IMG/VR virus record: IMGVR_UViG_3300048928_000648
Coordinates: 1 to 50,684 of that record
Reading direction: 5' to 3' (one strand)
DNA length: 50,684 bases
Origin: a virus
Shown: positions 1 through 50,684 of the stretch, in pieces
How the letters are laid out: every line of letters starts with the position of its first letter
Numbering within the stretch: the first letter of the stretch is position 1
Notes under the pieces: model-generated
What the model was told of the DNA's origin: nothing
The model's input: the letters and a program-made list of their open reading frames with translations, nothing else
Database searches by the model: none
Translations under genes and position numbers: made by a program

Positions 1-1461
1 TTAATAATCAAGGGGTTCCAGCCTAACTTGGATATTTACATCTGATCCGTTAGTGATATCAACTATTTTAATAAGCTGCCTTAAAGCGTTTTTGATTTCT
101 CCGCGATTGTTAGAATTCAGATTTGGTTTTAATGAGTCAACACGCTTTAGAAAATCTTTTTCTAAGCCGGCTCTTGAACCCGTTTCTGCAATGGAAATTT
201 GTTCTTCAATCTCTTCTCGCTCTCTGTTTATTCTATCGCGAGCAATACGATAATCTTCTCGACTTATGTCATCGTCTTCAAACAACTCGATTTGTTTTTG
301 CATTTTTACATCTAATTTTTTTAATTTTTCATGTAGTTTCGAAGTATCAACTTGGTTATCAGCTTCAGTAACGGGAACTTCTCCAAAATCACCAGTTATC
401 TGTTGTCCAATTTCTTTTAGATTTCCAAGTACAGTGTTCTCGATCTCATCTCTCCTAATATAGTGGTGATAACATTCTCCTTTTTTAGAGTAAGTGTTAC
501 ACACGTAATTATAATATTCTCGACCACTGTTTTTTCTTCTATAACGTCCTATCATAAGACCGCCACAATGAGCACAACGTAAAAGGCCTGATAGTAGCCA
601 ACGTTCGTTATCGGCTTGTGCTCCTGCTCGTCTTCGTGATGTTATAGCCATCTGTAATTGCTGGAAAGTGTCTTTGTCTAATATAGCCTCGTGATGGTTA
701 TCAATAATAATCCATTCTTCTGGGGGTCTAGTAAGTATCTTTCCTCGCAGTGCATAAGTACGATTGTAAATCATTGTGCCGGTCAATGTCTCTCGATGCA
801 TAAGCCTACGTACTGATCCCTGAGAAAACTGATTTCCATCTTTCGTTTTGATACCCATATCCTTTAGTCTCATCATTACCTTATGAGCACCTTCTCCTTC
901 AATCATCCACTCAGCCATTTTTTTAACAATTTCCGCTTCATTTTTGTTTATCACTAATTTTCCATCAACTATATCGTATCCAAAACAAGGCCTTGATATT
1001 GCCTTATCCGTATTAGTAACGAGAGAAATCATGTTTTCTCTGACACGTTCACTATTGCGTCCTCGCTCAAATTCAGCAAAAGCCCCAAGTATATGCAGAG
1101 CCATTCTACCAGTAGCGTTGGAAGTATCAAAGCGCTCACTTGCAGATGCAAAGCCACACTGTAACTCGTCAAATTCATCTACGAGCATGAGTAATTCCTT
1201 TAGGTTTCGGCAAAGGCGGTCAATTTTAGTTATGACAACCATTCCGATTTCTTTTTTACGTACTTGTCTCAGCATCCTTGTGAGTGCTGGACGCTTTAAA
1301 TTGCCTGCGGAGTAACCGTCATCGTTAAACACTTCAATAGTCCCCGACCAATCCATGGCATGACAATATGCTCTTAATCGTTGTTCCTGCTCAGATAGAG
1401 AGTTTCCTTTTAAAGCTTGTTCATCGGTACTAACACGAATATATAGTGCTATTTTTTTCAA
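1..1461 (-). CDS. int: Large serine recombinase (phage integrase)
   Basis: Site-specific recombinase expected to integrate and excise the phage between attP and attB through a covalent serine-DNA intermediate. The N-terminal resolvase domain has the catalytic motif YIRVSTDEQ (Ser11) and the downstream arginine-rich segment (KIDRLCRNL). It is followed by a recombinase domain, a zinc ribbon (CAHCGG, later a C-x8-C pair, about residues 294-335) and a C-terminal coiled coil, the usual order for this class at 486 aa. The start is TTG with an AAGGG-like ribosome site somewhat far upstream; no in-frame ATG lies close. It is transcribed away from the rest of the phage, and its stop codon is the first base of the window. 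Family assignment is secure; attachment-site specificity cannot be read. Confidence 0.96.
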   Translation of the reverse strand: MKKIALYIRVSTDEQALKGNSLSEQEQRLRAYCHAMDWSGTIEVFNDDGYSAGNLKRPALTRMLRQVRKKEIGMVVITKIDRLCRNLKELLMLVDEFDELQCGFASASERFDTSNATGRMALHILGAFAEFERGRNSERVRENMISLVTNTDKAISRPCFGYDIVDGKLVINKNEAEIVKKMAEWMIEGEGAHKVMMRLKDMGIKTKDGNQFSQGSVRRLMHRETLTGTMIYNRTYALRGKILTRPPEEWIIIDNHHEAILDKDTFQQLQMAITSRRRAGAQADNERWLLSGLLRCAHCGGLMIGRYRRKNSGREYYNYVCNTYSKKGECYHHYIRRDEIENTVLGNLKEIGQQITGDFGEVPVTEADNQVDTSKLHEKLKKLDVKMQKQIELFEDDDISREDYRIARDRINREREEIEEQISIAETGSRAGLEKDFLKRVDSLKPNLNSNNRGEIKNALRQLIKIVDITNGSDVNIQVRLEPLDY

Positions 1462-1629
1462 ACGGTATTCATTCCCTTCTTTACCTAATGTCTTTTAAGT
1501 AAACACTGCTTATTTTATAAAAACAAGTATCAATCCTTTCTTCGTATGAAATATATACTGAAAAATTCCTTAAAAAATAGGAAATAACTATAAATCATTA
1601 GGTTTTCTATAGTGTATTCTTATAACATG
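1462..1629. other. AT-rich spacer; candidate attP / integrase promoter region
   Basis: About 170 bases between the integrase start and the structured RNA hold no convincing gene. The segment is very AT-rich and must contain the integrase promoter (minus strand) and probably the promoter of the RNA (a TATAAC-like box lies at about 1620-1625). In phages with large serine integrases attP usually lies next to int, so this is the natural place to look. No diagnostic core or inverted repeat could be fixed by eye. Confidence 0.3.
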
Positions 1630-2178
1630 GAAAACAAAGAGAGAGCAGCACCCGACACAAACATATACCTGTTTGACGGTGGTAGGCGTAAGACGAGCGG
1701 CACCAGTTAGCCCCTTGCTATAAGACCTACAGAGAGCCGCAAGGGTAGGACAAGCGGGCATGCTGCTCTTTCTGTTTGTTCCTAGTAACTCCATTCTTGC
1801 TAAAGTGCGCCTGACGAGCGCATTCCTCATGCATGGTGATCCTAGCCGCTAAAGAGTGGATCAGGAGCGCAACTGGTCGCGTCAGCAAGTACCGGATTCC
1901 AACAAAGCTTATATCAATACCTGTAAGCCCAGGCTGTACGAAACGCGTTCGTGTGGTCTGGCGGGGTTTCATGCAGAATACATGGTGTGCTGCTGGATTC
2001 ATTTCCGGCTGGTCCCGGTTCACATCCGGGCTTCTGCTACTATAATATTTCACTTTCATGACTTTATGGTTTTACTCCTATCATGCGGTGCCATGCCGTT
2101 AGAGTCTCCTTGACCGTGACCACAGCGGGTAATGATAGGATCGTGGCGGCTGCCAGTGCCGTAATAAACTGGCTTTTA
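1630..2178 (+). ncRNA. Large structured non-coding RNA (GOLLD/ROOL-like candidate)
   Basis: No protein-like reading frame with a ribosome site spans this ~550-base stretch, but it is full of pairing. Bases 1630-1650 pair with 1761-1781 in a 21-position helix (17 Watson-Crick pairs and one wobble), enclosing smaller hairpins such as CAAAC/GTTTG (about 1659-1676). Further stems are TGATCC/GGATCA (about 1838-1865), ACGAA/TTCGT (about 1938-1952), CCCGG/CCGGG (about 2015-2030), CCTATCAT 2077-2084 with ATGATAGG 2132-2139, and a final GCCAGT/ACTGGC hairpin (2152-2173) followed by TTTTA. The RNA ends two bases before a tRNA gene. Length, Firmicutes phage setting and tRNA neighbourhood match what is known for the GOLLD and ROOL RNA classes. 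The class itself is inferred; I cannot align it to a covariance model. Confidence 0.6.
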
Positions 2179-2179
2179 T

Positions 2180-2250
2180 ACCGGGATCGGTTAATGGTAA
2201 ACCTACGGATTCCAAACCCGTGACTGGGGGTTCGATTCCCTCTCCCGGTG
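2180..2250 (+). tRNA. trnW: tRNA-Trp (anticodon CCA)
   Basis: A 71-base cloverleaf: acceptor ACCGGGA pairs perfectly with TCCCGGT, D arm GGT/ACC has the loop TAATGGTAA, and the T arm is GGGGG-TTCGATT-CCCTC. The anticodon arm is ACGGA/CCCGT around TTCCAAA, placing CCA after U33. One A-C mismatch closes the anticodon loop. The 3' CCA is not encoded. It directly follows the structured RNA and is probably cut from the same transcript. Phage tRNA-Trp genes may compensate for host tRNA loss during infection (inference). Confidence 0.8.
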
Positions 2251-2321
2251 TTCGCACAGAGAGTGGCGTTTATGCGCTGCTCTTTTTTGTGCGCAAAAAT
2301 AATAGAAAAGGAAGTGTTGTA

Positions 2322-2606
2322 ATGAGTACAGAAGCAAGCGCAGTACGTAATGGCGGATATGGGTATCTTGGTTCGGATAATATCTTTAAGGTGGTTAACA
2401 CCGAGGCTGAGGCTCTTAAATATAGCCTCACTGGTAAAGTGGTAAGCTTTGCTGGTCCACACGCATACGGCAACCCTGTTGTCCCTACGGGTACGGGTGA
2501 GTACGATCAGTTGGCTATCAAGCTGCATGCTGATGGTAGCCTGACCGAGAGCGAAGGTTTTACGATTCCTGCTCACATTGCCAAGGTAGTCAAAGAGCTG
2601 CAGTAG
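2322..2606 (+). CDS. Hypothetical protein (94 aa) downstream of tRNA-Trp
   Basis: A 94-residue soluble protein without recognised family, beginning at ATG 2322 behind the ribosome site AAAAGGAAG. It is rich in Gly, Ala and Val and has no signal peptide, membrane segment or cysteine cluster. Upstream in-frame codons run through the tRNA gene and are not used. It probably shares the RNA/tRNA transcript. Function unknown. Confidence 0.7.
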   Translation: MSTEASAVRNGGYGYLGSDNIFKVVNTEAEALKYSLTGKVVSFAGPHAYGNPVVPTGTGEYDQLAIKLHADGSLTESEGFTIPAHIAKVVKELQ

Positions 2607-2709
2607 TGATGTGAAAAGCGAAGGAGTGAAATAGTTTTATTCTCGACCTATTTACTTAAAAAAGATAGAATCTTGATGAGAAGTAAATTACATCAAGGGA
2701 GATGTCTTT

Positions 2710-3150
2710 ATGTATAATAGGGCATTGGATAGGGAACGAGATATTTTAACTCCTGCAGAAGTGCTGTCAATTGATAAAGAAATATTAGAATCAGTGTTTG
2801 AGAAGACGGAGCTTAATTACAAGCCCGGTGATCAGTTTTTTATCAAAGGGAAACCTGAGACCAGTTATGTGGTTAAAGGCGGAGAATTTGATAAAGTGCA
2901 TAACTTTTACCTTGTATACGGGGATGGACAAAAAGTAGACTGTGAGGATGTATACCCACTCTTTACAACCGGAATGTTGATTGAGTGTTTGTCTCTCCAT
3001 CACGCCTTTATTCTTCATTCATTTGGTAACGGATGGATTGTTTTGTGGGACAGCATGATTTCCATTGAAAGCGAAAAGGGCGAGTTGCTTGTATCGTTTC
3101 TGTGGAGAGCTTTAATAGAGATTGAGAAGTCGGGGACGTTTTTTTGGTAG
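2710..3150 (+). CDS. Hypothetical protein (146 aa)
   Basis: A soluble 146-aa protein of unknown function starting at ATG 2710 with GGGAGATG upstream. The N-terminal third is charged (RERDILTPAEVLSIDKE); the middle contains aromatic-rich, beta-like segments (HNFYLVYGDGQKVDCEDVYPLF). No catalytic motif is recognised. It lies between the two tRNA loci in an accessory region. Confidence 0.65.
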   Translation: MYNRALDRERDILTPAEVLSIDKEILESVFEKTELNYKPGDQFFIKGKPETSYVVKGGEFDKVHNFYLVYGDGQKVDCEDVYPLFTTGMLIECLSLHHAFILHSFGNGWIVLWDSMISIESEKGELLVSFLWRALIEIEKSGTFFW

Positions 3151-3198
3151 TCAAATAGTTGCAATAGTGTTTATCCCCGGAGCTGATCCGGGGACTTT

Positions 3199-3269
3199 AG
3201 TAGGCCATGTTCCTTGGTGGCGAAAGGCTTCAAAACCATTTGTGGCAGGTTCGATCCCTGCGCCTACTG
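3199..3269 (+). tRNA. Degenerate tRNA or tRNA-like element (anticodon position TCA)
   Basis: The 71-base element has a perfect 7-bp acceptor (AGTAGGC/GCCTACT), a perfect T arm (GCAGG-TTCGATC-CCTGC) and 39 bases between them, the spacing of an ordinary tRNA. The loop CTTCAAA would place TCA (a UGA reader, as in opal-suppressor or selenocysteine tRNAs) at the anticodon, but its stem (AAAGG against ACCAT) and the D arm are badly paired. A CAA reading in a shifted loop is possible. A hairpin CCCCGGA/TCCGGGG lies just upstream (3175-3193). Possibly a decayed or divergent tRNA. Confidence 0.45.
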
Positions 3270-3292
3270 ATATAAGCGAACATGTAAATCAT

Positions 3293-3430
3293 CTACTGTA
3301 TACTATGCATAATCGCACCTACCATAATGAACGCAATACCAACAACAAGTGCTTTTACTAAAATCGGATAAATGACCCTGTCGTAAAATGCTTCCAATAC
3401 GTCAAAAATGGAATCTACAAATCTATCCAT
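3293..3430 (-). CDS. Small membrane peptide (45 aa)
   Basis: A short minus-strand gene with an excellent ribosome site (AAAGGAGGTGTGATGT before ATG). The peptide has an amphipathic acidic N-terminus (MDRFVDSIFDVLEAFYDRV) and one hydrophobic membrane segment (ILVKALVVGIAFIMVGAIM). It runs against its neighbours. Small single-span peptides in prophages are often toxin-like or holin-like, but no family is recognised here. Confidence rests on the ribosome site and clear membrane pattern. Confidence 0.65.
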   Translation of the reverse strand: MDRFVDSIFDVLEAFYDRVIYPILVKALVVGIAFIMVGAIMHSIQ

Positions 3431-3523
3431 ACATCACACCTCCTTTCGAACTAATACTTTCGGCGCACAAAAAGGAATATCCTTCCTATGTGTCGAATTG
3501 TTGTGTCGAAGGAGGTGGGTAAT

Positions 3524-3742
3524 TTGGCATACTCGAAATGTTTGGGGTGTGGCGGTTCGAATTTCGAGATCGTGGAAAAAACACCTATGAACTCAAAGTT
3601 CAAGATGATATTTGTTCAGTGTGCTTCATGTGGCGGTGTAATTGGTGTTATGGATTTTTACAATATCGGCCAACAAACGGAGCAAATTAAAGACGGTTTA
3701 AAAAAAGTTGCAGCTAAAGCAGGAGTAAGGCTCGATTTTTAA
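3524..3742 (+). CDS. Zinc-ribbon protein (72 aa)
   Basis: Starts at TTG 3524, eight bases after AAGGAGG; an upstream ATG in frame (3488) lacks such a site. Two CxxC pairs (KCLGCGG near the N-terminus and QCASCGG in the middle) make a zinc ribbon, followed by a charged helix ending in Phe. The likely role is nucleic-acid or protein binding, but no partner is evident. A strong terminator follows at once. Confidence 0.7.
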   Translation: MAYSKCLGCGGSNFEIVEKTPMNSKFKMIFVQCASCGGVIGVMDFYNIGQQTEQIKDGLKKVAAKAGVRLDF

Positions 3743-3752
3743 GAATTAATTA

Positions 3753-3779
3753 AGCACCCTAACCGGTGCTTTTTCTTTT
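3753..3779 (+). terminator. Rho-independent terminator
   Basis: AGCACC-CTAACC-GGTGCT hairpin followed by TTTTCTTTT, ten bases after the zinc-ribbon gene. Confidence 0.85.
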
Positions 3780-3861
3780 GCTCTTTTTCACAAGTTCAAC
3801 TAAAATTTAGGTGTCATTGTACTATATTTATTCTCAGCAAAACCATTCAGGGGTTTGAATC

Positions 3862-4182
3862 ATGGTTATCAAGATAACTTCGGCTTGTGGAATTGAGGTT
3901 GAGTATTCACCGACTTTGGGAGACGCATGTCGAATTGGAAAACACTTAACTGGGGGTGGAGACGTGAAAGTGCTTGCTGAATTGGAAAAATCGCTATCTG
4001 ATTTTATGAATCGCAATAACAAAAAGCCTCTTAAAATATCACTTAATTATCAGACATATAAGGAGCTCTCACAGGAAACAATTGCGCTACGCTCTTTTCC
4101 GCCAACGGGCGAGGGTGACAACTTTAGAGGCGTTCCTCTTAGTGTTGATTCTAATCAAGAACAGAATATTTTATTGATGTAA
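3862..4182 (+). CDS. Hypothetical protein (106 aa)
   Basis: A soluble 106-aa protein starting at ATG 3862 with AGGGG eight bases upstream. The C-terminal half looks disordered (FPPTGEGDNFRGVPLSVD). No recognised domain. It forms its own unit, bounded by terminators at 3753-3779 and 4182-4209. Confidence 0.55.
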   Translation: MVIKITSACGIEVEYSPTLGDACRIGKHLTGGGDVKVLAELEKSLSDFMNRNNKKPLKISLNYQTYKELSQETIALRSFPPTGEGDNFRGVPLSVDSNQEQNILLM

Positions 4183-4209
4183 GTCGCTCATACGAGCGGC
4201 TTTTTTCTT
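4182..4209 (+). terminator. Rho-independent terminator
   Basis: GTCGCTC-ATAC-GAGCGGC hairpin (one G-T pair) followed by TTTTTTCTTT, overlapping the end of the preceding gene. Confidence 0.85.
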
Positions 4210-4244
4210 TGCCCTTATTCCACCAGGAAGGAGATGTGAAAAGC

Positions 4245-4634
4245 ATGATGAAAGAAAATATAGACATGGCATTTACTGCTGATAAACCTGAATTAAATTA
4301 CCGCGAACAACTGGAACGTCACCTGTACACTATCAATGGTGTGTTGGAAGAAATAGAAGAGGCATCGCCAAGACCGGATAAACTTCTTATCCTTTCGGAA
4401 AAGGCCGTAAATTTGTATGGGCACCTGATGATTGCGAAGACTCATGCACTGGAGGCTCTTGTTCAGGTTGAACACGCGTCTGCTGGAGCTACAATCGTCA
4501 TTGACGGTTCTATTGATCAGACAAGGGATTTGCAAAAAGAATTTAATGAAATATTCAGAGAACACGAGGAACGGCTTGAAATGATGCGGAATGGAATGAG
4601 AAGTAGAGACGGTAAGGACGGTAGAGGCGCATGA
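4245..4634 (+). CDS. Hypothetical helical protein (129 aa)
   Basis: Starts at ATG 4245 (or the adjacent ATG 4248) behind AAGGAGATG. The protein is almost wholly alpha-helical by composition, with long Glu/Leu/Arg heptad-like runs (EQLERHLYTINGVLEEIEE and REHEERLEMMRNGMR) suggesting a coiled coil. The next gene overlaps its stop through ATGA, so they are translationally coupled. No family recognised. Confidence 0.7.
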   Translation: MMKENIDMAFTADKPELNYREQLERHLYTINGVLEEIEEASPRPDKLLILSEKAVNLYGHLMIAKTHALEALVQVEHASAGATIVIDGSIDQTRDLQKEFNEIFREHEERLEMMRNGMRSRDGKDGRGA

Positions 4635-4870
4635 CACCCTATCAATTTGAAGTGTGGAAACGAAAGTGTAGGAAGAGAGCATTGGGCAATTTTATCAGAC
4701 ATTTACAAGACTCTTTCACAAATTCATTCGTAGAGGCTGGTGTTCCTAAACCTCTTGTGGAAGTTGTCTTTAATTTTGATAGAGTGCAATTAGGCACGCT
4801 AGAATTAGAGAATCAAACGGTTGAAGTGGTGTATGACTCACCACTGCCTCTCACGCCAGAGTATTCGTAA
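4631..4870 (+). CDS. Hypothetical protein (79 aa)
   Basis: A 79-aa protein with a basic N-terminus (EVWKRKCRKRALGNFIRH). It overlaps the previous gene by four bases (ATGA) and the next by one base (TAATG), showing a tight three-gene operon. No recognised motif. Confidence 0.65.
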   Translation: MTPYQFEVWKRKCRKRALGNFIRHLQDSFTNSFVEAGVPKPLVEVVFNFDRVQLGTLELENQTVEVVYDSPLPLTPEYS

Positions 4871-5052
4871 TGTTCAAATGGTTGATGGAATCATATCCAC
4901 CTGTTGATACATTTGAATGTTCTCATTGTGGCAAGAAGACACCCGGTAAATGGTGCAACTACTGTCCAAGCAGACGAGGGACCTACTGGGATAAGAACGG
5001 TACACCTTGTAAACCGACTGCGAGGCTCAATCCGAATATAATTAAGCAGTGA
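4870..5052 (+). CDS. Small zinc-binding protein (60 aa)
   Basis: Contains CSHCGKKTPGKWCNYC, two CxxC knuckles typical of a zinc ribbon, in a 60-aa protein. It is the last gene of the coupled operon starting at 4245 and lies directly upstream of the iteron-like repeat region. A replication-linked role is possible from that position only. Confidence 0.6.
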   Translation: MFKWLMESYPPVDTFECSHCGKKTPGKWCNYCPSRRGTYWDKNGTPCKPTARLNPNIIKQ

Positions 5053-5090
5053 ATGTTTATACACAATATACATTAATGATGAATATTTGT

Positions 5091-5213
5091 GGTGGACAAT
5101 CATACCCCACTAAGTTATCGCTCTTGGGGGACAATCGTCCACCACTAAATGCACATTGAACATATCTCTTGGGGGACAATCATACCCCTCTAGTGGGGGA
5201 CAATTACCCCCCT
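5091..5213. repeat. Iteron-like repeats, copy A (four units)
   Basis: Four 19-base units with a shared pattern GGGGGACAATC-NNN-CCCCT lie at 5091-5109, 5126-5144, 5171-5189 and 5195-5213. Each is a semi-palindrome with G-rich left and C-rich right arms. A purine/AT-rich tract (5214-5275) follows. The same arrangement occurs inside the O-like replication gene at 43375-43477. Together these make the 5053-5361 gene-free stretch a candidate replication origin or initiator-binding region. Confidence 0.65.
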
Positions 5214-5275
5214 AAGAAAGAAAAAAGAAATAAAAGAATAATAATATATATAATATATAGCTCATTTAGAGTTAA
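5214..5275. other. AT-rich tract beside iterons (possible unwinding element)
   Basis: A run of A-rich then TATATA-rich sequence immediately after the last iteron. It is similar in character to the tract at 43480-43525, suggesting a DNA unwinding element. Inferred from composition and position only. Confidence 0.4.
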
Positions 5276-5361
5276 TAGATACATACATCGTTCGTATGCA
5301 TTATGCATAAAAGACGGTGTATTTGTTGTTCATACATAAACAAAGAGAAAGGATGAGGATC

Positions 5362-5739
5362 ATGACCACATATCACAACATATTCAGATGGCATATCAAG
5401 AGAGCAAGGATAACAGGAGACAGCACAGCAGTTATTGATATCTACATACCAGGAGTGAATCAACGTGATCGGGTAGATATACGATTAAACCTGATTGATA
5501 GATTACGTGGTATTGATATCGAGAAGAAGACATTACGCACATTAGATAAGTGGATACTGATTTGTCATGAGAAGAATATAGAACTGGATAGAGCAGATGC
5601 ATTGAGCAGAATTCATCATGAACCAGGAGCTTATGCGAGCATAGTTCCATATAGCAGGATTGTCACTAAGGGTACAGACAGGCCACCCTTATACCAATCA
5701 GTGAACAGTACTCTTAATAAAGGGCGTGAGAATGTATGA
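5362..5739 (+). CDS. Hypothetical protein (125 aa)
   Basis: Starts at ATG 5362 with AAAGG nine bases upstream; an in-frame ATG at 5353 sits too close to that site. The protein is basic, Arg/Ile rich, and predicted soluble. It overlaps the following gene by ATGA. No family recognised; it lies just after the iteron and AT-rich segment, in a locus of its own. Confidence 0.65.
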   Translation: MTTYHNIFRWHIKRARITGDSTAVIDIYIPGVNQRDRVDIRLNLIDRLRGIDIEKKTLRTLDKWILICHEKNIELDRADALSRIHHEPGAYASIVPYSRIVTKGTDRPPLYQSVNSTLNKGRENV

Positions 5740-5999
5740 GTAGGATAGTACGAGAAGAACAATACTCTGACGATGAAGCGGTCAAACAGTTCCTTGATCA
5801 ATTGCTGAGTCTATCAAACCTTACTCTATCGTTGAAGAACGTAGAGAACATATACAGCAATATACTTGGCAAGGGCGTACATCCTGACATTAGTAAGTTG
5901 CTCAGTATCTTGGACGATAAGGATGAGGCAGACCTTAGACGTATCTGCAATAAGCTGATCAAAGGCGGAATACAATTGGGATTTCTACAGGATAAATAA
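5736..5999 (+). CDS. Hypothetical helical protein (87 aa)
   Basis: Translationally coupled to the previous gene (ATGA overlap). It is rich in Leu, Asp and Lys with helical segments (DEAVKQFLDQLLSLSNLTLS) and has no cysteines or membrane spans. Function unknown. Confidence 0.65.
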   Translation: MSRIVREEQYSDDEAVKQFLDQLLSLSNLTLSLKNVENIYSNILGKGVHPDISKLLSILDDKDEADLRRICNKLIKGGIQLGFLQDK

Positions 6000-6018
6000 T
6001 TTTAAAAGTCTTCTTTTT

Positions 6019-6101
6019 CTCCAGAAAAATTAAATTTGGGTCCTTCTGGAGCTTAAAAATAGGTACGGGTGCGCATGAGCCCGAAAATGCTCCAGTTTTT
6101 T
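6019..6101 (+). promoter_or_regulatory. Terminator with competing upstream pairing (possible attenuator)
   Basis: CTGGAGC (6046-6052) can pair with GCTCCAG (6089-6095), followed by TTTTTTATT, a terminator with an inner GGGT/GCCC hairpin. The same CTGGAG can instead pair with CTCCAG at 6019-6024, which would free the terminator's right arm. This mutually exclusive arrangement sits upstream of the terminase and late genes. The remaining bases to 6231 show no gene. Confidence 0.5.
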
Positions 6102-6231
6102 ATTCAGGATTTCACTTCCGTTTCCGCTTTAAAGAGCGTAGGAGCGCGATAGAGAGATTTTTTCTACTAATTAAGGGGTCAGTTAGGGTCAGGATTTAAG
6201 AGGGCTTAAAACGGAAGCAGGAGGGCTGACG

Positions 6232-6744
6232 ATGGCTAAAGCTAAGACGGAAGCAATTAAGGTACATGATCAAATAGTTCAGACTGGTGAACTGGCTGCC
6301 ATCGTCGGCAAATCAGACCGCTGGATCAGGCAATTGACCGCTGAAAAGGTGCTGCAGCAGTGCTCCAGAGGTAAATACATCTTGGGTGAATCTGTTCAGT
6401 CTTATATTGAGCATGTTTCTGGTGGTAAGGAAGTCGATAAAGGGCCTCGGCTGATAGATTATAAGACCGAACATGAAAAAACGAAGGCAGAAAAGGCAGC
6501 GCTGGAGTTGGATCTTTTAAAGGGTAATCTCCATGCGGCTGGAGACGTGGAAAAACTTCTCGCAGACTTGATAATTACAACAAAGTCACGGCTGCTTGGG
6601 ATTCCGCACCGGGTAGCGACTGAGTGTGAGAACGAGACGGCGGATGTTATAGAGTCTGTTGTCCGGCGAGAAGTAGAATCAGCACTTGCTGGACTGGCCC
6701 GTTATTCCCCGGATCAGATCGGTGGCGGCACAGATGATAGCTGA
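6232..6744 (+). CDS. Terminase small subunit (Nu1-like)
   Basis: The DNA-recognition subunit of the packaging motor. It begins with a winged-helix-like domain (GELAAIVGKSDRWIRQLTAEK, about residues 18-38), then a charged helical region (YKTEHEKTKAEKAALELDLL) resembling the lambda gpNu1/phage packaging-protein family, and a C-terminal part that would bind the large subunit. At 170 aa it matches the family size. GGAGGG lies upstream of ATG 6232. It overlaps the start of the large subunit, as is usual. Opens the late head operon. Confidence 0.85.
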   Translation: MAKAKTEAIKVHDQIVQTGELAAIVGKSDRWIRQLTAEKVLQQCSRGKYILGESVQSYIEHVSGGKEVDKGPRLIDYKTEHEKTKAEKAALELDLLKGNLHAAGDVEKLLADLIITTKSRLLGIPHRVATECENETADVIESVVRREVESALAGLARYSPDQIGGGTDDS

Positions 6745-8593
6745 CAAAACGATAGACCTTTTCAGCAGAGCAAACAAACAGTGGGAGCCAAAACCGCACC
6801 TGAGTGTCTCTGAGTGGGCGGACCAAAACCGAGTTCTCACGACAGAGAGCAGCGCAGAGCCGGGGCCATGGCGGACAGATCGAGCAGAGTACCAGAGAGA
6901 GATTATGGATTCTATTAAAACCTGGGAAGAAGTAGCTATTATGGCCTCGGCTCAAGTCGGCAAGACAGAATTTTTGTTGAATGTTACTGGTTCGTACATT
7001 GACCAGGAGCCTTGCCCGATCATGCATGTGCTGCCCAAAGATGATTTAGTACAGGCCTATTCCAAAAAACGTCTAACTCCAATGATTAATAGCTGCGAAG
7101 CTTTAAAATCGAAGATTGGTCCAGCCAAGTCGAGAGACAGCAGCAACACAATTGAAGAAAAATCTTTCCCCGGTGGTTATGTGACGATAGTCGGGGCCAA
7201 CGCTCCAGACAGTTTATCTTCGCGGCCGATTCAAGTAGTTCTGTGTGACGAAGTGGACAGGTTCCCGGTTTCCTCCGGTAAAGAAGGCGACCCAATCGCT
7301 CTTGCTACTGCACGGACAACAACATTCCGGCACAAGCGGCGGCATTTGTTCGTATCAACTCCGGTTGATAAGGAAACTTCTCGCATTTACCAGCTTTACG
7401 AAGACAGCACTATGGAACAATGGTGCTTGCCGTGCCCGCATTGTGGGGAGTTGCAACCTTTGAGATTCAAAAATGGGGTTGAATACGAACATTACGAGTC
7501 AGAAAGTGGCGAGATTGTGGTCACAAAGGCTGAATATCGCTGCTGTTACTGCGGTATTTTAGGTTCAGAAAAGGAATGGAAGCGCGGGAATGGAGCTTGG
7601 ATTGCTCGTAAAGAGCATTCAACCCGGCGCGGATTCCACATCAATCAGCTTTCAAGTCCCTGGTCTGACTGGCGAGAGGTATCGAAAAAGTTCTTAATAG
7701 CCAAACGTGAGGGCGTAGACAAACTCAAAGTTTTCATAAATACGGTCCTTGGAGAGCCTTGGGAAACAAAGGTCAAGGGTATGGACGAGAAAACGCTAAT
7801 GCAACGCCGTGAGGTGTATGAACACGAGGTGCCGGAGGGTGTGAAAGTCATTACGGCAGCGATTGACACTCAAGATGACCGTTTTGAAGTGGAGATTATG
7901 GGCTGGGGAGCTGGCAAAGAATCTTGGAGAATTGAATACAGCCGTATATACGGAGACTTGGACAGGCCCGAAGTGTGGGAGGAACTGGACAGGTTTCTTT
8001 GTCGTTCGTGGGTCGGACCAAACGGACGAGAATTCCGTATTGTGGGCGCTTGTATGGACTCAGGCGGTCATTATACCAAAGAGGTGTACGAATTCACTAA
8101 GCCAAGGGAATATCGCCGCATATACGCCATTAAAGGGCAAGGGATCAACCCCAAAACGGCAGAGCATGTCCCATTCATCGCCAAGCATACCCGTACCCAA
8201 ATGTATAATGCGATATTAATTCATTTGGGGGTAGACGATGGCAAGGTCAAGGTCCATGACAGCTTAAAAGTAGAATCGCCGGGACCTTTATACTGTCATT
8301 TCCCGGGCGAGGATAAGGGATACACACAAGAATATTTCTTGGGTCTGACTGCTGAAACGCACAAAATTGTGGTGAAAGAGGGCGTTAAGTACAAAGCCTG
8401 GGTCAAGACTCGTGACCGAAACGAGCCGTTTGACTTAGCTGTCTATAACCGAGCAGTTGTTGAATTGTTGAATCCTAATCTTTCACTGCCCATTGAGCAG
8501 CAACCAAACGGCCCCATCATTGATCCTGATGGTGGGGGGCGAGTAATTGCACCACGTAAAAAGCGCAGACAAGGCGTTAACAGTAGTGTGTAA
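6734..8593 (+). CDS. Terminase large subunit (lambda gpA family)
   Basis: ATPase and nuclease that cuts concatemers and drives DNA into the prohead. From the ATG at 6734 it is 619 aa. The family-type Walker A variant ASAQVGKTE is at about 71-79, Walker B-like VVLCDEVD at about 168-174, and a zinc-binding part follows with CPHC and CCYC pairs in the middle. The C-terminal nuclease region includes acidic residues (AAIDTQDDRFEVE, DSGGH). The start overlaps the small-subunit stop. A longer in-frame start at 6686 is possible but would overlap more. The whole length matches GpA-type terminases. Confidence 0.95.
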   Translation: MIADKTIDLFSRANKQWEPKPHLSVSEWADQNRVLTTESSAEPGPWRTDRAEYQREIMDSIKTWEEVAIMASAQVGKTEFLLNVTGSYIDQEPCPIMHVLPKDDLVQAYSKKRLTPMINSCEALKSKIGPAKSRDSSNTIEEKSFPGGYVTIVGANAPDSLSSRPIQVVLCDEVDRFPVSSGKEGDPIALATARTTTFRHKRRHLFVSTPVDKETSRIYQLYEDSTMEQWCLPCPHCGELQPLRFKNGVEYEHYESESGEIVVTKAEYRCCYCGILGSEKEWKRGNGAWIARKEHSTRRGFHINQLSSPWSDWREVSKKFLIAKREGVDKLKVFINTVLGEPWETKVKGMDEKTLMQRREVYEHEVPEGVKVITAAIDTQDDRFEVEIMGWGAGKESWRIEYSRIYGDLDRPEVWEELDRFLCRSWVGPNGREFRIVGACMDSGGHYTKEVYEFTKPREYRRIYAIKGQGINPKTAEHVPFIAKHTRTQMYNAILIHLGVDDGKVKVHDSLKVESPGPLYCHFPGEDKGYTQEYFLGLTAETHKIVVKEGVKYKAWVKTRDRNEPFDLAVYNRAVVELLNPNLSLPIEQQPNGPIIDPDGGGRVIAPRKKRRQGVNSSV

Positions 8594-8620
8594 ACCATAT
8601 GAAGGAGGTGAAAAGGGGAT

Positions 8621-8851
8621 ATGCCAAATATCACACTTGAAGAAGCAAAGGAGAATTTGACCGCATGGCGTGATGCTGAGATGGCTCTCGCTACAGGACA
8701 ATCGTATAGCATCAAAGGGAGATCCGTAACCCGTGTACCCATGAGCACAATCCTTGAAAGGATACGTTACTGGAGCAAGGTGGTTGACGATTTAGAGAAT
8801 CCGGGCCGGAGGCGTTCCCGTACTCGTGCGTTCACCCCATTTGATATATGA
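8621..8851 (+). CDS. Head-tail joining protein (gpW / DUF6148-like)
   Basis: A 76-aa protein with the sequence pattern of gpW-like connectors: a helix (LEEAKENLTAWRDAEMALAT), a short beta hairpin (QSYSIKGRSVTRV) and a second helix (STILERIRYWSKVVDDLE). It sits between terminase and portal, the exact place of lambda W. AAGGAGG precedes the start, and it overlaps the portal start by ATGA. Confidence 0.85.
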   Translation: MPNITLEEAKENLTAWRDAEMALATGQSYSIKGRSVTRVPMSTILERIRYWSKVVDDLENPGRRRSRTRAFTPFDI

Positions 8852-10506
8852 ATCGGCTAGAACGGATCATCAATTATGTTGCTCCCGGTGTAGCTAAAAA
8901 AAGAGCTGCAGCCAGAACCGAGACTATTCGACAGGAAAAAATTGCTACTGTTTTGAACCAAGGGTACGGTTCTCATGGAGCCAGCCGGACTAAGAAAAGC
9001 ATGAGCCTTTGGAACCCTAACATCGGGGATGCTGATTCTGATATCCACGATTATCTGGAGGAATTGAGAGCACGTTCTCGGGATCTTGCTGTAGGAGGGG
9101 CAATTGTTGCCGGAGCTCACAAGACTATGCGAACAAATGTGGTGGGAACAGGTTTACGGCTTAAACCAGCGTTTGATAAGGATTTTTTAAATCTGACTGC
9201 TGAGCAATCCGCAACATTAAAATCTCAAATTGACCGCGAATGGTCGCTATGGGCCGACTCAAAGAACTGTGACGCTGCAGGTTTGAATGACTTTTATGGT
9301 TTACAACAGCTTGCTTTTCTTTCTCAACTTCAAAGCGGCGATGTTTTCGGACTCTTGCCGATGATTCCACGCAAATTCTCAATTTATGATTTAAAGGTCA
9401 ATCTGATTGAGGCTGATCGTTGTAGCAGTCCAAACCTTTCGGATACGGACCGGATACAATCCGGGGTTGAGGTAGATGAAACGGGTATGATTGTTGCCTA
9501 TCATTTCAGTAGTCGTCACCCAGGAAGTGGCAAGAGCTATCTCGGCGGCGATCAAAAATGGACGAGAGTCTTGTCGCGGGGAGAGGAAACAGGGAGATAC
9601 AATGTGCTCCATCTGATGGAATCCGAGCGTCCGGGCCAGCGCCGTGGTGTCCCTGTCATTGCGCCAGTTATTGAGGCATTGAAGCAACTTGACCGCTATA
9701 CCGAGGCAGAATTAACGGCTGCTGCAGTACAAGCGATGTTTACTGTGTTTATCGAAACTGAGAATGCTGATGATTCCAGCGCTTTCGGTTTGCAACCGCC
9801 TGATACTGATAACTTGGCTGGTGAAGAGTTGCCCCCCAATGATATTAAACTTGGTGCGGGAGCGGTTCAGTTTCTTGAGGCAGGTGAAAAAGCAAATTTT
9901 GCAGACCCGACAAGACCAAACCCGAACTTTGACCCATTTGTTACGGCTATATTGAGGCAGATTGGTTCTGCTCTTGAAATTCCTTACGAATTGCTGGTCA
10001 AACACTTTACATCGTCTTATACAGCTAGCCGTGCTGCAATGTTGGAAGCATGGAAAATGTTCCGCATGCGTCGAACATGGCTTGCTAAGTCGTTTTGTCA
10101 GCCTGTGTATGAAGAATGGTTTGTCGAGGCAGTTACAAAAGGCCGTATAGACGCGCCGGGCATCTTTGATGATCCGGCTATTTTTCGTGCCTATACAAAA
10201 GCAGCTTGGCACGGCCCGTCCCAGGGCATGCTCGATCCGGTCAAAGAGGTTAACGCTGCAATCAGTCGTATCGAATATAACTTTAGTACCGCAGAGGGCG
10301 AAACAGCCGAACTCACAGGCGGTGAGTGGGAGTCCAACGTGCAGCAGCGAGCCCACGAGCTTGCTACGCTCAAGAGGTACGGTCTTAGTGAGGGTGCAGC
10401 TAAGGCAGCAGCTACCGCCGTTCCAGCACCGTCTAAAGTAGGCGACGAGGACAACGACGATGAGGAAGGAGGTGAAAAAGAAAATGCCCAAGAAGATCAA
10501 AGCTAA
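8848..10506 (+). CDS. Portal protein (lambda gpB family)
   Basis: Forms the dodecameric ring through which DNA enters and leaves the head. At 552 aa it has the lambda-portal family hallmarks: a basic N-terminus, the conserved segment around ARSRDLAVGGAIVAGAHKTM (about 70-90), the core with GVPVIAPVIEALKQLDRYTEAEL, and SSYTASRAAMLEAWKMF further on. The last ~40 residues are acidic and low complexity. Start coupled to the gpW-like gene (ATGA). Its end overlaps the protease gene, whose ribosome site lies inside it. Confidence 0.95.
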   Translation: MNRLERIINYVAPGVAKKRAAARTETIRQEKIATVLNQGYGSHGASRTKKSMSLWNPNIGDADSDIHDYLEELRARSRDLAVGGAIVAGAHKTMRTNVVGTGLRLKPAFDKDFLNLTAEQSATLKSQIDREWSLWADSKNCDAAGLNDFYGLQQLAFLSQLQSGDVFGLLPMIPRKFSIYDLKVNLIEADRCSSPNLSDTDRIQSGVEVDETGMIVAYHFSSRHPGSGKSYLGGDQKWTRVLSRGEETGRYNVLHLMESERPGQRRGVPVIAPVIEALKQLDRYTEAELTAAAVQAMFTVFIETENADDSSAFGLQPPDTDNLAGEELPPNDIKLGAGAVQFLEAGEKANFADPTRPNPNFDPFVTAILRQIGSALEIPYELLVKHFTSSYTASRAAMLEAWKMFRMRRTWLAKSFCQPVYEEWFVEAVTKGRIDAPGIFDDPAIFRAYTKAAWHGPSQGMLDPVKEVNAAISRIEYNFSTAEGETAELTGGEWESNVQQRAHELATLKRYGLSEGAAKAAATAVPAPSKVGDEDNDDEEGGEKENAQEDQS

Positions 10507-11704
10507 TGGCCCTATTATTGGCGATGCTAACGCATGGATTTATCAATGGTTTGGCATTCCGGCTGTGAGCCCAGGGATGATATCTAAGGAACTCGACGCA
10601 TCTAACGGCGACGAAATCGAACTATATGTCAATTCTCTCGGTGGTTCCGCCTTTGACGGTGCTGAGATTTACACTTTACTCAAAGATTACCCTGGGAAGA
10701 TCACGGCGAAAGTAACGGGTGTGGCTGCTTCTGCTGCCTCGGTTATGCTCATGGGCGCTGACGTTATCAAGATATCGCCGCCAGGGCAGATCATGATTCA
10801 CAACGCTGCAACGGGGACTGATGGTGACAAGAACGACCATGACCGCTCTTCTGCCCTGCTGAAAAGCACGGACGAGGCAATCACCAATGCTTATTCACTC
10901 CGAACAGGCAAGACAAGGGACGAACTACTTGACCTCATGAACGTTACAACTTGGATGAATGCTCAGAAGGCTGTCGAACTTGGATTTGCGGACGAAATAA
11001 TGTTCAGTGAAGGCGCCACAGAAGTTACCAACAGCGCTTTTGATATGCTCGGCAGTGACGGAGTTTTGCCTGAAGCGGTCATAAACAAGGTTCGCAATGA
11101 GCTTCTTAAAAGCGGCGGATTCACAAATCAGCCTCCAGCGCTTGGGGACGGCGGGCTGGAAAGGATAATCCCCTTGCAAAGCATTCCAAATCTACAATTT
11201 GCTTCGACAGCCAAGCAGCCTTTAGCTGCTGTTAACGCAAATAAAGGCGGTACTCCGCAAGCCGGAGTCACACTTGAGGAATTAAAAACTGAGATTAACT
11301 CTATGAAGGGGGAAAAAGAAACAATGGATCTTAACCAATTAAAAAACGAACATCCAGACTTGTATAACCAAGTCGTAGAAGAGGGTGTGACAAACGAACG
11401 CCAACGGATTACAGCGCTGAATGAATTGGCTGCTGCTCCGGGCGCTGCCGAAATTGTAAAGAACGCTATCGAGGCAGGCCAAACCGTCGCAGAAGCTTCC
11501 TTTGCGATTGTACAAGCTTCTATCGCTAAGAAAGGTGAGGTAGCAGCAGCACGTCAACATGACGCGCAAAATAGTGGGGTAAATGATGTCCCTGTCCAAG
11601 AGTCTACTACACCAGAAGCAAAGAAAGCCGCCGAAGAAGTGCAGGCACAAACAGAAGCGGAAGAGGTAATTGCAGAAATGAAAAGATTACGGGGAGGTAA
11701 ATAA
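10484..11704 (+). CDS. Head maturation protease, ClpP/S14-like, with C-terminal scaffold
   Basis: Cleaves head proteins during prohead maturation. The N-terminal half is a ClpP-like serine protease: IELYVNSLGGSAFDG, the nucleophile region GVAASAASVMLMGAD, and the histidine region GQIMIHNA. The C-terminal part is helical and Ala/Glu rich and resembles a scaffold. Start at ATG 10484, eleven bases after AAGGAGG; an ATG at 10460 is less likely. The single gene thus combines protease and scaffold as lambda C/Nu3 does; see the internal start. Confidence 0.92.
   Translation: MPKKIKANGPIIGDANAWIYQWFGIPAVSPGMISKELDASNGDEIELYVNSLGGSAFDGAEIYTLLKDYPGKITAKVTGVAASAASVMLMGADVIKISPPGQIMIHNAATGTDGDKNDHDRSSALLKSTDEAITNAYSLRTGKTRDELLDLMNVTTWMNAQKAVELGFADEIMFSEGATEVTNSAFDMLGSDGVLPEAVINKVRNELLKSGGFTNQPPALGDGGLERIIPLQSIPNLQFASTAKQPLAAVNANKGGTPQAGVTLEELKTEINSMKGEKETMDLNQLKNEHPDLYNQVVEEGVTNERQRITALNELAAAPGAAEIVKNAIEAGQTVAEASFAIVQASIAKKGEVAAARQHDAQNSGVNDVPVQESTTPEAKKAAEEVQAQTEAEEVIAEMKRLRGGK
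11324..11704 (+). CDS. Internal in-frame scaffold protein (Nu3-like), 126 aa
   Basis: Within the protease gene an ATG at 11324 is in frame and is preceded by AAGGGGGAAAAAG, a strong ribosome site. It would make only the helical C-terminal part (MDLNQLKNEHPDLYNQVVEE onward), matching the lambda arrangement where Nu3 scaffold starts inside C. Function inferred from that parallel; the ribosome site is seen directly. Confidence 0.65.
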   Translation: MDLNQLKNEHPDLYNQVVEEGVTNERQRITALNELAAAPGAAEIVKNAIEAGQTVAEASFAIVQASIAKKGEVAAARQHDAQNSGVNDVPVQESTTPEAKKAAEEVQAQTEAEEVIAEMKRLRGGK

Positions 11705-11706
11705 TT

Positions 11707-12099
11707 ATGCCAGCATACGAAAGCCAGCCTTACGATAACCTGATTGCGGGATATATTGTACCGCTCGCTAGTGTGTCCGTCATTGTAAAAAGCGGCTCCG
11801 GCGTCATCAAGCGCGGGACTGTTTTAGGGGTTGTATCTCAACTGCCTGAAACGAACGCGTCTCATGGAATGTACATCGTGGCTCCTGTGGATTCCAGCAA
11901 GACGGACGGTTCTCAAACGCCTTTTGCAATCCTTTCCGATCAGGAAGTGGATGCAACCACCAAAGATGTACGAGCTACAGGTTATGTGAGTGGGGAGTTT
12001 AATCGCCATGCTCTTATTTTTGGTGGCACGGACAAGGTTGAAAAGCATGAAGTAGCAATGCGTAACATTGGTCTAATCACAAAACGGGTAGTAGAATAG
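11707..12099 (+). CDS. Head decoration/stabilisation protein (gpD-like)
   Basis: A 130-aa protein of the lambda gpD family by position and pattern: N-terminal Tyr/Ile segment, beta-rich core (GVIKRGTVLGVVSQ, YIVAPVDSSKTDGSQTPFAIL, VDATTKDVRATGYVSGEFN) and a C-terminal RNIGLITKRVVE. It lies between protease/scaffold and major capsid, as D does, and would cap capsid trimers on the mature head. Confidence 0.9.
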   Translation: MPAYESQPYDNLIAGYIVPLASVSVIVKSGSGVIKRGTVLGVVSQLPETNASHGMYIVAPVDSSKTDGSQTPFAILSDQEVDATTKDVRATGYVSGEFNRHALIFGGTDKVEKHEVAMRNIGLITKRVVE

Positions 12100-12112
12100 G
12101 AGGATTTAAACA

Positions 12113-13138
12113 ATGCCAGATATTTATTCTTTGCCGCAACTCCTCAGAGTAGTTGGGCAGTTGCCGCAAACATCAGAGTACATTTTGAGCACATTCTTTT
12201 CTGACGGTGAGGTTGGGCTTACAACAGAAATTGAAATTCAAACGCTGAAAGGTAAGCACCGTATTGCACCATACGTCTCCGAATTACAACAAGGTAAGAT
12301 TGTACTCCGCGATGCTTTCAGCGCGAAGCAATATTCCCCGGTTCCCGTTAAGCCAGCACGGAACATTACTTATCATGACCTTAAAGCCCGCCAAGCTGGA
12401 GAATCACTGTATAACCCGGATAGCGTTGAACAACGCCTACGTAAATTAATTGCTAGGGATTTGGTGGAACTGAACGACACTATTACTCGCCGTAAAATCG
12501 AGATGGCATCACAAATGATTTTCACGGGTAAGGTAACGCAAATCGGTGAGGGCGTGGAACAAGAACTGAACTATGGATTCTCAAATACTATCACTCTTTC
12601 CGGTAAAGACCTATGGAGTGACCCGAATTCTGACCCTATCAAGTTCTTGGCGGGATTGCGATTATCTGTTATGCAAAAGAATGGACAGACTCCGCGCAAA
12701 GTAGTAGGTGATTACGAGGCGCTGATAGCACTGACCCGTCACCCAGCCATTCTGAAACTGGCCGACAATAAAGGTTTGACCATCGGTAACATTGACACGA
12801 CTTTGTTACCTGACGGTGTAACTCACCACGGGTTTCTAAGAGACGTTGGTCTTGATCTTTACAGCTATACAGGTACATTCGTGGATGACGACGGCGTCGA
12901 AAAGCCATTCATCCCGTCTGGTACGATTGTGATTCTGCCGGAAGGCAAGCCGTTTGAATTCCTTTATGCAGCTAACCCGGTTATGGTCGGAGATGATGAT
13001 ATCCGTTTGGTTAACCAACAAGTGGTCGCACAAGTATTCGCAGACCGCCGCACAGCGGTTCGCACACTGGAACTGCAAAGTCGTCCGTTCCCTGTTCCGT
13101 TGAACATCGAAAACTGGTACGTAGCGAAGGTCCTATAA
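12113..13138 (+). CDS. Major capsid protein (lambda gpE family)
   Basis: The 341-aa shell protein. It carries the E-family N-terminal arm (ILSTFFSDGEVGLTTEIEIQ), the KGKHRIAPYVSELQQGK segment, and the C-terminal VFADRRTAVRTLELQSRPFPV. GGAGG lies upstream of ATG 12113. Its place directly after decoration protein supports the call. No insertion or truncation is seen. Confidence 0.95.
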   Translation: MPDIYSLPQLLRVVGQLPQTSEYILSTFFSDGEVGLTTEIEIQTLKGKHRIAPYVSELQQGKIVLRDAFSAKQYSPVPVKPARNITYHDLKARQAGESLYNPDSVEQRLRKLIARDLVELNDTITRRKIEMASQMIFTGKVTQIGEGVEQELNYGFSNTITLSGKDLWSDPNSDPIKFLAGLRLSVMQKNGQTPRKVVGDYEALIALTRHPAILKLADNKGLTIGNIDTTLLPDGVTHHGFLRDVGLDLYSYTGTFVDDDGVEKPFIPSGTIVILPEGKPFEFLYAANPVMVGDDDIRLVNQQVVAQVFADRRTAVRTLELQSRPFPVPLNIENWYVAKVL

Positions 13139-13151
13139 GGAGGGATATCCA

Positions 13152-13484
13152 TTGAATATTGAAGCATTGGGGAAAATCCGCCACAGCGGAAAAGACTTCG
13201 CTATAGGTGATATTTTAAGAGGACTGAGTGATACAGAGGCCCAACGCCTTGTGAGTCTTGGCTCGGGCAAAATGGTCATTGATGAAAATCACGGAAGTGA
13301 AGGCGGTAACCCGGAGTTGTTACAATCAATAGATGCTCCCATTTCAGTAGATGACTTTGCTAAGTTAAAGGCTGATGAGCAAAAGGATTTGCTGGAGTCT
13401 CTTGAAATTGAAGCGGCGGGTAATATTGAGGGCCGAGTCGAGCAGTATACTGCTTGGTTGGACGAAAACAATGCGCTCGTTTAA
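13152..13484 (+). CDS. Head-tail region protein (110 aa, FI-position)
   Basis: Starts at TTG 13152, seven bases after AAGGAGGG. The N-terminus resembles a small beta domain (KIRHSGKDFAIGDILRGLSDTEAQRLVSLG) and the C-terminus is helical and acidic. It occupies the place of lambda FI between capsid and attachment protein. The role is inferred from position only. Confidence 0.7.
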   Translation: MNIEALGKIRHSGKDFAIGDILRGLSDTEAQRLVSLGSGKMVIDENHGSEGGNPELLQSIDAPISVDDFAKLKADEQKDLLESLEIEAAGNIEGRVEQYTAWLDENNALV

Positions 13485-13854
13485 GGAACAGCTTGAGAAG
13501 GATGTAAAGTCCGTTTTTCTGAACGAGAAAGAGTTTGCCGATTGGCATGAAATATCTTTTATGAGTCCACCGAAAAACGGGATGCCTGCACCTCCTGAAC
13601 CGCCTGTCAGAATGCTGGTTATTGTAGATGATGATGAACTGAGAGATCGGAAAAGTAGCGCCTCGAATCCAACAGATGGCGTTTACGATGCCGATCTTTT
13701 GTTTTATGCACAGCGTGCCGACTTCTTCCTATACTTTGGCAGGCTTCCAGTCCTGCAGAGCAAAATGAAATTTGACAGTCGCGTCTATACCGTTGCGGAT
13801 CTTCAAGACGATGGAGTTATGATAACTGTTACGCTGGGGCGTAAAGGCTCATGA
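13471..13854 (+). CDS. Head-tail attachment protein (FII-like)
   Basis: A 127-aa protein starting at ATG 13471 inside the end of the previous gene. The pattern of an N-terminal helix, a central beta strand (MLVIVDDDEL), YDADLLFYAQRADFFLYFG and a final GVMITVTLGRKG resembles lambda FII-like attachment proteins, which complete the head for tail joining. The ribosome site is weak, so coupling is likely. Confidence 0.7.
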   Translation: MRSFKEQLEKDVKSVFLNEKEFADWHEISFMSPPKNGMPAPPEPPVRMLVIVDDDELRDRKSSASNPTDGVYDADLLFYAQRADFFLYFGRLPVLQSKMKFDSRVYTVADLQDDGVMITVTLGRKGS

Positions 13855-14396
13855 TCCAGATTGATACCACTGCTTTGAGAGAAGCGCAGCGGCATCTGCA
13901 AGAAGTCAAAAAGAAAACGAAAGTCGCTATGTATCGGGCGCTTAATCGGGTTGCTCAGAATGCAAAGACAAACGCTAGCAAGGAAATACGAGAACAATAT
14001 GTCATAAAGGCCGGGGACTTAAGCAGTAGCTTCTCCATAAAAAAAGCTGACAAAGGAAGCTTGTCTGCTACTATACGTTCCCGCAGCCGAGGCACAGGGC
14101 TGGATAAATACAAGTTTTCACCCCGCCGAACGACAGGTAAGCGCCCGAAAGTGCTAAAGGTCGCTGTAAAAAAGGGTGGAATGAAGAAGGTTCCAGGCGC
14201 TTTTGTTGCTGAAAAAAATGGAGTTAAAATCTTCATTCGTGAAGGCAGAAGCAGGCTGCCGATTAAGCGATTATATGGACCGCCTGCGCCGGAAATGTTT
14301 AATAATGTGCAAATACGGGAGTCAGTTGAAAGAAAAGCCCGGGTTTTATATGCACAGCGACTAGAACACGAATTAAATAGGGAGTTGGGCGGATAA
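13851..14396 (+). CDS. Minor tail protein Z-like
   Basis: A 181-aa very basic protein with the gpZ-type pattern: the N-terminal helix (REAQRHLQEVKKKTKVAMYRALNRVA), TNASKEIREQYVIKAGDL, and a C-terminal RVLYAQRLEHELNREL. In lambda Z is needed for correct tail completion and DNA placement. Overlaps both neighbours by four bases or fewer. Confidence 0.82.
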   Translation: MIQIDTTALREAQRHLQEVKKKTKVAMYRALNRVAQNAKTNASKEIREQYVIKAGDLSSSFSIKKADKGSLSATIRSRSRGTGLDKYKFSPRRTTGKRPKVLKVAVKKGGMKKVPGAFVAEKNGVKIFIREGRSRLPIKRLYGPPAPEMFNNVQIRESVERKARVLYAQRLEHELNRELGG

Positions 14397-14866
14397 TGAC
14401 ACCCTTTGTACTACAAGACGCTTTGGTAGCTAAACTAAAGCGTCTTTTTGCTGATTCGGAATACATGAATGCTCAATATGAAATGGTTCCACTAAACATT
14501 TATGCTCAGAACCTACCAGCGAAGAACGAGCAGGACGACCGCGACCACTTCCCTTTTATCACTATTCGATTTGGTGAGACGACGGATCAAGGGCATGAGG
14601 TCCAGTCGTCTTGTTCCATGCTTCTTAGTGTGGGAATTTTTGATGAGTCGCTAGATATGCAGGGGGAAAGAACGGTTCAAAACATTCTCCAACGTATTCG
14701 GCATGCATTTTTAACTCATCCGATTTTAGAACGGATGTTTGAATTGGATTTTCCCCTGACCTGTTCCTTGTTTGATGAAGAAGACTTAGCTCCGTATTTT
14801 TTTGGCTACGTCAACATGAAGTGGAAAATACCAGGCGTAAGCAGAGAGGATGTTTATTTTGGATAA
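14396..14866 (+). CDS. Tail completion/terminator-like protein (156 aa)
   Basis: A 156-aa soluble protein with FPFITIRFGETTDQ and a second beta strand block (SCSMLLSVGIFDES), and helical QRIRHAFLTHPIL. The layout resembles phage tail-terminator proteins placed between gpZ and the sheath. Family not certain; the position supports tail completion. Confidence 0.6.
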   Translation: MTPFVLQDALVAKLKRLFADSEYMNAQYEMVPLNIYAQNLPAKNEQDDRDHFPFITIRFGETTDQGHEVQSSCSMLLSVGIFDESLDMQGERTVQNILQRIRHAFLTHPILERMFELDFPLTCSLFDEEDLAPYFFGYVNMKWKIPGVSREDVYFG

Positions 14867-15200
14867 AGAGCAAGAACAACAGGAAGCTGTGGATCTGAAA
14901 ACGCGGCGTGCAACTGCTTCGACTGAAAAAGTCGCTCAAGCAGCTAAGGACGCTACTGAACCGGAGCAGCTTATATATATTGGACCGAACTTGCCCGGAG
15001 GGCGGCTGGCGAAGTCTCTTATTGTTCGCGATGGCTTCCCAGCATATTTGGAAGATGTGGCAGAGAAGGCGCCAGAAATACGGCAGCTGTTCGTGCCTGT
15101 AGGCGAGTTGGCAACGTCAAAAGCTACACTATCTGTGCCAGGAAGCTCCCTACAAATAGCCTATGCTGCTGTCATCGCAGCAGTAAGAGGAGGAATCTAA
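14859..15200 (+). CDS. Hypothetical tail-region protein (113 aa)
   Basis: Best start is TTG 14859, nine bases after GAGAGG; the ATG at 14850 is directly against that site. The N-terminus is charged and disordered, then EPEQLIYIGPNLPGGRLAKS and a final Ala/Val-rich helix. Small proteins of this kind sit before sheath genes in Mu- and P2-like tails. Role unknown. Confidence 0.65.
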   Translation: MDKEQEQQEAVDLKTRRATASTEKVAQAAKDATEPEQLIYIGPNLPGGRLAKSLIVRDGFPAYLEDVAEKAPEIRQLFVPVGELATSKATLSVPGSSLQIAYAAVIAAVRGGI

Positions 15201-15201
15201 A

Positions 15202-16656
15202 TTGGAAGAACGTCATGGTATTTTTGTTAGCGAACAGCCAGCGGAAGTTATTACGCCAGTGCCTTTGAATATTACATTGCCAGTCGTGTTCGGCACGGCC
15301 CCAATCAATCTAGCAACTCTGGAGGATGCGCCGGTAAATAAACCGATCCTGTGCAAAAGCCGGGACGATGTGATTGCTGCTTTTGGATACTCGGACGACT
15401 GGGAAAGCTTCACACTGTCTGAATTTACACATTACTTTTTTAAGATTGCGAAGCTATCGCCAGTTGTGTTCGTGAATGTCTTGGACCCAACTAAACATAA
15501 CGCAACGGTAGCCGCATCCAGCTTCACGTTGACTGATGGTGTGGTAACTGTAGCGGTGCAAGGAATTATTAAATCGTCTGTGGTCGTCACCTCAGATGAC
15601 GGAGCGACCACTTACACAACAGGGAAGGACTACAGCGTGAGCTTTAATACTTCCGGCAATCTCGTAGTATCCCGTATTGCTTCCGGGGCTCTGACGGCCA
15701 ATAGCGCCGTTAAAATTTCATACTCTAAACTGGACCGCAGCAAAGTTACAGCAGCGGACATTATCGGCGGCGTTGTGGAGGCTACTGGCGAGGCTACCGG
15801 GCTTGAACTACTTGACCAAGTATTTCCGCTGTTTAGAATCGTTCCCGCTTTGATCGTTGCACCGGGATTTTCGCAGAATCCAACCGTTGCAGCAGTAATG
15901 ACTGAAAAGGCAGCAAGTCTAAACGGTGGACACTTCAAAGCGCAGGCTATTACCGATCTGTCGAGCGACATTATTTACACAGATACGCCTGCATGGAAAA
16001 AGACGAATGCTTACAATGACCCGCGCCAGATAAATACGTATCCACTTTTCACCTATGATGATCGTACTTATCATTCTTCCACTGTGGCAACTGCGGTAAT
16101 TGTACAAACAGACGTTAATAACGGCGGGGTTCCATCGGTTTCGCCATCGAATAAAGCGGCAAAGATTGACGGAACAAAAACGGATACCAGGGCGATTGCT
16201 CTTGGACCACAGCAAGCACAATATCTGAATGCAAATGGTATTGTCACGGCATTGAATTTTGTCGGCGGCTTTGTGCTTTGGGGTAACCGCACAGGCGTAT
16301 ACCCGGATCAAAAAGATCCGCAGTCGTCATTCATTCCGGTTCGCAGGATGTTCGATTGGATCGGCAACACCTTGACGCTCACCTACTGGAAATACCTTGA
16401 CGGTTCCACTGACAAGCGTCTGATCGAGTCGATTACAGATGCAGTGAATTTCTGGCTTAATGGCCTGGCTGCTGCCGGGTACATTTTGGGCGGACGCGTG
16501 GAATTTAATGCGTCTGAAAACCCTGCCTCCGCTCTGATGGACGGAAAAATGAAGTTTCATGTCTACGTGACACCGCCGTCCCCGGCACAGGATATTGATT
16601 TTGTGCTGGAGTACGACGCATCTTACTTTGCTGCGCTATTCACTACAGCAGCGTAA
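15202..16656 (+). CDS. Contractile tail sheath protein (P2 FI-like)
   Basis: The 484-aa sheath subunit that contracts to drive the tube through the envelope. The N-terminus begins GIFVSEQPAEVITPVPLNIT; a variable beta domain follows (about 100-180); the conserved C-terminal sheath domain has IPVRRMFDWIGNTLTLTYWK, a long helix, and a closing beta hairpin (MKFHVYVTPPSPAQDIDFVL). TTG start with GGAGG. Proves a contractile (myovirus-type) tail. Confidence 0.95.
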   Translation: MEERHGIFVSEQPAEVITPVPLNITLPVVFGTAPINLATLEDAPVNKPILCKSRDDVIAAFGYSDDWESFTLSEFTHYFFKIAKLSPVVFVNVLDPTKHNATVAASSFTLTDGVVTVAVQGIIKSSVVVTSDDGATTYTTGKDYSVSFNTSGNLVVSRIASGALTANSAVKISYSKLDRSKVTAADIIGGVVEATGEATGLELLDQVFPLFRIVPALIVAPGFSQNPTVAAVMTEKAASLNGGHFKAQAITDLSSDIIYTDTPAWKKTNAYNDPRQINTYPLFTYDDRTYHSSTVATAVIVQTDVNNGGVPSVSPSNKAAKIDGTKTDTRAIALGPQQAQYLNANGIVTALNFVGGFVLWGNRTGVYPDQKDPQSSFIPVRRMFDWIGNTLTLTYWKYLDGSTDKRLIESITDAVNFWLNGLAAAGYILGGRVEFNASENPASALMDGKMKFHVYVTPPSPAQDIDFVLEYDASYFAALFTTAA

Positions 16657-16671
16657 AGGGAGGGCTGAGCC

Positions 16672-17196
16672 TTGAGCCAAGAAAAAATTAATTTACGGAC
16701 AATTAAGTACGAAGCTATACGTAACGGTAGCCAATACCTTGGGACAACTACGGTTGATTTGCCGGACATTGCTATGCTTGCTGATGATGTCACAGGTGCA
16801 GGAATTAACGGTACTGTGAACGTGGCTACGCTTGGACAAACTGACTCCATGCAGGTGACATATAACTTTGCAACTTGGGAAGAAGGTTATTTTGACCTAT
16901 TTGCTCAGGAGACACACACGGTTGACCTGCGTGCAGGTATTCAGAGCCAAAACCGGGTTACGGGTAGCATTGACGTTATCCCGATCAAAATAACTATCAA
17001 AGGCTCTCCAAAAACACTATCTATGGGTAGCTTGGAGACAGCTGCAGGTTCGGATAATTCGGTGGAACATGAAGTCACTTATATCAAGATCACAATTAAT
17101 GGTGTCGTGAAGATTGAAATAGACAAGTTTAATGATGTTTTTGTTGTGAATGAAGTGGATTTCGGCGCTAAAATCCGGGCTGCGCTCGGCAAATAA
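16672..17196 (+). CDS. Major tail tube protein (P2 FII-like)
   Basis: A 174-aa protein with the tube-family pattern (VDLPDIAMLADDVTGAGING near the N-terminus, SMQVTYNFATWEEGYFDLF, and a C-terminal YIKITINGVVKIEIDKFN). TTG start with GGGAGGG. It directly follows the sheath, as in P2, and forms the inner tube. Confidence 0.93.
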   Translation: MSQEKINLRTIKYEAIRNGSQYLGTTTVDLPDIAMLADDVTGAGINGTVNVATLGQTDSMQVTYNFATWEEGYFDLFAQETHTVDLRAGIQSQNRVTGSIDVIPIKITIKGSPKTLSMGSLETAAGSDNSVEHEVTYIKITINGVVKIEIDKFNDVFVVNEVDFGAKIRAALGK

Positions 17197-17210
17197 TGGA
17201 GGATGAGAAT

Positions 17211-17546
17211 ATGACTAATAAGAAGACTACAACCCCAGTAGAAGCAGAAAATGAGGGTAAACACGTCCTTAAATTCTCAAAGCCTTTTAAGTTTGAGGAC
17301 CAAGAACCAATTACTGAATTAATCTTTGATTGGGATAAGGTGAACGGACGTAAACTCATTGCCCTGAGCGAACGCTTGGCATTGAATGATATGGATTCAC
17401 CAATTAAAGCTGTGAACATGAAGTTTCAGGCCGCTGTGTGTGCCGAAGCTGCAGGTGTTCCGTTTCAACTAATTGAGGAATTACCGGGCGGCGTATTTGG
17501 GCGTGCGACTGCAATGGCACAAAGTTTTTTGCTCGGTTTGGAATAA
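17211..17546 (+). CDS. Tail assembly chaperone gpE-like
   Basis: Starts at ATG 17211 after GGAGGATG; 111 aa. Pattern KFEDQEPITELIFDWDKVNGRKLI is that of Mu gp41/P2 E-type chaperones, which hold the tape measure protein during tail assembly. The gene ends with a T-TTT-TTG heptamer (17525-17531), a classic -1 slippery site used to make the E+E' fusion. Confidence 0.88.
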   Translation: MTNKKTTTPVEAENEGKHVLKFSKPFKFEDQEPITELIFDWDKVNGRKLIALSERLALNDMDSPIKAVNMKFQAAVCAEAAGVPFQLIEELPGGVFGRATAMAQSFLLGLE

Positions 17547-17779
17547 ACGGTAATGCTGGTGTGGAAATAAGGCAAATCATCATGACCCTATCCATTGAAA
17601 CAAGGAATTCTCTAGATTTTTGGTTAGATCAGAGTCTTTATGAGTTGTATCGATGGCATGAGGCATTTGAAGCTTACGTTAATTTAAAAAATGAGGCTTT
17701 AGAAAAGCAAATGGAAGAAGCAGAAAAGAAACGTAAAAACAAAGCTCCTAACGGACGTAGAGGGCGCGTAGGACGGTGA
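17531..17779 (+). CDS. gpE' frameshift extension of the tail chaperone
   Basis: The -1 frame is open from the slippery site through to 17779. It encodes a helical tail ending in a basic GRRGRVGR. A stand-alone GTG start at 17561 lacks a convincing ribosome site, while the frame is exactly -1 relative to gpE and P2 uses the same heptamer. It is therefore read as the E' half of an E+E' fusion; frequency of shifting is unknown. Confidence 0.8.
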   Translation, partial: ARFGINGNAGVEIRQIIMTLSIETRNSLDFWLDQSLYELYRWHEAFEAYVNLKNEALEKQMEEAEKKRKNKAPNGRRGRVGR

Positions 17780-17783
17780 AATA

Positions 17784-20700
17784 ATGTCCCATGAATATGA
17801 TGTAGCAATGAACCTAATTGCCGAGGTCGATCAAAGATATCGTCGTGCGTTTGATCAAGCGAACAATCAGGTCGAGGAATTACAACGTCAATTACGAGAA
17901 TTGCAAAATTCACGCGGCCCGGATCGGGCACGACGTGAAGTTGAAGATCTTGCAGATCAAACCAAGAAAGCAGGCGGCGCGTTCGGGAAACTGAGCAGCG
18001 CCGCTTCTTCTTTTGGGCGTACTTTTCGCAAAGTAGCCGAGGTATCCGGTGCTATGGCAATACTGGATTCTGTAACAGGCACTATCAACAATATTGGTAG
18101 TGCTATTGGTGATCAGCAGGAAGCATTTAACCAGTATGCGGCATCCACTGGTACAAGCTTAAAAGATATGCAGGCCATCAAAAAAGAAGCCAGGGGTTTA
18201 TATAATCAGAATCTTGGTGAGGATTGGAACGATTTAGGTGATGCCTTAGCATCTACACGGCAAATACTTCACCTGACGGGTGGTGATTTGGAGAATGCAA
18301 CCAAAAACGCACTCGTCTTTCGTGATGTGTTTAAGGACGACATTCCAGAAGTTAATAAGACGGTTGACACATTGCAAAAAAACTTCAAAGGTTTGAGCAA
18401 TCAGTCCGCTTTTAATTTCTTGGCACAGGGTAAACAACTTGGTCTGGATAAGTCGGGAGAACTTTTGGATTCAGCGAACGAATATTCCGTTTATTTCTCC
18501 AAGCTTGGATTTAGCGCACAAAATATGTTCAATGTATTTAAATCTGGCTTGGATGCAGGGGCCTTCAACCTTTTTATTAGGGCTTTATGGCGGTAACGCC
18601 ATATCGAAACCTCTCTAATTCATGGGAAACCCTAACGGTACGAGACGAGGGAAATCATGAGCGAAGCCTGTATAAAGCAGGAACGTGCAACGACTATCGG
18701 TGAGAAACCGAGTACACGCAAGCGCGTGGAAATGGGAGGGGACTCTTAGGAGTTCTTGATATAGTCTGATCTGCATGGAAACATGCAGCTGCCTATAGTG
18801 GCGGGTAAGGCGTAGCGAGCCTTGCTGAACAGTATGTGATAAAGTCGGAGACGCAATTAAGGAATTTGGAATCAGGTCCAAGGATGGATCAAAAACAACC
18901 ATTGAGGCTTATCAGTTGCTGGGGTTAAATGCGACCCAAATGCAGAAAAAATTCGCAGCAGGCGGAACAGTGGCACAGACAGCATATCGACAAGTAGCTG
19001 CTGCAATTAATAAGGTCCAGGACCCCGTTAAAAGGAACACCGCCATGCTCAATTTGTTCGGTACACAAGCTGAGGATGTAGAGTCCGGTGTTATCCTGGC
19101 AATGACCAACGCTAGAAAACAGTTCGACGCTACCAAAAACACAATGAAAGAAATACAAGATGTTAAATATTCATCGATTAGCTACGCCTTCCGTTCTATC
19201 GGTAGGCAGCTACTTACTGAGTTTGTATACCCACTCTCTGACCTTGCATTGCCCGCCCTTGCTAGTTTGGGCAAAGGCTTAGAAACAGCCATACCCAAAA
19301 TAAAGAAGTATTTCAAGCAGGGCATGCAAGCAATGCAACCTTTTATTAAAGCCTTGCAAAAAGTCGGAGATTTATTCACCAACTCTATGTCGGGTACGGG
19401 GGACATGTCTGCTGCAACTGGTATAAGTAAATTCTTAATCAGCTTGGGAGTCGGGGAAGACAAGGCATATAAGTTTTCGGGAGCCTTGTCTGACGTATTT
19501 GATAAATTAGCCGCTGTAAAAAACATCGTCAAAGGCGCTGGGAGTCTACTGACAAATGCCTTAATGGGTAGTGGAGATATAAGCGGCGTGCAAGATATTA
19601 ATAAAGGGTTGCAGTCTATTGGGTTCAGCCCCGATCAAGCCATTAAGATGTCTAATGGTTTCGTTGATGCATTTGATAAGATCAAGGGCAAAGTTAATGA
19701 TTTTGTTAATAGTATTAGACCCGCGCTGAACGACATTACAGATTATTTTAAAGAAGCTTTTACCTTCGATGGTTCTTTTGATTTTGGCTCTATGATTGAT
19801 AATGTGAATGAGCTGCGAAAAAATATGGCTCCTGTAATAGATTCTATTGTTTCTGGCATTGGTCCGGCAATTCATTCCGTAACCTCTTTGCTTGCCCCAC
19901 TAATGAAGATGGGTAAGCAGGCGTTTAACGCAATTATTCCACTGGTCATGAAATTGTCATCATCCTTATCCAGCAAGCTTGGCCCTGTATTTACGTCAGT
20001 ATTCGGTTATTTGACTAAGACGTTGTTGCCACAAGTCAGCTCCGTACTGGCTGCATGGTTGCCTAAGATTGGGGCGTTATTTAGTAAATTAGGCGGCTTG
20101 ATTATGGCGATATATGAAAGGAGCATTGCACCGACCATAAATGCCCTTGTGACTATATTTAAATGGGCATGGCCCGTTATCACCACTGCTGTAACTGGTG
20201 CTATCAATATTCTCAAGCCTGTTATAGGTGGAATTATTGATGTACTGGGCGGTGTGATTGACTTTCTGACAGGTGTATTTACTGGGAACTGGTCTTTGGC
20301 CTGGGGTGGTATCAAACAAATTGTAGTCGGAATATGGGAAGGTATCACAGGCGCAATTAAGGCTGCATTCAACAATGTGATCGGAGTAATAAATTCAGCT
20401 ATTGATAAAATCAATGGTTTTAGTTTCACAATGCCAGAGGCTTTAGGGGGTAAGACTATAGGCGGCATGGATGTACCACATTTGCCCATGCTCGCTAAAG
20501 GTGGGTTTACTACAGGGCCATCTATCGCAGGGGAAGCCGGAACCGAGGCAGTCATTCCACTAAACAATAAGCAGCGCAGTATGAACCTACTGGAGAAAAC
20601 AAACCGGATGATGGGGTATACCACCACAAATAACGGAGGGGACTCCATTGTGCTGCAGTTTGACATAACTATTCAAGGTAATGCCGATAAGGAAGTCGTA

Positions 20701-20787
20701 CAGCAAGCGATAAAAGCAGCAGAGCCGAGTTTCCGGCAGCAGTACAGCAATATGAAACGGCAGAATGCGAGGGTGAGTCTGTCATGA
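17784..20787 (+). CDS. Tail tape measure protein, split by a group I intron
   Basis: Exons 17784-18571 and 18837-20787 join in frame (2739 bases, 912 aa). Without splicing the frame runs into stop codons at about 18596. The protein fixes tail length and spans the tube. It has a coiled-coil N-terminus (about 20-60), a conserved exon junction region (DAGAFNL joined to DKVGDAIKEFGI), hydrophobic membrane-like segments in the middle, and a Gly-rich C-terminal region (KGGFTTGPSIAGEAGTEAVI) typical of tape measure proteins. The junction residues agree with this protein family as I know it. Confidence 0.93.
18572..18836 (+). ncRNA. Group I intron (265 nt, no endonuclease gene)
   Basis: Self-splicing intron inside the tape measure gene. 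The 5' exon ends in U (AACCU); CCUU of the exon/intron junction pairs with AGGG in the intron, placing a U-G pair at the splice site (P1). The intron ends in G at 18836. The core shows ACGACTATC (about 18690), able to pair with GATATAGTC (about 18757), and the conserved GATATAGTCTGATC stretch typical of P7/P3 in phage introns. Boundaries restore the reading frame exactly. No homing endonuclease is inside, so it relies on host or phage factors only for mobility (inference). Confidence 0.85.
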
Positions 20788-20987
20788 CCTATACAACAAT
20801 CCAGGGCGATACCTGGGATATGATTGCCTATAAGGTGTTTGGTGATGAAACGTTGATGATCCAGATTATGAACCTTAATTTGGACTACATCGACGTTTCT
20901 GTTTTTTCTGCCGGGACAGTTCTGCAACTGCCGGACGTTTCTGTGGTTGAAGAAACCGCGTCTGATCTGCCGCCATGGAAGGTGTGA
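20784..20987 (+). CDS. Tail protein X (LysM-type)
   Basis: A 67-aa LysM-like protein (TYTTIQGDTWDMIAYKVFG ... AGTVLQLPD), the P2 gpX family. It overlaps the tape measure stop by ATGA. It probably helps fix the baseplate/tube end. Confidence 0.9.
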   Translation: MTYTTIQGDTWDMIAYKVFGDETLMIQIMNLNLDYIDVSVFSAGTVLQLPDVSVVEETASDLPPWKV

Positions 20988-20988
20988 C

Positions 20989-22131
20989 ATGGACGAAACT
21001 ATTGATGCGAGACGCGCACAGGTCGTAATTAATTATAACGGCAGGGACATCACCAAAGAGTTGTCCGACTATTCATTGGATTTAACTTATACCGATGCGG
21101 AGCCGGGGACGCTGGACGATCTGCAAATTAACCTTGAGGATAAGGCGCGTAAATGGTCTGGTCCTTGGTCGCCAAGTGCTGGAGACAGGATAGTTGCCTA
21201 TATAAAAACAATCAATTGGAGCAAGCCCGGAGAGATTAAGCGGCTTAATTGTGGCACATTCGAGGTGGATTCGATTGACTTTGCTGGTCCACCTGATACG
21301 GTCAGCATTAAAGCAGTGTCTCTTCCAGTTACCACAAACGTACGTCAGGAGAAGAAAACGAAGGCTTGGGAGTCTGTGACTCTCAAGTCTATTGCTGCGG
21401 AGATTGCCAAGCGTGCGGGTTTCTCTTTGATGTATGAGGCCCATAACAATCCGAAATACGACCGCCAGGATCAGACCGATGTGTCTGATTTGTCGTTCCT
21501 CAATGATCTGTGTAAACAGGAAGGCATAGCGTTAAAGGTAACGGGCAAAAAGCTTGTCCTGTTTGATGAATACGTTTATGAGCAGAAGCCTTCAGCTCTG
21601 ACAATCACACGCGGCGTGTCGGACATTATCAGCTATGGTTTTTCATTCACCACTCAAGACGTGGCATATGCAGGCTGTGAGGTCAGTTATCAGCCTGCCG
21701 CAGCCAAAAAGAAGTCGTCTAAGAAAAAAGACGATAAGGATAAAACCAAGGCTACTGCAACTACAGATGGATCTACTTCTAAGGATTCGAAAAAGAAGAA
21801 AGAGAAATCGGAGCAGCCAAAGCCGATTAAGGTGATTTATCGTCCACCAGGCGCTCCAAAAGATGGCCCAATACTAAAGGTGTCTCAGAGCGTTGGTTCA
21901 CAGGCTGAGGCAATTAACGCGGCCCGTAAGAGTCTGCGCGAAAAGAATAAAGAGGCTGGTAAAGCTACTTTGTCTCTTATGGGGAATGTGGGCCTTGCTG
22001 CTGGGATGACCATCACTATAAAAGGGTTTGGCAGGTTTGACGGTAAGTACATTATCGTTTCCGCCACTCATGCAGTTGGTGGGTCGGGCTATACGACCAA
22101 CTTGGAAATTAGAAAAGTTTTGGGGTGGTGA
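20989..22131 (+). CDS. Baseplate hub protein gpD (P2 late-control family)
   Basis: A 380-aa hub protein with the gpD pattern: N-terminal beta domain (RDITKELSDYSLDLTYTDAE), the middle WESVTLKSIAAEIAKRAGFSL and DLSFLNDLCKQEGIALKVTG, and a final beta domain ending LEIRKVLGW. A Lys/Asp/Ser-rich low-complexity linker of about 50 residues lies between residues ~238 and ~290 and looks like an insertion. Start at ATG 20989 after GGAAGGTG. Confidence 0.92.
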   Translation: MDETIDARRAQVVINYNGRDITKELSDYSLDLTYTDAEPGTLDDLQINLEDKARKWSGPWSPSAGDRIVAYIKTINWSKPGEIKRLNCGTFEVDSIDFAGPPDTVSIKAVSLPVTTNVRQEKKTKAWESVTLKSIAAEIAKRAGFSLMYEAHNNPKYDRQDQTDVSDLSFLNDLCKQEGIALKVTGKKLVLFDEYVYEQKPSALTITRGVSDIISYGFSFTTQDVAYAGCEVSYQPAAAKKKSSKKKDDKDKTKATATTDGSTSKDSKKKKEKSEQPKPIKVIYRPPGAPKDGPILKVSQSVGSQAEAINAARKSLREKNKEAGKATLSLMGNVGLAAGMTITIKGFGRFDGKYIIVSATHAVGGSGYTTNLEIRKVLGW

Positions 22132-22132
22132 C

Positions 22133-22660
22133 ATGGCAAATGAAAATTTAAATAGAATCGGGGTTGTCTCCAGTGTAGACACCGAGACGGGAAAGGTACG
22201 GGTAATCTTCCCTGATATGGACGACATGGTTTCCCCAGAGCTACCACTTTTAACAACTGGGACTGGCTGGGGTCTTTCGAATGCGATGCCAGAGCCGGGC
22301 GACAATGTGGCGTGTATTTTTCTCGGGAATGGGAAACCAGATGGAGTTTGTCTTGGCGCACTATATGACGGTAGCTATGATATGCCTGCCGATCAGTCCC
22401 AACGTGGTATCTACTTCGAGGATGGCAGCTATGCATATTTTGATAAGAATACCGGCTCAATAGAGATTAATGCGGTTGGTGCTGTAAACATACAGGCCAA
22501 GACCGTAAGTATACAAGCGGATTCCGTGCAAATTACAGCCCAAACCGTAGAGATTAAGGCCAGCAGCGTAAATATAAATGCTCCAGCGGTCCGGTTCGGT
22601 GGTAATGTAACGGTCGTCGGATCGGTAAAGGAACTCAATGAACCGATTGAAGGTGAATAA
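22133..22660 (+). CDS. Baseplate spike protein gpV-like
   Basis: 175 aa. An OB-fold N-terminus (IGVVSSVDTETGKVRVIFPD) is followed by GWGLSNAMPEPGDNVACIFLGNG and a C-terminal repeat-rich beta helix (INAVGAVNIQAKTVSIQADS and following), the classic gpV/gp5 spike. ATG 22133; the reading frame upstream overlaps gpD and is not used. The spike pierces the envelope. Confidence 0.92.
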   Translation: MANENLNRIGVVSSVDTETGKVRVIFPDMDDMVSPELPLLTTGTGWGLSNAMPEPGDNVACIFLGNGKPDGVCLGALYDGSYDMPADQSQRGIYFEDGSYAYFDKNTGSIEINAVGAVNIQAKTVSIQADSVQITAQTVEIKASSVNINAPAVRFGGNVTVVGSVKELNEPIEGE

Positions 22661-22662
22661 TT

Positions 22663-23064
22663 ATGGCAGCTAAAATAGGCAGTTATGGGGACATTCCTTT
22701 TGTAGTTACACCGAAGGTTATACGTACATTCCGTGAGCTTACCCGGTCCAGTGCAAGCCGATGGGCGGATCATGAAATTATGCTCAGGAAACCAAAATCT
22801 CAGTTTCTTGGTCCCGGTTTGGATACCGTGACATTTACCATGTATTTCGCTGTTTGGCACGGCACCAACCCTCGAAAAGAAATGGAAAAGCTGGTGGAAT
22901 GGGACCGCAAGGGCAAGGCTGGAGCGTTGACAATAGGCGGTAAAAAGTTGGGCGTTGGTCTGTGGGTTGTTACGGGTCTGGAGCAGGCTTGGAGTTACGT
23001 AGACAACCGAGGGAACCTGTTAGCTGGGACCATTAACATTACGCTAAAGGAGTATGTTAAATGA
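22663..23064 (+). CDS. Tail protein gpU-like
   Basis: A 133-aa protein of the P2 gpU family, with MAAKIGSYGDIPFVVTPK at the start, DTVTFTMYFAVWHGTNPRKE in the middle and the closing GLEQAWSYVDNRGNLL. Located between the spike and wedge proteins. Probably at the tail/baseplate junction. Confidence 0.88.
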   Translation: MAAKIGSYGDIPFVVTPKVIRTFRELTRSSASRWADHEIMLRKPKSQFLGPGLDTVTFTMYFAVWHGTNPRKEMEKLVEWDRKGKAGALTIGGKKLGVGLWVVTGLEQAWSYVDNRGNLLAGTINITLKEYVK

Positions 23065-23411
23065 GCCAGTACAACCTTACGTTATCCGGTACTCGTCAGA
23101 TTGATTTTGCACCAGCCAACAAAGAGGAAGAATTGCGACAGAATCTATTTACACTGTTAACGGCTTGGCGTGGATCGGTTGTTTTAAATCGGCAATTCGG
23201 ATTTGATCCTGCTGCTTTGGACGAACCCACAGAGGTTTCCAAGGCACTTATTACATCGCAAATCTATGAGCTGGTCGGTGAGTATGAACCAAGGATTTTA
23301 ATTCAGGAGATACAGTTTGTTAATCCGCAGGATGATCCTGACAATGGGCGGTTAATTCCGGTCATTTACTTCGACGAACAGGAGGTGAATGCAGATGACT
23401 ACACTGGCTGA
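23061..23411 (+). CDS. Baseplate wedge protein gpW (gp25-like)
   Basis: A 116-aa gp25-like wedge protein: LRQNLFTLLTAWRGSVVLNR and FGFDPAALDEP are the family's signature. Overlaps the previous gene by ATGA and precedes gpJ as in P2. Confidence 0.92.
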   Translation: MSQYNLTLSGTRQIDFAPANKEEELRQNLFTLLTAWRGSVVLNRQFGFDPAALDEPTEVSKALITSQIYELVGEYEPRILIQEIQFVNPQDDPDNGRLIPVIYFDEQEVNADDYTG

Positions 23412-24525
23412 ACTACCGGATATTGATTTTGTCCAAGCAGATGTTAAGGCAATGCAGGATTCGCTTATTACGCTGTACGAATCAATTGCAAAACGACAGC
23501 TTGCTCCAGCCGATCCGCTTCGCACTTTCATAAATGCAATAGCATACAAGATGCTACAGCAAGAAGTTAAGCTGAATCAGGTCGCCAAGGGGCAACTACT
23601 CCGTTATGCACGCGGTGCTGTCCTGGATCATTTAGGAGCCTTCGTGGAAACACCACGTTTGGGTGCCGATTATGCCATTACCCTAATCCAGTTCACGTTG
23701 TCCACTCCACTGACGAATGTCCAGATTATTCCCGCAGGAACCCGTATAGGTCCGACTGAGGGGGACGGGACCATATATTTTTCTATCAAGGAGGCCGTTT
23801 CGGTGCCGATCGGTGATGTTGTGGTCACGGCTGCAGCCGAATGTAATGTGTCTGGCACAGAAGGTAATGGATACATTGCAGGCCAGCTCACGACACTGAT
23901 TGACCCACTCCCTTATGTAGCATCTGTAACCAATCTGACCGAAACATCGGGCGGAGCTGCTATAGAGGATAACGACCCATACCGTGAACGTATACACATT
24001 GCTCCAGAATCATTCAGCGTAGCCGGTCCAGATGGTGCGTATGAATATTGGGCCAAAACTGCCAGTGCATCAATTGCAGACGTACATGTGGATTCTCCGA
24101 GTCCTATGCAGGTGGTGGTTACCGTGTTGCTTGCTGGTGGGGCCATCCCCACACAAACCGTTCTTGACGAGGTGTTTGCGGCGTTGGACGACAGAAAGCG
24201 GCGACCTCTAACAGACAAAGTTACCGTTCAAGCTCCTACAGAAGTCAGTTACGATATTGATTTGACCTACTATATTCGTAGATCAAGGGCAACAGACGTA
24301 GCAAGTATTCAAAAGGCAGTAGAGGCCGCTCTATCCGAGTACAAGCTATGGCAAAAGTCGCGATTAGGCCGAGACATAAACCCATCTCAGCTAACACATA
24401 TGCTTGTTGCGGCTGGAGCTTCACGGGTAGATATTAAATCGCCTATATTCCTGAATCTTGGGTCAAACCAGGTTGCCAAGGAAGGCACGGTTACAATGAC
24501 TTTCGGGGGGCTGGTCGATGATTAA
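23395..24525 (+). CDS. Baseplate protein gpJ
   Basis: 376 aa from ATG 23395, nine bases after AGGAGG. The family pattern is clear: GQLLRYARGAVLDHLGAFVETPR near the N-terminus region and ETSGGAAIEDNDPYRERIHIAPE in the middle, then DVHVDSPSPMQVVVTVLLAGG. Structural wedge of the P2-type baseplate. Confidence 0.94.
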   Translation: MTTLAELPDIDFVQADVKAMQDSLITLYESIAKRQLAPADPLRTFINAIAYKMLQQEVKLNQVAKGQLLRYARGAVLDHLGAFVETPRLGADYAITLIQFTLSTPLTNVQIIPAGTRIGPTEGDGTIYFSIKEAVSVPIGDVVVTAAAECNVSGTEGNGYIAGQLTTLIDPLPYVASVTNLTETSGGAAIEDNDPYRERIHIAPESFSVAGPDGAYEYWAKTASASIADVHVDSPSPMQVVVTVLLAGGAIPTQTVLDEVFAALDDRKRRPLTDKVTVQAPTEVSYDIDLTYYIRRSRATDVASIQKAVEAALSEYKLWQKSRLGRDINPSQLTHMLVAAGASRVDIKSPIFLNLGSNQVAKEGTVTMTFGGLVDD

Positions 24526-25078
24526 ACTGTCTGAATTAAGCTTGTTGGACCTGCTGCCTGATAACTTACGGACTGATAAGCAAGTACAGGATGCAGCGAT
24601 GGCGCTTGATGTAAAGATGGACGAGTTAACCGCAAAAATCCAGAAGGTTAATTTGTTCGGGCGAAGCGACTGGACGGACGAAGAAACGGACGAACTGGCT
24701 TGGCAGTTTCATGTAGACTATTACGACCCTACATTGCCTCTTGAGCAGCGCAGGGAGCTTGTGCGCCAGTCTATCCCCCTACATCGACGCAAGGGCACAC
24801 CGAGCGCTGTAGAGGATCTAGTGACCACTATATTCGGCTATGGCAAGGTGGAGGAATGGTGGGAGTACGGAGACGATCCTGGTTACTTCCAGGTTGTTGT
24901 CTCTAATCCAAAGGCTACCGAAGAACAGGCGCAGCAGTTTATCGAGGTTGTCGAGTCTGTGAAGCGGAAAAGCGCCCACCTGCGCCGCGTTGTTGTCTTG
25001 GATTCGGCAAAGGGCACACATTACTATGGTGTAGGTACACAGCAAGTGGACTTCATCAATTTAAGGCAGGTGAATTAA
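24518..25078 (+). CDS. Tail protein gpI
   Basis: 186 aa with the P2 gpI signature: LAWQFHVDYYDPTLPLEQRR and LHRRKGTPSAVEDLVTTIFG. Overlaps gpJ by eight bases. Links the wedge to the tail fibre. Confidence 0.92.
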   Translation: MIKLSELSLLDLLPDNLRTDKQVQDAAMALDVKMDELTAKIQKVNLFGRSDWTDEETDELAWQFHVDYYDPTLPLEQRRELVRQSIPLHRRKGTPSAVEDLVTTIFGYGKVEEWWEYGDDPGYFQVVVSNPKATEEQAQQFIEVVESVKRKSAHLRRVVVLDSAKGTHYYGVGTQQVDFINLRQVN

Positions 25079-25079
25079 A

Positions 25080-26741
25080 TTGGCTTTCGACGGAATCCAA
25101 ATTACTAATCGTGGTCGAAATCTGCTGGCAAAGGCAGAAGCTGGACAGACCAAAATAACATATACAAAATTTTCAGCGGGGGACGGGAAGTTAGCTGGGC
25201 AAATGCCGATTGCATTAAAGGCTCTTATCAATGAGAAAATATCCTTCCCAGTCAGTCGGTTGAAGATACAAAACGAAAATGTGGTTGTCCCAGGTTTTGA
25301 GTTTAGCAACCAGGGCGTTGCCTCCGGCTTTTTTTTTCGCGAAGTCGGTTTATGGGCGACCGATCCAGACCTAGGCGAGATCCTGTACGCTTATGCAAAT
25401 TCCGGTGAGGGAGCCGAGTACATTGATGCTCAAAACACTTCCGCCGTTCTGAAAAAACTCTTTAACTTCGAACTGACTGTAAGCAATACAGCCCAGGTGA
25501 CGGTGGTTGTTGACGACACAATTATTTATGCTACTCCGCAAGATGTAGCGGATGTCCTAAAGAAATCTAAGGAGTACACGGACGAGCAGATTTTAAATGT
25601 AAAAGTCCCCGATGCCAGCACTACTCAAAAGGGTATTGTTCAGTTGTCCAACGATCGGACAAGTACTTCTATCACCACTGTTCCAACGTCACAAGCTTTG
25701 AGCACCGCTTATAATGACTTATTTACAGGTAGCTACAGGTCCCGAGGAAATGTACCTGCCAATTGGAATTCGGCAAAACTAGAAGGTAGTTATACCGTTA
25801 GTTTAGGAGATTGGACAGGATACTTAAACTATCCTGCTAACTCATACAGTTATGGCAAGCTTTTGGTATTAGGTGGTGCCGGGGCAATTGTACAAATGTA
25901 CTTCACACACGATAATCCGGGCAGAATTTATGAACGGATATGTTTCAATGATACTGATTGGAGACCTTGGACAGAATTACTACTTACTAATGGCGGTGAT
26001 TTACAAAGAATATTGTCGGTGCGTCTTGGAGACTTAGGTAAAGTAGCTGGAAACACTCAGGACCTTGCCGCATTTAAAAGTGGTACATCAAATCTTACGG
26101 GTTTGTTCATTCGACAAGTTCGAGTGTCTAATGGATCGGATTGGACATCGACAGCAACGGATTTGGTGCGAAGAACAGATGCAACTGACCAAGCTGTTTT
26201 AAGGTTTCAAGGCGATGATATTTTATTCAAGAATGCCGATTCTTCTTGGACCTCCTTGCGCGATTTAAAGCAATCTGTCGTTAACGGTAAGGGTGTCGTT
26301 GCTGGCGCCATTAACGGCAAAGGTGGCAATGTAACAGCCAGCAACACTTTTCCAGAATTAGCGGCAGCAATAACGAACCTACCCGTAAAGCGCTTTGCGT
26401 CTGGTACGTTTAATGGTCAAAATGCGCAGGCATCTAGTTGGGGAATGTCCATATCCATGCCTGTTTCTGTTGGTGGTCTTTCTTTCACTCCTTCGAGTGT
26501 ATTTATAAGAGTCCGGTTAACTGAATCGGACGGCTTCCGGCAGGTCGAAGGTTTCGCACGTACCAGCACCTCCAGTGATGACACTATTTACGGATGGAGG
26601 GGGAATAAAGTATGGGTTTCTACTTTACGTCAACAAGCCGGAGGGTTTAACGCGACCGTCGAAGGTAGCAAAATAGACGCGTACGCTGGCGGTTCTCCAA
26701 TCGCCAAAATATCCGCCTACGAATGGTGGGCGTACGAATAA
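25080..26741 (+). CDS. Tail fibre protein (P2 gpH-like)
   Basis: 553-aa receptor-binding fibre. The N-terminal ~150 residues are the conserved baseplate-attachment domain (FSAGDGKL, FFFREVGLWATDPDLGEILY). A phage tail-repeat part follows (ASTTQKGIVQLSNDRTS), then a variable beta-rich region and a C-terminal domain with RLTESDGFRQVEGFARTST and NEWW-like end. The TTG start follows AGGTG. The C-terminus likely decides host range (inference from family knowledge). Confidence 0.9.
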   Translation: MAFDGIQITNRGRNLLAKAEAGQTKITYTKFSAGDGKLAGQMPIALKALINEKISFPVSRLKIQNENVVVPGFEFSNQGVASGFFFREVGLWATDPDLGEILYAYANSGEGAEYIDAQNTSAVLKKLFNFELTVSNTAQVTVVVDDTIIYATPQDVADVLKKSKEYTDEQILNVKVPDASTTQKGIVQLSNDRTSTSITTVPTSQALSTAYNDLFTGSYRSRGNVPANWNSAKLEGSYTVSLGDWTGYLNYPANSYSYGKLLVLGGAGAIVQMYFTHDNPGRIYERICFNDTDWRPWTELLLTNGGDLQRILSVRLGDLGKVAGNTQDLAAFKSGTSNLTGLFIRQVRVSNGSDWTSTATDLVRRTDATDQAVLRFQGDDILFKNADSSWTSLRDLKQSVVNGKGVVAGAINGKGGNVTASNTFPELAAAITNLPVKRFASGTFNGQNAQASSWGMSISMPVSVGGLSFTPSSVFIRVRLTESDGFRQVEGFARTSTSSDDTIYGWRGNKVWVSTLRQQAGGFNATVEGSKIDAYAGGSPIAKISAYEWWAYE

Positions 26742-26756
26742 GGGAGGGTGTTTAAA

Positions 26757-27140
26757 TTGAAAATAGGGCCAAAGGTATATTGGAGAAAAACAACTGGCGA
26801 GATTATTTATATTACTTCACAAATAGAATCCCCTTGGGCAGTTGAGACAACCAAAGAGGAAGACGTGAATTTTTATCCGCAACTAAAGGGTTATGACCAG
26901 GATCAGTTGGAAGTGTTGAAGCTGGAGTTTGATAAATATACCCAAGACTTTCAGAAAGCTACAGGCTATTGGATCAATCCAGAAACTGGATTGATAGAGT
27001 TCGCTTATCCGTCTGGTGGAGGCGGAACAGATCCTGTCTATCAAACCCCTCTGACTGATCAAGTAAGCGAACTCAAGACGCGCCAGGACAGCACAGAGGC
27101 CGCTATGCTTGCTCTTATGGATGTTACAACTAAATCATAA
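26757..27140 (+). CDS. Fibre-associated protein (127 aa)
   Basis: TTG 26757, nine bases after GGAGG. N-terminal beta part (VYWRKTTGEIIYITSQIES), then a helix and a Gly-rich linker before a short coiled-coil C-terminus. Its position after the fibre suggests fibre assembly or a fibre-linked accessory, as is common for XkdW-like proteins. Not firmly assigned. Confidence 0.65.
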   Translation: MKIGPKVYWRKTTGEIIYITSQIESPWAVETTKEEDVNFYPQLKGYDQDQLEVLKLEFDKYTQDFQKATGYWINPETGLIEFAYPSGGGGTDPVYQTPLTDQVSELKTRQDSTEAAMLALMDVTTKS

Positions 27141-27165
27141 GATTAACGGAGGGAGGTGAAGCCTT

Positions 27166-27294
27166 GTGTATGGTTTCCTGCTGAACATGTGGACTATGAA
27201 AAAGGTCGATGAACAACGCCTAATTTCATACACTCCAAAATTTATTAGTGAGGAAGAACAAAAAGCGATATTAGCAACACCGCAAAATGTTTAA
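27166..27294 (+). CDS. XkdX-like small tail protein (42 aa)
   Basis: A GTG start nine bases after GGAGG gives a 42-aa protein with one Trp in NMWTMKKVDEQRL and FISEEEQKAILAT, the pattern of XkdX-type proteins that follow tail fibre genes in Firmicutes phages. A strong terminator follows immediately. Confidence 0.7.
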   Translation: MYGFLLNMWTMKKVDEQRLISYTPKFISEEEQKAILATPQNV

Positions 27295-27296
27295 CC

Positions 27297-27326
27297 AGCG
27301 TATCCAATGGGATGCGCTATTTTTAT
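27297..27326 (+). terminator. Terminator after the tail operon
   Basis: AGCGTATCC-AAT-GGGATGCGCT (one T-G pair) followed by ATTTTTATT. Closes the structural operon. Confidence 0.85.
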
Positions 27327-27396
27327 TCCCTCGGAGTGGTTGGGGGCTTATTTTAGGTCAGGAAAAGTTTCCTGAATAGAGAGACGGGGGAAGCAA

Positions 27397-27864
27397 GTGG
27401 ACAAGTGGGAGATTTTTAAGTTTAGCACCGCTTTAGGAAGTAGTGCGGTGACGTATCTTTATGGTGGGTGGTCGGGAGTATTGGGGGTGTTGCTTGCTCT
27501 GGTCATCATTGATTATGTGACCGGATTATTTGCTGCTGGCGCAGAAGGTAAGAAGGGAACTGGACCCGGTTTAAAAAGTAAGATCGGTCTTATCGGTATC
27601 GCTCGAAAGGTATTTATTTTTGCAATGGTTGCTGTATCCCATCTCATTGATGGTGTCTTAGGCGATTCGCACCTATTCCGGGATGCAGTCGCCTATTTTT
27701 ATATGGCAAATGAACTGCTGTCGATAGTTGAGAATGGTGGCAGGCTTGGCGCGCCGGTCCCGTCGATCATTCGGCAGGCTGTTGAGGTGCTAAAGAGCAA
27801 AGGCGGTAACCAGGGAGGAGATAGTAAGAATGATGACACTGGAGCAGATAAAGAAAAAATCTGA
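27397..27864 (+). CDS. Holin (TcdE/phi-type, holin_4 family)
   Basis: A 155-aa protein with hydrophobic spans (VTYLYGGWSGVLGVLLALVI, FIFAMVAVSHLIDGVL) and the family motif DYVTGLFAAG. The hydrophilic C-terminus is rich in Lys/Asp. GTG start. Forms membrane pores that release endolysin; overlaps the endolysin by 35 bases. Confidence 0.9.
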   Translation: MDKWEIFKFSTALGSSAVTYLYGGWSGVLGVLLALVIIDYVTGLFAAGAEGKKGTGPGLKSKIGLIGIARKVFIFAMVAVSHLIDGVLGDSHLFRDAVAYFYMANELLSIVENGGRLGAPVPSIIRQAVEVLKSKGGNQGGDSKNDDTGADKEKI

Positions 27865-28597
27865 TAAGCGCTTGAGCGGGCTTCATCCGGTTTTTAAGAT
27901 GACTCTTGAAAAACTGATAGACCGCTGTTACGCCCGTGGAGTCTGGGTGTTAATTACGCAAGGATTACGAACATATGCGGAGCAGGATGCTTTATATGCT
28001 CAAGGCCGTACTAAGCCAGGGCAGGTGGTCACCAAAGCACGGGGCGGATATAGCAATCATAATTTTGGTTTTGCGGCCGATTTCGCGCTGCTGTTGCGTG
28101 ACGGTCGTACGGTGTCCTGGGACACCTTAAAGGACGATGATAAGGATTCGCTTCCTGACTGGAGCGAAGTCGTTGAAGAAGCTAAAAAGCTTGGCCTTGA
28201 ATGGGGCGGCGATTGGCGCAGCTTTAAAGATATGCCTCACCTGCAGATGGTCTTTGGAATTACGACGGCTCAATTTCGGGCAGGCAAGCGCCCGACTCAG
28301 GTCCAGCTTGATGCAGCTTTAATGAGGATTAATAAAACGGAGGATGAGGAAATGACAGCAGAAGAAAAGGCAGCGTTTAAGGAGCTGCAAACAATCGTAC
28401 AAAAGCAGGCTGACCGTATCAAAACGCTGGAGACAGCAGCTAAACAGCCTAAAGTACCAGCGTGGGCAGAACAAGCCTGTATCAACGCCAAGGCCGCAGG
28501 TGCCCTGGATACCGCTAATGATGGATCTTATGACTTTTACCGCATGGTCACGCTACTTGATCGAACAGGTATTTTCAACGGGAAAGGGGATAAATAA
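27830..28597 (+). CDS. Endolysin: M15-family peptidase
   Basis: A 255-aa murein peptidase. The N-terminal LD/DD-peptidase domain shows GLRTYAEQDALYAQGR, SNHNFGFAADF (zinc ligands His77 and Asp84) and DMPHLQM (His137). A helical linker is followed by a C-terminal ~40-residue part (VPAWAEQACINAKAAGAL) resembling a cell-wall-binding or SH3-like helper domain. GGAGGAG ribosome site lies within the holin gene. Cuts peptidoglycan peptides at lysis. Confidence 0.92.
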   Translation: MMTLEQIKKKSDKRLSGLHPVFKMTLEKLIDRCYARGVWVLITQGLRTYAEQDALYAQGRTKPGQVVTKARGGYSNHNFGFAADFALLLRDGRTVSWDTLKDDDKDSLPDWSEVVEEAKKLGLEWGGDWRSFKDMPHLQMVFGITTAQFRAGKRPTQVQLDAALMRINKTEDEEMTAEEKAAFKELQTIVQKQADRIKTLETAAKQPKVPAWAEQACINAKAAGALDTANDGSYDFYRMVTLLDRTGIFNGKGDK

Positions 28598-28599
28598 TT

Positions 28600-28959
28600 A
28601 TGATTGAACATTACATTACAACCATTGCGCTGTCCGTTATCGGTTTGGTTACTATCGGAGCTTTGACACTTGGCACAGCAGTATATCGCAAGCTTAAGCC
28701 TGTATATGAGGCTCGTTTTAGTATTGAGCAGCGCAACCGGATCGGGCAACTGGCAGGGGATGCATACGCTTGGGCAGAGCGTAATTATGCTGGAGTTGGC
28801 GCAGAAAAGTTTCATGAGGCCGTTAAGTATCTGACCGTCAAGCTGGGTCAAGTCGGTATCTCTATTAAACCGGAAGAAGTGGAGGCTGCCGTACAAAAAG
28901 CCTGGGAAAAATTAAAGGTAGACGATAGTTCAATCAAGACACGCGGCAGTACTGTGTAA
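28600..28959 (+). CDS. Second holin, LLH family
   Basis: 119 aa with one N-terminal membrane span (ALSVIGLVTIGALTLGTAVY) and a long hydrophilic helical part (FHEAVKYLTVKLGQVGI; EEVEAAVQKAWEKLK). Length and pattern match LLH holins, often found next to the endolysin in Firmicutes phages. Confidence 0.85.
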   Translation: MIEHYITTIALSVIGLVTIGALTLGTAVYRKLKPVYEARFSIEQRNRIGQLAGDAYAWAERNYAGVGAEKFHEAVKYLTVKLGQVGISIKPEEVEAAVQKAWEKLKVDDSSIKTRGSTV

Positions 28960-28986
28960 TAAAAAAGCTGCCTTTAAATAGGCAGC
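28959..28986 (-). terminator. Bidirectional terminator (strong on minus strand)
   Basis: GCTGCCT-TTAAAT-AGGCAGC hairpin. On the minus strand it is followed by TTTTTTATT and would terminate the zinc-ribbon gene at 29021; the plus side has only a short T run. Confidence 0.8.
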
Positions 28987-29020
28987 GAAAACTTTAATTC
29001 GTAAGTAGGAGCTAATTTTT

Positions 29021-29260
29021 TTACCTTCCGTCATCTATTCCTCCTAAACAACTTCTAACAACTGCCGGGTTTTCCCCACTGTCATGTATAGTATTCTCAT
29101 TATGAGACTCGGCTTCTTGATTTGCATTTTTCTCTGCAGTTCCTGTCTCAATATTAATAAAACAATTTCCTTCCCAATTACATTCTGGGCAATATGCCTG
29201 TAAGCCAGGATCACGACGGTGAAAAGTAGACTCTTTTGCTTGGTCAATATTTGGATTCAA
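29021..29260 (-). CDS. Small zinc-ribbon-like protein (79 aa)
   Basis: The TTG at 29258-29260 follows GGAGGG by six bases; longer forms start without a ribosome site. A single CPEC motif (YCPECNWEGNCF) resembles half of a zinc ribbon, and the C-terminus is disordered and Asn/Glu rich. Opposite strand to the late genes, so it is probably expressed from the prophage. Function unknown. Confidence 0.6.
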   Translation of the reverse strand: MNPNIDQAKESTFHRRDPGLQAYCPECNWEGNCFINIETGTAEKNANQEAESHNENTIHDSGENPAVVRSCLGGIDDGR

Positions 29261-29534
29261 TTTTATCCCTCCATGAAAATGCATTTTTTTCATATTTACA
29301 TTTACCAAAAACCAATTAAGCTATACTGTTACTTTTTCCTATTTACCTCAATTTTAATATGTCATCTTATTACATTGATAAATAACCGATTTACATCCAT
29401 ATTAGCAGAATGATATTAGTCTAATTTATTATCTATGAGATCTGAATGTACTTTTGGTTAACTTATTTTTTTATGTATTAAATTTTGAAGAATGACTTAA
29501 AATACATCTATCTTATTGAAAGAGGTGTTTAGAG

Positions 29535-29975
29535 ATGCCCATTACAAATACGCAAAGACAAGCTCCTGGGGGATCTATATATGGTCCAAGAAACGATCGG
29601 AATTTGTATATTAAATCAAATTCTGTAAAGGAAATTGAAGTTCCCAAGAAATACAAAGCGGTTTTCGAACCACAAATTGATCCATCTGCGGCATATGCTC
29701 AAGCATTTTGTGTATACTCAGTAAATGTTGGAGATGAGACTTACACAAAAATCATTGATGGAACGAACGAAAAGGTAGAAACGCCTATTAATGACTCGGA
29801 CAGTCCAATGATATACTATTTTACAGGATGGTATAAAAATGGATCAGATCCTTGGAATCAAAGTAAGATGCTTTATAATAATCAACAGGGTGTTGTCACG
29901 GTAAAGTTTGATGATGGTTATGATGATCGGGATTACAACGATTTAATTGTTACAATTTCTTTAATAAAAGAATGA
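29535..29975 (+). CDS. Beta-rich accessory protein with acidic C-terminal motif (146 aa)
   Basis: Starts at ATG 29535 after AAAGAGG. The C-terminal VKFDDGYDDRDYNDLIVTIS recalls calcium-binding beta domains of the DUF4114 type, where a D-rich loop precedes a strand. The N-terminal half is beta-like and aromatic rich. It stands alone between an AT-rich leader (29261-29534, no gene seen) and its own terminator, the arrangement of a lysogenic-conversion gene. The exact family is uncertain. Confidence 0.65.
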   Translation: MPITNTQRQAPGGSIYGPRNDRNLYIKSNSVKEIEVPKKYKAVFEPQIDPSAAYAQAFCVYSVNVGDETYTKIIDGTNEKVETPINDSDSPMIYYFTGWYKNGSDPWNQSKMLYNNQQGVVTVKFDDGYDDRDYNDLIVTISLIKE

Positions 29976-29979
29976 CAAA

Positions 29980-30021
29980 AAAAGGCTCATACCGGTTGTG
30001 TATCGATATGAGCCTTTTTTG
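29980..30021 (+). terminator. Terminator of the accessory gene
   Basis: AAGGCTCATA...TATGAGCC followed by TTTTTT, directly after the 146-aa gene. Confidence 0.88.
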
Positions 30022-30074
30022 TAGTTAAAGGAATTAACATACCGTTCACCGAATAGCTATTTGAGGTGATCAGC

Positions 30075-30292
30075 ATGAACCATACATATAAAGTGTTAGG
30101 GTCGGACATAGAATTATTTGCAGCTGCATTAAGCCAGTAAGAGTATACGTAGTACAGCTGTTGGGAGAGAATTTAATAGATATAGTGGACTACGGTGGAG
30201 CAGTGGAGAAGATTACACCGGAAGCCATCAAGATTAACGGATCTTATTTCTTTCGTAAGCAGTTTGAATTTAGAGTAGATATGAAGAATTAG
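30075..30292 (+). pseudogene. Frameshifted small gene
   Basis: After GAGGTGATCAGC an ATG at 30075 opens a 21-codon frame that stops at 30138. The -1 frame then continues without a break to TAG 30292, reading KPVRVYVVQLLGENLIDIVD and onward with normal protein-like composition. A single-base change near 30128-30134 would give one ~72-aa protein. Either it is a decayed gene or a programmed shift; no classic slippery heptamer is visible, so decay is preferred. Confidence 0.5.
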
Positions 30293-30378
30293 GTGTAGCG
30301 GGATGGTTATCTGATAATATTGCTAGAGCTATATTTCTTTAATAACTGTGATTAACAACGTTTAATGACGGAGGAAGA

Positions 30379-30627
30379 ATGAAAAGAAAGTGGTATTTAA
30401 GACCAATGGTCGTAATTTTAATGATCCTCATAACTCCACCGATAGGATATTTGAATGTATTTTTCAATAGGAAGAAATTCGAACCATCTGAACGCTTAGG
30501 ATATTTAGCAATAGCCACAGTATTCGCTGCCCTATGGTTAACAAAATTTCTACCGAATCCATGGCGAATTTCCGCTATAATAGTTGTTGCACTTATTGGG
30601 ATGTTCATGTTCAGAAAAAATAAATAG
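30379..30627 (+). CDS. Small membrane protein (82 aa)
   Basis: ATG 30379 with GGAGGA. Three hydrophobic stretches (MVVILMILITPPIGYLNVFF; AIATVFAALWLTKFL; ISAIIVVALIGMFMF) predict an integral membrane protein with a basic tail (RKNK). No family recognised; likely a prophage accessory gene. Confidence 0.6.
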   Translation: MKRKWYLRPMVVILMILITPPIGYLNVFFNRKKFEPSERLGYLAIATVFAALWLTKFLPNPWRISAIIVVALIGMFMFRKNK

Positions 30628-30638
30628 TCGAGTAAACA

Positions 30639-30678
30639 AAAAGCTCTGCTAACCTTAATTGGTCGGCAGAGCTTTTTT
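30639..30678. terminator. Bidirectional terminator between converging genes
   Basis: AGCTCTGC...GCAGAGCT with TTTTTT on the plus side and an A run on the other side, so it works for the 82-aa gene and for the small minus-strand peptide. Confidence 0.88.
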
Positions 30679-30679
30679 G

Positions 30680-30772
30680 TTATTTGAAATAGTTACGGAC
30701 AGTCAGCAGTAGCGAGACAATACTTATTACCCAGCCAGATATAGATATGGTCCATAAGATTACATCATACAT
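30680..30772 (-). CDS. Tiny membrane peptide (30 aa), toxin-like
   Basis: A perfect AGGAGG lies eight bases before ATG. The peptide begins MYDVILWTISISGWVISIVS and is one hydrophobic span with a short basic tail (VRNYFK). This is the build of type I toxin or holin-like toxin peptides of Firmicutes prophages, such as the BsrG/TxpA group. No antisense RNA was identified by eye. The gene is well supported; toxin activity is inference. Confidence 0.65.
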   Translation of the reverse strand: MYDVILWTISISGWVISIVSLLLTVRNYFK

Positions 30773-30810
30773 AGAGTTGCCTCCTGTTATAGAGGGGCCG
30801 AAGCCCCGTG

Positions 30811-31029
30811 TTATTCAACGACTCGTACCCGATAACCAATCCCGTTTCCGTCTGAATCGACATATTCGACTTTTGCCGTATGCCCATCATCCGGGCTTCC
30901 ATCGTCTGAAAAAGGCTCCGTTAACCAATTAGCTTTACCAAACTTTTGTAATGCCTCTTCAAAATCATCAGCGAATACCGTTCCAGCGAAGCGACCGTCC
31001 TCCAGGTACGTAAACCTATATCTGTTCAT
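30811..31029 (-). CDS. Hypothetical acidic protein (72 aa)
   Basis: AGGAGG eleven bases before ATG. The protein begins MNRYRFTYLEDGRFAGTVFA, with repeated acidic turns (SDDGSPDDG, DSDGNG) and a beta-like pattern. Located in a three-gene minus-strand cluster between the two small membrane peptides. No known family. Confidence 0.7.
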   Translation of the reverse strand: MNRYRFTYLEDGRFAGTVFADDFEEALQKFGKANWLTEPFSDDGSPDDGHTAKVEYVDSDGNGIGYRVRVVE

Positions 31030-31139
31030 ATCCCGTATTTCCTCCTGCGTAAGGCCGCCACCAGATTGTATATATAAATCCGATATGTTAAGATTGGGTT
31101 TAGAAGGCGCTGTGTAAGCCGCCCTCTACTAAGGAATCC

Positions 31140-31277
31140 TTAACGTTTGCGCCGCACGCGTCGTTTGGTTCCTTTTTTGTTTTTCTTGCTCTCTTTAAAC
31201 ACTTTGACCAAACCGATAATTGCAGTTATCAGGTTTGTGAGTGCTGTGGAGAGCAAGACCCAATCTATTGCTCTCAA
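31140..31277 (-). CDS. Small membrane peptide with basic tail (45 aa)
   Basis: A TTG start with AAAGGGG about ten bases upstream (a second AGGAG is too close). One hydrophobic span (WVLLSTALTNLITAIIGLVK) is followed by a strongly basic tail (KKNKKGTKRRVRRKR). Likely a membrane peptide of the same accessory cluster; toxin-like build. Start choice is uncertain. Confidence 0.5.
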   Translation of the reverse strand: MRAIDWVLLSTALTNLITAIIGLVKVFKESKKNKKGTKRRVRRKR

Positions 31278-31360
31278 ATCTCCTTCACCCCTTTCGGAAG
31301 TTAATGTTTCACTTCTTGAATATAATATACCATATCCTACACACTATTGCAACCATTTTC

Positions 31361-31408
31361 GGAATATTGTATTCTGTTTATAGAAAATAATATTCCACTA
31401 TCGGAATA
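31361..31408. promoter_or_regulatory. Operator-like repeats upstream of the small HTH gene
   Basis: GGAATATT (31361-31368) and AATATTCC (31389-31396) form a perfect inverted repeat, and a third GGAATA copy lies at 31403-31408. They lie in the divergent region between the basic membrane peptide and the HTH gene, as expected of an autoregulatory operator. Confidence 0.5.
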
Positions 31409-31421
31409 AGAGGGAGTTGGT

Positions 31422-31640
31422 GTGTATATGCCGTTTTCATATAAACCGCTGTTCAAGTTGCTGCTTGATAAAGACATGAAGAAAGAGGACTTGAGGCAAG
31501 CCCTGAACCTTGGAAGGAACACTATTGCCAAGATGGGAAAAGGGGAGTATGTGTCACTAGAGGTAATTGACAAGATATGTACTTACATGGGGTGTACACC
31601 CAATGATGTGATTGAACACGTAAAGGAGCAGGAGGGGTAA
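31422..31640 (+). CDS. Small XRE/Cro-type HTH regulator (72 aa)
   Basis: A compact helix-turn-helix protein: KEDLRQALNLGRNTIAKMGKGEYVSLEVIDKICTYMGC is the standard five-helix fold with helix 2-turn-helix 3. Start GTG 31422 or ATG 31428, both near GGGAG. It probably binds the repeats upstream and controls the divergent small genes. A terminator overlaps its end. Confidence 0.85.
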   Translation: MYMPFSYKPLFKLLLDKDMKKEDLRQALNLGRNTIAKMGKGEYVSLEVIDKICTYMGCTPNDVIEHVKEQEG

Positions 31641-31662
31641 TATCCTCGCTGCTCCTTTTTTT
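31623..31662 (+). terminator. Terminator after HTH gene
   Basis: AAGGAGCA...TGCTCCTTTTTTT with inner AGGA/TCCT pairing, overlapping the HTH stop codon. Confidence 0.8.
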
Positions 31663-31667
31663 GTGTC

Positions 31668-31697
31668 TTGAATAACGAACGCTTGTTTGCATATAAT
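31668..31697 (+). promoter_or_regulatory. LexA-box promoter 1
   Basis: -35 TTGAAT (31668-31673), -10 TATAAT (31692-31697), 18-base spacer. CGAACGCTTGTTTG (31676-31689) fits the B. subtilis LexA box except for one base in the right half. It drives the 93-aa gene and closely matches the promoter at 35292-35320. Confidence 0.72.
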
Positions 31698-31722
31698 GTA
31701 TTTGGAAAGGCGGTGGGCGGAA

Positions 31723-32004
31723 ATGCTACCAGATATCGAGCGTAAGTTACTGCGGATACTCTACAACTATTCTGCTGGGCGAAGACGGTTGCCCACCATG
31801 AAGGAACTGGAGATAAAGACAGGAAGGCGTACAGAGGACATTAAAGCGGGTTTACTGGCACTGGAGAAGGATAACTATATTGTATGGGAAGATAAGACAG
31901 ACACACGGCATATCGTCATTATTGAAGGATGGGACAGGGACCCGAAGATTGCCACACCACCAACACCGCCTGGAGCTGCAAATAGGTATTTTACAGAATA
32001 TTAA
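31723..32004 (+). CDS. Small winged-helix protein, SOS-controlled (93 aa)
   Basis: ATG 31723, preceded by AAAGG and GGTGGGCGG. The pattern (IERKLLRILYNYSAGRRRLP, MKELEIKTGRRTEDIKAGLL, KDNYIVWEDKTDTRHIVII) is that of a winged helix with a C-terminal Pro-rich tail. It is driven by a promoter with a LexA box and closed by a terminator, so it is a single-gene damage-responsive unit. Target unknown. Confidence 0.75.
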   Translation: MLPDIERKLLRILYNYSAGRRRLPTMKELEIKTGRRTEDIKAGLLALEKDNYIVWEDKTDTRHIVIIEGWDRDPKIATPPTPPGAANRYFTEY

Positions 32005-32006
32005 AA

Positions 32007-32034
32007 CCCCGGATTGCTCCGGGGCCTTTTTTTT
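32007..32034 (+). terminator. Terminator after SOS-controlled gene
   Basis: CCCCGGA-TTGC-TCCGGGG followed by CCTTTTTTTT; it can also serve the converging lipoprotein gene, with a shorter T run. Confidence 0.88.
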
Positions 32035-32617
32035 ATTTACCAGTATTTATTAATGCTGTCTCTCCAGCTTCAAAACCTATTCCGCTAGCAGCTTCAAGTT
32101 TAAATCCTTTGCTATCCTTTGGTACTTCGAATGCGATGTTTGCCTTCTTTGTTAAACCAGGGTTGATCTTAGCGAAAAACAACATGTTTTCTGGTTTGTT
32201 CACGTACATGTCGGCATCGCTCATTGGTTCATATTCTGTGCCATCTGTGCCGATCAGTTTGAACATGCTTGAGTCCAAGGTGCGGGCTTCTTTATCTCCG
32301 TTTTTAATTGCCAAATTAATGACGATGAATTTTTCTTCGGTTGTTTTCTGAAGGTACTCGTTGTCACCGATCTTTGTTTTAGCGCTCACTTTAGTTGCTG
32401 TTACAGTAAGACTGCCCACCTTTACAGCTTCGTCTACTTTAGTCTCCTTAGGAGCGTTGTCCTTTTCAGTAGTAGCAGCTTTTGTGTCGGCTTGTGTAGC
32501 AGATCCTGTAGCTTTCCCGCTATCTGTAGTGGTGGTGGCTTTAGCTCCACATCCGGCAGCTATAATTCCAAATGCGAGTACAGCAGTAGTAAGTAATGCC
32601 AGTTTTTTATTAAACAA
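32033..32617 (-). CDS. Lipoprotein with DUF4352-type domain (194 aa)
   Basis: A signal peptide (MFNKKLALLTTAVLAFGIIA) and lipobox AAGC place lipidation at Cys23. A Thr/Ala/Lys-rich linker (about 25-65) leads to a beta-sandwich domain (VKVGSLTVTATKV, EEKFIVINLAIKNGD, KANIAFEVPKDSKGFKLE) of the DUF4352/telomeric-repeat-factor-like type. TTG start after AGGGGG. Convergent to the SOS gene. A typical prophage surface protein, possibly for superinfection exclusion or host fitness (inference). Confidence 0.87.
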   Translation of the reverse strand: MFNKKLALLTTAVLAFGIIAAGCGAKATTTTDSGKATGSATQADTKAATTEKDNAPKETKVDEAVKVGSLTVTATKVSAKTKIGDNEYLQKTTEEKFIVINLAIKNGDKEARTLDSSMFKLIGTDGTEYEPMSDADMYVNKPENMLFFAKINPGLTKKANIAFEVPKDSKGFKLEAASGIGFEAGETALINTGK

Positions 32618-32719
32618 TTCTTATTTCCCCCTATTTGATAGATGTATGAAAATAGTATATATGAACTAGGAATATTTTGCTAGAGAATAGAGGAAGAATA
32701 ATAATAATCAGGAAAACTA

Positions 32720-32748
32720 TTGTAGAATATACGGTATTGCCGTATATT
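32720..32748 (+). promoter_or_regulatory. Promoter with palindromic operator (Agr-like operon)
   Basis: -35 TTGTAG (32720-32725), 17-base spacer, -10 TATATT (32743-32748). The spacer is almost filled by the palindrome ATATACGG-N5-CCGTATAT (32727-32747). The half-sites TACGG/CCGTA recur at 36257-36271. A repressor bound here would block the promoter. Confidence 0.65.
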
Positions 32749-32785
32749 GATTAGGTAGTATTTTACATACATGAGGAGGGAAGAC

Positions 32786-39411: not shown

Positions 39412-39617
39412 AGCCACATGAACAACTGGAATATGAGATGGCAAGGGAAAACATACTCAAGGCTCTTCCGGCCATGTTGGGGATGTATGGGGCAGTAGCC
39501 AAGGCATCTAAAGCGTACTTTGACGAATTGGTTGCCGCTGGGTTCAGCGAAGCTCAAGCAATGCACATTGTTTCCACACAGGGCATTACAGCTCGCCTAG
39601 GAGGTGGGCAGTCTTGA
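39408..39617 (+). CDS. Hypothetical helical protein (69 aa)
   Basis: Coupled to the ATPase by ATGA. All-helical by pattern (NILKALPAMLGMYGAVAKAS, YFDELVAAGFSEAQAMHIVS). Short proteins of this kind are common in phage recombination operons. Function unknown. Confidence 0.68.
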   Translation: MKPHEQLEYEMARENILKALPAMLGMYGAVAKASKAYFDELVAAGFSEAQAMHIVSTQGITARLGGGQS

Positions 39618-39784
39618 AGAACGGAAAGAAGCCAACCCGCCGTCAGAAGCAAGCAATTGTACGAGCAGGCTATGACCCTGCTGATTGGCTTGTATGCAAG
39701 AACGGTCCTTTTATCCTTGAAATCATCAATAGAAAAGATGGCGAAACCAGCATTATCAGCACCGGAGAAGAACGCACTAATTAA
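39614..39784 (+). CDS. DUF6906-like small protein (56 aa)
   Basis: TTG 39614 after GGAGG. The pattern MKNGKKPTRRQKQAIVRAGY, then DWLVCKNGPFILEIINRKDG is that of the DUF6906 family found in Firmicutes phages. Basic N-terminus; function unknown. Confidence 0.8.
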   Translation: MKNGKKPTRRQKQAIVRAGYDPADWLVCKNGPFILEIINRKDGETSIISTGEERTN

Positions 39785-39805
39785 ATCATAGGAGGCAACA
39801 ACAAC

Positions 39806-40735
39806 ATGGCAAATACAAACAATCAGCTCCAAGCAATTCAAGAGGAAGTCGTAGTCGGAAATTATACGCAGAAACATCTGGATACATTGAAATCTACCAT
39901 CGCTAAAGGAACCAGCAATGAGCAGTTTGCGCTTTTTGTTCAGACCTGCGTCCGTACTGGACTTGACCCTTTCCTAAATCAAATCTTCTGCATCGTGTAC
40001 AACGGCAAAGACGGTCCTGTTATGAGTATGCAGATTGCAGTGGAGGGCATTGTAGCTCTTGCCAAGAAACACCCGCAATACAAGGGCTTTATCGCTTCTG
40101 AAATCAGAGCTAACGACCACTTCACTGCAAAGATACATTCAGGTGAGGTTGAACATGAACCGGATGTAATGAACCCGGGGGAGACGGTGGGGGCTTACTG
40201 CATCGCATATCGTGACGACGCTCCTAACATCCTTGTTATCGTGCGAAGGGATCAGGTGGAACACCTCATAAAAGGCCGAAACAGTCAGATGTGGAAAGAC
40301 TATTTTGACGACATGATCGTTAAGCACGCCATTAAGAGAGCATTCAAACGCCAGTACGGAATTGAAGTTTCGGAAGATGAGCCAACGAGTGCAAATCCTT
40401 CTATCGAGAATGTGTCTCCTTATGAGCGTCGTGATATCACTGCTGAAACGGACGCAGCAGCAGCGGCAGCCAAACAAGGGAACAAACCACTACCTGACGG
40501 AAGTCCCGAACAAGCACCAACACCTGTTGAACAAGCCTTAACAGACATGAAATTTAAATTTAAACAGCTTGGCATTACTGAGAGGGACGACCAATATGCC
40601 TATATCCAAAAGCATGCGAAGCCGAAGGCTGACGCTCCCACACTGGCAGAGCTCAAAGGGCTCCTGAAAATTATGGACATGCACCTTGCGGAGAAGGCCG
40701 CCCAGGAGCAGGCGAATGACGAGCTTCCACTTTGA
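39806..40735 (+). CDS. bet: RecT/Bet single-strand annealing recombinase
   Basis: 309 aa. The Bet-family motif QTCVRTGLDPFLNQIFCI and GDPVM-like SMQIAVEGIVALAKKHPQY are clear, with MIVKHAIKRAFKRQ closing the core; the Ala/Pro-rich C-terminus is variable. It pairs complementary strands during phage recombination. ATG 39806 after AGGAGG. Lies just after the SMC-like ATPase. Confidence 0.94.
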   Translation: MANTNNQLQAIQEEVVVGNYTQKHLDTLKSTIAKGTSNEQFALFVQTCVRTGLDPFLNQIFCIVYNGKDGPVMSMQIAVEGIVALAKKHPQYKGFIASEIRANDHFTAKIHSGEVEHEPDVMNPGETVGAYCIAYRDDAPNILVIVRRDQVEHLIKGRNSQMWKDYFDDMIVKHAIKRAFKRQYGIEVSEDEPTSANPSIENVSPYERRDITAETDAAAAAAKQGNKPLPDGSPEQAPTPVEQALTDMKFKFKQLGITERDDQYAYIQKHAKPKADAPTLAELKGLLKIMDMHLAEKAAQEQANDELPL

Positions 40736-40919
40736 TAACCAAGTTGAAATATACGTCCGCTGTGAAGACTGTCACGTTTGCGGAAATGAGATAAATCCTG
40801 GCCGGGAAGAGTACATTCGCGATTTGCGAGTGTGCCCCCGGTGCTATGGGGAGCTGAGGGGGGTTGGCAGAGTTGCCCGAGGACATGGAGCAAATGGACC
40901 TGTTCGACTTCCCTGCTGA
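40716..40919 (+). CDS. Zinc-ribbon protein (67 aa)
   Basis: ATG 40716 inside the end of bet, after AGGAGCAGG. Two zinc knuckles (CEDCHVCG and CPRC) are clear. The C-terminal part overlaps the next gene by 56 bases and may be weakly constrained. Likely nucleic-acid binding. Confidence 0.65.
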   Translation: MTSFHFDNQVEIYVRCEDCHVCGNEINPGREEYIRDLRVCPRCYGELRGVGRVARGHGANGPVRLPC

Positions 40920-41085
40920 ACCTTCCCAGCCTGCAGGCCCAGTCCTGAACGGTATGTACTACGAGCGCAGCACGGATATGTTTGTCTCTTTCGTGCTGGG
41001 CCGCAGACACTACGAGGAACCAGCAAAGGGATGTCCACACCTTAAAGAGTGGCAAGAACGGATTAAGAGGGAGAGGGCTATATGA
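40864..41085 (+). CDS. Hypothetical protein (73 aa)
   Basis: TTG 40864 after GGGGAG; an internal ATG at 40885 is possible. Sequence is acidic then basic (MAELPEDMEQMDLFDFPAEP; CPHLKEWQERIKRERAI). Overlaps both neighbours and is coupled to the next by ATGA. Function unknown. Confidence 0.6.
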   Translation: MAELPEDMEQMDLFDFPAEPSQPAGPVLNGMYYERSTDMFVSFVLGRRHYEEPAKGCPHLKEWQERIKRERAI

Positions 41086-41549
41086 ACATTTCAGTAATAA
41101 GGTTTGAATATTTCAATGAATGCCAAAACGTGTACATTGACGCGGTTGGCGATGATTTAATCCCTAAATTTGAAAACACAATCCCCGTTGAAGAGGGCGG
41201 AACCATTCACTGGGGAGTGAACGAACACGGCATCGTTAACTTCGGTCTTTGGAGAGATGACCCTAAAAAAAGACCGGAGCATGGTGGTATGTGGTCAAGT
41301 AGGGCAGGAGTTGTAGGCCCACTGATTGACCGCAAGATGGTTGACGTTGGAATCAACGGCTTTGCCGCTCACATCACGGTTGAATCCCTAGAAAAAATCC
41401 TTCCTGATGAATATGAAATTAGGGAACGGGATTCGTACGGGGAAACCGTGTATGAAGTACAAAGGAAAGACGGGAATAACGTTCCTTCCTCAAGGACAAC
41501 GACATTGAATGCTGGATATTGGTATGGAGGTCTGCCGGATGAAAGTTGA
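41082..41549 (+). CDS. Hypothetical protein (155 aa)
   Basis: ATGA-coupled to its neighbour. A soluble beta-rich protein (IHWGVNEHGIVNFGLWRDDP; GGMWSSRAGVVGPLIDRKMV). No recognised domain. Its end overlaps the start of the metallo-hydrolase, whose ribosome site it contains. Confidence 0.7.
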   Translation: MNISVIRFEYFNECQNVYIDAVGDDLIPKFENTIPVEEGGTIHWGVNEHGIVNFGLWRDDPKKRPEHGGMWSSRAGVVGPLIDRKMVDVGINGFAAHITVESLEKILPDEYEIRERDSYGETVYEVQRKDGNNVPSSRTTTLNAGYWYGGLPDES

Positions 41550-42303
41550 TATCCTGGCATCCGGCAGCAAAGGCAATTGCATCGCGCTCACATCGGGAGA
41601 TCAAACCATCCTTATAGATGCTGGTATACCTAAGACCAAAATCGAAAAGCGGCTGCTTGAGGTGGGTATTAGACCGGATGAAGTTAGATCGATATTTGTC
41701 ACTCACGGTCACGGGGATCACATCGCTGGCCTGCCCTTCGCCAACAAGTACCGGATAAAGGTTTTTGCTCCTGAGGCCGAGTGGCAGCGAATTGAGATAG
41801 TGGACGAAGATTTACGCCGCGTCATCGGAGTGCATGAACCTTTTTACGGTTGTGGTTATGAAACACACGCTTTCCACACTTTTCATAACACTTTTGACTC
41901 TTTTGGTTACGCAGTTACGTTCTATGGGAACACGGCTGCTGAGGACACCAAGGTATCTATATGCTTGGACACTGGCAAGGTAGATGCCGAGATGATCAAC
42001 GGCATGAAAGGGTCAGATATCTACATCATTGAGGCTAATCACGATGTGGACATGCAGGTAAGCTCCGATCGACCCGAAAGCGTCATTGCTCGTAATCTAT
42101 CGGACTTGGGTCATCTAAGTAATGACCAGACCGCAGCAGCGCTTCAACAGCTCATACAGGGGTGTGGTGAGCATATCTACCTTACCCACCTTTCAGGCAC
42201 TTGTAACATGCCCGCGCTGGCTGAAATGACCGTAAAGGCAGTACTAAAGCAGCGGGGATTTATAGCAGGAGAACATTACACATTGGAGGTTGTTAGCGAA
42301 TGA
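41539..42303 (+). CDS. Metallo-beta-lactamase-fold hydrolase (254 aa)
   Basis: ATG 41539 after GGAGG. The metal motif THGHGDH (His56, His58, Asp60, His61) and the distal LTHLSGT histidine are present; LIDAG precedes. Related to YycJ-type or phage MBL nucleases. In this position between bet and the replication gene it may act on DNA or RNA ends (inference). Confidence 0.9.
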   Translation: MKVDILASGSKGNCIALTSGDQTILIDAGIPKTKIEKRLLEVGIRPDEVRSIFVTHGHGDHIAGLPFANKYRIKVFAPEAEWQRIEIVDEDLRRVIGVHEPFYGCGYETHAFHTFHNTFDSFGYAVTFYGNTAAEDTKVSICLDTGKVDAEMINGMKGSDIYIIEANHDVDMQVSSDRPESVIARNLSDLGHLSNDQTAAALQQLIQGCGEHIYLTHLSGTCNMPALAEMTVKAVLKQRGFIAGEHYTLEVVSE

Positions 42304-43040
42304 AAATTAAGGTGATTAAGAAAATCCAGACCAGCGCTAAACAGTGGATTGCTCAGGGGGAAGTATTCGAAGCTCGAAGAGTTACAACAAAGTTACTGGA
42401 TTTTAACGCTCCATTCCAAATCATTTCTGGCCCGTTTGCTGGAGAGGAAATACCTTTCAAACTAGCATTGGTTTTACCGCATGAGCCCCATCCTACGCAA
42501 CAGCAATTTGACGAACTAGCCAAGCAGAATGGTGAACTGCTGGACAAGCTGGACCGTCAGACAGCCGAGCAGCTTAACAGCGAAAAGCTTCTGCAGCGTA
42601 TCCGGGAGCTGGAGACAATCGCCAACGAGCGCGATGAAATGATTAAATCCATTAAATCCGTAAGCGTTGTGATACGAGATAAGCGTAACCCTGTTGAGGT
42701 TCCTCGGGATGTAGCAAATGCGCTCGACTGGTGCCAATGGAACGGAGTCGATAACGACGAAATCGTGAGGAATTTGGCTACTGGAATCAATGGTCCGATC
42801 ATGAATGTTTTACGATCTTATGTCCATGAGGGGGGCAACGGACACAATCTGTTGTGCGCTTTGCTCAACGGTCACATCATTGCGCCAGAGAATGACGAGC
42901 TGGCAGACGAAATCGACAGCCTTACAAGCGTCTGGTTCCACAACGTTGTGAAGTCTGGCGGAGATATCGAAACGAACCGTCAGCACCTAAACCAAGTAAT
43001 TTATGAATTCATGCGCGGTTTGGATAAAACAGCAGTTTAA
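42300..43040 (+). CDS. Hypothetical protein (246 aa)
   Basis: ATGA-coupled to the metallo-hydrolase. An N-terminal beta part (IKVIKKIQTSAKQWIAQGEV), then a coiled coil (about 65-115, DEL/QNGELLDKLDRQTAEQL), then a helical C-terminus. No recognised domain. Confidence 0.75.
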   Translation: MKIKVIKKIQTSAKQWIAQGEVFEARRVTTKLLDFNAPFQIISGPFAGEEIPFKLALVLPHEPHPTQQQFDELAKQNGELLDKLDRQTAEQLNSEKLLQRIRELETIANERDEMIKSIKSVSVVIRDKRNPVEVPRDVANALDWCQWNGVDNDEIVRNLATGINGPIMNVLRSYVHEGGNGHNLLCALLNGHIIAPENDELADEIDSLTSVWFHNVVKSGGDIETNRQHLNQVIYEFMRGLDKTAV

Positions 43041-43054
43041 GCAGGTGAAACGGA

Positions 43055-43873
43055 ATGGCAAACCCCCAACTCGAAAATGGGTACGCGAGGATCGCCAACG
43101 AGATATTCGATAACATCGTGAAGAGACATCATAAATTCAACGGAACTCAATATGCGATTGTCCTGGCGGTCTGGCGATACACTTACGGGTTTGGGCGAAA
43201 GGACCATGAACTAGCCGTGAGTTTCATCGCTGAATATCTCGAAGGCGACCTGCGAGGCGTTAAAAAGGAATTATCTTATCTTATAGAACGTAAGGTGCTG
43301 GTTGTAACTGAGGAAGCTTACGGGTCCAAATCTCGTAAACTCGGATTCAACAAAAACTATGACCAGTGGCTTGTGGGGGACAAAACGCCCCCTAGGAAAA
43401 AACAATCTCTCGGGGTACAATCCTCCCCCTCTGAGGGGTCTAATCATACACCAAGAGAGGGGGACGATTCACCCCCCAATAAAGAAAGAAAGAAAAATAT
43501 AAAGAAAGAAGATATATATATGAAAATTCCTCCTGGTAAAACTCAATATGCTGACACTGTATTTTTAACACCAGAGCAGTATGAAAAGCTTTGTTCTGAC
43601 TTTGGTAAAACGAAGGTTGACGACATGATTGAAGCTTTGGACGAATGGCAAGGGAACCAGAAGCCTAGTAAGCACAAGAAGGATCATAACAAGGCGATTC
43701 GTGTTTGGATTAAACGGGATCAGGCTCGAAACGCTCCCAAAGAATCTAACAGAGCTCGGGGAGATCAAGCCTTAGATAACTTGATGCGGAAGGAGTTGGG
43801 ACAAGGTGGAACGGGCAAACGTGATATTTCTAATGAAGTACATCTCCAAGGCTTACCGGAGTTTCGTGATTGA
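43055..43873 (+). CDS. Replication initiator (lambda O-like)
   Basis: 272 aa. The N-terminal domain (MANPQLENGYARIANEIFDN, AIVLAVWRYTYGFGRKDHE) is the phage replication O-type winged helix that binds origin repeats. The middle (about 105-155) is a low-complexity linker coded by four iteron-like repeats, just as lambda ori lies inside O. The C-terminus (YEKLCSDFGKTKVDDMIEALDEW) resembles DnaD-type domains. The helicase loader follows. Confidence 0.92.
   Translation: MANPQLENGYARIANEIFDNIVKRHHKFNGTQYAIVLAVWRYTYGFGRKDHELAVSFIAEYLEGDLRGVKKELSYLIERKVLVVTEEAYGSKSRKLGFNKNYDQWLVGDKTPPRKKQSLGVQSSPSEGSNHTPREGDDSPPNKERKKNIKKEDIYMKIPPGKTQYADTVFLTPEQYEKLCSDFGKTKVDDMIEALDEWQGNQKPSKHKKDHNKAIRVWIKRDQARNAPKESNRARGDQALDNLMRKELGQGGTGKRDISNEVHLQGLPEFRD
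43375..43477. repeat. Iteron-like repeats, copy B (inside the O-like gene)
   Basis: Four units at 43375-43393, 43411-43430, 43433-43453 and 43459-43477 with the pattern GGGGGACAATC-NNN-CCCCC, the third being the most divergent. An AT/A-rich tract (43480-43525) follows. They match copy A near 5.1 kb. Most likely the replication origin. Confidence 0.8.
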
Positions 43874-44177
43874 CGAAAGGGAAGTCGAATCCGAGGTTCA
43901 AGTGTGGCATGACCTTCTTCGGGAAGTTCCCTTTGAAACAGCTATTGAAAAAACAAGGATGCTTTGTCAGACAAATGAGAAATGGGCGCCAACGCCTGCG
44001 GAGATATACCAAGCATGCCAGCCTGAGCAATCCTATTATGCTCTACAGCGGGCAGAGGAACAGGCTGACACTTTGGCTCTACAAGAATATTTAGAACAAG
44101 CCGTACCTATGCCCGACCACATCCGTAAGCGGCTGGAGAAATTACAGTCCAGTAGGAGGCTGAACCATGAGTCTTGA
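43806..44177 (+). CDS. Helicase loader (G39P/DnaI-like, 123 aa)
   Basis: The N-terminal helical bundle (MKYISKAYRSFVIDEREVES, VWHDLLREVPFETAIEKTRM, EKWAPTPAEI) is typical of SPP1 G39P-like loaders. GTG 43806 is chosen because the family usually has ~10 residues before the KISKAY-like motif; ATG 43833 is the alternative. Delivers the DnaB-type helicase to the initiator complex. Confidence 0.85.
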   Translation: MERANVIFLMKYISKAYRSFVIDEREVESEVQVWHDLLREVPFETAIEKTRMLCQTNEKWAPTPAEIYQACQPEQSYYALQRAEEQADTLALQEYLEQAVPMPDHIRKRLEKLQSSRRLNHES

Positions 44178-45501
44178 CGCTGAACGCGCAGTCCTCGGGT
44201 CAATCCTGAACAAACCTGAATTGCTAGATGATTGTTACCTCACTTCCGAAGATTTTGGAGCTGATGAAAGACACGGGCTGATCCTTACAACGCTTCGCTA
44301 TGCATATGAACAGTTCACCGGAAATCCTGACCCATTTGATCCGCTGTTGATGGTTCAACACTGGGGTGGGAATATTGCGAAGATTGGCGGGGTGACTTAC
44401 CTCATGCAGCTTCGTGATGCGGTTCCTGCGGTTCATAACTACCAGTCCTATCAGGCTATTGTCCGCGAAGCTTACGTACAACGTGAGGCCGCCAGAGCCT
44501 TTGAAGAAGCATCTGCTACAGGAGCAATTGATGTAACGGCTGTACAGGAACGAATGGACGAGCTCAACCAACTCCAAAAGGGACAGGCCGAGAACAACAT
44601 GCTTCGAATGGCGGAAGTGCTGGACGGTCACCACCTAGAAATTCTGGACCGTGGTTCGAGGGCGGGGATTACGGGAACCAAAACAGCATCCGACGACTTG
44701 AATGAGATGGGAAGCGGTCACCAGCCTGGGGATGTAACCATCGTAGCGGCACGGCCCAGTATCGGAAAGACAGCCTACATTGTTAACGATTCTGTAGCTG
44801 CTGCTGAGGGCGGAACTACTTCCGCTATATTCTCGGCTGAAATGCCTTCCAAAGACGTGTCAGAACGCCACATATGCGCCCTAGGCGGCATTGACAGCAA
44901 AAAGATACGAACGGGACGACTGACGGAAAACGACTGGGACAGCTACAGCAAGGCGCTTGAGATTTTAGAGTCTCTACCAATCTACATTGACGATACGCCA
45001 GGTATGACCATTGAGTATATTTGGCGCCAAGCGAAAGACCTTAAAAAGCGGAATCCGCGCCTAATCATTTATGTTGATTATCTTCAACTAATTGAATCGG
45101 AACGAAAATTTTCTAGTACGTCTGAACGTGTATCCTATGTTTCAGCACAGTTCAAGAAGATGGCTCGGGTGCTGGGTATCCCTGTAGTGGTAATCTCTTC
45201 GGTCGGTCGGAAATGTGAGGATCGGCAGGACAAACGCCCGATGATGTCAGACCTGCGGGATTCGGGGAATATCGAGTTTGACGCTGACGTGATTATCTTC
45301 CTTTACCGGGACGATTACTATTACCCGGATACGATATTGAAAGGGGTCATGGAGCTGATTGTAGCCAAAGGCCGCAAGATCGGTACCGGAACAATACAAA
45401 TGATGTTCAACCGGAAAACGAGTCGCTTCATGAATCTCACGAAGGACGATAAATATGAGCTTGAAAAGAAGGTGAGAGAACATGGGGCAAATCGTAGATG
45501 A
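44167..45501 (+). CDS. dnaB: Replicative DNA helicase (DnaB family)
   Basis: 444 aa with N-terminal DnaB domain, Walker A ARPSIGKTA (about 195-203), the FSAEMP and RTGRLTENDW segments, VDYLQLI (Walker B) and the C-terminal DLRDSGNIEFDADVIIFL. All key motifs of DnaB are in place. Overlaps the loader by eleven bases and follows GGAGGC. Confidence 0.96.
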   Translation: MSLDAERAVLGSILNKPELLDDCYLTSEDFGADERHGLILTTLRYAYEQFTGNPDPFDPLLMVQHWGGNIAKIGGVTYLMQLRDAVPAVHNYQSYQAIVREAYVQREAARAFEEASATGAIDVTAVQERMDELNQLQKGQAENNMLRMAEVLDGHHLEILDRGSRAGITGTKTASDDLNEMGSGHQPGDVTIVAARPSIGKTAYIVNDSVAAAEGGTTSAIFSAEMPSKDVSERHICALGGIDSKKIRTGRLTENDWDSYSKALEILESLPIYIDDTPGMTIEYIWRQAKDLKKRNPRLIIYVDYLQLIESERKFSSTSERVSYVSAQFKKMARVLGIPVVVISSVGRKCEDRQDKRPMMSDLRDSGNIEFDADVIIFLYRDDYYYPDTILKGVMELIVAKGRKIGTGTIQMMFNRKTSRFMNLTKDDKYELEKKVREHGANRR

Positions 45502-45853
45502 AGCAGGCTATCAGAAGTCGCTGGAATGGCTCGTTTCAAAGGCTCTGAAGCTGGATGATCCTTTGATTGATGAATCTGCTAAGACGAATTTGAGAAAGCA
45601 ATATGATCTTGTATCTGCAAAGGTCAAAGAATATCGGCGTGGGGAACTGGTTGCCAAATTCCCGGGCCTGAAAGAGCAATACAAGATTCTCGGGTGGACG
45701 TATCAGGAAATGGCTCCACAGCCTGAACAGCATACCTATGACACAGTGGAAGAAGCGGAGCCGACCAACACACCTACCGAGCCTGAACAGGCTCCAGAAA
45801 CGCCGCCAGAGCCGCCAAAAGCTAAGCCGGATCTATCAGGCTGGTTGGACTAG
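45482..45853 (+). CDS. Hypothetical protein with Pro/Glu-rich tail (123 aa)
   Basis: Overlaps the helicase end. The N-terminal ~75 residues are helical (EWLVSKALKLDDPLIDESAK); the C-terminal 45 residues are Pro/Glu/Thr rich and disordered, ending DLSGWLD, a short motif of the kind that docks onto partners such as sliding clamps or SSB. Family unknown. Confidence 0.72.
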   Translation: MGQIVDEAGYQKSLEWLVSKALKLDDPLIDESAKTNLRKQYDLVSAKVKEYRRGELVAKFPGLKEQYKILGWTYQEMAPQPEQHTYDTVEEAEPTNTPTEPEQAPETPPEPPKAKPDLSGWLD

Positions 45854-45869
45854 GAGAGGGGATAGAGAA

Positions 45870-46724
45870 ATGAATACAGGCGAAGTAATTAACGTCGGTT
45901 TGTATGGCGGAAAAGGGATATTCGGCGGAAAAGAAACGCCGTTGGAAGCCAGCATAATTAATTGTGATAAGCACAAAGAATGCTCCTACTATAAATCTGG
46001 CACTTGTTTGGCTGTCCGATCCCCTGGCGGGGGAGGGTGTCATTTTGGCAGAGTGTCAACGGTCAAGGGGTACACCAGCCGAGCACGGAAATATTGGGAC
46101 TTCAAGAATAAATGGAAGGGGCACCAAGCTTACGGAAAACTCCAAGCTGCGCCGCAAAAACTAGGGGTTATTGGTGACTATGTTGTGTACCCATACTCAT
46201 TTGCCGTCCTCAAAGTGGAAGAAGACAAAAGCGTGTCAATAAGCGACCCGGGGTTTTGGAATGAGCGCAATGTATTCATACCTAGAGAAATATTTGATAT
46301 TGAGCTGATTCGTAGGATATGCGCATACCGACCAAGGGCTATTTTCGGAGGTGTGATAGATAGCTATCAAAAAGAAACGGTTCCGCTGTTCCTCGCTCAT
46401 CTCAAAGAAGTCCTGCCGGAACTGTACGCTGAGTTTACGGCTGCGCACCCCGAGTACGGAGAAATCGATTATGTGGGGCGCAAGGCGATGCTCAAGACCG
46501 TTGCTCCATCACGAGTGCAATACGAGTCGAAACAATACCCACAATTCAATTCTGAGTGGCAGTGGACTGGTGAGAATTTAGTGTACAAGAAGGGTTACGT
46601 CAGTGATTTTAATATAACTAAAGATTACGTTGTGGCTAGTATTGTGCTTGAACCGGGGGATGAGGCGATTATAACGATCACAAACAACGATCAAGTTACA
46701 GCGAATACAGTATTTGTGGATTGA
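45870..46724 (+). CDS. Hypothetical phage protein with cysteine motif (284 aa)
   Basis: ATG 45870 after GGAGAGGGG. Contains a compact cysteine cluster (CDKHKECSYYKSGTC, then GGGCHFG) near residues 30-60, likely a metal site. A middle helical part (YQKETVPLFLAHLKEVLPEL) and a final beta domain follow. Conserved-looking and full length but not recognised. Confidence 0.75.
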   Translation: MNTGEVINVGLYGGKGIFGGKETPLEASIINCDKHKECSYYKSGTCLAVRSPGGGGCHFGRVSTVKGYTSRARKYWDFKNKWKGHQAYGKLQAAPQKLGVIGDYVVYPYSFAVLKVEEDKSVSISDPGFWNERNVFIPREIFDIELIRRICAYRPRAIFGGVIDSYQKETVPLFLAHLKEVLPELYAEFTAAHPEYGEIDYVGRKAMLKTVAPSRVQYESKQYPQFNSEWQWTGENLVYKKGYVSDFNITKDYVVASIVLEPGDEAIITITNNDQVTANTVFVD

Positions 46725-46750
46725 GCTTAAAGAGCAAGGAGAGGATACGC

Positions 46751-46993
46751 ATGCAACCCATAACAATTAAGCTGACTGAGGAACAACGGTTTATGTTCGA
46801 ATCTCAGGTTGACCACGCATTGATGATAGTTAAAGAGATTGATATTTTTCCTGAGAATCAACAAATCAATCTTAATGGGACTTATTTTCTGGTGGACTTA
46901 GTAGATCCACAAATTATTAAACAGGGTGAATATACGATGGCTATGGATATCACCGAACGGGACGTATACGAGAACGAGGAGGCCAAGGCATGA
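46751..46993 (+). CDS. Hypothetical protein (80 aa)
   Basis: ATG 46751 after AAGGAGAGG. Acidic, beta-like (QPITIKLTEEQRFMFESQVD; INLNGTYFLVDLVDPQIIKQ). Coupled to the MazG-like gene by ATGA. Function unknown. Confidence 0.68.
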   Translation: MQPITIKLTEEQRFMFESQVDHALMIVKEIDIFPENQQINLNGTYFLVDLVDPQIIKQGEYTMAMDITERDVYENEEAKA

Positions 46994-47325
46994 GCGAACA
47001 ATTTATAGCCATCGTAATTCCAGTGCTGGACTATCCGGTTCATGGGTACCAGCCGGGAGACATGCGGGTCAAGTTACAGGAGGAAGTAAACGAGCTAATT
47101 GAGGAAGTAGAGTCCAAGGATTATGACCAACGCCGGACGCTAAGTGAGCTCTTCGATGTGCTGCAGGTGACGGTAGGGCTGATCCGACAACAGGCAAGGG
47201 AGACTCTACCGCCTGGAGAAGCTACCAAGGTCCTGCAGAACGTTATCGCTCGGGCCAACCAGGACCACCTGTACAAGATCAAAGAGTATGGGCGGCAGCG
47301 TAACTGGGAGGCGGCGCGGTTATGA
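46990..47325 (+). CDS. MazG-like nucleotide pyrophosphohydrolase (111 aa)
   Basis: The all-alpha NTP-PPase pattern KLQEEVNELIEEVESKD with ELFDVLQVTVGLIRQQA places the metal-binding EExxE and ExxD motifs. Phage MazG-like enzymes hydrolyse nucleotides or alarmones and can dampen host starvation signals (family knowledge). Overlaps both neighbours by four bases. Confidence 0.82.
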   Translation: MSEQFIAIVIPVLDYPVHGYQPGDMRVKLQEEVNELIEEVESKDYDQRRTLSELFDVLQVTVGLIRQQARETLPPGEATKVLQNVIARANQDHLYKIKEYGRQRNWEAARL

Positions 47326-47945
47326 AGCTTTTAGCAATTGATCCGGCTATGAGAATTGTTGGAATTGACCCGGCGATTAGATTTGTGGGAATTGACCCAG
47401 CGACGACTACAGGATTTGTGGCTCTTGATATTGACGGTACTGTACTTGTTGAAAAATCATTCCGTGGCAAGGGAAAGAGCATCCCAGGCGGTATATCTCC
47501 AGAGCAGCGTATGTCCCTTGAAAACCAGCTTTTCCAACTGCTCCAACCGAGAGACATGATTGTCAAGGAAGGGGTTGCACATAGGACGCCTAAGCTCATC
47601 ACAACATCTAAAATCCATGGTGGACTTGAAGGGATGATTACACGTAAAAATCTATCTTTCCACGAAGTAGCACCAGACGCGGTGAAAAAATTTGTAGCTG
47701 TCACTGGTTGGAAAGGTCAGAAAGGGAGCATGCAACGCCTGAAAGGTACCAAGGAAAAAAAGGAAGCTATGGCGGCTGCAGCATTGAAGCACTTCAATTA
47801 CAGCAATCCCAGCAATGACATAGTGGATGCATACATCATCGCTCGTATCTCCTTGAATCTCTACCGCATGCGCGAATACATGCCGCTGCTGGACAATGAA
47901 CCTTACCAAATCGAAGTCATAGAATCCATCTTAAATAAGGCATAA
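47322..47945 (+). CDS. RuvC-like Holliday junction resolvase with repeated N-terminus
   Basis: 207 aa. RuvC fold: catalytic Asp in GIDPATTTGFVAL, acidic VKEG, and DIVDAYIIARI near the C-terminus. The N-terminus is unusual: a 27-base (nine-residue) unit occurs three times (AIDPAMRIV, GIDPAIRFV, GIDPATTTG; 47334-47414), so the first strand with its catalytic Asp is triplicated. ATG 47349 could be an alternative start. Resolves branched DNA before packaging. Confidence 0.88.
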   Translation: MKLLAIDPAMRIVGIDPAIRFVGIDPATTTGFVALDIDGTVLVEKSFRGKGKSIPGGISPEQRMSLENQLFQLLQPRDMIVKEGVAHRTPKLITTSKIHGGLEGMITRKNLSFHEVAPDAVKKFVAVTGWKGQKGSMQRLKGTKEKKEAMAAAALKHFNYSNPSNDIVDAYIIARISLNLYRMREYMPLLDNEPYQIEVIESILNKA

Positions 47946-48010
47946 CACCCGGGGCTATTGGGTCCTGCGGCGGGTAGCTGCGCCCAAAAACGCTCAGAGA
48001 GGGGCATTTC

Positions 48011-48196
48011 ATGGGAACACCCGTACCAAATCAGAAGAATGAAGTGTCTTCTCGTGGTCAGGGAGACGTTAAAACGTATACTCTTTCGCCTGAAGAACTC
48101 GCAAAGATTGTCGGCAAGCCGATACCAAAATCTCATACAAAGCCACTGACATTCCGTGCCAAAACACCGAGTAATAAGGAGGGGAAATCCACATGA
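48011..48196 (+). CDS. Hypothetical small protein (61 aa)
   Basis: ATG 48011 after GAGAGGGG. Basic, probably disordered with one helical motif (LSPEELAKIVGKPIPKS). Coupled to the next gene by ATGA. The 65 bases upstream include a GC-rich region without a gene. Confidence 0.65.
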   Translation: MGTPVPNQKNEVSSRGQGDVKTYTLSPEELAKIVGKPIPKSHTKPLTFRAKTPSNKEGKST

Positions 48197-48348
48197 AAAT
48201 ATCAAAAGAAAAACAGGAGAAAATGACTCTTGAATTTGGAGGCGGACGAATTTTTACGGATTATACTGACGAGGAAATTTTCCAACTTGGCATGTGTAAA
48301 GCTCTTGAAATCTTGAACATTGAAATCGAGGAAATCAAGGCCCCATAG
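48193..48348 (+). CDS. Hypothetical small protein (51 aa)
   Basis: Overlaps the previous gene by ATGA. Short and acidic (MTLEFGGGRIFTDYTDEEIF; ALEILNIEIEEIKAP). Function unknown. Confidence 0.62.
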   Translation: MKISKEKQEKMTLEFGGGRIFTDYTDEEIFQLGMCKALEILNIEIEEIKAP

Positions 48349-48369
48349 GGGATAAGAAGGAGGGGCAGC

Positions 48370-49527
48370 ATGAGGAAGTTAAGCCTGTTCTCTGGGATCG
48401 GTGGAATTGATTTGGCTGCTGAGTGGGCAGGCATGGAGACGGTAGCATTTTGTGAGCGTGAGCCGTTTCCGCAGCAGGTGCTTCGCAAGCACTGGCCTAA
48501 CATCCCCATATACGACGATGTATGCACATTAACAGCCGAAAGGCTCAAGGAGGATGGAATCATTGGAGACGGTAGAGCAATTGACATTATTTCCGCTGGA
48601 TACCCCTGCCAACCCTTTTCCCATGCCGGGAAACGAAGAGGCGAGGAAGATGACCGTCACCTCTGGCCAGAAGTTGCTAGACTACTATCGGAAATCCGGC
48701 CCCGTTGGTTCCTTGGCGAGAATGTTGCTGGACACATCAGCATGGGACTCGACACTGTGCTTTCTGACCTGGAAAGGCTCGGCTACACCGCGCAAGCGTT
48801 TGTTATTCCGGCTTGTGCCGTCGGCGCCCCGCACAGGAGAGACAGAGTATTTATCGCCTCCTACACAGACGATGTGGGGGACACCGAGCGCGGCGGATGC
48901 AGTGTGGAGTCACGGGGGAGGACAGAGCAAGTCTCTTCGGACGGACATAGCCAACTGGAAGAGAGGTCTCTGGCCTACACCAAAGGCGAGTCTTCGGGGC
49001 GATTGTCCATCGGAGAGGAACCGGCGGACGCCAGACCTACATGCAGCTGTGAAAATGTGGCCCACGCCGACAGCATCGGATGTGTGGAAAGGGAATCTAA
49101 AAAGCACTCAGCAGAAGTCGGGGAGCAGTCACAGTTTGGATCTACCTTCTGCAATCAAAATGTGGCCCACTCCAGCAGCTCAGGACAGCAAGAATGCCAC
49201 GCTACCACCGTCACAGATAGAGAGGGATACAGTTCCGGGGGCGCTAATGAGGGAAGGCCACACAGGGCAGCTCAACCCAAACTGGGTGGAATGCTTAATG
49301 GGCTTTCCCGAAAACTGGACGAACATAGATGGCCCGCAGCATTAGGGCAGGATCAATATGATTGGGAGCCGCCACGGGTAGCAATCGGTATTAAAAATCG
49401 CGTTGTCCGTCTGAAAGGCTTGGGCAATGCAGTTAATCCCTATCAAGTGTACCCAGTATTAGCGGCAATCAAAGCTATCAATGACAGTTTGAACAAATGG
49501 ATCAATAGGAGGCTTAGCCCTCCATAA
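48370..49527 (+). CDS. DNA (cytosine-5) methyltransferase
   Basis: 385 aa. Motif I FSGIGGIDLAAEWAG, motif IV GYPCQPFS (catalytic Cys80), motif VI GENVAG, motif VIII PHRRDRVF, and motifs IX/X near the end (RLKGLGNAVNPYQV). The target-recognition region (about 170-300) is Ser/Glu/Cys-rich with low order (e.g. VAHADSIGCVERE) and is overlapped by a second long frame. Modifies phage DNA to avoid host restriction. GGAGG before ATG 48370. Confidence 0.95.
   Translation: MRKLSLFSGIGGIDLAAEWAGMETVAFCEREPFPQQVLRKHWPNIPIYDDVCTLTAERLKEDGIIGDGRAIDIISAGYPCQPFSHAGKRRGEEDDRHLWPEVARLLSEIRPRWFLGENVAGHISMGLDTVLSDLERLGYTAQAFVIPACAVGAPHRRDRVFIASYTDDVGDTERGGCSVESRGRTEQVSSDGHSQLEERSLAYTKGESSGRLSIGEEPADARPTCSCENVAHADSIGCVERESKKHSAEVGEQSQFGSTFCNQNVAHSSSSGQQECHATTVTDREGYSSGGANEGRPHRAAQPKLGGMLNGLSRKLDEHRWPAALGQDQYDWEPPRVAIGIKNRVVRLKGLGNAVNPYQVYPVLAAIKAINDSLNKWINRRLSPP
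48563..49345 (+). CDS. Overlapping second protein inside the methyltransferase gene (261 aa)
   Basis: The +1 frame is open for 264 codons within the methyltransferase gene. TTG 48563 lies nine bases after a perfect AAGGAGG (an ATG at 48554 is closer). The product has ordinary protein patterns: SGPVGSLARMLLDTSAWDST, LTWKGSATPRKRLLFRLVPS, repeats of the type MWPTP-x-A (three) and LNPNWVECLMGFPENW. Such WPTPTASD-type sequence is known from phage Dcm-associated proteins. The match in both frames points to real dual coding. Confidence 0.75.
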   Translation: METVEQLTLFPLDTPANPFPMPGNEEARKMTVTSGQKLLDYYRKSGPVGSLARMLLDTSAWDSTLCFLTWKGSATPRKRLLFRLVPSAPRTGETEYLSPPTQTMWGTPSAADAVWSHGGGQSKSLRTDIANWKRGLWPTPKASLRGDCPSERNRRTPDLHAAVKMWPTPTASDVWKGNLKSTQQKSGSSHSLDLPSAIKMWPTPAAQDSKNATLPPSQIERDTVPGALMREGHTGQLNPNWVECLMGFPENWTNIDGPQH

Positions 49528-49540
49528 GGGGGAGAGACAC

Positions 49541-49855
49541 ATAAACCGGATAGATGCAGTTATAGCGATTGGTGATTTACTAGAACAAAAATGTTCCGGT
49601 TGCCCAACGCGGGACGAATTTAATAGGAAGTACGGCAGTGTTACATCCAAGCTGGACAAGCATTGCAAAATGAATTGCCCTGTGGGGAAGCAGCTCCAAG
49701 ACTACGGAAGGCAACTCGGCAGAAAGGGCGATGAACATGGAACGGATTATCTACGTCGCCGGGGTAAACCGGAAGCACCTTGCAGAGCAGGCCAGCAGCG
49801 TACCGTACTGGCTCCTGAGTGCGACCCTATTACGGAAATATCCGTCTTGGCTTGA
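49541..49855 (+). CDS. Zinc-finger protein with apparent ATA start (104 aa)
   Basis: Reads NRIDAVIAIGDLLEQKCSGC onward, with CSGC, HC and CPVG cysteine/histidine positions of the short zinc-finger family seen in Firmicutes phages. The family begins with M-N-R-I-D; here that methionine is ATA 49541, about eight bases after GGGGGAGAG, and no ATG/GTG/TTG exists nearby. A later ATG at 49670 would lose the zinc site. The C-terminal ~40 residues overlap the next gene and may be incidental. Confidence 0.6.
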   Translation: MNRIDAVIAIGDLLEQKCSGCPTRDEFNRKYGSVTSKLDKHCKMNCPVGKQLQDYGRQLGRKGDEHGTDYLRRRGKPEAPCRAGQQRTVLAPECDPITEISVLA

Positions 49856-50384
49856 ACCATACATGCGTCATCGGGCGGTGATATGGGACCCTGGGACGTT
49901 CACCGAGGACTGCATATCGTACCAAGGCTATCGGGCCTATATCGACCGTCACGCGAAGTCAAAGCACATGTACATGCAGTATGACGAAATCGGAAATCCA
50001 GAAGCTACAGCATGGTATTTGCAGGACATGAGGCGGCGTGGATACAATCCGGTTCCTATCTTACAGCCTGGCGGAGATACGGGGCTGCTGCAAACCGAGA
50101 GATTGGTTTTTGTTGGCGGTACTGTCCGAATGTCCGAAGAGGAACGTATGCGTTATCTGGATGGCCTTTTATGCGGCCCTGTCCATGCCCGTGTACATCT
50201 GCTTGGAATGATGCTACCTAAATGGTTTGCCCCTTACAACGCTGCTGTGCAGGGAGATAACACGAGCTGGATACCACGATCGGAATGGAACCGCCGTAAA
50301 AGCGTGTCTGAGTGGATGCAGGAATACGGCAAGCAATGGATACCACCCGAGCCAAGGCGTTCGGTGCAACTGACACTATTTTAA
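49737..50384 (+). CDS. TIM-barrel-like protein, DpdA/TGT-like candidate (215 aa)
   Basis: ATG 49737, eight bases after AAAGGG; an ATG at 49731 is too close. Motif order WDPGTFTED, MQYDEIGNPEATAWYLQDMR, PVPILQPGG and LVFVGGTVRMSEEERMRYLD resembles tRNA-guanine-transglycosylase-type barrels such as phage DpdA (D near an aromatic, D-x-x-G-x-P-x-A-T, then VGG). No queuosine or preQ0 synthesis gene is visible here, so the role is uncertain. It ends with QLTLF, a possible clamp-binding tail. Confidence 0.55.
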   Translation: MERIIYVAGVNRKHLAEQASSVPYWLLSATLLRKYPSWLEPYMRHRAVIWDPGTFTEDCISYQGYRAYIDRHAKSKHMYMQYDEIGNPEATAWYLQDMRRRGYNPVPILQPGGDTGLLQTERLVFVGGTVRMSEEERMRYLDGLLCGPVHARVHLLGMMLPKWFAPYNAAVQGDNTSWIPRSEWNRRKSVSEWMQEYGKQWIPPEPRRSVQLTLF

Positions 50385-50426
50385 GGGGGATACACCCCCT
50401 ACTACCTATAAAGGAGAGATATACAG

Positions 50427-50684
50427 ATGGCAAATGATAAATTGGGAATTTTGAATAGTATTGATGTTGAGGACTGGTCTTCTATGGGGGAGACAATCGA
50501 ATACATCTATGTTGGGAAGACACAGGAAAACATTGATAAATTGCTGTCTCTCGGAGCAACTATGAAGGACATCGAGCACAACACGGATCATGAGGCTGAC
50601 CAAATTGATATTTCTCCATTTGCTTTTCGGCTTGTAGACGCGGAATGGTACAGCGATGAAGGTTTCAGTTTGGAAAGACCATAA
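50427..50684 (+). CDS. Hypothetical protein at the window end (85 aa)
   Basis: ATG 50427 after AAAGGAGAG. Soluble and acidic (GILNSIDVEDWSSMGETIEY; ENIDKLLSLGATMKDIEHN). The stop codon TAA is the last triplet of the window. No recognised family. Confidence 0.7.
   Translation: MANDKLGILNSIDVEDWSSMGETIEYIYVGKTQENIDKLLSLGATMKDIEHNTDHEADQIDISPFAFRLVDAEWYSDEGFSLERP

Follow-up and report, generated by a model that had tools for sequence, protein, structure and literature searches.

Replication and packaging genes of the phage

The window, that is, the whole stretch of DNA analyzed here, is the complete 50,684-bp virus record of a temperate phage, and its features are collected in Table 1. The O-type initiator scored 67.5 bits against PF04492 (cutoff, 28.7 bits), and its nearest relatives are found in prophages and phages of Paenibacillus and the Bacillus group; we infer that the host is probably Paenibacillus. 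Profile comparison of the DNA-binding domain of O with the PDB gave nothing significant. The family assigned to the helicase loader is also matched by SPP1 gp39. A gene for an SbcC-like ATPase (37852 to 39411) adjoins the RecT gene and is kept in the replication regions of two related genomes, G001 and G009. The terminase genes mark the late, or packaging, side of the genome, and the small open reading frame (ORF) upstream of them had no Pfam match.

Table 1. Features of the 50,684-bp window
Feature	Position	Strand	Basis or description
Serine integrase	1-1461		
Iteron array 2	5091..5212	+	Four near-palindromic 18-mers, noncoding; consensus GGKGGACAATNNNNCCMC
Units of array 2	5091-5108, 5126-5143, 5171-5188, 5195-5212		
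Putative DNA-unwinding element of array 2	5213..5263	+	AAGAAAGAAAAAAGAAA, then TATATA tract
Small ORF	5317..5739 (likely start 5362)	+	Downstream of array 2; 5′ half coconserved with array 2
Terminase small subunit (terS)	6232-6744	+	phrog_57/phrog_15 search (both subunits)
Terminase large subunit (TerL)	6686-8593	+	phrog_57/phrog_15 search (both subunits)
Repressor genes	near 35 kb		
Replication genes	about 37-48 kb		
RecT-type annealing recombinase	39806..40735	+	PF03837, E 4e-33
O-type replication initiator	43055..43873	+	PF04492, residues 5-105, Pfam E 1.6e-18; PHROG O-like families
In-gene iteron array	43375..43476	+	Four units in the linker past the O DNA-binding domain
Units of in-gene array	43375-43392, 43412-43429, 43435-43452, 43459-43476		
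In-gene putative DNA-unwinding element	43477..43521	+	Purine-rich AAAGAAAG tract, then TATATATA
SPP1 G39P-family helicase loader	43806..44177	+	PF11417, E 7.6e-8; phrog_2289
DnaB-type replicative helicase	44167..45501	+	DnaB_C; PDB 3bgw (SPP1 G40P) match, E 2e-67
RuvC-like Holliday junction resolvase	47322..47945	+	phrog_159, E 7e-22

Two iteron arrays, each beside an easily melted tract

A preliminary description of this genome reported eight iteron units in two groups of four, one inside an O-like initiator gene and the other in a gene-free segment. Both groups are present, and the gene holding the first is indeed of the PF04492 O type. Array 2 is noncoding and sits between an ORF that ends at 5052 and one that starts at 5317/5362. 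All eight units share one orientation. The in-gene set is more degenerate than array 2 (mean pairwise unit identity, 0.68 versus 0.82), its third unit, GGGGTCTAATCATACACC, deviates from the consensus of the preliminary description, and two of the four units of array 2 are more palindromic. When the record was searched with the pattern GGGGGACAATCNNNCCCC, allowing ≤3 mismatches, 11 matches were obtained against 0.82 expected, and none of the shuffles reached 11; the biggest cluster comprised 4 sites in the real sequence versus 2 in 200 dinucleotide shuffles. The whole-record scan found no further iteron cluster. On the circularized map the arrays lie 12,400 bp apart, which agrees with the earlier figure of about 12 kb.

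Purine tracts resembling AAGAAAGAAA, and then TATATA, follow both arrays, as had also been noticed before, and the order of iterons, A-rich stretch, and TATATA is identical at the two sites. According to nearest-neighbor energies, the 70-mer from position 5212 is the least stable duplex in the whole record, and the in-gene tract (43479) is its fifth least stable nonoverlapping 70-mer. Cumulative GC skew rose near steadily along the record and turned at neither array.

Array 2 is conserved apart from its neighbors

The replication region (37.2 to 48.2 kb) is 80 to 93% identical to that of G001 (the record of L008), a phage genome carried by an isolate (IMG 2907196573), which also shares an isolated 560-bp island, positions 5050 to 5610 of the present record, that holds array 2. 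Outside this region and the island there were only a few matches of 40 to 60 bp, and the terminase and portal proteins of the present record had no match in G001. Array 2 was also found in G009, whose O protein is 55% identical to that of the present record and which has its own variant iterons. Across these three genomes, the array and its tract (positions 5080 to 5320, about 240 bp) are 97 to 100% identical, while the flank before 5040 drops to about 50% identity and the downstream ORF to about 80 to 95%. A further genome, G002, encodes a TerL 84% identical to that of the present record and is without a second array. Since array 2 occurs beside an unrelated terminase in G001 and is missing next to a similar TerL in G002, it goes with the replication genes and not with the packaging genes.

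A translation of array 2 in one frame is similar to the O linker (tblastn E value of 1.3e-5 in G008; LGDNHTPLVGDNYPPKKEKRNK), and array 2 may have begun as a copied O linker that was released from coding constraint. G008, which is near-identical to G001, has five units rather than four (L185, 6085 to 6230), one 24-bp unit being duplicated, so the number of units readily changes. The first half of the small ORF at 5362 to 5739 (MTTYHNIFRWHIK...) travels with the array in four records, and the second half is swapped. A nucleotide search of positions 4600 to 5750 against phage records returned chance matches only; a single-unit pattern scan of IMG/VR gave mostly lone, unrelated matches, and a double-unit pattern had 0 matches in the 75 genomes scanned from the genus to which G005 belongs.

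A survey of phages with O-type initiators

We surveyed 44 genomes with O-type initiators, drawn from IMG/VR and a phage collection and including a few in which the initiator is merely similar or distant (Silence, GBK2, Jimmer2, and G004). In-gene iterons were identified de novo, and each genome was scanned with its own set; an independent search looked for iteron clusters next to purine-rich repeats. Iterons were located inside the initiator gene only in 27 genomes, on the terminase side only in 10 (Spoks, SDFMU_Pfc, Mimir87, G105, G106, G110, G111, G112, G114, and G121), and at both sites in 6 (the present record, G001, G009, G091, G115, and G120, with three motif types); these figures are counts and not frequencies, since close relatives are included (G105/G112/G114, G106/G111, and the present record/G001). 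In the one remaining O-type phage, G093 (L337 to L339), neither in-gene nor terminase-side iterons were found. Weak three-site in-gene calls made by the automatic finder in G106, G114, and G121 were not iteron-like, and these genomes were classed as terminase-side only. The figures are limited to counts also because some survey records are perhaps incomplete and TerL was not located in ten.

All 16 terminase-side arrays lie 1.5 to 4.7 kb upstream of TerL (measured across the record end in Spoks and Mimir87). Each of the ten relatives with terminase-side iterons only has a single array in a noncoding gap, followed by [AT]AAAGAAA repeats. The distance between the two arrays ranges from 9.0 to 20.7 kb over the six dual genomes. 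In a phylogeny of the DNA-binding domain, obtained by a short search and with many weak branches, the dual state required five changes, three of which were forced by well-supported branches.

The second array matches the in-gene motif of the same genome in all six dual genomes, and one protein should therefore read both sites. Both arrays read like CGTCCYACANNTGTAGKACG in G115 and like CGTCCWCYAANTWGTGGACG in G120, and both fall into the GGKGGA family of the present record in G091. When the 44 O linkers were ranked by the second-array matrix of a given genome, the linker of that genome came 1st for G115 and for G120, 2nd for the present record (behind G009), and 6th for G091, the higher ranks being taken by the same motif family. 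The best match outside O had a z score of 5.4 to 10.4 in the six dual genomes compared to 2.7 to 4.3 in the 27 genomes with an in-gene array only. Covariation was tested on G115 and G120; G007 was left out, as its record ends before its initiator gene. The covariation is weak for G091 and G009 because their second arrays share the motif family of the present record.

Comparison with SPP1 and lambda

In SPP1, oriL lies inside gene 38 and oriR is noncoding; about 12 to 13 kb of the circular map separates the two, each has direct repeats together with an unwinding element, and gp38 binds both (PMC6316719, PMC3485210). A model for SPP1 proposes that oriR-bound gp38 stalls forks and brings on concatemer synthesis (PMC6316719, PMC3485210). 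The present genome has the same arrangement of repeats at two distant sites, one in the initiator gene and one noncoding, with a spacing of 12.4 kb and an AT-rich putative unwinding element beside each set (ranked first and fifth, as above). Also common to both are the gene order of initiator, G39P-family loader, and DnaB-type helicase and the presence of a recombinase and a resolvase: the function of the RecT-type recombinase is of the same kind as that of SPP1 gp35 in the switch model, and that of the RuvC-like resolvase is analogous to that of G44P.

The two systems differ in their initiators, as gp38 has PF09524, is without a PF04492 match, and has no significant blastp similarity to the O protein described here. 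Our comparison drew on X67865 and on 049ML001, an SPP1-like phage. The SPP1 oriR lies beyond the terminase and portal genes; in 049ML001 the second site lies beyond the terminase and portal genes and a head gene, whereas in the temperate phage described here it precedes terS, and 049ML001 has short direct repeats in place of 18-mer near-palindromes. As a modest positive control, our own scan picked the 4.6-kb noncoding gap of 049ML001 as its best second site (4641; z score of 4.0). Judged by sequence, the array pair resembles that of SPP1 in anatomy and is not a member of that group by initiator family. The preliminary description had called a second copy unusual; the word should be toned down given the two-site layout of SPP1 (PMC6316719, PMC3485210) and the six surveyed phages with both sites. 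Beyond SPP1, we found nothing in the open-access literature on second origins in O-type phages or on origins upstream of the terminase. SPP1 has so far been the main example of one phage initiator with two origins; the same layout now appears in six genomes with lambda-O-type initiators, in which three motifs covary with the in-gene copy.

With lambda, the genome shares iterons inside a PF04492 O-family initiator gene, past the DNA-binding domain and followed by an A/T-rich tract. Lambda is known to have no origin other than the in-gene one, whereas a second array is present here and in five other genomes; a G39P-type loader gene after O is a further difference.

Candidate roles of the second array

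Array 2 is best explained as a second binding platform for the O-type initiator that the phage itself encodes and as a probable second origin. That O binds array 2 is highly probable on present sequence evidence, and we consider it likely that the array serves as an origin or in the control of forks; its use specifically in an SPP1-type switch from theta replication to concatemers is a tentative proposal. Of the readings offered in the preliminary description, that of a second origin is the best supported because the second array has its own genome's in-gene motif in six genomes, a melting tract is found at both sites, and ten relatives have the terminase-side array only. In such a scheme, O would bind to the four units of either array, the A-rich/TATATA tract beside the bound iterons would melt, and the G39P-type loader would bring the DnaB-type helicase. 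Theta replication would start mainly at the in-gene, oriL-like site; the terminase-side, oriR-like site would fire too, or O bound there would stall forks. Stalled forks would help a RecT- and resolvase-dependent change to concatemers, which the terminase would package. Two observations speak against this reading: 27 relatives have no array besides the one in the initiator gene, so that a second site is not required, and the cumulative GC skew turns at neither array.

Array 2 could instead serve titration or copy control, binding O without starting replication, lowering free O, and thereby limiting firing at the in-gene site. Iteron plasmids carry extra control iterons of the P1 incA type, which are likewise distant from the origin; such a role would fit the motif common to both arrays, the better mutual agreement of the array 2 units, and their noncoding location. 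It is nevertheless unlikely, as a titrator would need no melting tract, yet the weakest duplex of the record is conserved together with the iterons, and in G091 and G115, too, the second array has a purine-rich/AT tract beside it. To our knowledge, control loci of iteron plasmids such as P1 incA are described as being without an unwinding element, whereas array 2 has a putative one. Moreover, the array at that site is the sole one found in ten relatives and so cannot titrate another there. The preliminary description also offered a relic, and an inert remnant or stray O-linker copy left by module exchange would account for the absence of a second array from most relatives; the linker-like reading frame makes descent from the O linker plausible. 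We regard this reading as improbable, however, because array and tract are nearly identical in three genomes while their flanks have diverged, the second array lies upstream of the terminase in 6 of 6 dual genomes, and the units, despite a stop codon and the lack of a DNA-binding domain, vary less among themselves than those of the coding copy.

Two readings that do without O draw on the neighborhood of the packaging genes. Activators of the ArpU type bind repeats upstream of late promoters, and the array comes after an ArpU gene in Spoks, SDFMU_Pfc, and Mimir87, but it is very improbable that array 2 consists of sites for such a late-transcription activator or another regulator near the packaging operon. 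We rejected this reading because the motif equals that of the O gene in six genomes, the ORFs immediately before array 2 had no PHROG match, and no promoter excess was found around the array. Repeats recognized by the terminase (cosB or pac) would suit a position 1.0 kb upstream of terS, yet this explanation is extremely improbable, being contradicted by the dissociation of array and terminase in G001 and G002.

For O-type phages in general, we tentatively suggest two conserved origin addresses, the interior of the initiator gene and a place just upstream of the terminase. Origins would shift between these addresses or occupy both, tracking the changing motif of their own initiator, and the terminase-side copy might be selected because forks that start or stall there feed packaging. 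The purpose of a second origin near packaging genes is a long-standing question that can now be tested by comparison, and the survey locates predicted origins to the base in many phages that are so far uncharacterized.

Terminase-side arrays and modules in other phages

Psychrobacillus phage Spoks, Bacillus phage SDFMU_Pfc, and Virgibacillus phage Mimir87 carry single terminase-side arrays (L172, 34932 to 35090; L174, 15585 to 15790; L171, 46100 to 46310). They resemble the present genome in their O-type initiator, four near-palindromic iterons, purine-rich AT repeats, and noncoding gap upstream of the terminase but differ in motif sequence and have no in-gene iterons. We found no description of these arrays as origins in the open-access literature. 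Behind the arrays come TAAAGAAAAC repeats together with a small inverted repeat, ACTAGCAAA..TTTGCTAG, both of which are likely part of the origin in these phages.

The terminase-side slot of G007 (L190, 5315 to 6320) and of L249 (819 to 1700) holds two tandem small winged-helix (HTH_36-like) proteins, after whose genes come TAGTGACA repeats, GGTNAACNACGTTNACC iterons, TATAAAGAACTA repeats, and an AT-rich tract; together these form a predicted, self-contained origin-like module that encodes DNA-binding proteins of its own. In L209 and L238 (IMG 2579778983 and 2524614594), an initiator gene of the HTH_36 type contains G007-type GGTAAACCACNTTTACC iterons, and HTH_36-type proteins are a putative third initiator class with in-gene iterons.
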